From Phlyctochytrium arcticum (taxonomy: Eukaryota; Chytridiomycota; Chytridiomycetes; Chytridiales; Chytridiaceae): 64,000 nt of DNA. This document shows, piece after piece, positions 1 through 64,000 of this stretch (its first letter is position 1; every line of letters starts with the position of its first letter). The position numbers and the translations under genes were made by a program. The stretch is from the NCBI GenBank assembly GCA_025602905.1, contig JAHLKI010000005.1:496001-560000 (forward strand), given 5' to 3'. Under the pieces are notes generated by a model. It made no database searches and was not told the origin of the DNA. It worked only from the letters and a program-made list of their open reading frames with translations.

Positions 1-1854
1 TATTGCGAGTCAGATCCCAGTAATGTCGCGTATCCGTGTTGGCCGCCATCAAAACGGGAGCCACAATGATTTCAGTGTTGATGGGTTCCTCGGAAAGCAC
101 GGCTTGAGTGTCCTTACGGGTCCAATCGTGACTCGAGACATGTCGTACCGTCCCGGAAAGCAGATCCCAGGCGCGGTCGTTTTTGAACGGTGAAATGGGG
201 GCCGGCTCCAAAGCACCCCGGTATGTGGCAACGTGGATGGTGCCTTGCCAATCCTCCTTCTTGCTGCTGTGACTGCAAGATTCAGCTGTCCAGTTGCGGC
301 CATTGTGATCCGTGAATATGAATTCCAGGCCCATTCCGCTAATTGCCTCCAGAACGTGTTTTCGAATTTCAGCCTCTACCAGTGTCACATTCATGTGAAC
401 AGCAATTCGGTTGTTTATTGATGCGGTAACCTCCTCTGGAAGTGCATTTACTAGGAAACGGTAAGTCACCCAACTCTTTTTGAAGAACGGCTAGACAAAA
501 ACGTACGTTTGACTCCACCGTTGATCATATCAGCCGCCTGCGATGTGGCCATCATGTACCTCAACTGAGGAAAGCCGCTCAAATATCGGACCAACGCGGG
601 CCGGAATACCTTTACTTTGTTGATAGCTTCGCGCAACCACCGACTCATTTTGGGTGCAAAACGCGCTTCGCAGCGTAAGAGTTCCAAAAATGGGTTTTCG
701 TCACCAAGGACAGGCTCGTACGGATGATCCTCAAGATTCGCAATGATGCGAGACATGATTCCGATGCCAGTATGCGTAGGTGGAATGGATGAATGACCAC
801 CAGGTGTTTTGACGGTAATGTCTACATCAGCGTAGCCCTTCTCGGATACTCCGATTTGAGCAATAGTGGCGCCGTTCTTGGAGAAAATGTCGGGGCCTTC
901 ATCCACAAGCAATTCTACCTTATCTTTCAGACCACGATCCAATAATGCTTGAGCCAGGTATTTCGCGCCCTATCGATTCAATGGGATTAGCACGAGTTAT
1001 CAAAAAGACATCAGAACAACACAAGACGTACATGGTACCCACTAATCTCTTCATCAAAGCCAAAAGCGAGAATCACTGTCCGCTTTGTTTCCATTCCAGC
1101 CAACAGTAGCGTGTTGACGGCTTCCATAATAGACACCAGAGTAGACTTGGTGTCCACACTTCCTCGACCCCAGACGTACTCCCCGTCAACATGGCCTGAA
1201 AAGGGAGGGTGCGCCCACTGATCCAAGGAAGATGCTGCCACTGGAACAGTATCGATGTGGGAACAGAGCACTAGAGGTTTGGCGTCAGATTCGGATCCTT
1301 GCCATGTGTACAGCAAAGCATATCGGTTGATGACTTCCAGAGACAACTTTTCGTGACTGTTGGCAAACGTGTCAATGCAAGCTTCAACAAATGTCCCGGT
1401 CCACTTACACAAGCGGAAAAGCCTCATGCAGCCATTCTCGGAACTTGACCAACCCATCTCGTTCGGGTGCATCAGGTCCGTCAGCGGGTGGAGGCACATC
1501 ACGCAAAAAGTCAAACGTTTCCGTGTTGATTCGTACGGCTTGAGCCAGACGCTCAGCAGCTTCCAAGCGCCATTGCGAGTTATTCTTCAAGAGACCTTCA
1601 TAGTACTGCTCCGTGATGTCGGGGCGCTCCTTGGGCAGAAGCGGGTCAACTTGCTGGCAATACTCTGATTTGCTGTCCGCGGCGTTTCGGAAGGGGTGGC
1701 AGGCCAGGAGGAACACGATACTGACCACGGTGAGCACGGAAACCCACCGCAGATTGAATCGCGCGAGTATGGGCGGTCTGCCAGGCTTCCGCGTAGAGTT
1801 GGGAGGTGTAAGCAGCGTCTCACCCTCGTGGATCTGCGACTTTGAACTCGCCAT
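1..1854 (-). CDS. CPS1: M20-family Gly-Xaa carboxypeptidase (CPS1-like), 3' end outside window
   Basis: Zinc metallocarboxypeptidase of the yeast vacuolar carboxypeptidase S type, expected to trim C-terminal residues from short peptides in the vacuole. Exons read 1854-1409, 1356-1032, 969-507 and 450 to beyond base 1; all junctions are GT-AG and keep frame. The N-terminus has about 32 polar residues and then a hydrophobic segment (residues 33-51), fitting a type II membrane anchor as in yeast Cps1. M20 metal-site motifs are visible: SHIDTVP (His182, Asp184), WGRGSVDTK (Asp217) and FDEEISGYHGAK (Glu251, Glu252). The NALPEE motif that opens the later domain follows in exon 4. About 560 residues are seen; the last part lies off the left edge. 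The start is the first Met of the open frame. Family assignment is strong; vacuolar location is inferred from the family. Confidence 0.9.
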
Positions 1855-2437
1855 CTTTCAACGAATTTACACTACAAGATCACTGCGTCGGCCGGGCTGC
1901 GTTGGACATCGTCATTTTGTGGCTTGACTTTGCGGCCGTCTGACCGTCAAAGTTCAAAATTCGACATCTCAAGCACGATGGCAAGACTTTCATTTCATTG
2001 TTTACATTCATCAGAAGTAAGGAATCGCACAAAAGAAATATTCAGCCAAGATAGAACCAAGCAACCGTAGTAGTCTTAGCGCCGGGTGAGTAAAGGCCGT
2101 GTTTTAATCTCGTTCGATGAAAAATTGTATCTTCTCACGGAGGAAGGGAGAAGCCACAGAGTGTTGCAAACTTTTGGGAAATGGACTCACGACTGCGACC
2201 AGCACCACACACAGATCTAGTACAACCGCACGCCTTGAGAATAAGGGCGGATGGATGTAGGAGACATGGCGGGCGAGAATCGAGATGCTGAGAGTGAAGC
2301 CGAGAGTGGATCTTGTTGCAACCCAAACAGAAAAACGAGATGCTTTTATAGCACCTGGGCGTGGCTTGGCAAAGTGGCGCCGGGTCGGAATTTAAAATTT
2401 CCCCACGGCAAAAATCAAAATGACACCTTCTCTTATA
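1855..2437. other. Intergenic region between CPS1-like gene and Fanzor element
   Basis: No convincing gene on either strand. On the minus strand a TATAAAA lies at 2350-2343, facing the carboxypeptidase but almost 500 bases from its ATG, so it would imply a long leader. Overlapping small open frames here look like chance. Confidence 0.5.
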
Positions 2438-2445
2438 TATCCTAG
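2438..2445. repeat. Left target-site duplication TATCCTAG
   Basis: The 8-mer TATCCTAG abuts the left terminal inverted repeat and recurs exactly at 4646-4653 next to the right one. Eight-base duplications are typical of hAT-type and some other cut-and-paste transposons. Confidence 0.85.
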
Positions 2446-2466
2446 CACCAATAGGAAAGTCCAGGA
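2446..2466 (+). repeat. Left terminal inverted repeat of Fanzor element
   Basis: Reads CACCAATAGG then AAAGTCCAGGA going inward. Its complement matches 4625-4645 at 17 of 21 positions. A second AAGTCCAGGA follows directly inside (to 2475), giving a short subterminal repeat of a kind that transposases often bind. Confidence 0.8.
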
Positions 2467-2601
2467 AGTCCAGGATTGTGAGCGGGATTTGGAGCGGCAA
2501 AATCCGGGACCTCGGGCAAACACGGGAAAGATCATCAGCGATGCCATAGCAACAAGCTTGAATGCAAGCTCCTCAATTTCCCACGCCCCCCCTTGTGCTG
2601 C

Positions 2602-2609
2602 TATAAAAG
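2602..2609 (+). promoter_or_regulatory. TATA box for the Fanzor gene
   Basis: TATAAAAG lies 56 bases upstream of the Fanzor ATG and inside the element, so the mobile unit carries its own core promoter. The same motif precedes several host genes in the window at similar distances. Confidence 0.65.
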
Positions 2610-2657
2610 GGTGGCCAGTGGACCAGCCCCCCGCGACAGCCCCGGTCGATTGCGCTG

Positions 2658-4561
2658 ATGAATACCGAAGAACAATCGTACGTCTGCACAAAAACTTCCT
2701 TTCGCAAAGCCTTCGCTTTTCCTCTCAACGAGGATTACTATCAGAAACTACGGACGCTAGTCAAATCCTGCCACGAACTCGTCATTCATGCCACCCATGT
2801 ATTCAAGCTCTACTACCTCCATCACGCGGATTACGAACCACACTATGGAGATGTTCCCAAAGTATCTTCTGTGATCCTGTATCTACTCAACGACGATTTC
2901 AACCCAAGATCTGCAGAAGACAAAGCGCTCGTCAGCGAGATGCGCTTCACAATCGCCCGATACCGCAAATTGGTCCCGACTTTTGAGCAACCGAGAATCC
3001 TCAATGTTCAGCAGCTGAATACCTATCTCTCACGCACTATGGCAACGAACGTGCTTGTCAATGTTCAGCAACACTTCAGCCAGATGGCTGCTCGCTATAT
3101 CAACCATGTATTGGGCGTGAAGAATGGGCTCAAGACACTTCGTGGGAATAAGGCAGCCCTTAAAACCTACCGAGCGCGGATTCGACACGTCAAAGAATTA
3201 TGCCTGAGGAAAAGCCACCCTGATCCACAATACACGCTTCTTCCAGTCGAAGAGGACCTCGTACAAGAGTTCGGATACATTCTACCCTACGATGAAGTTC
3301 AGGAGTACCCGCTGGCGTACAACCTTGTGGCTCAGACGCAAAGTTTCGTTCCAGCGTACTGTCGGCTGGCTGCGTGCCTCGAGGCACAGGGGTTTCCGTT
3401 ATTTTCGGCGCTTCCTCTCCGGCGGAAATTGAATGTCGCGCATCTCCCAATTGACACGAGAATTCTCTGCCTAAATTTACTGGGACGACCAGATCTTGTG
3501 AAGAATACGAGTTCAAACAGAGGGGATCTATGGGGGAATCTTTTTCGTCTGAGCTCCAAACCTTCAAGCCGCGAAAAGGATATCGCTTTGCCGGGCGGAT
3601 ATCAACAGATTGTACATCGGTTACGGTATATTTCGAGCCAGACGTTTATGATTCGAGTGGAAGGCCCAGAAAGGTGCGATCCAAAAAAAGAAAAAGACAG
3701 CGAGAGAAGCACAACGAGCGAGAGGGCGAGAAGCAATCATTGTATTTCGAAAACCATCTCCCTGTTATTACCAGCAGGACGAACTTTGTCGTAGCGGATC
3801 CAAATAAACGGGACCTTCTATACTGCCGTGATAACGACGGCAATCAGCTACGGTACACAAGCATGCAGCGAAGGTTGGAGACTAGAACAAAGAAGTACAC
3901 ACGGATTATAGATGGTATGAGAACCGAAGCCGGCGTTGCCGCCTGGGAAAGCATGCTTCCCCCTTCGAAAAGTATGAGTTTGGACTTCTTTGAGACTTAT
4001 CTCGAAGCGCGAAACGTCGTAGTGCCCAAGATCCAACCTTTCTACGACTTACCCATACACAACAAATTAAAATTCAACCGATACATCAATACTCAAAGGA
4101 GCGAACAAAAGTTTGTCACAAGATTTCGAAGAACATTTGGCAAGGATGCTGTCCTGATCCTGGGAGACTGGAGTGATGGAGGACACACCCTACGGTACAA
4201 TGAGCCTTCGAAAACAACGGGATGGCTCAGATATTTCAAACAACAAAAAATTGTATGCTACCTTATTGATGAGTTCAGAACTTCGAAACTCTGCCCTCAA
4301 TGCGAGCAAGTGGTGGAGCCGATGCTTTACCGCGACAGCCCGCGTCCGTGGATCCGACGAAAGTCCCCCAGGTGGGGATCGGGAGGGAAGAGATGGCGGG
4401 TGGTTCATGGACTGCTGGTTTGTCAAAATCTGAATTGTGCCAAGCAAGCTCGCAATATTTGGAACAGGGATGACATGAGTACGACAAACATGTTGAAAAT
4501 TGTGAATTCAGTTCTGGCTGGTGATGGGAGACCACAAAATTACAGCCGCAGCCATTCATAG
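2658..4561 (+). CDS. Fanzor1-type RNA-guided endonuclease (TnpB homologue), one frame change
   Basis: Eukaryotic relative of TnpB/Cas12: a RuvC-like nuclease guided by an RNA transcribed from the element's 3' end. The first part reads from ATG 2658 to about 3560. The second part, one frame back, reads from about 3563 to TAG 4559-4561; together they give about 635 residues, a usual Fanzor1 length. Signatures in order: IPIDTRILCLNLLG; FKPRKGYRF followed by ISTDCTSVTVYF; RuvC-I ADPNKRDLL (Asp codon 3797); RuvC-II IDEFRTSKLC (Glu codon 4271); a zinc finger starting CPQC and ending VCQNLNC; RuvC-III RDD..TTN (Asp codon 4469). All three catalytic acids are present. Conserved sequence lies on both sides of the frame change, so the simplest reading is a one-base loss near 3562, or an assembly error. 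Very short GT-AG introns (3498-3520 or 3547-3578) would also restore frame, but would be abnormally small and remove conserved residues. Confidence 0.88.
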
Positions 4562-4645
4562 TTTACTTAGATTACTCCTGGCCAGTTTACGCTGGTCATA
4601 TTCACGTTACATTAGAGACTTTTCTCCTGGACTTTTCTTCTGATG
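4562..4645 (+). ncRNA. Candidate Fanzor guide RNA (fRNA/omegaRNA) scaffold at right end
   Basis: The 84 bases between the Fanzor stop codon and the right element end form the place where Fanzor and TnpB elements encode their guide-RNA scaffold. A stem-loop is visible: TGGCCAG (4579-4585), loop TTTACG, CTGGTCA (4592-4598), seven pairs with one G-U. If the family rule holds, the RNA would start inside the coding end and the guide would be the flank from 4646 onward. Position and hairpin are seen; the RNA itself is inferred. Confidence 0.4.
4625..4645 (-). repeat. Right terminal inverted repeat of Fanzor element
   Basis: TCCTGGACTT then TTCTTCTGATG; reverse complement of the left repeat with four mismatches. 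A further AAAAGTC on the minus strand just inside mirrors the subterminal repeat on the left. Confidence 0.8.
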
Positions 4646-4653
4646 TATCCTAG
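4646..4653. repeat. Right target-site duplication TATCCTAG
   Basis: Exact copy of 2438-2445, immediately outside the right inverted repeat. It lies 45 bases beyond the stop codon of the minus-strand seven-TM gene. Confidence 0.85.
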
Positions 4654-4697
4654 CCTGAGGACTATCCTAAAGTAGATAAATCTAATAGAGGATCTAA

Positions 4698-5946
4698 CTA
4701 CTCATGGGCACTATTCCTATCCGTAATAAGAAAACACTGACTTGACCCTGATATCGACGATCCGATCCCGGACGTGGTTGCCAGATGGGTTCCAGTTCCA
4801 GAAGTTGGTGATAAAGACTCTTCCATCGCTCGAATATTTTTTGATGACGGTGTTCGTAACGGAGTAAGCCCGGCCGATGCCTGTGCCTTGTCTTGCAACT
4901 TTACGTTTTTTATGGCTTGCTCTATCTGGCGTTGGTTTTCGGCTGCTGTGGGTGCCGAGACCAATTCTTTGGCGTTGTAGATAAATACCTGCCTGATGGG
5001 TTAGTTATGTGAAATGGTATTTGAAGTAACATGAAATTACCAATGCACCCGAAAATTCGAGCGGTGTAAATGCATAACCCAATCGGAACACAAATGTGCG
5101 TACTGCGCTGTCGTGGGGAAAGGCCAGTGTCGAGATGGACAACAGCACAAGACAAAGCCACGTCACAACACATATAAAAATAAGTGAATAAACGACTTCC
5201 TTCCATTTCTTCTTCTTGGCTCCTCCGGCCGCCCGCCGACTCTTGTAGAGCTGATAAATAAAGGCAAAAGATAGGCTGTGGTCGATTAGGAGCGCATATA
5301 ATGTCCAAGCCGCGGTGGAGAGGGCTTGGAGGGTTGCGTTGTTGTCGTCCACTATAACTACACCCCAAAGAACTGAAAGTAACCAAGCCAGGCCGGTTAC
5401 GACGAGGAATGCTGTGTCCTATGCAAACTGTTCAATCAGTGTTTGATCCGAATGGGAGACCAAAAAGTATGTGATGCATACGTAGAGCTTGTTATACTGG
5501 TGAAGTGATTTGACCACCCGAAACCGGATTTGCACCAGGATAAGGTACATCAGAGTCGCTATACTGTAAGCGGCCGTCCACACCCGCTTCAATATTGCCA
5601 CATATCGAACATCCTCCAGCGCCGTAATCTGGGTTTCATCTTGAAGCCCAATAGCTGGCGCTGTCGACACTAAAGGAAAAAAGCAATAGGTTAACACCGT
5701 ATCTATTTTCTTGAGGTTTGCGGGAACATACTCATTAATGGGACAAAGGAGAGTGCGTATATCACCAGACAGATAAAGAGCGAAATGTTATATACAGTTG
5801 GCCGTCGGCGCGTATGTCGGAATCCATAGACTACATTGCCGGCCTGCAGCATAAACCCCGCAACTATAATCCTCTAGGTGAGATAACAATCATCCACATT
5901 GCAGAATGACAGCACATACGTGTGCAAACAGTAGTGGCAATAGCAT
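4698..5946 (-). CDS. Seven-transmembrane receptor-like protein, unknown ligand
   Basis: Five exons (5946-5920, 5873-5732, 5669-5482, 5418-5041, 4988-4698) join in frame with clean GT-AG introns and give 341 residues. The translation shows seven hydrophobic segments: MLLPLLFAH...AGFML, YNISLFICLVIYAL, AAYSIATLMYLILV, FLVVTGLAWLLSVLWGVVIV, AWTLYALLIDHSLSFAFIY, VVYSLIFICVVTWLCLVLL and RLGYAFTPLEFSGALVFIY. A basic loop (RRAAGGAKKKKWKE) lies before segment six, and a polar tail of about 80 residues rich in Ser, Thr and Gly ends the protein. This is the topology of G-protein-coupled receptors and of THH1/TOM1/TOM3 proteins, but no family motif is recognised. The start is the first ATG after an in-frame stop and gives a short first exon. 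Signalling is a guess from topology. Confidence 0.7.
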
Positions 5947-6675
5947 AATTTTCAATCCGTGCTACCGCCGACGACGACATATGTTCTACGTACAATGTTT
6001 TTTTGCCAATGCTCCAAAATGTCGTAAAATGTTGAGGAAACACTTTGCGTGGATTTTATGCTTTTTCACATGGTCTTAATTTACATGGACCGTCTACCTC
6101 ATCCCGGGGGGAAAATCTTCCGTTTTCTATATTCAAATTCCCACCCTCCGAACAAAAATAATCTTTGTGGGCAAATCACGTATTATGGCCCTTTGTTGGG
6201 CTTTTCAACAAAGACCTTTAAAGCATTCATTTCTCACATGACTGCGATTCAGATTTGAGGAAAACAAAGAAACTGAATGAAAGTCAACGGGACAAACATG
6301 ATATTATTCACAGAGTATATATCTTGGATCCCTCCCCCAAGTCCCATCCCATTCCCGGCTGCAGCCTTCCCAACATGATAAACTGATAGCCTAACAACCC
6401 TTTTTTTTACCGCCCAGCAGTACACCAAAAGTATATCTGAGGCCCATGGTACCAATGAAGAGACCATGCTTCGGGCCCGCTCTGTAAACTCATGGTCGGC
6501 CATTTTGGACAGGCGCTTCGAGCAAAACAAACCAAAATTAACCTGAAAGTCGATACTACAGCCAAGGACCCAGTCCAGATGACGTGGGAAAGCTTGTTGG
6601 GATACAAATCCTGGAAGCAACCAGGGAAGCAACAGATTATGTGAGGTCGTATGTCGTAGCGGTTCGAAAACTCCG
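5947..6675. other. Intergenic region upstream of the seven-TM gene
   Basis: No supported gene. Short open frames here lack protein-like composition or splice partners. Confidence 0.5.
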
Positions 6676-6739
6676 ACGCGTCAAAAAACGCGTTCGAACG
6701 CGTTACATCAGCAAGATGTTTGAAAAAGCTTCGACGCGT
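6676..6739. promoter_or_regulatory. Cluster of four ACGCGT (MCB-like) sites
   Basis: ACGCGT occurs at 6676, 6688, 6698 and 6734, four copies in 64 bases. ACGCGT is the MluI cell-cycle box bound by MBF-type factors in yeasts. It lies about 120 bases upstream of the TATA box of the secreted-protein gene and about 730 bases from the divergent seven-TM gene. Binding is inferred. Confidence 0.5.
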
Positions 6740-6856
6740 TTTGCTTACATCGGACTTGAGTAGATGAACCTCCAGAATTCCCTCTCAACTTCGAAATGGC
6801 AACCGTGAAATTACCTAAGGGCGCGAGAAGACGAGGACCGAGGTACTCTGGGATGT

Positions 6857-6864
6857 TATAAAAG
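6857..6864 (+). promoter_or_regulatory. TATA box for the 6958 secreted-protein gene
   Basis: TATAAAAG about 100 bases before the ATG, leaving room for a leader of about 70 bases. Confidence 0.65.
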
Positions 6865-6957
6865 AGGAGGGGGGATGCCCATTCCCCGCAACCTTTTTTC
6901 CACCCAAGCGACCACCTGTTCTTTATATACCCCCCGCCTACATCCCTACAACACACA

Positions 6958-8004
6958 ATGTTTTCTCTCTCCACCGCCCTCTTTGGCGCTCTGCTCGCCG
7001 TCGGTAGCAATGCCCTGCCTGCTCTCCAAAGCAATGCCCACATCTTCGGCCGTCAGAACAACCAGCCTGTCTTGGACCCATCCTGCAGTGCCATCTTTGG
7101 AACCAACAACTCTGCGCCCTTTACCGAAAACTTGTTTGTCCCCGGGGATGCCTGGCTCCAGGGCTTCACGGCCCCCATTAACGGATCCATCTGCTCATTG
7201 TCCTTTGTTGTCGCTCCTTACACGGGCAGTCTCGTTGCCACCGCCCAATTGAACCTGTACGATTCTTCTGTTCCCCAGAACTTGATTGTCGAAGGTGCTG
7301 CCGAGCCCACTGCATCCGCCACCTCCACCACCAACGGTGATCGTCTCGTCTTTACTTTCTGCGGATCTTCCTCCCTCGACCTGATTGAGAACGACACCAT
7401 CACCCTCACCCTCAACTACACCAGTCTGAGCACCAACACGGGCGTCCCTTTGACCCTCGGATTCCACGGCGAGAGTGCTTTCGGTCTCTTCCTCGGCCCC
7501 AGCTTCTCTGGCCCACCCAATGTCCTCAACCAAGGTCTCCAGTTCAACTTGACCATCGCCGACGCCGCTGTTCCTTGTGGCCCTGCTTCCACTTCCACCA
7601 TTGAGGCCCCCACCACCACCGCTGCCGTTCCCGCTTCCACCGATGCACCTACCACGACCGTCGACGCTACCACCACCGTTGATGCCACTACCACTGCCGA
7701 AGCTACCACTGCCGAAGCTACCACCACCGAAGAGGCCACGACCACCGTCGCCCCCACCCCCACCACCGCTACTCCTTCATCCACCCCCACCCCCACACCC
7801 GCTTGCCTCTCCCCCGATGAGGGCTGGACCTCCTGCGCCAACGCCAAGGCCTACACCGACTGCCACGAGGCCCCAACACTGAAACAGTGCTACCGTCTCG
7901 CCTGCGACCGTCGCCAAAAGAAGACGGCCAAGTGGCTCGAAGTCTGTGGAAACCTCGACTACGCTGCCCGCCAAAACAACTTTGGCGAACTCCCCAACTG
8001 GTAG
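6958..8004 (+). CDS. Secreted Thr-rich cell-surface protein with Cys-rich tail
   Basis: Intronless, 348 residues. A typical signal peptide (MFSLSTALFGALLAVGSNA) is followed by a globular, Asn- and Ser-rich region with several N-glycosylation sequons (NNS, NGS, NDT, NYT, NLT), then a low-complexity stretch (about residues 222-280) of Thr, Ala, Val and Pro repeats such as VDATTT and AEATT, likely heavily O-glycosylated. It ends in a compact Cys-rich segment with five or six Cys (ACLSPDEGWTSC to LACDRRQ...EVCG). There is no C-terminal hydrophobic tail, so no GPI anchor is expected. Codon use is strongly biased to C-ending codons, like the FAS1 and ML genes downstream, suggesting high expression. 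It probably sits in the cell wall or is secreted; no named family was recognised. Confidence 0.85.
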   Translation: MFSLSTALFGALLAVGSNALPALQSNAHIFGRQNNQPVLDPSCSAIFGTNNSAPFTENLFVPGDAWLQGFTAPINGSICSLSFVVAPYTGSLVATAQLNLYDSSVPQNLIVEGAAEPTASATSTTNGDRLVFTFCGSSSLDLIENDTITLTLNYTSLSTNTGVPLTLGFHGESAFGLFLGPSFSGPPNVLNQGLQFNLTIADAAVPCGPASTSTIEAPTTTAAVPASTDAPTTTVDATTTVDATTTAEATTAEATTTEEATTTVAPTPTTATPSSTPTPTPACLSPDEGWTSCANAKAYTDCHEAPTLKQCYRLACDRRQKKTAKWLEVCGNLDYAARQNNFGELPNW

Positions 8005-10265
8005 ATCCACCCCACCTCTCTGTCCATCTCTCTCAACCCCCGATGATCACCACTCTCTCATCGTGATGGACTTTTTACTTACTTGATATGTATATTGCAT
8101 CGAAAACTCTCTTATCGACATATAGCTTCCCTCTCGCCTTAGCCGGGGGTCGTCTGTATTTATTTTCTTCTTATGTGTGCGAGATATATATTGTTTGTAT
8201 TTTCTTTAAAAATTAAAAATCGAAATCACCCTCTGAACTTATACGAGTATTGAATCATCTTGGCAGGCCAACATCTATAAAATCTCGAGTACACACTGTG
8301 ATGCGTCTGCGTGGAATCGCTTGCTTTCCATGTTCTCGTTGATAACTTTGAATCGCGTGATGCCATGACATGCAACGGTTCGTGGGCACTTTTCTTGAGT
8401 GTTTGCAGGCATCATCTCAGCCGCAACATTTCATGGTAAGTTTTCATTGAGTGTTTTACAGGCATCGTCTCAGCCGATGGTACTCGTATGAAACGGTGAG
8501 ACATGATCAGACATTCAGAAATCCATGCCATGGTATACTCGAGTTGAGTCGTCCTAGCCGGCAAGTTTTCTGATGCGTTTATACGGGCATCCATACGATG
8601 AACTTCCATGAAGGGAAAATCGACAAATTGCCCAAATACACCCAGGCATTTTTACCTCCGCAAAGCTACAAAGTTTCGTAAAACTGGGAAGAAAAAAAAA
8701 TTGAGACACCAAACATATTTGTTTACTCGAGTACGCCAGGATATTTTCGACAACATTCCGGAGGCATGAAAAAAACGTGAAAGCAGATGAAAATTGATGA
8801 ATAGATCCTGGAACTTGGGATGAACTTCCGGATGAACTTTGTAACCAACTCTGTTGCTACACGTGCTGGTCAAGTTACCCGCCGGACCCGCCCTCCGGCC
8901 CGCCTCGTTGCTTGAACTTCCATCGACCAAGGTTTCTCACATCCTCGAATACGCGAGATTTCCCTTATACGCGCATGAACTCGCATGAACAAGAAGTAAC
9001 TTCTGGGGATTACTTTGAACCATAAATTCTTGCACGTATGCCATCATATATTCCTTTTTTCCTAATGTTTATGTGATTCAAGATTATTTTTGATATGATT
9101 TTGGGGCCCACCATCTACTCGTACACTGTGGAATTTGGAAAACGGTTGCGTTCCATGTTCTATATTTCATGATGGTCAGTTGACTGATTTACATTCGATC
9201 AGTTCACAGATAAAAACGGACACATCTGTGTGATGAGCGGAACTGCTTTCCATGTACCTTTTCACGAGGGTGAATGTTGACATGCATCGTTTCAGCCCGA
9301 CGGTACTTGAGTACGATTATGAGATGGTGAGACATGATCAGACATTCCTGTGGTATCGAGTACTCGAGTACGAGTATGTGTTTTGATGCCCTCGGCGTTT
9401 TACGATTATACATCTCATCGTAGTAGTAATTATGATAATTGTCGAGCTTCATTTGGGAGTTTTTTGGTATGGTATCCATTCAAAGTCCAGCAGAAAAGTT
9501 AACTTTCTGATGCGTTTTTTGGCCATCGCATAAAATATCATACGTAAACTTGGTGGACTTCCAAAGATGACACTCAACGTTTCCTTGTGTACCGTACCTC
9601 TGGTCTTTTTTTCCAAAAGTTGTTGAAAAAAACGTTGCATGTGGGAAGTTGTTGAAACAGCTCTCCTCCTTGAATTGAATACTTTGTATCCAGATTAACG
9701 ATTTTATTGCTGCACGTATTCTTGCCCCCTTGGCCCAAAAAGTTACCCGCCCTCGTTGCTGCCAACTTTCACTCACACCAACCAGATATAATTGAGCATC
9801 TACTCGATGTATGATTTGATTTACGTGCATCGACAAGAAGCTGCAAAAATCTTGCATATTCCAACGACATCAAGGAAAATTGTCCCCGTTGAATCAATTT
9901 TCAGTTCTTCGTATATATTTCCTTCCTACTCGTATGCATTCAACGTTTATAAGAGTAATGAAATGTGTTTTAACACATCATTCGAGCGGGGTAACAGGTT
10001 ACACGGGTACGAGTACCAAACCCCAGCAACGAACCCCTCCTTCTCCAGGATGTCACCGTGGTGGAAAACACCTTTTTCAGATGGGGTCAAGCAGGCCACA
10101 AATTCAGTACTTGCTCAGTGAACAAATTTAGCAGGCGTGGACGGAGAAAGGCCGTTTGGGCGGGGGGTGCCAAAGGTACTCAGTACAGTAACCCCCTGGG
10201 AAGCAAAAAAAAACGCACGTTTTGCCCAGTGAGACGGAGGGACTGTGAGAGGGAGGGGTCCCAAG
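8005..10265. repeat. Gene-free 2.3 kb with decayed direct duplication
   Basis: AT-rich DNA with no supported gene. Two related blocks, roughly 8280-8640 and 9110-9560, share pieces in the same order: GCTTTCCATGT, then a CATCGT(C/T)TCAGCC stretch, then the exact 22-mer at 8495-8516 and 9326-9347 (GGTGAGACATGATCAGACAT plus TC), then TTTCTGATGCGTTT. Later AGTTACCCGCC recurs near 8873 and 9740. Within the first block a smaller repeat (TGAGTGTTT..CAGGCATC) occurs near 8397 and 8447. ACTCGAGTA-type palindromes are frequent. It may be the remains of a duplicated mobile element; no ends are visible. Confidence 0.55.
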
Positions 10266-10273
10266 TATAAAAG
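10266..10273 (+). promoter_or_regulatory. TATA box for the ML-domain gene
   Basis: TATAAAAG 106 bases upstream of the ATG at 10372. Confidence 0.65.
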
Positions 10274-10371
10274 AGCTTGGGGATGAGACGGCTGCCGATG
10301 CCCGTTACCCCACTGAGCTACTAGCAACCTTTTCCATCAACACAAAAGCCTCATCTTCACCAACAATCATC

Positions 10372-10904
10372 ATGCTCGCCAAATCCATCGTTGCTCTCTT
10401 CCTCAGTGCTCTGGTCCCCGCGGCCTTGGCCGTCCCCGCTCCCTTTGCCCCGGATGCCCTCACCGCCTGCCCCAAAGTCAAGGGCTCCCTGATTGTCGAT
10501 TCCTTCACCATCAACCCCCCTGTGTTGGTCCCCGGCAAGGACGCCGTCTTCACGGCCTCTGGCGAAGTCACCGACGTGATTGTCAAGGGTGCCAAGGTCA
10601 AGATCTCTGCCAAGCTCGGCATTATTCCCGTCTACAACTCTGAGCTCGACATCTGCGAAGAGACTGAGAAGGTCGGCATCCCATGCCCTATTGAGGCTGG
10701 CAAGCGCGACATTGTCATCACCAAGCTCATCCCGGATATCATGCCCTCTGTAAGTTGTTTGTCTTGGAATGTATCGCATAAGCCCCACCCGCTAACATGT
10801 TTTACTGGTAACAGGGTACCTTCAACCTCAAGGTCGAGGCCACCAATGCCAACGGCAAGCCCATTGTCTGCTACACTGGCTCCATCCAGGCCAAGAAGGC
10901 TTAG
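10372..10904 (+). CDS. ML-domain (NPC2-like) secreted lipid-binding protein
   Basis: Two exons (10372-10749 and 10815-10904) give 155 residues, the usual size for NPC2 and fungal phosphatidylglycerol/phosphatidylinositol transfer proteins. The chain opens with a signal peptide (MLAKSIVALFLSALVPAALA). The ML beta-sandwich follows, with the spaced cysteines of the fold: ACPKV, ELDICEETEKVGIPCPIEAG and IVCYTG. Such proteins carry single sterols or phospholipids in a hydrophobic pocket, in the endolysosome or outside the cell. The intron (GTAAGT to AACAG, 65 bp) falls before GTFNLKV, the last strand pair. The fold call is good; the bound lipid cannot be told from sequence. Confidence 0.85.
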
Positions 10905-11715
10905 ATTTTCTCTATAGACGCTATACACGCTTTATAGATCCTCCCACTAGATCTAGATTTTCTGTATCATCATCATCATGTACAGTAGTATATCCCCTCA
11001 TATTCAAAAAAACATATACTTTTCCACCGGACAACTGGCATTCCAACGCGGATGCTGTCCATCTGTCGAATGATGGCTTTCTTTCTGTTTGTGTTAAGTC
11101 ATTCTGGCTGACTGACTGACCGACTGGTTCTTATTTTCCCACCTGTCTCTGAAACAAGGGTGCGCTAGGGTGCGTTGACAGGCCCATCTGCAACGCTGCA
11201 GGCCATCCACGATGCAAGTCGCAAGGCGACGCGATTGCTGCTGCCATTGCAATAATACCCCTATTTCAAAGCGACAGTTCTAATATAATGCCCGCCGATC
11301 TGAGTATGGTATAGGAAAGCTCAGATGCACAGACTGCTCCGGCCCGGTTCGTCGCGTACGATCGCGTCTATGAATTCATGAATCCAATGAAATGGCTTGG
11401 TTTCAGGCTTGGGCATGACGCTGTCTGTGTCTGTAGGCGGCGTCCAAAGTCGTTGGAAGCCACGGAAGTCGTTGGAAGTCGTCGTTGGAAGCCGGTCCCC
11501 GCCGCCTCGGAACGCCTGAACGCACGTTTCCCCAACAGGACTCGATGGGCGGGCAAAACCTTATTGTGCGCAGTCGCTGGTCGCGTGAAGTGGCTGTGCA
11601 CACACTCCGCGTTGCCCTGCGCAACGCTCGGATCGCCGATTTTGGGCCGCCGCCACAGACCGTTCGCCTTGCAAAGTTTCCGTCACTTTTGCTTGGACTT
11701 TCTCTGCGAGAAATC
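10905..11715. other. Intergenic region, no gene seen
   Basis: 3' end region of the ML gene and upstream region of the FAS1 gene. Overlapping open frames at 11378-11869 run through the FAS1 promoter and leader and are treated as chance. Confidence 0.5.
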
Positions 11716-11723
11716 TATAAAAG
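11716..11723 (+). promoter_or_regulatory. TATA box for the FAS1 gene, with leader intron 11813-11869
   Basis: TATAAAAG lies 168 bases before the ATG. The leader contains a good intron: donor GTAAGT at 11813 and acceptor ending at 11869, 57 bp, 14 bases before the ATG at 11884. Confidence 0.6.
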
Positions 11724-11883
11724 CAGCAGCCTCATTCCGTTCTCCCCCAAACATCTACTTACTACCGCAGCTGGACTCGGACTCACCTCAAAACTTTCTT
11801 ACTTTTTCTCTGGTAAGTCTTGCGAGATCGTACAAACAGACAGAACAACTGAATAACCACAAATCGTAGATACGATACCAAAC

Positions 11884-12987
11884 ATGATTGCTACCTCCCT
11901 GTTGACGCTCGCCTTGATGGCCAGCCCGGCCTTTGCTGCCACCATCGTCCAGACCCTCGCCCAGCGTCCAGAACTCTCGTCCGTCAACGGCCTCGCCAAG
12001 GACTTTCCCGCCTGGGCCGGCCCCGGAAACAACAAGACGTTGATTGTCCCCACCAACGACGCTCACGCAAAGGCCGTCGCTGCTGGTATCCTCCCTGCCA
12101 CCAACCCCGGTGCTTTCTTCCTCCCCGACACTCTCGTCGACCACCGTACCCGCCCCAACTACAAGATCCTCAAGAATGCCAAGGGTGACGCCATCCTCTT
12201 TGACAACTATGTCCCTGAAGGCCCCCCAGAGATCCACCTCCGCACTTCCGCCAACAATGGTCTCGCCACTGGACAGGTCCAGTGCGACGACGGTTGGTTG
12301 TACATTGCCGACATTGCCATTGAGCCCGCTCTCAAGCCCTCCCAGTCTGCCGTTCAGGGCCCTCCCCAGGCCTCTGCTTTCATTGAATTGTTCAAGGCCA
12401 CCAACCTCCTCACCACCCTAGACAGCCTGAAGGACGTTACCATCTTTGCCCCCTCCAACGCTGCCTTGGCCGCCGCCCAGGCCACCCTCGCCACCCTTGC
12501 CCCCAACCAGGTCGCTGCTGTCCTCGCTGCTCACATTGCCGTCGGTGCCAAGTTCTCTGTTGAGCTCGACCCCACCAAGCCATGGTTGTCCCTCAACCCT
12601 GACGTCCCCCTTAACCTTACTGTCGCCAACGAATCCGCCTCCATCAACGGTGTCAAGCTCGGCATGCCCGTCGACACCCCCACCTCCGCTGGTCCCATCC
12701 ACATTCTCGATGGTGTCATTGTCCCCGCTAAGCTCCCTGCCGCCAACGGATCTCCCGTCGCTCTTGGAACCGCCACTGCTGGACCCGCCGCCACGGCCAC
12801 GGCCACTGCTACCGGTACCGCTGTAGCTGGCACTCCCGTCGCCACTCGTTCTGGTGCTCCCCCCTCTGCCACCACCGCACCCCCTGCTGGTGCTGCTAGC
12901 GGCCCCAACTCGGCCGGTGTCCGCAATGTTCCCGCCGCTGCTGCCGCCCTGGCAGGCCTGGTCGGATATGTCTTGGTCTTGGCATAA
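11884..12987 (+). CDS. Fasciclin (FAS1) domain cell-surface protein, probably GPI-anchored
   Basis: Single coding exon, 367 residues. Signal peptide MIATSLLTLALMASPAFA, then two FAS1-type units. The first is divergent (TIVQTLAQRPELSSVNGLA, KTLIVPTNDAHAKA). The second is classical, with AFIELFKATNLLTTLD, the VTIFAPSNAAL motif, NQVAAVLAAHI and GPIHILDGVIVPAKL. An Ala/Thr/Pro/Gly-rich spacer follows, and the chain ends in a hydrophobic tail after small residues (SGPNSAG...ALAGLVGYVLVLA), the pattern of a GPI signal. FAS1 proteins act in cell adhesion and wall structure. Strong C-ending codon bias suggests high expression. The GPI anchor is inferred. Confidence 0.88.
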   Translation: MIATSLLTLALMASPAFAATIVQTLAQRPELSSVNGLAKDFPAWAGPGNNKTLIVPTNDAHAKAVAAGILPATNPGAFFLPDTLVDHRTRPNYKILKNAKGDAILFDNYVPEGPPEIHLRTSANNGLATGQVQCDDGWLYIADIAIEPALKPSQSAVQGPPQASAFIELFKATNLLTTLDSLKDVTIFAPSNAALAAAQATLATLAPNQVAAVLAAHIAVGAKFSVELDPTKPWLSLNPDVPLNLTVANESASINGVKLGMPVDTPTSAGPIHILDGVIVPAKLPAANGSPVALGTATAGPAATATATATGTAVAGTPVATRSGAPPSATTAPPAGAASGPNSAGVRNVPAAAAALAGLVGYVLVLA

Positions 12988-13562
12988 GAGTCTGCTTTTC
13001 TATGTGTTCCTTCCCTAGACATTCAAACCATCAACTGTACCCCACATATGTATACACACACCCACACACACAAAATGATTTTTTAATGTTCACCAAATAT
13101 TTTCTTGACTGTATCCCATTTTGCTTTTGAGTTTTGTTCCCACGAAGAGTATTCGCCGCTTGACTGCGTCCCTTTTGTTTTAAATTCGCCTTGCGCAGTC
13201 GTTGCTGTCATCGTCGCATCAGATATGGGTGGCACAGCCTTACAAGAACGACATCCGACAGTTTCCGACTTGGTGACCTTTGCTCTTGTCCAGTTGGCCT
13301 CCCAGAAGACATTCAAAGTTGGCCAGACCCTTTCTACATATAGCTGTCAGCTCCAACAACCACCTGTCTTGTTTACACTTATCTGCTAAATTCCCCCCTT
13401 GGTTCTCTATTGCCGGGTTTGGAGAATTTTCAAGAGCATCCAGTTGAGGGCAAGGGGTTGCCGATCTTGACGCGCAAGGTAAAGAGCATCACGTTGAATG
13501 CGTCGGAGAATATGTATTCATCCTCAATGTAGTAAGAGCCAACCCATTTGAGCGACTCCAGT
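12988..13562. other. Intergenic region between FAS1 and VPS10 genes
   Basis: No supported gene. A TATATATA at 13563-13570 lies only 28 bases before the first VPS10 ATG. Confidence 0.5.
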
Positions 13563-13590
13563 TATATATATTGGTTGTGCACCTGAAGGA

Positions 13591-16500
13591 ATGGCCCGGA
13601 AGTTGGGGCAGTCCGCGATGAGGACGACGGTGATTAAAAAACAGTTGGGATGGGCAGGCATACTCTGTCTTTTCATCACTTGCATTTCACTGCTGCCATC
13701 TTCAACCGCCATCCCTCAATCCGCTGGTCAAGTATCCCGCCGACATGGCACTGACAGCACAAGCGGGGTATTGTCGTCAAGAGCGGTTGCTGCCCCAGAA
13801 GTGGCGCACACGACGTTAGACGCCAGCGTTTTAAATCTCTTGTATTTCCGGAAATCTAGTGTGGTGCTGCTGTATACTACTGATGGACAAGTCCACCGCA
13901 GCGAGGATGAGGGAAAGACCTGGAAACGGATCATGGAGAAGGATGGGGTGGTGACGGGTCTGGGACTGCACGAAACGGACGATTCGATTGCGTTTGCATT
14001 CACCACGGATAAAGTCTTTATATCGCATGATCGAATGGGCACCTATCAAGAATTCCAAACGCCGTCCGATAAGAACAATCGCCCGGTTGGTTACAACGGG
14101 ATTGGACTTCCCGTCATTGACTTTCATCCCAATCCGGCCAATAAGGACTGGTACACGTTTTTGGGGGGTGCGCGGGGCTGTCCCAAGGTCGAGGAGTGCT
14201 TCACGACTGCCTACTACACAAAAGACAGCGGCAAAACCTGGACGCCCATTGATACATGGGCCAATAAATGCGTGTGGGCGCGAGACGTCAAATTCGATAG
14301 CCCCGAAATCAAAGAAGACGCCGTCTACTGTGTCTCGTACAAAAATAAGAATGATAGGACGGGACAGGAAGAGTTGAATCAGCGTGGGGGACGGGATAAC
14401 ACATTACAGTTGGTCGAGATTTCAGAGGCCGGGAAAAAGAAACGGGTTGTCCAGGATCAGGGGGTTGCTGGCTTTTATGTCGTAAATGGGGTTATGGTTG
14501 TTGCGTACCAGAGCGGGGAAGAGGTCAAATTGCGGGTTTCACTGAATGGGAATCAGGTCGTGGATGCCAAATTTCCTCCTGATTTGCAGTTGCGGCCCAA
14601 CGTAAGTTTTCACGTTTTTGATATCGCTTCTCACTGATGTTAAACGTTTGCCTTAGTCTTACAAGCTCTTACAATCCACCACAACCGGGTTATTTGTCGA
14701 AGCCGAAGCCTTTTCCTGGGACTCGGCCGATGTCGGCACCCTCTTCAAATCCAACGAAAACGGAACCTACTTTTCCCGCATCCTGGACAATGTTAACCGG
14801 CAAGAAAACGGTTTGGTCGACTATGAACGCATGCAAGGGATGGATGGCATCATATTGACAAATATTGTCGCCAATGCCGGATCGGTGCACGGGGATTTCG
14901 GAAAAGAGATTCAGACCCGGATTTCGGTGGATGATGGGAGTACATGGAGTAAGTTGAAGGGGGTTACTGTGGATGGAAAGGCTTGTGAGGGGGATAAATG
15001 TGCCTTGCATTTGTTTTCACAATACCCGGCCCGCACGACACCTAATGCTCCCGGGTTTATGCTCGCAGTGGGCAATGTGGGTGATCACCTGGTGCGAGAC
15101 TATAATGATGCGGATGTGTACATGACGCGGGATGCGGGGCAGACGTGGGTGCAGGTCAGCAAGGACGCGCATTTGTCGGCCATTGGCGACCATGGTGGGT
15201 TATTGGTCCTGGTCAACAATGAAGGCCCGACGCAAACGTTGAAATACTCGACGGATTTCGGAAAAACGTGGGCTGAATACAAATTTGCCGAATCTCTGGT
15301 TTCTGTACGGTCGATTTCGACGGAACCCATGTCGACATCCGTCAAGATGGTCATTGTCGGCAAAGACACCTCGACGCGGAAAACAGTTTTGAGCTACCTG
15401 GATTTCAGTTCATTGCTCACCAAGAAATGCGGCAATGGCGATTTTGAGACGTGGTCCATGGGAAACGGTCAGGAAGGCTGTGTCCTGGGCCAAAAACTCA
15501 CTTTTAAACGCCGCAAGGACTCGGCTGCCTGTTGGGTCGGTGAACAATTCAAAGAATTCCAACCGACCAGTGAACCCTGTGATTGTAGCAAACTGGACTT
15601 CGAATGCGACTATAACTTTTTCAGGGATCCTGATACGCGTAAATGTGTCGGTACGGATCCCAAACGTCCCGCTGTGTGTAAACCCGGCGAAACGTACCAG
15701 GGGTCGTCGGGCTACCGCAAAATCGCCGCGTCAAAATGTAAGGGCGGAGAAGATTTGGCGAAGGATGAGACAAGGACGTGTGGTTCCGGAGTGGTTCCAG
15801 TCACCATCACCCGATTTGAGTCTCCGGTGGACGACTACTTTTATTTCCCTACGGAGGGGGATGGTAAAGAGATTGTCATGATTAAACTGGCGAATGGGGC
15901 CATGTGGTGGAGCGAGCAGGGCGGAGCCGAATTGAAACGGGTATTACCGAATTTAGTGGTGGTCAATATCATGTTGGACCCGGTTCGCCCTTCTCGGGCC
16001 TTTTTTACGGGGACGGACGCCGGAGCGACTAAATTGTACGTGACGGAAGATGCGGGCCAGACTTACAAGGAACTCAAAGTTCCACCTAAAGGCGCCGACG
16101 GGACCGTCAAACCACATGGTTTGAAAGATCAAGACAAACACCTGTTGTGGGAAGCAAGGGAACCTGAATGTACTTCCAACACCCATTGTTTCAATACTGT
16201 TTGGTACAGCACGGATGGAGGGCACAACTGGGGAGATCTCGTCACCAAAGTCGATTCCTGCAATTGGGTCGCGACCGAGGCGTTTAACGTCCAACCTCCC
16301 ACCACCGTCTTCTGCACCCAATACGTGGACAAAACCACGTCGGGACCGCGCGCAGGAGCGGTCAAACAATTAGTCAAATCCACCGACCTTAAAACGTTTT
16401 CTCCCGTATTGGATAACGTGATTGGATTTGCAGTCTATGCCGGGTTCATGATTGTCCCCGTCAAACATGTGGCGGCTAACCAGCTCATTGCGCATATCAG

Positions 16501-18340
16501 CACAGATGGGTCGGAATGGGCTCAGGCAAAGTTGCCGAATGAATTTACGATCCCGGATGTGGGGTACACGGTTGTATCTAGCACGACGGGACGCTTGTTT
16601 TTGGCCGTACTGGCTACCCTTAAAGCGGGACAGGAACGGGGAAGTCTGATTGTGAGTAATTGGAATGGGACAGAGTATAGTTTGAGTGTACCGAATTTGA
16701 ACCATAACCGGCTTGGGTGAGTTGATTTGTGTGAGATTCCAATTGTGTGTTTGTTGCTGATTGAACGTGATTTAGGTTTGCGGATTTCGAGCGTGTCCAA
16801 GGGTTCAGCGAGATTGCCATTATTAACGAGATTTCGAATCCGGAGCAGGTCCAACGGGACCAAACCAAAAAACTTCGGAGTAAAATCACATACAACAACG
16901 GCGCCGAATGGTCCCTCATCTCGCCACCCCGCGAAGACTCGAGGAAAAACAAGTATTCCTGTTCGGGGGGTCTGGATAAGTGTTCGCTCAATATCCACTC
17001 GTATACATCGCGCGAGGATGTCCGGGACCAATTCTCGGCTGAGGCTGCAGTGGGCATGATGATGGCAGTTGGGAGCATCGGGGATCATTTGGACCGATAC
17101 ATTGAGTCGGATACATTTTTGACAAGGGATGCCGGGCAGTCATGGACTGAAGTTGTTAAAGACGCTCATCGATGGGAGTTTGGTAACAACGGTGGAATCC
17201 TCATCCTTGTCAATGACGAAGAACCTACTTCCAAATTCCTCTACTCTGTGGATATGGGTGCGACATTCCAATCCCACGATTTTGGAGCGGAGCTGGGTGG
17301 ACCCGTTAAAGTCTCGTACATGTTTAGTGAGCCTCGAGGTACTGGCAAGAGTTTCCTGGTGGCTGGAACGGTCATGAAGGGTGTGGCGAAAGGCGAGGAT
17401 GTTCTGGTCCGGATTGGGTTTGACGCCTATTGGGATCGAACGTGTAAACTGGAGATGGGGGCTGATCCGTTACAGAATGATTTTGAGGCGTGGTCACCTA
17501 CCGAGGGCAAATGCTTTTTCGGGGCTGAGGTATGTGGTTAATATGACATTATGGGGCCACAAAGTGGAACCTAAAACTTTTGATGGTTTTATAGATGGAG
17601 TACTACCGTCGCCGCCCAACAGCATCCTGCCTCATTCAATCCGTTCCCACCCCTAAAACCCTCAAAACCTGCCAATGCACCCGCGCCGATTTCGAATGCG
17701 CTTACAACCACGCCCGGGACGCGTCAGGCAACTGTGTCCTCTTGCCTAACCTCCAACCCGCCTCACCCGCCTGTATCGACGGTAAATTGCGTAAAGCGAC
17801 GGCGTACCATAAGATGCCGGAAACAAAATGTGTGGGCGGGGAAGAATTGCATATTGGCGAGGTTGTAGGGAATTGTGAGCAGCCACGAAAGTTGGGGGCT
17901 TTGAGTTGGATTCTGATTCTCATGGCGAGTTTTGGGACGGCTGGAGTTGTTACATGGGGATTTATACGGCATAAGGGACGGTTGTTTGGACGGATACGGT
18001 AAGCCATCTCTCTACCATTTTCTTCTCCCAAGTATCTCTAACACTTTTCATTAGTCTCCCCACCGACGACTCGGACCTCGAATCAACACGGTACCCCGAC
18101 GACCTTACGGGCCGTCTCCGCTCCATCTTCCGCTCCACGCTTATTTTCACGGCGGAAGCGGGTGAAGTGGTTGCGGACCGCTTCGCCAAATTCTGGGATT
18201 GGACGAGAGGAAAATTACGAAGACGAGAAGGATATGCTCCCGTCTTTGAGGCCGAGTATTCTGGGATCCAGGCGGGAGGACGGAGTAGTTTGGATGATAC
18301 GAGTTTATTGGATGTGGATGAAGATTATGGCGGGTTTTAA
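13591..18340 (+). CDS. VPS10: VPS10-type sorting receptor (sortilin family)
   Basis: Type I membrane receptor that carries soluble vacuolar hydrolases from the late Golgi to endosomes. Five exons (13591-14601, 14657-16716, 16776-17529, 17595-17998, 18055-18340) join in frame, 1,504 residues, close to yeast Vps10. A signal-anchor-like segment (GWAGILCLFITCISLLPSSTA) precedes two Vps10 domains, each with Asp-box repeats (SEDEGKTW, TKDSGKTW, TRDAGQTW, STDGGHNWGD) and a Cys-rich 10CC module (CDCSKLDFECDYNF; CQCTRADFECAYNH). One transmembrane helix (about residues 1378-1400, LSWILILMASFGTAGVVTWGFI) precedes a tail of about 105 residues ending YGGF. Because the TATATATA at 13563-13570 is so close, translation may start at the second ATG (13618), which still keeps the signal peptide. 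Confidence 0.92.
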
Positions 18341-19348
18341 TGCAGGGGTTGAGTTTGTATATTTTGTTTTATTGATGCATACTGTTGGACTTGTACTTTG
18401 TGCTTTCTTCCCATGTCTGGGGAGTTTCCGGATTTGTCTGTGATGTTTCCAGCGCGAAAAATGCAGGTGAAATTAGGACATGTACAATACGTTATGGCAG
18501 TGGCCGACAGAGGCAAAGCCAGCACAAACCAACAAGCCTGACCATAAAAAGCGCATTAACATCGACACGGGTGGGAAAATAATAGGTTTGCCTGTTTCAT
18601 GTACGTTTTCTTGGGAGATATTACCAAGATGAACTAGGACGGGTGGGACTAGTACACGAGAAGGACCTGCGGTGGACGAGAGGAGAAAGGTTGAAGGCAG
18701 GGGCTCGAATCGTGGACACTCACGATAGCTGGAAGTTTGCCTTTTTTTTCTGGTGAACCGACTGAATTTTAGTTTGGGACAAGTCTAGCGTACAAGTGTG
18801 AGTATGAGATGGAGAGAAATTAAAAAGTGTAGGCTCTTGTAGGAAGCAAGTCACATCTGCCCAGCTCTGAATATGCTTTTACACAATTTTTACGTGGGAA
18901 AAATGGGGACTTCAACCCGAGAAACGAAATTTCCCTAGGACCATTTTATCAAACGACATAACATATCATACATTCCCGAGGAGCTTGCTGTTGGCGGAAA
19001 TCGCTCATCAAACAGCACACGTAGACCGGACGTAGACTCCTCTATTTTCGGTCTGTTTTTTCTTTTGATATGGAATCAATAACTTTCATGATTGTTGATG
19101 TGTACGGATGTGTGTTGTTGGGTATCTAGTGTGTATATGTTTTTATCATAGTATTTTTGGGTTTGTGTGTGCAAAGCAACGCGAGACGGAGGAGACGCGA
19201 GAAGGACTTTGTCAGCACTCAGCAAATCCTACGGCTGCGCCATGTAGCGTTGCGATGACAATGCGGGAAAGCAGCACAACGCCCCCTTGTGGCTTAGCAG
19301 GCCCCCTCGCGCTAAAGCGCAGTCGCCGGAACGCGCTGGCCGGGCGAG
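18341..19348. other. Intergenic region between VPS10 and BET-GATA genes
   Basis: No gene supported on either strand; ORFs lack splice partners and protein-like composition. Confidence 0.5.
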
Positions 19349-20599
19349 TATAAAAGCAAGGGCTGGCCGGAAATGCCCCCGCCGCCGCAGTCCGCGCTTT
19401 CCCGTCGCCCCCAATCCCTGACTGTGCCTACACCCCCCTGGCTGTGCCACAACGCGACCCCGTTTCAAATTCCGACCAATCCCAGATTGACGCGTCGCGA
19501 CCCCTCTTTTTTTTGTTTTTTTTCTCCATCGACTTTGGACCCTGCTGCGCAGTCGTCTCTTGACTACCTGCGACTGCGAACGAAATCCTATTTGCAAAAG
19601 GTAACTATGCGTTCCGTCGTAGGCTCGTAGCCTCGTAGCGTAGAAGGAAGGTTGGGGGGAAGGTCGCGGAAGGAAAAAGAAGCAGGAAGAAGGATGGGGA
19701 AGCAAGAGCAAGGAGACGACGGAGCCATGGCAACCCGCGCACAGATGCGATGATGACTCCGTGTTTTTTTTTGCACGCGGCCGGACACGCCAGCCATGAC
19801 GCCACCTCGTTCGGACACGACCGGACAACGCGCGCAGCCGCCGCCCGCGCGCAACAATATAGCCAGGCCGTCGCGCAGCCCCCCCGCTGGAATTTCGCAT
19901 CTCGTTTTTGCGCAGTCGCCCAACCCTACTTTCCCACGACGACGACGACGACATTGCCACCATCGTCTTCGCCATTAGCGTCAGGCATTGCAACCTACTC
20001 CCGTGCAAAGCCTCAAGAGACAAAGGTCAACAGAGTCGCTGCCGTTGTTGCGAGCTTCTTTTCTGTTGAAGTCGACATTGGCCCCCTGTGGTGAGCATCT
20101 CCGTCTGGACGAGGACCCATTGCCGAGACCTTTCCCCTGCGACTCCTGCTCTTGCTGCCTGCCGTTGGTTTCCCGGAAAGAAAGGCCTCGTTGGACTGGC
20201 GGGGGAAGTTACTCAGAGAGTAAAGAGTCGTCGCGGATAGTGCCGGTAGTTGTATAGTGGCGAGGGGTGTTGGAGAAGTGTGGGATCACACAATGTGTGG
20301 AATGAACATCCTCTCTGACACTGTTTTTCCTTTCTTTTTTCATCATAGTCAACATCTTTGTCAAAAAAATCACCCCTACACAATAGTCTTTTGAACCCTC
20401 TGGTCGATTTGAGCTGACAATTCTCCCCCATCAAGCATTTGGTCCTAACGAATCATCAGGTTGGTATTCTCTTGCATTGTCGTGCATTTGTGTGTGGCAA
20501 AAAGTGCTTGAGGTGCCGGTTGTGTGGTTCAATCCAGCCTTTATTGTATTATCAGAGATTCATGTTCTAAACAATCTTGTTTTTCTGTATACAAAAGAG
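19349..20599 (+). promoter_or_regulatory. TATA box and long leader of the bromodomain-GATA gene
   Basis: TATAAAAG at 19349-19356 lies in a GC-rich stretch about 1.25 kb before the probable ATG at 20600. A donor-like GTAACT at 19601 and an acceptor-like pyrimidine tract ending ATCATAG at 20349 would remove about 750 bases as a leader intron. No coding gene is supported between them. The link of this promoter to the downstream gene is inferred. Confidence 0.4.
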
Positions 20600-22525
20600 A
20601 TGGCTTTGGCTTCGCTAGAGTCTAGCGCGTTGTCGACAACTTCCGCCCGCCACTCTGCACATCCTTCGCCCCCGCCCGCCGATGACATCAAACACCTTGC
20701 TCCGTTGAGCCCGGCCGAGGAGAAGTCTTCGCTCAGTTTATTGGATCAAAAGCTTCAGGCCCTTCCCCAATCAAGATCCCCCCGCTCATTCCCCTTGTCA
20801 CCACCTTCCGACCATCATTCTGAACACCATCTCGACCAGACCCCTGCCTCGCCAGCACCATCTGACCAGGTCAATATGGACGACTTGCTCTCTCCCGAGG
20901 CAGCCAAGGAGGTCCAAGTACCTGATGTCAAGGCAGAAGAGTGCATCTTGCCTCCGGCGGTGACTGCTCCCGTTGTCCCTACCACCCCAGTCCCTTCAGA
21001 AATTCCCAAACTTGTCGCCAAAAACTCGGAACTTGCCCCTACCCCCGCACTCACACCATCCGAGGCCAAACAATGTCGTCAGTTGGTTATTTTGCTTAAA
21101 AAGCACAATTCATCATGGCCGTTCCTTTCCCCCGTGAACCCCGCCGCGGTTGGTGCCCCTGACTACTTTGACATCATCAAAGAGCCTATGGATCTCTCAA
21201 CGGTGGATCAAAAGCTGGCCCAGCATCGTTATGGCGAAGTACAGTCAGTCGCCAATGACGTTCAACTCATGCTCAACAACTGCTTCCGATACAATCCTTC
21301 CACCAATCCCGTTCATCAAGCCGGCAAAGCTCTGGAGACCTACTTTTCATTGCAGCTCAATAAACTTTTCCCTGCGCTTTCCGCACCAGCGAGCCTATCC
21401 TCACCCCCCGCCAAGGCTGATGACGCAAAATCCGCCGCTCGAAGACATTCTAAACGGCAAATCAAACCTCCCCGAGTTTTTGAGCCAGAGAGTGCTCCAA
21501 GTGTGAAAAAGTCGCGCAACTCCATCTCTAGCATCAGTGGTCGTCGCCACTCTGTCTCTAGTTCAGCTATGATGGAGGATGATGATGAGGAAGCCGATTC
21601 AAGCGATGATGATGGTGTATCTCAGCAGATTAGCACTCTTGCTTCATGTCTTGCCACAATCAATCAACAGCTTGCGCTCCTTACCGAGAAGAAGAAACCC
21701 AAGCGCAAGCGATCGTCGACATCAGCTCTTCCCGTGGAAGCGACTCCCAAGAAGCGACGGGCATCCAAACCCAAGATTCCTTCTCGCTCATCAACCGGTT
21801 CGCCAGCGCCCGACGTCATGGCTGAAGACATCATGCCTCAGGCTGCAACTGCTGCCGGCCCGGACAAGTCTTGCGAGTACTGTGGCACCAACGAAACCCC
21901 CATGTGGCGCCGTGGCCCGTCTGGTTGTGGAACTTTGTGCAACAAATGTGGAGTCAAGTGGCGAAATGGCAAGATTATGGGTGACAACAGGGTACCCGTT
22001 GTTCCCATCTACTCTGCCAACACGCCTTTCCGACCCAAGCCAAAGGCCCGCAAGCTAGATGCTAACGGTAATCCTTCCAAGCCTCGCGGTCGCTGTGGTC
22101 GTAAGAAGGGTGCCAAGGCCATCACATACGAGCAGAAGAAGGAATTGTCCGAGCTGATCCCAACACTCAATGAGGATGATTTGGGCGGTGTCTTTGAGAT
22201 TATCCGATCTGGTCTTCCCCATTTGCGGGATACTCAGGAGGAAATCGAGATTGACATTGACACGATTGACGATGTGACGCTCTTTGCTCTGTACGACTTT
22301 GTCAAGACGGCTAGTGGAACAAATCTCCCTCCTCCCCTCGTTGTCCAACGAAAAGTAGCTCATCCCGCCCCCGCAGCTTACCGAGCGCCCGCCATGATGT
22401 CTACCGTACCTGTTGGTGGCGGTCTTTCATCTCCAACGTCTCTTGCCGCACCTGGCCCGAGAGGACTCACGAGCCTTTCTCCCAGTGATGAGGGTGATTC
22501 AGACAGCGGATCCGAATCAGAGTAG
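20600..22525 (+). CDS. BET-like chromatin reader: bromodomain + GATA zinc finger + NET domain
   Basis: Uninterrupted frame of 641 residues from ATG 20600; the frame stays open 41 codons further up, but those residues look like leader. Order: acidic/Pro-rich start; one bromodomain (about 158-260) with [24 protein letters not shown] and the acetyl-lysine-reading Asn in [14 protein letters not shown]; a basic linker (KKPKRKRSS) likely a nuclear signal; a GATA-type zinc finger (about 425-460) of form C-x2-C-x18-C-x2-C (CEYCGTNE...LCNKCG); and an NET domain (about 508-570, [16 protein letters not shown] to [12 protein letters not shown]). Bromodomain plus NET is the BET family (yeast Bdf1/2, animal BRD2-4), which normally has two bromodomains and no zinc finger. 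It should bind acetylated histones and DNA. A Ser/acid-rich end closes the protein. Confidence 0.9.
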
Positions 22526-23005
22526 ATCCTTCAACTCAAAATCATCTATTATCTCCCTTTTCTCAACATTTTTGCCCCTTCCCATTTCAATCATCTTCAG
22601 CGTGACGAACTACAGCAATCACCATCTCTTTGCTCGTTCGTACCAGTATACCCTGCACAGTTTCTTTTGCTGACGTCCACAACAACGTCTGGCGTAACAC
22701 TGTCCTGAAGAAGAAATAAAAAAGAAAATTCTCAATTTCCGGCTTTCCTCCCCCCCCCTCCCCTTCCTATCCCCAGCACACTCTTACGCGTAAACCAATT
22801 CGCTTTCTGTTTTGCTTTTTTATGTCTTTATAAATTCTAAAAAAGGAGTACTTTTTGTGTCGATGGTATTACTTTGTTCATTCATCGCATTTGTCCAGTC
22901 ATACATATTTGGGAGATGAAGTATGGACTTGGCCAGTCTCCAGTCTTGGCGTAATTGGCGCGTTATGTCACAACTTTGTCGCGTGCATTTTTTCCCTCAC
23001 ACATC
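22526..23005. other. Intergenic region, no gene seen
   Basis: Pyrimidine-rich 3' region of the preceding gene and short promoter of HRI1. Confidence 0.5.
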
Positions 23006-23759
23006 ATGACACTCGTCAAAGCGTCTACACGAGTTAGTATACGCTGGATTCCCGACCCACCCTCCGAACCTACTGACACTCTTGTCCTGAGTGTCGGCGA
23101 GTGGTATGTTGATCTGCGAGTCGGCAAGGAGGATGCTTCACGCTTGGACTGGGCCATGGCCGGGCAACGCATTGTCGTTTCCAAAAAGCCAGGTAATGTT
23201 TCCGACTATGCTCACGGGCAATACCATGCCTTTGCCCAACGATTCCCAAAACTGACATTCCAAGATCACCTCCCATTCAAAAGAAAAAGTCCGCTTCACC
23301 CACGTTATAGATTCAACCGGCTTCACAGGCTCGGACGACGGCGATTTCGTCGAGTTACCCAACGGCGACAGTCTTGAAACAGGAACCATGCCCTGCCCCT
23401 CGCGCAACAATACTCCAACAGCCTACGAAGAAATATGGCGAAAACTCCCTTTACCCGACTCGACTCAACTGGTTGCCTGGGTTTTGCAGTCTGAAATTGG
23501 AAATACGTTCTTGTGTCGGGTCAATCGGTGGTTTCTTGCGCTTCAGCAGGATGCGGACCGGTTCGACGCTTTACGGGAGGACTTGGTGGATGGTAATTGG
23601 GAGGCGAAAGTGGCGATTGGGGAGGTTGGGACCTTGCCCTCTTTTGCCCGCGATGTGGGTGTGTTTGAGGGAGAGCGGGAGTGGAGGGGGGGAGATGTTG
23701 TATGTATAAAAGGACAAAAGTATGTTGTGAGAGCTGTTGTTGGACCTCTTGGGAAATAA
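23006..23759 (+). CDS. HRI1: HRI1 family protein
   Basis: Fungal protein related to yeast Hri1, known as a binding partner of the casein kinase Hrr25; the biochemical role is unknown. The start VSIRWIPDPPSEPTDTLVLS, then VDLRV and LDWAMAG, and the later WVLQSE...CRVNRWFLALQ and DLVDGNWEAKV blocks are family hallmarks. Two exons, 23006-23192 and 23284-23759, give 220 residues; the intron (GTAATG to AAAAG, 91 bp) is the only choice found that keeps frame and joins SKKP to EKVRFTHVIDSTG. An upstream in-frame ATG at 22955 would add 17 residues and is less likely because the family starts near the second Met. Exact acceptor is moderately sure. Confidence 0.82.
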
Positions 23760-24245
23760 CCAATGACAAAAATAAAGTTATGCTTGTATGTCCTTTGCCC
23801 TTGCTCAGTCGGAACATTCAATGGGGGTACATTTTTTTACCATGTTTCAAAGAACTTGTGTAAGTCTTGTTGGTTTGTTACTTGGGATCCTAGGAAAAGC
23901 AGAAAGTATAGGGAGCTGCTTGGTTTTGGCTTCCGGTCCAGTTATTTATGAAAGGTTACTTCGGAGTGATCTTTTATTTTACTAGCAAAACTTTTGTGTT
24001 GTGGTTTTTGGTTTTGATTTGAATTTCAAGAACGGGTTGTGAATAATTCTGAGTTGTGAGAGAACGGGATACTGAGAATCCAGAAGCCAGAAACTTGCCT
24101 ACCGAGTGTTGTGGAAGGTATTCTTAAGAATAAAACAAGTCTGTTATGTAAAACCATCTAACTGGTGTGATGGGTTTAGAGTGGGCGGAGCAAATGTCTG
24201 AGCCGCCTTACTTTTGTGTAATATCCGAATAATACCCTGCACAGG
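23760..24245. other. Intergenic region between HRI1 and P4-ATPase genes
   Basis: No gene seen. Confidence 0.5.
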
Positions 24246-27200
24246 ATGCCAAACAAACACAACCTACCGCCTCGACTTGAGCCGGTGGTCCCTCCATCCA
24301 CCACCAACTCTAATACCCAATCAATTCCCATGTCCGGCTCAACGTCACCCCTATCCCCGACGTCTCCCACCTCCCCGACCTCCCCGCTCTCCCCGACATC
24401 GCCGAGTGCCAGTCTGATCCAACGCCCATCGGCCAAAGATGTGATTGCGGCCATGCAGGCTGGCAACTGGCGGCCGGCCACGTTGCAGCGAAATTCGTCG
24501 CTGACGTCGTATTCGGGCATGGACCGAAATGGGAGCGTCGGGCCCAACGACTCGCTGCGCAGAGATGGAACACTGACTGCTCAACAACAACAGTTGAAAC
24601 AAAACATGTTGCAGATGCAGCAAATGCAGGAACAGATTCATTCGCCGACTGCTTCCGTGATGGGGGCCCGCTCGGTGTCACCCCCTCCCCGACAGGCCTC
24701 TCCTCCTCCCGAGGAGACGGTGGGATCGACACTCATCCGACCCACCGCAGCAAAAGGATTGGCTTCCTTTGACCGCTCAGGACCGGGACGAGCCATGTAC
24801 GGAGCGGGTCGCGGCGGATATACCATGAGTAGCTTACAGCGCAACACGGCGGACACTGTCTCGCGGACCCCGACCGTCACTTCCGCATCTCTGCTCCGTC
24901 CCAACCTAAAACAGCAACAGATGGGATCTTCCGATGCGATGGAGACGGGCCGGGTTATTCGAACCGGTACTCTGCGCTCACCGTCTGATGATAACATGAG
25001 GACGGAAGTGGAAGGTCCCACGCCCATCAAATTCGATAAAGGTGAGTTCCAATCAAAGAAGTGGGAACATTTGTCCTTCGTTTCTTTTCTCTTTTTTTTT
25101 GTTTGGTTTTGTTTGGGTGAACCATTTTCTTTTTTTGCCACTCTTGTCCCTTGCCCTTCCCCACTCGTTGCTTCGATTCTTTTTTTTCCATCATAACCCC
25201 CCTAGATTCGAAGCTGAATGATGGTGTTTCTTTGATATCTGCAGACTCGACTGACGCGCCAACTCTCGAGATCCAGAACGGTCCCAAGAAAGGCTGGTTC
25301 CCCAAATGGCCCTCCTTCTCGTCTCTCAAAGAAAAACGCGACAGATTCAAGCTCAAAAAGGCCAAATCCCTCGACTATTGGTCAAAGCAGGTCAAACCCC
25401 CCGAGGAATTTTGGGAGGTGGGCTTTCCGTCCGCGGATAATGGCAAGAAGCGTACACGGCAGACAAACTATATTCGGACGACAAAGTACACTCTGTTGTC
25501 GTTCTTCCCCATGACGTTGTTTGACCAGGTAGGTAGAAAAGACACAGGGGACTGGTCCGCCGATTGGGATACTGATCGCGCCTCTTCTAGTTTAAGCGTT
25601 TCCACAACCTCTATTTCCTGGCCGGAGCACTGTCTGTTTTGTTTCAAAGCTCCAGTCTATCCCCGGCATCCCAAATCCTTCCCCTCGTCATTGTCCTAGC
25701 ATTCTCCCTCGCAAAAGAGGCTTACGAAGACCGCGTAAGTGATACCTTGCGCAGCAACCGAAATACCCTCCCTAAAAGGGCATTATATGTGTATTTTTTA
25801 GACAAGGTATGAGGCGGACCGAGATGCCAACAATGGGCTGGTCCAAATAATGCGAAACGGACAACGCGTCGAAACGATTCGGATGTATGTCCAGACAGGA
25901 GATATCATGTTTTTGGAGAAGAATCAGAAATCACCGGTGGACGCCATCATCCTAAGTTCTTCGTACAGTGACGGGACAGTTTTTGTTGAGACGTCAGAAT
26001 TGGATGGTGAAACGAACTTGAAGCATAAAAGCGCGGTGAATGCGTTTAAGCATATGCAGACGGATGAGGTATTGGGCTTGCGTGTTTGATCAAGAGCAGA
26101 CATGCTAAAAAAGGGCAACTCTTGTGTATAGGACGTACGCAAACTGCGCGGTCAAATCTCTTGTGAGCTCCCCAACGAAAAACTAAATGTATTTGAGGGC
26201 CGCATTGCCATCAGCTCGCCTGAACCGATGCCGCCCGTAACCGTCTCACTCGCAAACTTGTTTCTTCGCGGTGCCGTACTGCGCAACACCGATTTCTGTT
26301 GGGCTGTGGTCGTCTATACGGGCACCAACACCAAAATCGTCAAGAACCTCAAGCGACCCAAAATGAAACAAAGCTCACTTACTGGGCAGCTTAATAAACT
26401 GGTTCTGGTTGCGTTGGCGTACAACATGTTTTTGCTCTTTACGAGTGTGGTGCTCGAGTATGTACAGTACAAAAAGATTCTGGATAAGGAGCGGGCGCGC
26501 AAGTTGACGCATCCCAACGATTATGCTATTCATTGGTATGTAGGCCCCGTTGATGATAATCCGGGTCGGGTGAGTTGTTCAAATCATTTTGTGAAAGTTG
26601 GTAGAAATCTCACTTTTTTGGGCTTCAGCATGTCTTTTATACCATCGTATCATTCTTTTGCATGTACACGTATGTCATTCCGATTTCCCTCTTTGTCACC
26701 ATCGAGATGGTCCGGCTTCTTCAAGCAAAGTTTATGATCTGGGACTCGAAAATGCGAATCAGCAGGTTGGACGCCGAGGGCAAAGTGATTAAACTCAAAG
26801 CGCGCGCCAACAACAGTAATCTCAATGAAGAACTATCGGTCGTCGAATACATCTTTTCGGACAAGACAGGGACGCTGACCATGAATGAAATGACGGCTGC
26901 TGCATGGTATGTTGGGGATCAGGTGGTGCCGGAAATGACGGATCCAGGACTGATGGGGCGAAAATTGGATGACCCGAATTCGGACGATTATGAACAGGAG
27001 TGCATGATGCGATTCGGTCATGCACTGACGTTATGTCATGATGTCGTTCCGTCCGAGGATCCGAAAACGGGAAAGATGATTTATGAAGCGCAGAGTCCGG
27101 ATGAGTCGGCATTGTTGCATGGCATTGCCAACTCCCATTTCACGCTGCTCGGGCGGAGTAAGGATACTATTACGATTGATTCACGAGGACAATTGATGAC

Positions 27201-29207
27201 ATTTGAGCAGTTGGGGACACTGGAGTTCAATTCCGACCGAAAGCGCATGTCGGTAATTGTAAAGACTGAGAATGAAGGGATCATCATGTACTGTAAGGGC
27301 GCGGATAACGTCGTGTTTGGTCGATTAGATCCTGATAGTGAGTGGAACCAGCATGGTGTCTTGGACCGTGCCGAGATTGCATTGACTCAATTCGCCGAGG
27401 CCGGATTACGAACGCTGGTCGTTGCGTGGAAGCCACTGACTCGAATGGAATATGAAGAGTTTCGGTTATTGTACGATGAGGCCGAAACGAGTCTGGTCGA
27501 GCGGGAGCAGAAAGTGGCGGATGTGGCCGAGATTATTGAGCGCAATATGCGATTTTTAGGGTGCACGGCTATTGAGGACCGGTTGCAGCCGCAGGTTCCG
27601 GAAACTATAGAGTACCTCTTGGCCGCCGGTATGAAAATCTGGTTGCTGACGGGTGACAAGATGGAAACGGCGGTTAATATCGGCATGTCCTCTAAACTGA
27701 TTTCGCCCGACATGGACATGATTATTCTGAATCGGGATACGGATGAAGCGATTACTGCTCAGATTCAGGAGTCTCTGGATAGCATTCTGACCCGGGTCCC
27801 ACCCCGACGGTCGGCGCTTGTCATCGGTGGCCAAATCTTGACGCGGATCTTTGCTCCCAACTCGCCTCATCAGCAGCCTCTCCTGCGACTAGCCTCCCAC
27901 TGCGTAACAGTGATTTGCTGTCGTGTGACTCCCATGCAAAAAGCCCTGGTCGTCCGGCTCGTCCAGAAAACGCTAAAATGTGTCACGCTCGCCATCGGCG
28001 ATGGAGCCAACGATGTGTCCATGATTCAATCGGCTACTGTCGGTGTGGGTGTGTTTGGGCGTGAGGGTGCTCAGGCCGTCCGAGCTGCTGATTATGCTAT
28101 TCCCGAGTTCCGGTTTTTGGCCCGACTGTGTGGTGTGCATGGGCGGTGGGCACGAAATCGACTTAGCGGACTGGTGTTCTTCAGTTTCTACAAAAATCTG
28201 GTGTGCATTACTGTCCAATGGCTATTTGGGTTCCTGTGCCTGTGGAGTGGTCAGGTGAGAAAGCTATTTGTTCATTACAACCAGAGGAAATTCTCACGCG
28301 AGCAACCCCTACTTTGAAGCTGGTGTATGAGGAAATCTTCTTTACGGGTTACAACATCTTATTCACATCCATTCCACCCTTTTGCTATGCCATCTTCAAC
28401 TACGATGTTCCCGACCGGATCCTCCGGCGCAACCCGGAACTCTACCGTCAAGTCCGCAAAGGTCTTTTCTGGTCCCGCCGACTCATCTTTACGACCTCTG
28501 CGTCGGCACTCATGCACAGTATCATCATTTTTGGGTTTGTTTGGTTGACCTTCTTCGACAATATCCTGGACCCCAACGGCCATGCCACGAGCTACTATGT
28601 CCAATGTTTCATTTTTTCCACGCCCATGCTCTGCGTCGTGCTTATGCGCTCCGCCGTCCATTCGCAGATTTGGCTGGGCCGATGGATGTATATCACGGGC
28701 GGGGTCCTGCTTGCTTCATTGGCGTTTGATTTGCTGGTTAAAGTGGTGGTAGAGTGGCTGGGGTTCATGCAGGCGAATACGGTGGATATGTTGCATGTCA
28801 CACCCGGATTTTGGATAATTGGGGCTCTGATTGTCTGTGCTTGTTTTACGATTGACTGGACTGTGAAATAGTAAGTACCTCCACCTAACTTATTAAAACC
28901 CTAAGCTCACCTGTTTTTTCCACAAAGCTTTTATCACCACTTTTTCCCAACCGACTCTGACATTCTTCTCGAAGACTACCGACAAGAGTCCTGGGCCACC
29001 CAATGGTGGACCAACCTCTTTCACGCCCGTGTCAAAGCTGAAAAGGACATTTATCTGGAAGAGGGCGAGTCGGATATTTTCGGCGGGCGTAATGCCAATG
29101 TTAGGGAAAACAAATTACCGGAAGCTCAGCAGTTTACGGTTGGGGCCAATACGGGTGCCAAAGAGTTTTGGCTCGAGTCTCCGTTGCATGATAGCCCTCC
29201 GGCTTGA
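24246..29207 (+). CDS. P4-type ATPase, phospholipid flippase
   Basis: Moves phospholipids from the outer to the cytosolic leaflet, normally with a CDC50 partner. Eight exons (24246-25041, 25206-25528, 25591-25734, 25802-26068, 26132-26569, 26629-28254, 28320-28870, 28928-29207) join in frame, 1,474 residues. Family marks: YIRTTKYTLLSFFP before the first helix, LDGETNLK in the actuator domain, PISLFVTIEM in helix 4, the phosphorylated Asp734 in SDKTGTLT, KGADNV in the nucleotide domain, and GDGANDVSMI. PISL in place of the ion-binding PEGL is the mark of the P4 class. The first 300 residues are an unusual disordered extension with SPT repeats (SPTSPTSPTSPLSPTSP) and Gln-rich stretches, likely a regulatory phosphorylation region. 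The subclass (Drs2, Dnf or Neo1) was not settled. Confidence 0.92.
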
Positions 29208-29457
29208 GCTTGCCTGATTTTTTGCTTGTCGCTGCTTTTTTTTTGGCGCAATACTACCAGGATGACACACATCTACCCTCCTTATGCACGTGTGGTTTTG
29301 GCTTCATTTTTTGTTTTTCTATGACTTCATTTCTGCAAGAAGAGCGTGCAAAAAAAAGATGTCAACTCATCAACTCGCTGGTAGCCTGGCACCCACAGCT
29401 TCTTTTCATTCCCAAAAAAAAAGATTTGCAAATACCGCAGGAAAAGGAAGACATACT

Positions 29458-29596
29458 GGCCAAAAAAACGCAAAAAAAGATGTTCTCATCCAGGTTCGAA
29501 CTGGAGACCTTCTGCGTGTTAAGCAGATGTGATAACCAACTACACCATGAGAACCCGATATTTTCGGATTCAGACTTGCTTATATAAACAAACACC
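29458..29596 (-). repeat. Left arm of inverted tRNA-Val repeat
   Basis: Read on the minus strand this arm matches 31760-31900 over the tRNA (74 of 74), about 41 bases before it (GTTTATA..AGCAA...AAATATCG) with scattered changes, and the T-tract after it. So the copies arose by inverted duplication of the gene with its flanks. Confidence 0.7.
29481..29554 (-). tRNA. tRNA-Val (anticodon AAC)
   Basis: Full cloverleaf on the minus strand: acceptor stem GTTCTCA/TGAGAAC, anticodon stem TCTGC/GCAGA with loop TTAACAC (anticodon AAC), T arm CCAGTTCGAACCTGG containing the B box, discriminator A. A run of seven T follows two bases after the gene, a Pol III terminator. No intron. Identical to the copy at 31801. 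Confidence 0.95.
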
Positions 29597-30540
29597 TGAT
29601 TACCTGTAGACGCCGGAGGGAGACCTGCTACGATGGACAAAGGGGCCAAAGCAAACCCCGGTACGAGAGCGGGATTAATTTTTAGTGATCTTTCTTGATA
29701 GGGGAGGCTCGGTTGATGAGCGGGAGGAGGCTCGCTGAGAGGCTCGTACCGGATTTTCCCATATCCGTGCAATATTCCCAGACTCTTATGCGGGGCCACA
29801 ACAGCTGCTCATGATTGACTCGATCGGATGACTCGGTTCGGATGCTCAAAGCCTTATAGATAACAGTCATATTTTCTACGGTTCTGCTTATGGACAATGC
29901 ACTTTTGTCTTTTGTGTATGACCAATAAAGCCTCTCATCCAACGCTCATAAGACGCTTATTTTAATGAAGGGACTCTGGGAATTTCGGAACAATAAGGTC
30001 TAGGTCAATAGCTAAGCTTTCTCCAACATCTACAACCTTCTCTGCCCATTCATGATCCCAATGTTTTTTTCTCTCGCCCGTTTTTGTGTACACTGGCATC
30101 GTAGGTAAGAGAAAAAATTACAGTACTGAACTGCTGTGCAATGCGCTGCAGGTCCTCGGGTCCTCTTTCAAAGTACCCCAAATTTTTCAGTTTTTGGTAC
30201 CGCCCGTTGACGCGTGAGAATAAAAGCCTACTGCGCTCAAATTCACGTTCTTCGAATTTCGGGCAAATTTCGGAGCGTCGTTGGTCTTAAAGTTGATCGA
30301 ACGGACAAAAAATACTAATTCACTGATCAAAGACAAAGTGTAAATGATATTATGTAAAAATACGGTGGGGGACAACGGCCACACGTACAGCTCAGGTGGC
30401 CAACGATGTTCCTTCCACGTCGAGTGCGTCATGTTTGTAAGTCCATAATCAAATTGAATAAAAAGATACAGCGTGTACAACGTACATTATTACTAGTCGT
30501 CCCCGGTTAAATCTATGCAAACTATATTATCAGGGTATGC

Positions 30541-31622
30541 TTAGGGACGACTAATAACCCGTCGGGTTTTGCGGCTATCACCACTGCCTGATGCTTCATT
30601 CTCCCGTTTCATCCCGACTTGCCTTGCCAGCAGGTTGTCGAGCAGTTTGGCCTGTTTGTCGTCGCTGAGACCCTCTACTGCTCTGAATACGGCATCCGAG
30701 CTCTGGTGACAAGTGAAAAAATGTGAGAGGCGTTTAATATACGCAAAACGCAGAATGCAAAACATTGCTTTCACTTTACATCTAGCTCTATATTGTCATT
30801 AGCAGCATTAGCAGCTTGTTGTGGTTGGTGCTGCTCCACTGGAATGACATCTTGAGATTCCAAAACACCTTATCGCAAAATATAATGTTGATGATTACTG
30901 AGCCAATCTTGCAGATTCGGAAACTCATACCACGGCTTCCGTAAAAAAACTTAAACACTGCTAAGGGTACCTTGTCCAACCGTGTTGTCCGGACCAAACG
31001 CTCCGAATTAATTGGGATAGACTCTCCAAACCTTTCAATCCAATCATCTGGGTTAGTAAGCTGTGTACATGTACAATATAGCAGATTGTCCTTCCTGAAC
31101 TCACTTTGTCACGGTGTCGCAGAACCGGCCTGACTTCTTTGTCGCCTTTTCACTGATCACAGGAGTGTGCTCAACAAAGTCCTTTGTTGGGCGGCCGGCA
31201 TCAGTATATCTGCCGATTCGGCATCGCCAGATTTCAAGGCGAATAGACGAGAGTTCCGCCAGATTTTGATCATCATTGCCCTGCCCAATAATACTGATAT
31301 CCTCTGTTGAATACACTATGGCGCCAAACTTCATCGGCCGTTGTGCTGTCCCATTATTTACCTTAGGGCCAATAATCCTTGTTTTCTCATTGCTCCTCAT
31401 AACGTATGCCGCCAACCTGTCTTTGCGCCCATCCACATACATCCTAACGCTGACAGACTCTGTAGCAAGTTTCCGGGTCCGGACTAGGACCTGGTATGTG
31501 GTATCCGGTTCCCCAATAATCCAGGATTCAGCTACACTCTCATTGTTCCTGATTTCCGGCTTGTATTCTTGCAACGACACCCCGTTCACCAGTACCGAAG
31601 CTTCAATGTTTTTACACTTCAT
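30541..31622 (-). CDS. DUF7918-like protein, one splice junction unresolved
   Basis: Resembles the DUF7918 proteins of fungi, of unknown function. Exon 1 (31622 to about 31104) encodes ASVLVNGVSLQEYKPE, VRMYVDGRK, KFGAIVYSTED and the hallmark SSIRLEIWRCRIGRYTD. A second block (about 31050-30931) gives DDWIERFGESIPINSERLVR and LDKVPLAVFKFFYGSRG. Two clean introns follow (30930-30869 and 30779-30703), leading to GVLESQDVIPVEQHQP, a Gln/Ala/Asn-rich linker, and SSDAVFRAVEGLSDDKQAKL near the end. The junction between exon 1 and 2 does not keep frame with any obvious GT-AG pair, so the gene may be decayed or use an unusual site. It lies between the two inverted tRNA-Val genes. Confidence 0.6.
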
Positions 31623-31759
31623 TTCGTGTGTCTTGACGCTCTACGAGTGATGTCGCTGATTTTCCGTCCTTGTCCAGTGTTTCCGGAAGCCTCTGGGAAG
31701 CCTGGAAGGTGAATGGGGTCCCGGGTTTGGACCCCGGATGGTGTCGAAAGTCCCCTAAA

Positions 31760-31900
31760 GTCTTTGTTTATACAGGCAAATTTGAAATCTGAAATATCGA
31801 GTTCTCATGGTGTAGTTGGTTATCACATCTGCTTAACACGCAGAAGGTCTCCAGTTCGAACCTGGATGAGAACATCTTTTTTTGCCGTTTTTCCAAGCCG
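31760..31900 (+). repeat. Right arm of inverted tRNA-Val repeat
   Basis: Inverted partner of 29458-29596; see the finding on the tRNA bracket. The arms are about 2.2 kb apart. Confidence 0.7.
31801..31874 (+). tRNA. tRNA-Val (anticodon AAC), second copy
   Basis: Base-for-base identical to the gene at 29481-29554, in opposite orientation, with the same TCTTTTTTT terminator (T-run 31877-31883). Confidence 0.95.
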
Positions 31901-32942
31901 GATGGAGCACATTTGAATTTTACCCTACAGACCATCACTTTATTCAATGACAAGTACACAGGTTGGACTCATTATCCTTTTTCTCATGCCAGTCCTTCAA
32001 GTGTAGAACTAGATGTAGGATAGGTGCTTTTGTCAGTTGTCGAAGTTGAATAAGGCTCACTTTATTTTATTCAAACTCAGAGCTTATTCTCACAAGTGGG
32101 TGACACCTTCGACTATGCATGGAAAATGACGGGAGAATGGAAGGGCTGCAGCAATTGGTAGAAACGGATTGTGCGTTTTTTAATATGATACTCCAAAGTT
32201 GATCATAAGATATATGCGCATTCGTAGGAGTTCGTAATCTAAGGTCAATGAAAGCCTTTTCTGACAGAACGTATAGGCACCATCTCTTCAAGATAGGTTT
32301 GCAGTACCTGCCCAGTTGCGATATACGATACTGAGTGAAGGAGTACCTCGCGTTAGCAGAAAAACCAGCGTTGATGTCCTTTGATGCATTCAGAGGAGCC
32401 CTATTGGCGAATTGTCCCTCTGAATATCATCACACCGCAAACCTTTTTACTCCCTCCAATCTTTCATGACAGCTATCCATCAGTTATTTTCGCCTAGATA
32501 CGATAGTGGCACGAGTGAAAGGTTGCATCGTACTATTCGGCTTTCGTGTCTTTTCAATTATCTCGATTGAGTGAGGGCGCTTCGTAACGCTTGAATGGAC
32601 GCTGGTATGAAGCCTCCGACTATGATATCTGCCGTGACAGCACGGTTGACTGGTGTTCACAAAGATGGCTCAACTCCCTTGCATCGGCAATGCATTGCCT
32701 GGAAACTTTGAAAGGCAAAACGTCACGTGGTTGACGCGTTGAGCGAATTGACGCGTCAAGCACGCGTCAAGCGGAAGGCAAAGGGGTCGGACTCGACTCC
32801 GCCGCGGAGACTTCCGACGGCCGCAATATTTAGAAAACGTCGGTAACAAAAGCCTAAACTATGGTGTGGTCCTGCTAAATGCTTGCTATTTCTCCTTTTT
32901 GTGGAGAGACAAACGGCTGGGTTTTATTGGACCTGTACAGTG
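31901..32942. other. Intergenic region with a clustered regulatory patch
   Basis: No supported gene. Apart from the ACGCGT cluster at 32724-32767 and the TATA box it shows nothing distinct. Confidence 0.5.
32724..32767. promoter_or_regulatory. CACGTG E-box plus three ACGCGT (MCB-like) sites
   Basis: CACGTG at 32724-32729 is followed by ACGCGT at 32734, 32751 and 32762, all within TTGACGCGT/ACGCGTCAA contexts. It lies about 180 bases upstream of the TATA box of the mpaB-like gene. Likely a transcription factor cluster; the factor is not known. Confidence 0.5.
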
Positions 32943-32950
32943 TATATAAA
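32943..32950 (+). promoter_or_regulatory. TATA box for the mpaB-like gene
   Basis: TATATAAA 58 bases upstream of the ATG at 33001. Confidence 0.6.
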
Positions 32951-33000
32951 CAGTTGGTGGAGAGCTTCTTGCCGTTTTCTACATATCCAGTAAAAACATC

Positions 33001-34446
33001 ATGTCGTCGGCGGGCCAAGAACCAAAGATCATGTCAACAGCTCCCTATGCAGCCTACTATAAAGACCTCGATGTACCCGAAGAGGCCTTTACTTGGTTCG
33101 ACTACGACAAACTATCCCTCGCTCTCAACGTCAAAGTCTCGGGGGTCAACCACCCCCATGTCCGCTTTCAAGACTTGTTGTCGGTAGGCGACCCCATCGC
33201 CGATGCCATCTACACCGAGGCCACAACCTGCCCTGGCTCCGATGCAACAGCTTCCCTTGCAGAAGGAGTCTGTCCGATTACAGGTGGAGGGGCCTGGCCT
33301 TCGCCGGCCCAGATTTTGGATAACGTCTTGCTGAAGCAGGGAACGGCGATGGATGTGACCGAGGCCGAACAGCGGTTTTTGGACCAAGTTTATACAGTGC
33401 CGGAATGGGTCGACTGGGAGCTCATTGAGCGGGGTCGGGCAGTGTTTTGGAAAAATATGGGTGGAATCCAAGTTGTCCTGCTGTACGCCAGTCTTGCTGG
33501 TAAGTTTTACTGTTGAGACATTTCTTGACTCCCCCAACTCACACATCCATTTTCTCCACCAGGTGGTTTCTCCATCCCCCGCGTAAACGACGTCCTTGTC
33601 CAAACCGGCTACCTGACCTCGGCCAAACACTTGCAACGCCGACTTCTCGAAACCGGTCAAATGATCAATGATGTGATGCAGGCTGGCCTTCGACCCGGCA
33701 GCGATGGTTGGATGTCGGTTCTGCGGGTCCGTCTTTTACATTGCGCAGTGCGAAGGCGCCAGCACAGAGCAACGGGTCAAATCGTGCCCATTAATCAAAC
33801 AGACTTGGTACGTTGATGTTTGTCAATTACGTACCTCCACCATTCACCAACAAAGGTCAAACAGATTGGTACATTACTCGGCTTCCAATGCTCCACCATC
33901 ATGGGTCTGGCCAAAATGTGGACCTTCCTCTCACCAGCCGAACGCGACGCATATACCCATCTTTGGCGCTACGTCGGCCTACTCATCGGCGTCGACCCCG
34001 CCCATGACCCCCTCCAACACGGCTTCGATGTCACCTGCACCGGCCTCAAAGACTACCTCCAACTCTACTTTATCCCTGACGAAATCTCCATCAAGTTGGC
34101 CAATACCCTCCTCGACACTGTCTCGTCAACTGCGGCAACAAGGAGTCGTCCATCCCGCGCCCTTAACGTCTCCTTAACCCGCCACTTTTTGTCAGACTCG
34201 TTGGCGGCCGCCTTGGATTTACCAAAACAGAACATATGGTACCGGTTCTTAGCGCTCATGGCGCTCGGGCTGGTGTATGTCTTGGGACAATTGGCGTACC
34301 TCCCCTTTGTCGGACCACGGATGATTGGCGAGCGAAAGAGGAGGATGGCACGCATCATGGACGGGATTTCAAAACATACTGCTGGATCCATTCATCAACC
34401 TTCCTTAACTAGTCCCGTTGATGCCCCGCATATGAAATCCGCATAA
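33001..34446 (+). CDS. mpaB / rubber-oxygenase (DUF2236)-like protein
   Basis: Three exons (33001-33499, 33563-33807, 33856-34446) join in frame, 444 residues. The middle, with VPEWVDWELIERGRAVFWKN followed by a GGFSIPRVNDVLVQTGYLTS block, resembles the ER-bound oxygenase mpaB/mpaB'/latex-clearing protein family, predicted haem-using enzymes that cleave polyprenyl chains; mpaB trims the farnesyl side chain in mycophenolate synthesis. A hydrophobic helix near the end (FLALMALGLVYVLGQLAYLPFV) followed by a basic run (GERKRRMARI) fits membrane attachment. No biosynthetic cluster surrounds it, so the substrate is unknown. Histidine ligands were not assigned with confidence. Confidence 0.8.
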
Positions 34447-34799
34447 GGCTCTCTTCTACCACTATTTCGGATCTATTCCCCGCTCTAACTGCCCCTTTCG
34501 GCAACAAGTTATATACATATCCATCTTCAAATCCCTTTGCCTTGCCCAAACCAGTTGTAACATACCAGGAGGGGTTACGATCCACAATTTACTATCCATA
34601 TCGCACTCTTTACCTTGATTGTAACTACCACCAAATAATCATATTATTGAAAAGAATAATCAAAAAGGAAGCGCAAAGTACAAGAATGAAAACCCAAGAA
34701 AAAAAATAACAAAAGATGCAAAAAATAGTTTTACAAAAGAAGGGGGGGTATGATGTGAGCAGAAGGAGGAGGGTATCAGAGAGTAGAGAAATAAAAGAC
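34447..34799. other. Convergent 3' region between mpaB-like and phytochrome genes
   Basis: AT-rich convergent intergenic stretch; nothing else seen. Confidence 0.5.
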
Positions 34800-37700
34800 T
34801 TATGATTGTGACCAAACTAGTTTTTTATCCACATCGGCATACGAATCGGCCGTCACAATCCGTAAATCTTCGTGCCCCGTGGTTATAGCAACAGATTTTC
34901 CATTCCGCGCATTCTCATATTTCCAATGACCTTCTTCCATGATAGACGAGAGATAATCCATATCAACGGGTTTGGTCACGTATCCGTCCATACCGCGGGC
35001 AAAGCAGAGTTCGCGGTTGCCGGCAAAGGCTTGGGCGGTGACGGCAATAATGGGGACGCGTTTTCCGGATGTGTCGGCAATCAGTTCTAGGATTTTGGTT
35101 GTGGCGTCGAAACCGTCCATATTTGGCATGGCGAGATCTATAAAGAACAAATGGGATTAGGCGGGGTGGTTTGTGAGGAGTTGTGAGAGTATTGACTCAC
35201 CCATGAGAATGACATTGATGGAATCGCGCTTGGCGTCCCAGGTAGACACGGCCTGCACACCATCATCAGCCGTCAAGACAGTATGTCCGCGCCGGGTCAA
35301 TTGCCGCTTGAGTAAATTCTGGTTAATCTGGTTATCCTCCACGACCAAGCAACAGAGCGGGGTAGCCGCTATTTGCGTTTTGGTGGTCGCTAGTGGGGGT
35401 CGGGTGGACTGGAGTTTGTCTGGGCTGCTGGGTTGACTATCCGATCCGCCTGCCGATCCTGCGTTACTGGCAGGGGAGGACGCGCGAGGTATGGTGATGG
35501 TGCTGTTGATTGGCGTGGGGCGGAGAAGGGTTATGCCGGGTTTGGTGTCGGGGCGGGTGGCGATGGTAGTTCTGGTGGGTGAGGTCGATGGGGCCGGGAT
35601 GGGAGTGGATGCTGCTGGAGCGGGTGTAGCAGCGACGGGTGAGGTGGCGGGAGTTCCTGTCGTCGAAGCGCTTTGATCTCCCACAGATCCCGTCCGTCCA
35701 CGCCCCAATCCACTGATACTTCCCACCGAATCCGTCTTGGTGCTACTCCCTTTTGCCGACGTTTGCGTTCCCTGCGTGATACTTTCCGAAGATTCCCCAC
35801 CAACGATCTTTTTGATTTGCGGCAATTCATGCGACATGCGTTCAATGTCCGGAAGCAGCGCCACAATCCTCTGGAACGCTTCAGTATCCGCCAAATTCGG
35901 TATCGATTTTGTAACGGCGGCCGCAGCAGCTACTACACTTGATTCCGGCTGGGGCGTGTCTGGTTTATGCTCGTCGATTTCAAACGGAATACGGACCGTA
36001 AAGATCGTACCCGTGGGAACAGACTCGTCAGAGGCGTCTACCCGCGCGGTACTCTCGAAATGAACCGTGCCGTTCATTCCCGTGGTGAACTTTTTGACCA
36101 TAGAGAGGCCGAGACCGAGGCCGCGGGAAGTTGATGGGCGGTTCAACGTTTCTTCCAATGGTTGAAATTGTTGAAAGAGAAGGTGTTGCTTGTCTGTTGG
36201 GATTCCCAGACTATACGATAACCCGACATACAGTGAGTAAAGATTGCCACAATTGAATTCACATAGAAAAACTTACCCCCAGTCCTGCACACCCAACTCT
36301 AAAACAACCACTCGATTTCCCGTCCACGCAGGTGGCACCTCCTCTCCTTCTTCAGCCCGCCAAGTACCAAGCGTAACCCGTACATTTCGATCCGTAGACC
36401 ACTTGAGCGCATTACTAATCAAGCCCTCACAGACATCCTTGAACCGACGCTGATTTCCCGCGACTTGCACAGGTACATCGTGTTCAACCAGGTCGACGTC
36501 TACAATCGGGGGAGTTTGTTCGCGGTTGCGTTTGCGGAGGGTTTCGAGGAGATTGGCAATGACGGATTTGAGGGTGTTGGCGGGATCAAAGACCTTTGGG
36601 GGGTCGCTGCCTTGTATGGTGGTGGCCGCGGGATGGGGTCGGGTACCGTTGGGTGTGCGCTGTGCTTGATTATTGTGGTTTTCGTCATCCACTTCGGTAT
36701 ATTTCTATTATCCTGTCAGTCAGTCACACCACCCCTTTAAAAGGCTGAGAATTTGACCGACCATCAAGTGATCAATCAACCTCGTCAACTCTTCATTCGC
36801 CTGCGCCGCTTCGTCCAGCAACTCCCGGTGTCCCGAGTTCGACGGTGTATCATCCACCAATAACCCCAGTGCAGCCCTAATCGTATGCAACGGCGTCCTC
36901 ACTAAACACTCATTAATCTATCCATCCAAACACCAAAAAAGGACTGCGCAATCAATACTTACATTCATGACTAACATGATTCAGCAGCATGTTTTTGCGC
37001 CAAATCGCCTCCTTCTTCATTTTCTGTTCCAAAACCAGCCGAGCGTTCCGGTCCATGGCTTCAAAATGGGCCACCCGGAGTAAATGGGATCGCCACGAGT
37101 TGAGGACGTTGGTCAGAATGACTTGCAGAGTGGACATGAGATCCCTATCCTGACAAAGCGGCTGATCCCACGGTTTAGAATGATCGGTTACCGTCTCCTT
37201 CCACGCCTCAAAGCTCGTTCTAGGCTCAATGCGTTTCGTCTCCGGGTTGAAATTTGCCGCTTTATCTTTTGCCCCTCCCCATTCGACATGCAACAACTGC
37301 TCGACGGCAAACCACGCAATCCAGTCCGTGCCGCCTTCCGAGATGGGTAAATGGACTGCGCCGGCCAGGATGCCTTCGGGGTTTTCGAAGCCTTCAAGGT
37401 GTTCTTTGATGCACATGGTGACAATGACGTCCATGGAGGGACGTGTTTGCGCCCAGCGGATGTATCGTTGGACGGCTTCTTCGGCTGCTGGGGGGACGTT
37501 AAAAAAGAGGGTTTTGCCGTTATAGTGAGCCATGGCGTAGTCTACACAAACTTTGGTTCAGGACCCGGGGTTTTAAAAAGGAAGAAGGGGAAAAAGGTTC
37601 CCAAGAACTCACCAGCTTTGACCCAAGTGGACACTTCAGGGACAACCCTTCCTAAAAACTCATCCATGGTCGCTACCGATATCGTAATCCGGGCCAGACT

Positions 37701-39312
37701 CTGACTATTCGCCAAACTTCGTTCTGACGTGATCGATCCGGCCGAACTTGACGCACTCCGATTGAAATTATTCGTACCCGTCTTACTATCTTTATCCCAA
37801 AACACGTCCGACCGATCGCTCTCCCCCGTTTCCAGGCCGGCATCCTCCACTTCCCACACTTTGCGCATACCCGCCAAATGAATAATTTGCTTGCGCTGTT
37901 TTTCGCGTTTTCCGTATTCGAGGTTTTCGAGGGATGTAGAGAGGAGGGATGAAATATAGAGGCAGGTGGAGCGGACTTGATAGGGTGTGACTTGTTCTTC
38001 ATAGTGGTGGCAGGCGATAAGACCCCAGAGGTTGTTGCTGACCATGACGGCAATGGACATGGTGCCAACGACGCCCATGTTTTCGAGGTATTTGAGGTGG
38101 ACGGGGGAGACGGCGCGGAGACTGGAAAAGGAAAGGTCGAGGGGGTTGGGGGGTGCAGTGGGGGCCCCAACGAGTTTGGAGGGAGGGGCATCACGGTTGG
38201 CGAGAACGCGCAGTTTGTTGAGCAGATATAGATCCCTACATGTACCATTTAGCCCCAAGGAGCAAATCTCATGCGGGACCAACCTGGACTTACCGAGCCT
38301 GCTTGGGTATATCTGTAGCCGGGAAATGCAACCCAAGGTACCGCTGCTTGTCCAGCCCCTCCCTCATTTCCTCCTCAATCACATGTCCATGCCAGTCTGC
38401 ATCAAATAGATACATCATGACGCGGTCGTATTCCGTAACTTCAGCAACAGCAGAAACGGCCAGCCGAATCAACTCTTCCTGGGATGTAGCAGCATTAAAT
38501 TGGTGAATCAGGGTTTGCATGAAAAAGAAGTGATGGTTGGGATCATTATCGATGCTGTGAAAGGAATCAAAGTACTCTTTGGGCTCGCAATCGAGAGTAA
38601 TGAGTCCTGGGTTGCGGCCCGTTGTGTGCATCGTGGTATACATGACCCGAGACTGGCGCGGGACGGGGGTACTGGCACCCCCGTCCGATGTGGAAGATGA
38701 GCCGGGTGGCCGATCATCACGCCAAAACTCCAGAGAAAGGGTCAAGATGCTGCCTGATTCGGCATCCTTGAGGGTATTCAGTATGCGTCTGAGCGCCTTG
38801 ACTGATTTGGGGGTGATAAGATCCTCTATGACCTTGGAAAAAACGTATTCGGGGGTGTTGTGTGTGCCCAGGTAGGACGTGATGTTGTCGGAAGTGATTT
38901 GAATCTTTTGCGAAGATTGGTCAAAAACGATGAGCAGACCATAACTCTGCACTGAGCCTGTATAACCGCGCGAGGGTCAGATTGACTTGGGTAAAACATT
39001 TGGCTGGATAAAATCTTTTTTTTTACCTGGGATATGTATTGGTTCTGATGAACAGGATTCCAGCAACCTATCGTTTGTTTCTTGATCGGCTCGTAGATGG
39101 TCAAAGGTCATGCTTGGAGTAGACTCGTTAGACTGTGTTGATATAGGGGCAAGTGGGGCTAGAAGCGTTCTATCGACTGGCGGCATGTTGCTGGGGCGGG
39201 AATAAGTGTTGCTGCTGCTGCCGAGGTTGAGTGAAGGAGGATTGAATTTTGCTAAAGAGATGTTGATGCCAAACTTGGAATCCAGAGGCGGCGTGGATGG
39301 CGGATCCGCCAT
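34800..39312 (-). CDS. Phytochrome hybrid histidine kinase (red/far-red photoreceptor)
   Basis: Light-sensing kinase carrying a bilin chromophore. Eight exons (39312-39027, 38957-38294, 38235-37613, 37541-36963, 36901-36762, 36704-36277, 36210-35201, 35137-34800) join in frame, 1,355 residues. A Ser/Pro-rich start leads to CSSEPIHIPG, where Cys87 matches the biliverdin-attaching Cys of bacterial and fungal phytochromes. PAS, GAF (PATDIP version of PASDIP, LRVLANRDAP) and PHY (LHVEWGG, EPRTSFEAW) domains follow. The kinase shows the H box NHVSHELRTPLHTI (His716), N box ISNALKWS and G box RGLGLGLSMVKKF. A long Ser/Thr/Pro linker leads to a receiver domain with VVEDNQINQNLLKR, phospho-acceptor Asp1244 in ILMDLAMPNMDG, and TKPVD. 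All key residues are present, so it should be active. It probably signals through an Hpt protein encoded elsewhere. Confidence 0.95.
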
Positions 39313-40572
39313 TTGAATATGATGTGGGGTTTGATGGCGGGTGAGGGTGCGAGCCCGCAAGGGTTATCCTTGACTCGCTAGTGATTGAAACTGGGGTTGT
39401 AATGGAACGGTGAGCGTGGGTTTGGAAACGTTTTCCAACCACAGTCTACGGGATGAATATATCACAAAACTGGTGGGAAAAACCGTATATAAATCTTTGG
39501 CGTTTATCACGTAGGTACAATCTGAGATACAGTGGTCAATTGACTTGACCAACCCAAGCAGTTTTGAAGGCTTGCTTTTGTAGCTGCTAGCGGTGGTGGT
39601 GGTGAGTTTCCCGAGCGCTTAATGGGTGAGCCTTAGTTTTTCCTTCTCTTGTTGGACTTTGATGTCAACCTCAAGATAAATATCTCGCTTCCAGAAAAAT
39701 GATTGGACGGGGCCGTGGTTTGGGTGGAGGGCTCTTTCGGACCCGCACGCAATGGAGATGGTGTGTTCAATACCTTTTGACAATTATCTCTTCCCCGCTT
39801 GTTTCCGGTTGACCTCGTCGTTGGGAATCGTCCGTCGTCGTCCTCCTTCTTGCTCGTCGTCGTCGTCGTTCCTTTTGGTGGTGGTGGTCGTCGTTGTTTG
39901 GCCAATGGGAGTAATGCAGGTCGCCCAAAAGTCCAGATCCAAATCCAAAAAGTAACTTTTGAGCAGTAAGTTCAAGCAACGGAGCAAAAAGCGTCCTCCG
40001 TCTGTGTATAGCAGTTTGCAAAGAGCTATCAAGAATTCAAAAACGTCGGCAAAGTGATGGGCAAGTGGGGTTACGCGGTAGCCGTCTTTGCGTGGATGAG
40101 TTTACCAGGATCTTGCTGGCGGACGTTGGGCCTTCCTGACTTTTCCTGGTTTTACGAGTGCTCGAGTATTGCTTGCCTCTCTCGCTGAAACCAAGAAGAA
40201 GAAGAAAAGTCCTACTTCATTACCCAAAAAAAATGCCAATTTCGGCGAGTCGGTTGATGTTCAACTCAACGGCTGCTCAAAGTCGCCAAAAGTCGTTGGG
40301 GGCCCTTCAAAGCCGCGATGGAAACACTTCCTGAAGCCATGGGCCCGGGCTGGCTTAGGGTTGCGGGCAGTCGTCGTCGCAGCCGCCGGCCACGACCCGA
40401 CTCCGCGGACGCCCTGCTTGAAGTGACTTTCTCCGCCGATCCATGGGCTGGAACTCGGCGATCTGTTTGTTTATACTCTCTCATACGCTACGCGTTGAGC
40501 GGACACTTGATTTGGGAATATATTTTACAGTAACAGAGGTGCATCAGAGGTCCATTCATACACAAAAAATCT
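39313..40572. other. Upstream region of phytochrome, 3' region of BLM10
   Basis: No supported gene. TATATAAAT on either strand near 39488 and GC-rich patches near 40360 are the only features. Small basic open frames at 40169-40533 look like chance. Confidence 0.5.
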
Positions 40573-43500
40573 TTAAGCGTAATAACTGGGCGAGATGAGT
40601 AGATCCGCCAACATCCCCCGCTCCTCCTCCGTCAACACGCGTGAATCCTCGGCCCACGTATCCTGATGCGTCCGTCGAAACTCGGCAAACACCCGCTGCA
40701 CACTCGGCCCAATCGGCGACCGCTCCTCTACACACGGCGCCAGTGTCGTCAGCACAGACGGCATCCACGGTGGAAGATCGTAGGGAAAGGCTTGCACCAG
40801 GGCAGACAGACCCAACACCGCGGCATGGCGTTTTTGGACAGTGTGACTATTCGACGGCGATGTGGGGGGTGCATCCCGGTTCTTACGTTGTTGCCGATGG
40901 GTCAAAGAGAGTTCCCGCGTAAACCGCTCCTTGAGCACTTCAACCGCTTCCCGCTGCGAACACCGAATCAACCCAGACAGCGTCACAGAAGCCAACTGCC
41001 GAACTTCCAAATGCGCATCCTCCAATAGCCCCGCAACCCCTTCCATGACTTGATTCACCACCTCGGGACTCAACAAAAACAAATGCCGGAAAAAAAAGAT
41101 TTGCAGCATCGGTAACGTGCGCCAGCGGACTTGCCAGGGTACCCCAGATTCCAATGAGGACGACGGTGCCTCGTCAGTGACCGCACTGCTAGACTTGTCA
41201 GCGGCACTCAGCAACTGCATGAGCATATCCACCGTCTCGGGAATCAGTTGGCGGGGGTGCGTCGTGCTCGCGTAGACTTGGGCCACGGCTTGCGCATGTT
41301 GCTGCAAATCTTGGTCGCCGTGGACTTGCATCTGCAAGATTTCCGGTAGAATCGCTGTAATATATGGATACAAGCCCGATACAGCTGCAGAACGGAGCGC
41401 CGATGCAAACCATGCAATCACTGTTAAAAAAAATCATCTTAGCCCGCCATGTCATATTTCTTCATAATCAGAAAAAACCTTACCCGTCATTCCAAAATTC
41501 TTGTAATCCACATCGTCAACACCTTCTCCGCCATTTTTCAACCGTCTCGCTTCACCGACCACCGATTCCAGCACCCTCCGCCCCACCGCATCCGCCGAAA
41601 TCGGCACCGCAGCCGTCCCCGCGTCGACTCTCCCCACCAAATCCCGAATACTCGAGGCACCCACCCACCACCGAATCTGCAATAGCATATTCACATTGGC
41701 CCCCAAATGCTGCCGAACTTGCTGGTACGGATTCGTGAAAGCAGCCAAATACTGCTTCAACAGTTTTTCGCGGAGGGAAGCGTCCACCCGCCAATTATAG
41801 GTGGAAATCAGGACGCCCACCAAGTGGAGTTTCTTGCTTTCCTGGAAAAACGAGTGGGAGAGCGGATTGAAATCTTGGTCCAGGACAATTTGGATCAGGG
41901 GGTGCACCCGCCGTGGGTCCCGCCGGGCACACGTCAGAATCAACGCTGATGACCATAACATGAGTGTCTCGGAATTGGCCGTGGCCAACCCACTCACCCA
42001 CAAGGGTCGGATCCACTCCCACATGGCCCGGGTCCGCTCATAATCAAAATACTTTGCGCCGCGAACCACCCCACACACGACTTCCGTCACGGCCCGCTGC
42101 TTGGCTTTATCCTCCACCTCCCCCACAAACCGCTCCATGACCGTTTTGATGGGCGACCCTGCACAGTCCGGCAACACCGTAAACAACAACTGGTAAAACA
42201 TGGCATTGTGCCCGTTGAACCGTTCAGCAGGGCCCATACCCGCTGCAGCTTCAGTCGGGTTGAGTTTGGACACGGTTTCTTGGGAGTGGTAGTGGAAGAA
42301 TTGCTCCCAAAAGTCGGGTGACGACACTGTTTCCGCAATCAACTCGATACTCTCGCTCATGGAGGGATCATTGTAAGGTCGAGACGCATCCCAGGTTGCA
42401 GTGGTTCCACCCCCACCCTGCGTATACTGACACGTCTCGGGCCAAGAATACCATCCAACCCGCATATCATCCAAAAACAACGTCTTGGACCACGTCTCTG
42501 CATCTTGTATGACCGTAAAACTCTGCTCAGTGACATTTTTCGCAAAATCGGGTGCATGCGGGTCATCCTCCTGCTTGATTTTTTGTTTAAGGATATTGGA
42601 CGGCGTAGCTACCCCTTCATCTTTCTTTGCCCGGCGTTTGGCAATCACCAGGACTTTGCTCAACAGTTTGAGGGATATTTTGCGGATACTCAGTTCCTCA
42701 GAGTTAATCTTGGTGATGGCTAACCGGGTCACGTCGATGGGAACAGGGGCGGCGTCACTCAAGACGAGCTCGATAAAGGTGATGATGATGGTTCGGTAGG
42801 ATAGGGGGACGGGCTCGGTGTTGAGAAGGTGGATGAGATTCGATAGAATGGATGTGTAGGCAGTCTGTTCGTGACTACGGAAGGATTGGACTTTTGTTGT
42901 CGTTGAAGTGAGTAAACCGGCAGGCAGGCTTTTGGCGCCCAGAAGTGCAGAGGCGGCTTGGGTAGCGGCCGTAGCGGGAGGAATAGAGAGCGAGATGGCT
43001 CGGTAACGCGTCAGAATCTCCTTGGCAATCAGACTCCATCTGTTTTTTATCGATGGCTAGAATTTTTTATTTAAGTCTTCCTTTTGCGTCGTGTATTTGC
43101 CAAATGTCAAGTCTTACCTTGTCGACTTTGTAAACCGTGGCCATGGCTTCCAGTAATTGCTTAAAGGAAGCCATACTCTTGAGGGACAGGTCCATAAACG
43201 CCCACGTCTTCAGTAAATATAATGCCCCCTTGACACGGTCAGCAACCACCTCCTTCTCGTCCGCATTCTCACTCGGGCGACTACTCAATTCCATAGCCGC
43301 GTCCTGGTCCTGACCACCGCTCGTCAAAAACGGTTCCCTGAACCCTTTAGTGCCCCCACTAACAGCAACTATAAGCGTCTGCCGAAACAACTGTTTCCTC
43401 AATCCATGCCCAAAACACATCATCGCCGCTTTAACCACCCGCTGCGCATCCTTTCTGACGACCGCGTACCGACCAAAACACAAATGCGAGACTTGCTCCA

Positions 43501-46500
43501 CGATCGCATCTGAAAGGGCGTCGCGGGTTTGTTGGGCCGTGTTGAGTTGGAGCCGGTGGACATGGACCGACCAGATTTTGATGACGAGAATGTAGCGGGG
43601 CAAGTAGCCCCGGGAGACTTCACTGCCCCCGCCCGCAATAATCCGTTTGAATTGGTTATAGGCGTCATGCATGTCTTCGTAATTGTTGGTGGTCGAGCCG
43701 CGGTCCGTGAGGTAGATTTGTGCGCACCGCAAGAGTTGTTTGGAGACTTGGACGTCGTCTTCGTGGGAGGTACGGAAATGGGATAATTGCGCGACGAGAA
43801 AATCTCCGATTTGGGCACGGAGGGTGGTGACTGTTTGGTAGGCGGGGGTCGACGGATCCGGAAAACAGTATCCGGCATCCATGATGCGTGAAAAGGGACT
43901 ATCGTCTTCATCCTGCCCGTGTTTAGCTTCATTACTGCCCGTCTTGCGATCAGTGGGAGGAGGAACCAGGGTCGTCATCCCCAACAAACAATTCTTGAGG
44001 AGCGATAACCATTTCTGGTACGTGACCGACATATCGCGTTGCGGGCGGCCAGTCAGATTCACTTCCCGCTTCATATTCTCCAACGCCAACGGCACAAACT
44101 CGCGGACAACATCCATCACAAACGCCTTTTCGGCCTCATTGGGGACATGCCACGTCACATCCATCTTGTCGGGGTCAGGGCACTGTCCCCAATACTTGTA
44201 ACTAAACTTCATATAATCCGGGTCGTTCCAGACCGTGTTTCCCTGACTCCGGGATTCGACCGGGTAAATAGCGCTACAATTCATGAGCACGGATCGAATC
44301 ACCCGCCCCGCCCATTTATAGGCTCGCCGGGAATGACAGTCGGTCAAGACTTGACGGACGACATGCAGGAGTTGATCCTTGTATTTTAGGAGTTCGGCCC
44401 CGGGGCGTTCGCAGACTTTGTAGAGAATACTTTGGTACCAGTGTAAAGTCGTATCCGACATGGCCGCAAACGCAAACGGGTGGCCAGTGGACGAATACGC
44501 CGAAGTCGAGATTTGTCCTGCGCCATGTTCCAATTCTTCCAATATCTTATCACAACATAACGGCACAAACGTTTCCAATCGGCGGTGTGGGGACCCCGCA
44601 ATGGAACATAACAGCCCCACAGCTTTCGTGGACGCGGGGGTGATATTCTCCGTGACCAAATGCACTATTTTCCGGGTAGCAATGGCCTCCATTTCCGGGG
44701 ACATTTGCGCAAACAGGATTTCGCAGGTGGACGCCAAAATGGCAATCACGGACTGCTCGGCCGAGTTTTTGGTTTTAATGTTTCCGTGTTGTTGGGGGAG
44801 GTTTTCGAGCATCGCGAATGCGCGTTCAAAGAATTTAATAATCCAGCCTTCGTATGCCGATGTGCTGATCCGGCAAACATCATCTTCCTCGTCCATATCG
44901 ACCGGCGCCGATTCAGTATCAACGGACGGAATGGGTGTTTTATCAATCGAGTTTTCCCAAAAGTCCTTGACGGGTGTACCACTCGCATACCCATTCCTGG
45001 TCAAGTCAACGAGCGGTGCACACGCCGCGGCCTGTCGAATAAACAACAGCGTGACCGAAGTCTTTCGCGGATCATTCATATCAATCCCCGGAATGGCCAA
45101 ATCCAACAACGGGACTAAATGCCTAGCCCCCTGCGGATAATTCTTGCGATGGAAGAGGGGTAACGCGACATGAAACAGTACGCCCAGACACGAAATGGTG
45201 CGATGGCTTTCGGTGAGGGTTTCGAGGGCGGGGTAGATGCGTTCCAAGAGACCGGGGAGGACCGAGTCGGGGTGGATCCAGGCTAATTGTTTCAAAGCGT
45301 TATGGGTGCAATTGACCGAGTGCGGGTTTTTGCTAAACATGGCCAAGTAACAAACGGGCCGCAGAATTTCGACAAAGCGTTGACGCATGGCAGGGCTGAT
45401 CCGAAGTGCGGGTGGGGTTTGACAGTCTGGATCGGCTTCCAGCCGTAATCGACGGAGAAACTCGACGGATAAGTTTTGGACTAGGCGGGTGAGCATGTAC
45501 GTCCATCGGCCCTGATTGGACGGATGAAAGTAACTTTCGACGGCTTGAATGAATTCGGCCAAGTAGTCCATGGTCTTGATGGGAGGTTGGTAGTCACTCA
45601 TCGCAAACGTGGTATTGACACTAGCAGAATCATACATGGTCCAGACAATCAGTTTTCCAAACGAGTCAATGGCGGAACTTTCACCGAATGCGCCGCCGCC
45701 CATGGCCAGTAACTGGGACATGTCGGTTCCCATGTTGCCCGGTTGACCCCCCATACCCTGAATCCCAACCCCGCTGCCAACAGGCAGGTTGGCGTTCCCA
45801 AGCCCCGCGGAAAACAAATCGCGGATCTGCCCGTCGGTCCATTTGACCCGGTCGGGGTGGCCCACCTGAGCTTCAGCCAATCGGGCGAGAATATCCACAA
45901 AGAGAATAATGTCCATGGACGGACGGGTCAGTGACCACATGTTGAATAGGGTGGAGACCCAGTAGAATTGGGGGGTTGTTGCAGGGTCCAAGCCGGGAAG
46001 CATGGGTGGCGGGACTTCAACGGGTAAAAACAGGTTCAGTGCCCCTTTGAGACTTGCCGTGTTGCTATGAACATTCATTTGTGATAACAGTTCATCGAGA
46101 ATTTCTTGAGTGCTTGACGGCTCAAAGAATCTAGAGACAAAAAAACTTAAAACTTTCGGCTACTTTTGCAAGAATACATATTCAACCCACCTCCGCGCAA
46201 CTTGAGCCAATGTAGCCAACGCACTAGCAGTCGCCGCACTCCCCGGCGACATGCTCACCCCCGACTGCAATTGCGGCGTGGCAAGTTGCAGTGCATCATA
46301 CAACGGCCTCCACTTCAGCGACAATGCATGGGAAGGTAACGTAGCCTCATTCCTAATCTCATAATCAACCCTCCAACCCAACATCCCAATCAAAAATGAA
46401 AAAACTCACTGAATCAACACCTCACACAACTTTGCAAACATTTCCACACACGTCGAATCCATTCCTTCCGCTACAGCCAGCTCATAGATAACTTTCGCAA

Positions 46501-46766
46501 ACCCCGCCCGGTCCTCTACCGTCAATTGATGCTTCAGTTCCAAAAACCTATACATTCATCATTAATCACGTGATCCAAACTCTCGAAACCACATATATGC
46601 CATACCTCTTGAGTCGTTTGCCCCAGACGACACATCCGGCCTTGTAGTCCTGGCCATGGGTGGCGGCCGCAAGCCCATCTTTGATTTCCTGGAGGACCGT
46701 CGGGCCTTCGGTTGCATCGTAGGGAAGGTATTTGAGCCAATTGACCTTGTGATGATGGACCGCCAT
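40573..46766 (-). CDS. BLM10: Proteasome activator BLM10 / PA200
   Basis: Large HEAT-repeat solenoid that caps the 20S proteasome and opens its gate. Six exons (46766-46606, 46547-46410, 46352-46191, 46130-43118, 43056-41484, 41420-40573) join in frame, 1,964 residues, between human PA200 and yeast Blm10. The end is diagnostic: MLADLLISPSYYA, with the terminal hydrophobic-Tyr-X (YYA) that inserts between alpha subunits. The start NWLKYLPYDATEG and the helical repeats (for example LKRIYPALETLT-like units around exon 4, FMDLSLKSMASFKQLLEAMA) fit the family. The gene is divergent from CEF1/CDC5 with 578 bases between start codons. Confidence 0.95.
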
Positions 46767-47344
46767 GGTTTGGCTGCGGGGGATGCTGTGATATACTTGA
46801 TTGATGTGGAGTCTCGTGAGGTAAGAGTAGGTTAAAAATGGATATACTGAAGAGTATGATCAGTCAAAAGGTCAAACGCGACAATGTGATCTATTATATA
46901 CTCACGATTCAATAGTGATGCAACTCGTATCAGAAAGGTTGTTGCGTGGGTGCTATTATACAAAGGGGGGGGGGACAGAAGTTTCCAGTCCCTTTTAAAG
47001 CAGGCCTTTTTCTCTAATGTTAGTCAGAATCAATTGTTTCGTTGTTTGTTCTAGGTGACGGAGTTTTGGTATTTGAAACGTTGCCCAATCTTGGGTCACG
47101 TGACGAACTCAAATGTGGAGGAATTTGGGAGGAGAGGTTGGGTTGGGAAAACCGTTCAAAGATAAGATCTCTAAAGAATACTGGTCTTGATACTTGCGCA
47201 AAAGAAGTCGTCAAGTAAAAACGGTCGATAAACGTCGCACTCAAGGCAGAGGAGGAATCCGGCTAACGACACATACAACCAACCACTTTGTCGATCAACC
47301 AAGAATCCCCCTTTTGTTACTCATCCCTCTAACACACCACCACC
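46767..47344. promoter_or_regulatory. Divergent promoter region of BLM10 and CEF1
   Basis: 578 bases between two start codons on opposite strands. No clear TATAAAA box on either side, unlike the secreted-protein genes; a G-run (GGGGGGGGG) lies near 46966. A shared promoter is likely from geometry alone. Confidence 0.5.
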
Positions 47345-49927
<2,583 letters not shown>

Positions 49928-50243
49928 TGTGCTCTTTTTGTCTTTTACATATATATCCCTTTGGTCTCTCGTTATTTTCATCTCCAATGCCGATCCTAAT
50001 CCGATCCCTAATGCATGAGATGTCACGTGTCTTTTCAAGTCCAAAAATAAGAGTGAAGCATAAAAGACCTTTCACAAACATGTCCTGCTATATGAGTGCT
50101 CCTCTGAGACGATTAGCGGAGTGTGTATGTGTAAAAGTGTATGTGTCAAGCCATAAAGTAACCACCAGTGACACACAAGTCAGAAAGGCTCAGCTCAGAT
50201 CTGGGAAATGAGCGCGCGCATCGTGACATCATGCTCGAGGGGG
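49928..50243. other. Intergenic region between CEF1 and tricalbin
   Basis: No gene seen. Short spacer with the tricalbin promoter at its right end. Confidence 0.5.
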
Positions 50244-50250
50244 TATAAAA
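50244..50250 (+). promoter_or_regulatory. TATA box for tricalbin
   Basis: TATAAAA 166 bases upstream of the ATG. The leader carries short tandem repeats (CAGC units near 50298, CACACTC units near 50320-50350). Confidence 0.65.
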
Positions 50251-50409
50251 TCTGGGATTTCGAGCCCGAACTCCCCAGGCTCTTTCTGTTGCTTGCCCAG
50301 CCAGCCAGCCAGCCACTTTTCACACTCCACACTCCACACTCCACACACTCGTGAACCCACTCAATAACCACATAGAGTCTTTTCACCCACCCAGGAACCA
50401 GCCACCCCC

Positions 50410-53400
50410 ATGGCCGAAGCAGCAGCCTCCGCCCCTCCCGTGTCCGTGTCGGCAGAGACGGGTTTACTCCTTGAACAACCCAAGAACACAGAGCAGCACT
50501 CGCAGCCCACTACGCCCATGATTGCGCTCGACCCAGGCACCCCCGACGCAAACACTCGCAAAGTCACGAGTCTCCTCAACGGTCATCCTCCCCCGGGTAA
50601 ATAACTAATCACTACCTACCTACTATCACTATAGGCCATTTGTTTATACTCTTTGTTTACAACCAGATCTCGCCGCTGAACCCACTGCGGAACCTACTAC
50701 TACATCAGGCGCACGCAATCTGACCAGCCTGTTTGAAACCCCTAATAAGGATGACTTGAAGGATCCCGTTGTTCCCATCGTCGTCGACAGGCACCCCGAC
50801 GGCACTTCCTCCCTCGAACGGATTCCCAGCATGGAGGGCCTCAATGAGGATAATTACCCTCCCATCACCCGTTCCGTCGCTGCCATCATTCCCGCCGTCG
50901 ACTCCATCAAGCAAGCCGCTCCTGTATCAAACGAAAACGACGACGACGCTACTACCACAAAAAAGACGATCGTCACCCCCCATTCCGGCCGCGTGCTCGA
51001 CATTGGCAATGGCATCAAACACGAAACAGACAAACCAGGCCCCAAACCGGCTCCCATCACTACTACCACTGCTGCTACTGCCACCGAGACATTGCCCTCA
51101 AAGGAGGACAGCAGCAACACGGTACCCGGCGAAAAGACTCATCTCACGGCAAATGAGCGATACAAAGACTTTGACGCCCCCCCTGAATCACAAAGTAACC
51201 TCGCCGGCGCCCATCTCGGACCCGGTGTTTCCGCCGCAGATGCCACACTGCAAACCAAAGCTTCGCAGATTCCCTATCAGGCCTCACGAGCTGCTGCCCT
51301 AAAAGAAAAATTCAAGGGACTTGAATCCTCCATCAGTGGTCTCCCGGGAACCAAGGAAAACCCTACACCAGATGAAAACTACTACTCTGGCACGTACCGC
51401 TCGGCCACCCGTAGCGCCAAGGAAATGCACGAAAAGATTTTGCCCGCCGTCGCCCAATTCCTCATGACCTTTGACCCCTTTGTCAACATTGCCGGAATCA
51501 CCGTTGTCGCATTGGTCGCCTGGTCCATTGGAAACTGGGGCTGGAGCTGGATCTGGACCGTCCTAGGCGGCATCTGCGCCGCACTCTACATTGTCAAAAT
51601 CCGAGGCACCATGGCCAAGGCCGTCGACTTTGAGCGAAAACGCAACGAGGCTACCCTAAGTCTGGGCACTAATGTCGAAAGTGCCGAATGGGTCAACTTT
51701 TTCCTCGCCCAGATTTGGACCATCATTGATCCATCCCTCTTTACCGCCGCCATCGATACACTCGAAGACCAATTTATTGCATCTGCTCCAACTTTTATTA
51801 CTCAAATCCGTATCGCCGACTTTGAACTTGGACCCCGGGCACCCCGCATCACCAGTTTGCAAGTCTACCCGCAGGCCAGTGGCGAGGACGCCATTCTCAT
51901 GGACGTCACGGTGGCCATGCACCCCTCCCCGCAAGAAATTGCCTCGCGCACCCGTCTCAACACCCATTTGCTCATTGAAGTCCATCTTGGACACCCCAAA
52001 CTGGGATCCGTGGCTGTTCCCATCATGGTCGAAGAGTGTGGGTTGGAAGCTCAAGTCCGTGTCTGGCTCAAAATGAGTTCCAAAGCACCTTTTGTCAAAA
52101 CTCTCAAGTTTTGTCTGCTCAACAAACCCCACATCAACTTTTCCGTTAGGCCCCTGAAACTAGGCAACATTATGAATTTACCCATCTTGTCTCAATTCAT
52201 CACGACCGTCATGGACCAAGTCATCACCGACATGCTCGTCAGTCCCAAAGTCATGGCTCTCGAGTTGGACCGCCTATTAATGGGCGATGCTGCCCTGGCG
52301 GATACCCGTGCCCTAGGTGTCATAAAGGTCGTCTTTCGCTCTGCCAAACATCTCCGGGGTGCCGATTGGGGTGTCCGTGGCTCCACCTCTGACCCCTACG
52401 CAACCCTCGGATTCGGCAACTCGACCAAATTCCTAGCCCGAACCCGCATCATCCCCAAAGACCGTTCCCCCGTCTGGAACGAAACCCACTATGCCGTCAT
52501 CACCGAAGAAGACGTCAAAAACGGGTTTCCCCTTTCCGTCAAAGTCTGGGACTACGACGCCATTTCTCGGAATGATGTTTTGGGACAATTTGAAATCCGC
52601 ACCGAGGAACTAGTCGATTCGGACGGGGTCGTCTTTGACGGCTGGAAATCTTTGTTGAAGAAAAAGGAGACGGGAGGTGATAAAGATAAAACCGAAAAAG
52701 CCGAAATGCTCGCCAAGAATGGAAAACTCGATTTCCAAATCGGGTTTTACCCCAAGACGGACGGAAAATCTCGACGTGTCGATGCCGATAAATGGACCAG
52801 TGGGATCCTGGCCGTTCAAGTCCACCAAGCTCTTGACCTGATTATCCGCCCTAAAGACCGGAACGGGGTCTACCCCTCCCCGTACGTCCACGCCTACGTC
52901 AACGACCAACGCGCCTTTTCTACCAGGATAAAGCAACATAACCCCTCCCCCGTCTGGGCCACCACCCACGAATTTTTCATTAGGGATTGGAAACATACTT
53001 TACTACGCCTGGTCGTCAAGGACGCTCGCCAACACGAACACGATCCAGTCATTGGAGTCGTTATTCTCCGGCTCGCCGATCTGTTCAAGGACGATGATGA
53101 CATGTATACGTCTGGATGGCATGACTTGGAAGGCGGGATTGGGTTTGGCCGGTTGAGAGTCAGTCTTGCGTTCCGATCTGTTATACTGGATGAAGATCCC
53201 CATATGAAAGGATTCGGGGTCGGTGAACTTTCTTTGAAAAATATCAGTTGTCGCGGGTTGGATTCTATGACCAAACACTCTTCTTCACCACCACCCAACA
53301 TTTGCATCAAGATCCGGTCGCCCCTAACCGACCCTTCCAAACTCTCTACCCACCACACAAAAGAACCCTCCTTCTCACCATCATTCGACGACGATTTACG

Positions 53401-54406
53401 GATTAAAGTCAAATCGAGGTACCAGACTGCCCTCCGTTTTGAAGTCCACCAAAAGGGGCTCTTTGGCCTGCGGGATAAAATCCTGGGCGTCGGGAAAATG
53501 TATTTACAGGATTTGGTGGATAATCAGAGTCGGGAGGTGACTTTGGGTTTGAAACGGTTACGGCATCGCGGCCGCAAAGCCAAAGTACTCGGCGGAGAAG
53601 ATCATTTGGATACGACGGATAAAGGGGTATTAGCCAAACAAGATCGGGACAAAGAGTCTGTTATCGACCTTCAACGTCAGAATGCGACTCAGGGGGATGA
53701 AGCCATGAAGGATGGAACGGCCACGGACGGATCCGGCAAACATGAATCTACGATCCAACGAGAGGATACGACTTTGAATTCGTTATTTGTGCCGGAAGAT
53801 GATGCCGTGCGGGATGATGTACCCTCACCTACCGCTGGCCCCCGCGAGCAATGGGAAGGCTCGGAAGATTCCGAAGATGAAGATGCATCGAGTGTTCGAA
53901 TGGACTATAATGATGAATTGGATGCTGAGGGGGGCAATACGGATACGGACGATGATACAGAATCTGTTGTTTCGTTTGAGAGTGATGAACGGGTATCGAA
54001 TGCTTCATCACCGGCATCATCTACGGTAATGAGAGTACCACCCGAAATCACGTTTAGGGCATTGTTTAGACCGGGCCGCTCATGGCTCGACTCCCCCCGT
54101 GAAGGCGAAGAAGCCGAAGTCTCGTTCCTAGACGACGCCAAAGAACATCACGGTGACCCGACCACTGCTCCTGCATTCGATTCACTCCCACCTTCCCCCT
54201 CCTCATCCTCCTCAAAGAACAACCGAAAGAGTATTTCCGCATCGACGGCTCCTAGTACGGCAAAGGAGGACTCGAGGCTACCAGGGAATAAATTTACGCG
54301 GACACTGGAGTGGAGTAAAGATACGGTGCTGGATGGAGTCAAGTCTACGAGATTGTGGAAGAAGAGTAGTAAGAAGACACTTGGAGGGGAGGGGCATGAA
54401 TTTTGA
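50410..54406 (+). CDS. Tricalbin / extended synaptotagmin (ER-plasma membrane tether)
   Basis: Anchored in the ER, it binds plasma-membrane lipid through C2 domains and moves lipids with its SMP domain. Two exons (50410-50596, 50667-54406) give 1,308 residues. Order: disordered start of about 320 residues; a hydrophobic hairpin (about 334-375, FVNIAGITVVALVAWSIGN and WTVLGGICAALYIVKI); an SMP domain (about 395-590, ESAEWVNFFLAQIWTIIDPS to PILSQFITTVMDQVI); then three C2 domains starting near 613 (GVIKVVFRSAKHLRGADW), 775 (GILAVQVHQALDL) and 913 (GVGELSLKNISCRGLD). The third is degraded at its calcium-binding loops. An acidic disordered tail rich in Ser/Asp closes it. Yeast has three paralogues; which one this matches was not settled. 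Confidence 0.93.
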
Positions 54407-56699
54407 GGGAGATTTGAGACCAATTGTTGTTTTTTTTTGTTTTTTTTGTACTTTTGTGAATATGGTTAGTTTGAAATATATTTTGCCAAGTTATGTTTTA
54501 TATATCATATGAAGTTACGGATTTTTTTTTTTGCAACGGAAAACGACAATTTGTGGTAAAAAAACTGGGTACGACGGGGGGGTCAAGATGTAAAGAGAAC
54601 CCCAATACATTACATGAGCGAAAAAAAACTAACCGTTGGTGGAGGGAGATCTGTTAGTTGCCGCTTGTACGTTTTTTTGTTTTTTTTTTGATCACGGTGT
54701 TGGTTTCGGTGAAGGTTGGGTTCAACTCTTGGGATTACATTTCCGTGTGAACGAAAACGTGCAATAGGTGGAGTTTTTTTTTTTTCATTTGCTTTCCATC
54801 ATCAACGACACACACACACACACATACTCGTTTTTGTTTTTTTTGATCTATTCTGCCCCGACGACTTTTTAGGAGTTTTTTTCCCCCACACAAAAACTTA
54901 CCAGAAACAAAAAAAAACACCCCTATGCAGTCACAAGAGCTCTGAGTCCTGTTTTTTTGGTGTCATCATCATCGGCGGGCTCTTTGCCGACAACCACTTT
55001 GGGCGCAAGGAACCACAAGTATGAACAAAACGTTTTTTTTTTTGGTGCAGGTTGACCCCCCTGACGTCCCCCCCCCCCCCCCCCCCCCCCCGGTCAAGAG
55101 GGGCACAGACGGACGTTTTTTGTGCTGGATCAAGAGTTGATGCAACAGAACGTCACCGGCAGCCGTATGTTTTTTTTTTCTTTGGGTGGGCGTTGTTGAG
55201 TTTTTTTTGCAGGAAGAGGAGGTCACTGGGGTGGTGGGATATGAAGACTTGAGAGACTATATATATCCCCCGTCCCGCATTTTTTGATATTGACTGTGCG
55301 TGCGCGGCGTGTGAGAGAAACGTAGCAAGTTGAGTTTTGAACAATTGGAAACGCGCGTTCAATACCTGCTGTTTATTTATTTTTTTGCGTCCAAGTGGTT
55401 AGCTTAGAGAGCGTTTTAGGTTTTTGGGTATACCTTGGGTCAGCGCGCGTGGGAGTATGCGCAGCAAGTTGACACACACACACTGCAAAAGTTTGAAAAT
55501 AATTTGGGATGTGGAGATGGGGGTTTTTTTTACAGCGACACATACACACACACACGGGGGTATACTTTTTGGCTTTCCTGTGTTCCAAAATTCTGTTGTT
55601 TTTACTAACCTTTCCTCGCTTTACTCTCCCGTGTTGTTTCTGATACATTTCCTGTCCTTTCCGCTAATGATTCAGGCTTCATCAAGGTCCGCTCTTGCAG
55701 ATCCCGTCCATACTTTGACTATATATATAGCTCTGATTAGTCCCTCATTTCTGCATTGACTTCTTCTCTCCATTACTAGAGCCTGGGGCTGGTCTCGATT
55801 TACTTCCCTTCTGTTGCTGAGAGCCCGTCCTATGGGGATTTTTGTGTCCAGACCCCCTCTAACCTCGAGCAAGCAAGGTCTGGCAGTCCCCGTACATAAT
55901 TTAAACCAAGAATTTTTTTTCTATCTGAACCTTCGCCGTTCTATTCACGATCTGGCTCAAAGCCTCTTGACAAACACATTCGACCGTTCATTCTGTATGG
56001 AAAAGAGGTCCGTCATTGTTTTTTTATTTTCAGTACAGGCCCAGCAGTGGTCTTTCTTAAATTTCTCTCTCTCTCTATCTGCGTCTTCAGCTGACTCCAA
56101 TCCAAAGATCATACTCTCCATCTGATCGGTCTCTCCACCTCTCCAACTCTCTCTCTCGCCATCTCTATCGTTTTGCATGCTGTATTCTTCCTACGTAGAT
56201 CTATATTTACCTCTCGGGTATTTAATTCCCTTTCTCTCTCCATCTATCAATTCTATCATTCCATTTGCCCTGTTTTCTCCTCTCTCTCGTTTCTTGCTTT
56301 CTGTATTTGTATTTTCCCTGTCAAATGTCCGCAAACTAGCTACTATCGCTCAAGTCTTTCAGGGGACTCTCTGCTCTCACAACCATCTACCTCTATTTTA
56401 ATCCGGCAAAAAAAAATAATCAAAAACCAGCCTATATTGCCTTCCAGCTTGCGGTAAACTCGCTACTACAACTGTAAACTTGTACATTTCCCCCCCTTTA
56501 TCCCCGTCTTCACCTGAAGCTATCCAGCTATGGAGTGTAAACCTAGTATATGCGGGTACATGCATTTTATATCTGACAGACGGTTTTCTCCCATTTATCG
56601 TTGGACCCTTTCAATGTGAGGAGTTCCGGGTTCTATACACCCAGCAAACGATCTCCGAGTGAGCACCCAACTACTCATTATTTCTGAAAAGGTTGCAAA
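54407..56699. other. Gene-free, homopolymer- and CA-rich region
   Basis: No gene supported. It holds many T-runs, (CA)n tracts near 54800, 55470 and 55540, a run of 24 C at 55068-55091, and long stretches of CT-rich sequence at 56050-56400. Open frames here are composition artefacts. Confidence 0.55.
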
Positions 56700-57770
56700 T
56701 ATCTATATTTTATTTCTTGCGGCTAACTATTGAACCCTCCATTACACGCCTATAGCGTTCGAATCAGAGAGATTGTTCAAAATCTTTCAATCTTGGTCTT
56801 TACCTGCCCATCCGGGAAGACTGGACTTTTGCATTCTTGGCGCGTATAGCTGGCAGCAGCCATCTGACAAGATCATTTTATGTCTTTTAATATCTGCCGG
56901 ACTATACCTTTTGATCTCTCCATTGCACGCCTGGCATGCATTAGCTACCATTTGAACCTAAGCAAGTTTACCAGCTATATGTTGTTATAGTTTTTTTCTA
57001 TCTCTGTCTTACTAAAAACCTTGGAGCTTTCCATTGCACGCCTAGCGCATGTTACCGTTTGAATCGGATAGGCTTCCAACTATCGTTTTATAATCTTTGC
57101 ATTAATGCCTATATACCTTTCGAGCCTGCTAGCTATCGTGCCATTTCTTTCCATTTCTTCCCATTGCACGCTGCCGTGTATTAGATACCGTTTCAATCCA
57201 ACAAGCTGCTAACTATCTTTTTATTTCTTTCCATCTCTGTCTTTTGCATACCTTTTGAACTCTCCGTTGCACGCCTAGCGTACGCTACCTATGGATTCTA
57301 ACAAGCTGCCCCATCCCTTTTGAGCTTTTTGTTGCACGCTGGTGTACATTCGCTACCGTTTGAATCTAACAAGTCGTTTTCCATCTTTGGGCTATAATTT
57401 TGGAACTCTCCATTGCGGGCCTTAGCGTGCAATAATGACACCAACCTCTGACAAGCTGCCAGTCATCGTTTTATGTTCTCTGTCTGACTGCCTGATGTTT
57501 CTTCGCCTCTCCCCTCTCTCTATTTTTCTCTGCTTTCCTCTCTATTTCTCGATCTCCTGCTACCAAATGTCTAAGTAGCTTGGGCTATCTTCTCCCATCT
57601 TATTTCTCTCTATATCTCCATCTCCATACCGTTTGAAATCTAAAAGGCTGCCATTTTATTTCTTTCCATCTCTGTCATACTATAAGTATTGGACTCTTTT
57701 ATTCTCCTTTGCAGGCCTGGTGCCGTTTGAATACAAGAGGCTGCCATTTGAACATATTGTAGACGGAATG
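56700..57770. repeat. Degenerate tandem array with core CATTGCACGCC
   Basis: Diverged units recur with a core like CTCTCCATTGCACGCCTAGC (positions 56741, 56921, 57032, 57162, 57265, 57331, 57411), each usually followed by ACCGTTTGAATC, AACAAGCTGCC and then TATCTTTTTATTTCTTTCCA and CATCTCTGTC. Spacing varies from about 65 to 180 bases. A last partial unit without the core lies near 57625-57770. No coding role is visible. Confidence 0.6.
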
Positions 57771-57947
57771 CGGAGATATCCCATCTTTGAAAGTGAAGAA
57801 ACGAGTGCATGTATATCTGGCGCTCCTTTCAGTAGGGATAATACAATCAAGTTTTAGCTCTGTCTGACGGCTGCACTCACACTCCGGGGCGAGGAAACGT
57901 CCAGCTAGTAAAACTGACTAAAATCTTTAAAAATCACTATCGAAAAT

Positions 57948-60606
57948 TCAGGCCCCTGGATGCCAATCTATCAATTCCTCGGAAAGATCAGGTTGGGAAA
58001 AGTGCTGACTGGAATCAAAGTACACATAGGCATCATCCTTTGACAAGAATACTTTCGCATCGTGAAAGGGAATCCGGTGTAGGCTTGGTGTGACTGGAAA
58101 AATGTACTCTAAACCGTTGTAGTTCCTCGGTGCGTCGCAGCCGACTCTGATATTGTCCGTGTTTGTCTCATCATCAGGCAACGCATTATTGCCGCCAACA
58201 TCATGCCACCTAGCTCGCTTGGCGCTCTTAAACCTTACTTTCAAGCAACCTCCGCACATAGCATGACCCTGACGATTGAATACGAGACTGGTATAATTTG
58301 CGGCGATATGCGGCGAACCCCGGCAAAATATGCTCGTCATCTCGTCTGATCGTGCAACAAAGGTCGGGTTAGCAAAAAGCATGCCGTCGGCCTCTCCCTC
58401 GTCAGCATCCATGGTCCCTAAATCCAAATCCGCGTCCGAAACTCCGAGGTAAATAGAAATGGATTCCATGGTGGCATGCGCGGGCACGTCTTTGAAACTA
58501 GCGTTGTCATGATTGCTCTCAGTACAGATACATCTGTCGGGGTTGAGGTCATGGTACAGGGCGCGGAGAAACATGTAACTAAACTCCAAGAATGGGTAGG
58601 GCACTCCTATCCTCCTCAAATATCGGAGAAGAGCATGGTCATTTGCATTGAATGCTGGTTTCAGTAGGGTGATCGCAAGCTCATTTGCATCGTAGCCGCT
58701 CATGGTATACTGAGTTTCTCGGAGGAGTTCCAAAAGGATATAATCTCCCTCGTCAATCACCCGCTTTACTGCGCTTTGCCATAGTGGTTTGTCGTCGTTA
58801 GAGATACTGCATTTGGGAGAGGGGGCTTTGGATTGTTGTAATGATAGATTTTCTGCAGGTGACGATGGAATCAAAGAGCGGGCTGCATCATGAAGTCCTT
58901 GTTCGGCAGCAATAGCGAGCCAATTCCGCTTCAATTCGTCGTGAGCATGAGCGTAGAAGAAACCCCCATCAGGGTACGATGGCCCCGTTAGCGCATCTCG
59001 AATCACTGCAAACAAAACTTGCTCATGTCGTGCAAGGGCTTCAGTACAGATGTTATAAGCAAAATATTTGGGAATAGTATCGCAGCCTGGTAGTGCCGAA
59101 CATGTCACCAGTTCGTATCGAAGGTCTTGTTTCAGTGACGCATCCCGGTTCTCATCGGCCATCAATCTCATTGTGAGCAAGCATATACGGCGCAAAGCAA
59201 CAACTGCAGCCGTTTGCGTTTCCGCATCCAGACCAATGGGGGTTACAACGGCTTCCATTAGCCGCAACTTGGAGTGGGCAATCAGGTTGAAAAAAACGTC
59301 GGACAATGTGGACATTTCCCATCTCAAAGCAGGAGTTTCCTTTGTGCGCATCAGAAGTTCCCGACATCTACTCAATATTCGGATCAAGGCCGGGCTGCGG
59401 GGAAAGGGAAGTTTAACATCCGTTAACAGTATAGGTCTGCACTCTGGCACATTTTCGATAAAGTGCCAAAGAACTTTTTCCTGCTCATCCTCAACGGCGC
59501 GGTTCAGTGCCCTAATCATATCAGAGCGGCGTGCCTTTCCTATTTTAAACGCTGGATTGCGAAGGCATGTCTCGAGCGCATTCCAGAGACGTTTTTCGAT
59601 TATACCATTGGGCCCTCTCATGAGTCCCAGCCTCAGTTAATTCAATGGGATTTCTGGTACCGCCTAGTAGATCCGCACCGCCTAGTAGATTCCACAGAAA
59701 TAAAAAATGAGACTCTGATTTGACAAATCCCCAATCGTAACAGCCACTGCTTTGATCGTGCGTGGCTCCGTGACGGATAAGAAATTCTGCAAGATTCGTT
59801 CGACCAAGCATCACAGCGCGCAGGAGAGCTTCAGTACGGTCGTCGTCGGATATCTCATTTATCAGAGGCATACAAAGCTCTAAAATTGGTACAGTGCTGG
59901 CTGCTGCGAATATGTCGCGGGTGGCTGCTTGTACTGCTTGCTTTGAGTCGTCCTTTTGCCGTATGAGTTCAAGAAAATACTTTACCAATTCAAGATGCCC
60001 TCTCGCCGCTGAAAATTCAGCGTTGTTAACCAGGACAGACAGCTTTGGTGCTGGCTGTGACATTTCCATCAGAGCTTGAACTAGCTCCAATTTTCCAGAT
60101 TCGACAGCCACCTCCAATGCCTTACTCCAAGTTACGCGGTCATACTCAATGAATACTTCGGTCAGGGGGAAGCTCCCTTTCATGACAGCCGATCTGACCG
60201 CTGATAAGTCCATCCGCGGATCAGAAAAGATATTTCGCTCCAAAAGCAAGCGGAGTATATCGACCTGCTCGAATCTGACGGCAGTACTTAGAAAAGTCTC
60301 CGAAAAGTGTCCTCCAGGAGAGTATTGCCTAGGAGAGAATTGAACTCCGGCATCCAAAATCAAGTTGACCATGTCGCCCAACCCGAGCGCTATAGCGGTC
60401 CGAAGGGCAGCGTCTCTTGCAGGAGATATACATTCCTCGGATTGAAAACAGCAGGAACAGTCCTTTCCGTCCGAGTCGGGGTGGTAGACAGTATCCCATT
60501 CCCGGCAGTCCTTCAGAAGCCGCCGTACTCTGGGAATGTCTTTAGCTTTGACAGCTCTAACGAGGGCAACCTGTCGCCGTCGATGTTCCAGCTGTGTCAC
60601 TGGCAT
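57948..60606 (-). CDS. Ankyrin-type repeat protein, probable single intron
   Basis: Two long frames overlap. Frame one (60606 to 59545) has ankyrin-like helices: DMVNLILDAGVQFSP, VDILRLLLERNIF, LELVQALMEMS, HLELVKYFLELI and NLAEFLIRHGATH, with a CSCCF motif. Frame two (59621 to 57948) continues with helix-rich sequence and a Cys pair (MCGGCLKVRFKSAKRARW). Joining 60606-59661 to 59614-57948 with a GT-AG intron of 46 bp gives one chain of 870 residues (LLGG then PNGIIEKRLWNAL), which I prefer to two overlapping genes. The donor is duplicated, so 59678-59615 is an alternative intron. Function unknown; ankyrin repeats suggest protein binding. Confidence 0.65.
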
Positions 60607-62432
60607 AGTTGTGTCCTGCGCTGCGTTCCAGATACGTTCACTGAACCTGTCCTCTTCGATGTCCCTTGTTTCCCACGCTTCGAAAAGCTTTCAGCAAAAT
60701 GGCCGGCGGGCCGAATCCAAACGCTGATGCTGAGTGGCGCAGCCTCTGAACCATTTAGAATTTAGTCGGAAGTTTGCTCTGGCAGATCTTACAATTTCAG
60801 GAGTCTTTGTTTCAGTCACAGCATCAAGCTTTGATAGAAGGGCACGCAGAGTTGGGAAAAGAATATATCACAAGCTGTACAAGACGGGTGAGCAGCACAA
60901 CAGCAATCTCCAGCAATTGTACGATGCAAAGGCCAACTGTTCTGACATCGGGACCGGTGGTGTAATAAGGGCAGGGACGGACGCTGGCGATGAGAATGGG
61001 AGTGCTGTTGATGTGCGGCAGGCGACCGGTGATGAATGAGTTTTCCCTGTCAAGGACGTCGCGGGTCCGATTCACTCGGAAAATGAACTCAAACGTCGAA
61101 AGGCTTTCAGTCGAGCACAGACTGGAATCCTGCGATATGGCTCATAAATTCACGGGATATAGCTGATGCCATTGTGAGCCGTCTCCGCAGCACTGCCAGT
61201 AGCAGCAGTTTATGAGAGCTCCATGATTGATGATATCTGCATCTTAGTAATTGTCCATCACCACCTTGCTGAAAGGGTTGATGTTTGAACTCACAATACG
61301 CTCATTGGCGAGTGAACTGAACTGAAACTCAAGAGATGACATCGATGATAACGAAAAGTTCTGCAGGTAATCACAAATTCTGAAGGGGGCAGCTTCAAAC
61401 TTGCAACTGTAAACTGGTTTTAGTATTTTCTTGGACCTATTTACATCTCGCAGATCAGATACAAGTTCTTTAGCCGTCCTGGCATCCCTGTACAAAATGG
61501 GTGGACGGCATGCTATCAGCTATTTTCCACTTGCCTTTCTAAACTGTAATTCACCATCTTCCATACAGGTTTGAACGGCCCGTACCAGTCGCTATACTAT
61601 GGAAGAGTGTCACTTCATTCCCGTCCGTACTGCACTCGCAACGACAGTATCAGTAATCTGCCAGATCTCTCCATACTTCCTTCGTTGGCTTATATGTATT
61701 CCTTCATTTCCTGTTCTGGGCTCCCCCTGCTCTGGATCTGTCTTCAGCCTCATTTTGGCCTGACTATTTAGGACGGCAATTGCCCATCAGGGGAGTCTAG
61801 CAAAATCTGTCCATATCCCGTTTGAACTACTGTTTCTGTGCTCTTCTGTTCTTCCTGCCTGCTTTATGACTAAACTCATTGTGTCTGGCCCGTGTGAGCC
61901 CTACACATATTTCATTACTTTCACTGCATATGTTTCTTGCACAAGTATATGGTTGACTTTCGCGGGCGTCAAGGTTTTTTACACAGTGACACGCTACTCG
62001 AGTGGGAACTGCCTTCAATTTACTTGTAGAGAGCTGCCCCCAGTCCCCGCTGTCCTTCTCTGGAAACTCGGAATGCCGGAGTACCGCGTCATTTTGCGGG
62101 TGGGGTCTTTCAGGAATCAGCCCTCCATCCGAATGTTTTACGATTTCTGTTTTTTTCCGTGGCTCTATTGGCGCGAAAGCGCCGCTGACTTACTTGTCAA
62201 CAGGCTGTTTTTCCTGGTATCCCATTATGAATATGTAAACCGGTGATGTTGTTGAACATGTGTGGGAAATAAACAATAGCTTCTCGCTCAAAATCCGCAG
62301 CACGAACTCCCGAGACCTGGTTTACATGAATCTATTAATATTCATGGTGGTATTTCGGAAATATTAAACAATATTTTGTCACTTTGACTTGTTGTTACCG
62401 GTTAATATTGATTAATGTGTAGGATTGTGTGA
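60607..62432. other. Gene-free interval of about 1.8 kb
   Basis: No convincing gene. The open frame 61866-62246 (126 residues, Cys and aromatic rich) has no TATA box, signal or splice partner and is not annotated. Confidence 0.45.
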
Positions 62433-62528
62433 GATGAGTGGCTTGGGAAATGAATGGCTTGGGAGATCAGTGGCTTGGACGATGAATGGCGTGGGAGACT
62501 GAATAGCTGGCGAGATGAATGGCTAAGG
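62433..62528. repeat. 16-bp minisatellite, six copies
   Basis: Six tandem units of about 16 bases around the consensus GATGAATGGCTTGGGA, with 1-5 changes each (one unit is 17 and the last 15 bases). It lies about 200 bases upstream of the next TATA box. Confidence 0.75.
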
Positions 62529-62729
62529 TAAACAAAAATTTCATCTGCGGCAAAAAAGAACTTTCCATTTCCAACCGGCTTTGCCCATGTTGCTAACCGC
62601 GTAGTATTGTTGCAAGAAAAAACAAAGAATAATACTAGCGCTGTTACTCTCTCTTTACTCAACGTAAGATCTGAACGGCAGCATCCCTTCCCAAACATAG
62701 AAAAATCCCTCGGTATGGTACTTTCCCCC

Positions 62730-62736
62730 TATATAA
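62730..62736 (+). promoter_or_regulatory. TATA box for the 62825 gene
   Basis: TATATAA 95 bases before the ATG, matching the usual spacing in this window. Confidence 0.6.
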
Positions 62737-62824
62737 CGAGAGCCTCCCCGAGGCCCACCCATAGTAGAAGCAAGTAGTATATACCCTCACGAAAACGACG
62801 AAAAGTCGTCATAAACTACAATCG

Positions 62825-63415
62825 ATGTCGTCCGCAATGGACTCTACATCCTTACCGCTACGACGACGACGCCCGGGCGCAGCTCGCATCCCGTTTCTCA
62901 TTCTCGCATTTTTGATACCTACTCTGCTAGGAATCCTCATCAGCAGCGCACCAAAGGTCGTCGATGCCAAGTGTGTATGCCACCCGGACGCCCCTGCAAA
63001 AATACTCGGATACCTGGACCAAGCCGGGCCTTCCCCAAACCCAACGACCACCCGCGTGAGTTGCAATGCCGATGTCGCAATCTCCATGACGGGTCCCCTG
63101 ATGGCCAAAGGGCGGGCGACAATCGGGTGGATTGTTCCGTTTTACAACAAGGCATGGAAGCATCTGAAGGAAACGTATGGGGGGTGTTCGGTTCCGAGGC
63201 TCTTGAAGGCCCCGATTGGACCTGAGTGTGAAGCGTTTGGGGCGCCAAAACCGTTGCTTGCGCAGTTTGGGTTGGGAACAGCTCCAGTGTCCGATGGGTG
63301 GGCCTCTTGGCGAGTGCGGTTCGATGTTTCAGACGATCCCTCGATAACAAATTGTCGGACCTGGATAGGACAAGCACATAACGGATGGTTGAACAGTGAC
63401 TATTGCATCTACTAA
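62825..63415 (+). CDS. Small orphan membrane-anchored or secreted Cys protein
   Basis: Intronless, 196 residues, not recognised. A basic start (LRRRRPGAAR) is followed by a hydrophobic segment (IPFLILAFLIPTLLGILISSA, about residues 22-42), fitting a signal anchor or a signal peptide with a long n-region. The rest is a compact domain with Cys at CVCHP, SCNAD, GGCSVPR, PECEAF, NCRTW and the final DYCIY, an even number that could form disulphides outside the cytosol. Trp-rich motifs GWASWRVRF and WIGQAHNGWLNSDYC lie near the end. A TATA box at the right distance and a C-ending codon bias support a real gene. Function unknown. Confidence 0.65.
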   Translation: MSSAMDSTSLPLRRRRPGAARIPFLILAFLIPTLLGILISSAPKVVDAKCVCHPDAPAKILGYLDQAGPSPNPTTTRVSCNADVAISMTGPLMAKGRATIGWIVPFYNKAWKHLKETYGGCSVPRLLKAPIGPECEAFGAPKPLLAQFGLGTAPVSDGWASWRVRFDVSDDPSITNCRTWIGQAHNGWLNSDYCIY

Positions 63416-64000
63416 AAAAATCACGGTTTATACGCAAGCGGGAAAGGAAAAGAATCAATTTAAAGCATCATCCACAGTTAGCAAATAATTTTTCTTTATT
63501 CCCCATGGTTGTTGTTAAGGCCCGAGAAAATGGTTGTTGGGCCAGGTTGGCACCCCGGCTGCACAAATCTTTAGCTTATTGGCAATAACCGTTGATGACA
63601 ACCCTGGGTGCGTGCCCTCCGACCGCCGGTATCGATGTCCCTCCCCTTTGGCGGGTCTTGCTCGGATCATTCTTACTATAGGCGGAGTCTGGCGGGGATT
63701 ATAGCCGAGACCCGGGACCCCATATTGCTTCTTCCCGATCAGTTTTGGTTTGGCCTGGCGCCGGAAGTGTGGGTCACAGGTCTCGTCTCATCACAGAATG
63801 TCCCTGCCCCATGAACAAAATGACCCTTCTCCAAAACCATATGACGACGGCGGTTCGCAGCTTCGGGTATACGGCCTCATCATTATTTGCCCTTCCTTTT
63901 CCACGGGGGGCCGATCTGTCAAGAGCCTCAGTCATCAGCCGGTACAGAACGCGTCCGCTCAAGATGTCGAAGATTGCCGAGCATCTTCAAACTCAAATTC
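63416..64000. other. Right-edge region, no gene supported
   Basis: Short open frames on both strands lack recognisable motifs or splice partners. A gene starting beyond the edge cannot be excluded. Confidence 0.45.

Follow-up and report, generated by a model that had tools for sequence, protein, structure and literature searches.

A small, partly decayed Fanzor1 element of Phlyctochytrium arcticum, related in kind to SPu-1, and its apparent TATA|TA insertion sites

Described Fanzor elements and the FzA family

The closest described counterpart of the element reported here is SPu-1 of Spizellomyces punctatus with its protein SpuFz1 (Bao & Jurka 2013, PMC3627910; Saito et al. 2023, PMC10432273). 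According to the latter paper, SpuFz1 works with a 75-nt 3′ scaffold and a 14-15 nt guide from the flank, cuts DNA after CATA at a cut distance of 16-21, and the natural role of Fanzor is given as open (PMC10432273). For other Fanzors, PMC10711439 proposes that the scaffold has taken up bases of the duplication. Two further groups are described in PMC3627910. The MuDr-like elements ROr-4, PBl-3, and MCi-4 resemble the present element as non-autonomous Fanzor1 elements with terminal inverted repeats (TIRs) from early-diverging fungi, but differ in their 9-bp duplications and in TIRs common to MuDr. The Chlamydomonas Helitron2 elements CRe-1, CRe-2, and CRe-3 resemble it in 5′-truncated copies with intact 3′ ends and variable duplications after a recurrent tetranucleotide, the duplications sitting directly after TTTT or T-rich tetranucleotides. 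They differ in their Helitron2 ends and introns, in having TTTT where the present element has TATA, in their many copies, and in that most truncated copies carry duplications.

The window, the whole stretch of 64,000 nucleotides that was analyzed (contig C5 of the chytrid fungus P. arcticum, positions 496001-560000; genome of 31.5 Mb in 91 contigs), holds a 2.2-kb Fanzor1 element at positions 2446-4645. Its family is called FzA here, and FzB and FzC are two further Fanzor families of the same genome. Like SPu-1, FzA is about 2.1-2.2 kb long, has one single-exon Fanzor1 ORF of 633/634 aa between TIRs and no transposase, and has a 3′-end RNA region beyond the stop codon, which in FzA is predicted. 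Compared with SPu-1, FzA differs in the TIRs (21 bp, 17/21 matching, versus 30-33 bp), in the motif (predicted TATA versus the CATA measured for SpuFz1, PMC10432273), and in abundance (5 right-end copies versus 42 Fanzor and 134 Fanzor-less loci in S. punctatus). In place of the putative TA duplication and the CA before the left repeat of SPu-1, duplications of 8 bp, or 10 bp in a truncated copy, and TATA were found. FzA is related in kind to SPu-1 and is not SPu-1 itself, and the window element is a real, precisely bounded, partly decayed representative of an already known kind of element.

Boundaries, copies, and coding region

The following features delimit the window copy.

2434-2437, plus strand: TATA abutting the left duplication, predicted to be the motif for insertion and all or part of the target-adjacent motif (TAM); same position in the copies on C46 and C6 and in the right-end copy on C9
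2438-2445, plus strand: left copy of the duplication TATCCTAG, read directly
2446-2466, plus strand: left TIR, 17/21 against the right end; homology of the C46 and C6 copies ends at 2446
4625-4645, minus strand: right TIR and fixed element end, 17/21 against the left end, from comparison of the copies
4646-4653, plus strand: right copy of the duplication TATCCTAG, read directly

The bases 2446-2466 and 4645-4625 match at 17 of 21 positions, with a run of 11, and the termini read CACC...GATG. The direct repeat actually comprises 9 letters, TATCCTAGC, as C stands at 2446 and again at 4654. The whole window was scanned for 8-bp direct repeats 0.5-6 kb apart that enclose an inverted repeat of at least 15/21. 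Two places were returned, the Fanzor element (17/21) and an inverted tRNA-Val gene pair (21/21), and among five mononucleotide shuffles of the window none reached 17/21, a single shuffle giving the highest match of 16/21, which argues that the structure of the element did not arise by chance. The tRNA-Val (AAC) genes are located 2.2 kb apart at 29481-29554 (minus strand) and 31801-31874 (plus strand).

FzA copies at about 98% are present on contigs C46 (whole), C51 (first 50 bases missing), and C6 (split by a 3,363-base insertion), and a further copy on C9 (C9:775k) consists of the right end only, the left end being absent. In C46 and C6, the two other copies that retain a left end, homology ended at 2446. 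The right end is kept in four other copies, with C51, C6, and C9 matching through 4645 and sharing beyond it 4, 2, and 3 flank letters with the window, respectively, which are the target TA/TAT; the C46 copy diverges at base 4645 itself. The earlier note, which had described a complete Fanzor transposon with ends readable to the base, is borne out as to the ends, with the 17/21 TIRs, the 11-base run, TATCCTAG on both sides, and other copies that stop there, but not as to the Fanzor gene, which is frameshifted. Its further statements that the unit lacks a transposase and lies between genes also hold. The Fanzor gene occupies 2658-4561 and leaves 212 and 84 bases on its two sides, hence no space for a transposase gene; a Peptidase_M20 gene lies on one side of the element and ORFs without Pfam match on the other.

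Four further relatives were found on C18, C35, C26, and C9:70xxxx, with matching pieces 55-76% identical, and short fragments turned up on C34 and twice on C24. Among viral contigs, the search with an alignment of seven sequences gave 14 pattern stretches and no relatives. The relative on C18 (L012:4746-6915) sits in another kind of element, whose inverted repeat is 23 bp long and perfect, and TAAAATA occurs directly left of the repeats and 5 bases right of them. The insertion that splits the C6 copy (L011:2441-5803, 3,363 bp) has inverted ends of the AACCCGGTTTTT type and contains an ORF of 680 aa that matches nothing in Pfam.

The Fanzor gene of the window was read in two parts.

2658-3794, plus strand: first part of the interrupted Fanzor1 frame, with its ATG at 2658; 96% protein identity to residues 1-313 of the C46 protein
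3455-4561, plus strand: Fanzor1 gene, 3′ part in another frame, stop at 4559-4561; RuvC motifs DPNKRD, DEFRTS, zinc ribbon, RDD

The overlapping ORFs 2607-3794 and 3455-4561 lie in different frames, and comparison with three other copies places the break at one single-base frameshift about halfway along. An active nuclease is probably not made from the window copy. The sole unbroken full-length copy of FzA, on C46 (L009:3144-5048), has an open frame of 634 aa with Asp at the position of the SpuFz1 catalytic RuvC Glu541, where the window, C51, and C6 copies have Glu. The frame of the C51 copy is open only from about residue 10, and that of the C6 copy enters the insert after about residue 624; thus, completeness and a canonical active site do not coincide in any of the four copies. 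The nearest solved relative of the C46 protein is SpuFz1 (S. punctatus Fanzor 8gkh; residues 8-632, E 1.4e-122, identity 247/601 aligned residues), and the RuvC residues D383/N385/D606 are kept. The family accordingly has the features of Fanzor1, namely RuvC D...E...D, a C4 zinc ribbon, and full-length homology to a solved Fanzor1, with D at E541 in C46. The Pfam scan gave a sub-threshold zinc-ribbon match in the window and no match for the C46 protein, for which PF26935 is listed in the protein database. FzA was nonetheless under selection, as judged from the comparison with the C18 relative (pN 0.20, pS 0.88, 389 codons) and from five comparisons among FzA copies (omega 0.20-0.61, each on few changes).

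Insertion sites and the predicted guide RNA

TATA was found directly before the duplication, or before its expected place, in all four informative left flanks (window, C46, C6, and C9), and its distance to the left end was constant at 8 bases in 3/3 copies. The C51 copy, which has lost its left end and has neither TATA nor a duplication at the break, is uninformative and was excluded from this count. For comparison, TATATA occurs at a frequency of 3.1e-4 per base in the window and seven loci of the same genome (124.5 kb, both strands). Right flanks began with TA in 16 of 18 cases overall (FzA 4/5, FzB 7/7, FzC 5/6). The insertion sites of FzA would accordingly read TATA|TA.

The duplications varied. 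Among the three FzA copies with an intact left end, the window copy has the 8-bp duplication, and no matching duplication was found in C46 (left TATAGTCC versus right AATCCAAA) or C6 (left TATGGACC versus right TAAGATGG), so the window copy is the one source of the 8-bp value. The right-end copy on C9 has an exact 10-bp duplication, reading GTATATA[TATTCACTTG]AACTC on the left and GATG[TATTCACTTG]CGCAAC on the right. That duplications were lost through flanks exchanged among C46, C6, and C51 was rejected, as by eye no left flank matched the right flank of another copy. TA as the duplication, in the style of SPu-1, was also rejected, as it leaves the other six identical bases of the window unexplained.

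Two features at the right end were predicted.

4562-4647, plus strand: predicted omegaRNA scaffold of roughly the final 75-86 nt, flank TA included, from 3′ conservation, stems, and a position as in SpuFz1 (PMC10432273)
4648-4661, plus strand: predicted guide of about 14 nt, which follows TA in the right flank, modeled on SpuFz1 (same source)

Between the window and the C9 copy, 68/69 bases were identical at 4577-4645 and 14/15 at 4562-4576, compared with 45/57 in the stretch before the stop, a count of aligned bases that leaves insertions in C9 uncounted. The right end folds into two predicted stems with a moderate z of about -2.3 against shuffles, and the second stem pairs the flank bases 4646-4647 with 4608-4609. 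The corresponding values were -0.54 for the C18 relative and -0.01 for FzC, no better than shuffles, and -5.5 for FzB, whose right end did beat them. Rfam at gathering thresholds gave no match in window positions 2300-4900. With TA counted in the scaffold, the predicted guide begins at 4648 and the motif of the empty site becomes TATA. Among the six residues with which SpuFz1 reads CATA according to PMC10432273, R96, Q129, and Q130 are kept, and N133 is replaced by T, R291 by D, and Y345 by S; the three changes would fit TATA rather than CATA. The omegaRNA, guide, cleavage, and homing of FzA are inferred. In the genome, no second place like the predicted empty site was found at 0-1 mismatches besides the flank of the element itself, and the 32 matches to the predicted target at up to 3 mismatches were not above the reversed-pattern control (39).

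The window unit is probably a non-autonomous relative of SPu-1 that uses TATA|TA sites, has its predicted guide in the right flank, and was moved in trans, a reading built on the ends, the copies, the broken frame, the right-end conservation, the TATA|TA rule, and the varying duplication length as they appear in the sequence. Positions 2446-4645 would belong to a small Fanzor1 family that is non-autonomous and resembles SPu-1 in kind; this copy would carry the nuclease gene alone and a right-end RNA scaffold for Fanzor, and the host sequence on its right would supply the guide. The likely target-adjacent motif would be the TATA that precedes the left duplication, and the uninserted allele, TATA followed by TATCCTAGCCTGAGG..., the matching target, the predicted empty site reading TATATATCCTAGCCTGAGG once. 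Outside machinery acting in trans would join the right end at TATA|TA and leave a duplication of variable length, in a manner unlike hAT elements.

Mobility of FzA and origin of its duplications

FzB is a multi-copy Fanzor1 family (L034 on C1, L035 on C31, L036 on C9:778k, L038 on C21, L050 on C16, and L051 on C2), and its protein is nearer to SpuFz1 (E 2.4e-162) than the FzA protein. The left end begins with TCTATACTATAATG after GATA in four of the five full left ends and after CATA in the fifth, and the right end has a hairpin and then CTTG|TA. FzB retains a C-terminal piece of a helicase. Several genomic relatives of this piece lie about 3 kb downstream of Helitron_like_N on the same strand (e.g., on C4, C17, C44, and C20), which identifies FzB as a Helitron derivative. 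No exact duplication of at least 7 bp from the right end was found in four FzB copies with both ends and flanks, a 2-bp TA duplication being indistinguishable from a duplication-free ATA|TA insertion. The 5′-shortened copy L036 has a 12-bp duplication after TATA, TATA[TACAATTAGAAT], and the shortened copies L059 (C3) and L060 (C20) have no exact duplication of at least 7 bp.

The third Fanzor1 family, FzC, has six copies (loci L041, L043-L047, L057, and L058). Its right end is CTTG, followed by TA in 5/6, and the two copies compared there share about 3 kb more upstream DNA, diverging at a short tandem repeat.

The earlier note had proposed a hAT-like superfamily from the length of the duplication. 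Cut-and-paste movement in trans by a hAT-like or other 8-bp-duplicating DDE transposase would suit the exact 8-bp duplication and TIRs of the window copy and the constant spacing from TATA, and the hAT dimerisation domain is matched 15 times in the genome, but the assignment did not withstand comparison of the copies. The C9 copy has its own exact 10-bp duplication without a left end, a product that two-ended cut-and-paste does not make, and a two-ended DDE transposase of fixed duplication length therefore does not explain it; the 8-bp duplication is present in only one of the three left-end copies, and the target is the recurrent TATA|TA, not random. Nor was a transposase inside, a hAT element with these ends, or the suggested autonomous partner found: the ungapped genome search with up to 3 mismatches per 21-bp end, which misses gapped or more diverged ends and missed the left end of C46 through a 1-base gap, gave 2 and 5 places, all of them FzA's own copies. 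Such a transposase is very improbable as the mover, and duplication length alone is poor ground for assigning elements of this sort to a transposase family. Rolling-circle Helitron machinery moving FzA in trans by one end is a less remote but still unlikely source. The genome contains 101 whole and partial matches to Helitron_like_N, and FzB, as a Helitron derivative, has an ATA|TA target as in FzA and a 5′-truncated copy with a 12-bp duplication. Helitrons start with TC, end with CTRR, have a 3′ hairpin, and insert at A|T without duplication. FzA instead has CACC...GATG ends without TC...CTRR, true TIRs, a duplication, and no strong hairpin at the 3′ tip. In PMC3627910, the Fanzor Helitrons of Chlamydomonas behave like FzB, but full-length Helitron insertions are given without duplication.

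The 5′-truncated copies with duplications could also stem from abortive Fanzor homing by cut-and-copy, which is tentative and seems rather doubtful. The cut by Fanzor would fall shortly inside the target on the empty allele. The right flank would then invade the donor and the element would be copied leftwards; copying would stop early and the end would be joined to the TAM-side stub, which would look like a target duplication. The C9 copy, with TATA[TATTCACTTG], a truncated element, and an intact right end, and likewise L036 of FzB fit this. In both, which are Fanzor elements of different types in one genome, the duplication starts right after TATA, and its lengths of 10 and 12 stay within the distance of 16-21 at which SpuFz1 cuts (PMC10432273). 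In Chlamydomonas, according to PMC3627910, duplications of about 7-19 bp after TTTT flank 70%, 57%, and 10% of three Fanzor Helitron families and 1/200 in a Fanzor-less Helitron family. The fit of C9 and L036 to this pattern, with another motif, raised the reading of the duplications as scars. Against it, one-ended transposition or target-primed insertion yields the same picture, and some Chlamydomonas duplications are far longer, at 44-443 bp (PMC3627910). The pattern was seen in 2/5 of the 5′-truncated copies here, and L059, L060, and C51, without an exact duplication of at least 7 bp, speak against its being general. That the variable duplications of truncated Fanzor copies are scars of Fanzor cutting rather than transposase-made is accordingly judged unlikely.

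For the preferred reading, a non-autonomous SPu-1 relative moved in trans, the TATA|TA rule is the interesting part of the case. The copies in the genome suggest that insertion is tied to a TATA motif, which Fanzor itself may read. TATA may instead reflect what the machinery of transposition prefers rather than a motif of Fanzor. A link between a Fanzor motif and the start of a duplication was not found described in the one open library that was searched. If the scar reading were true, the duplication-after-TAM rule would be the trace that Fanzor-driven cut-and-copy leaves in eukaryotic genomes, and the flanks of an element would suffice to read the TAM of its Fanzor from sequence alone. In this genome, with several Fanzor families whose ends are readable, the insertion site, the TAM-like motif, and the duplication line up, and such an alignment makes the idea that Fanzor aids the copying of its transposon testable.
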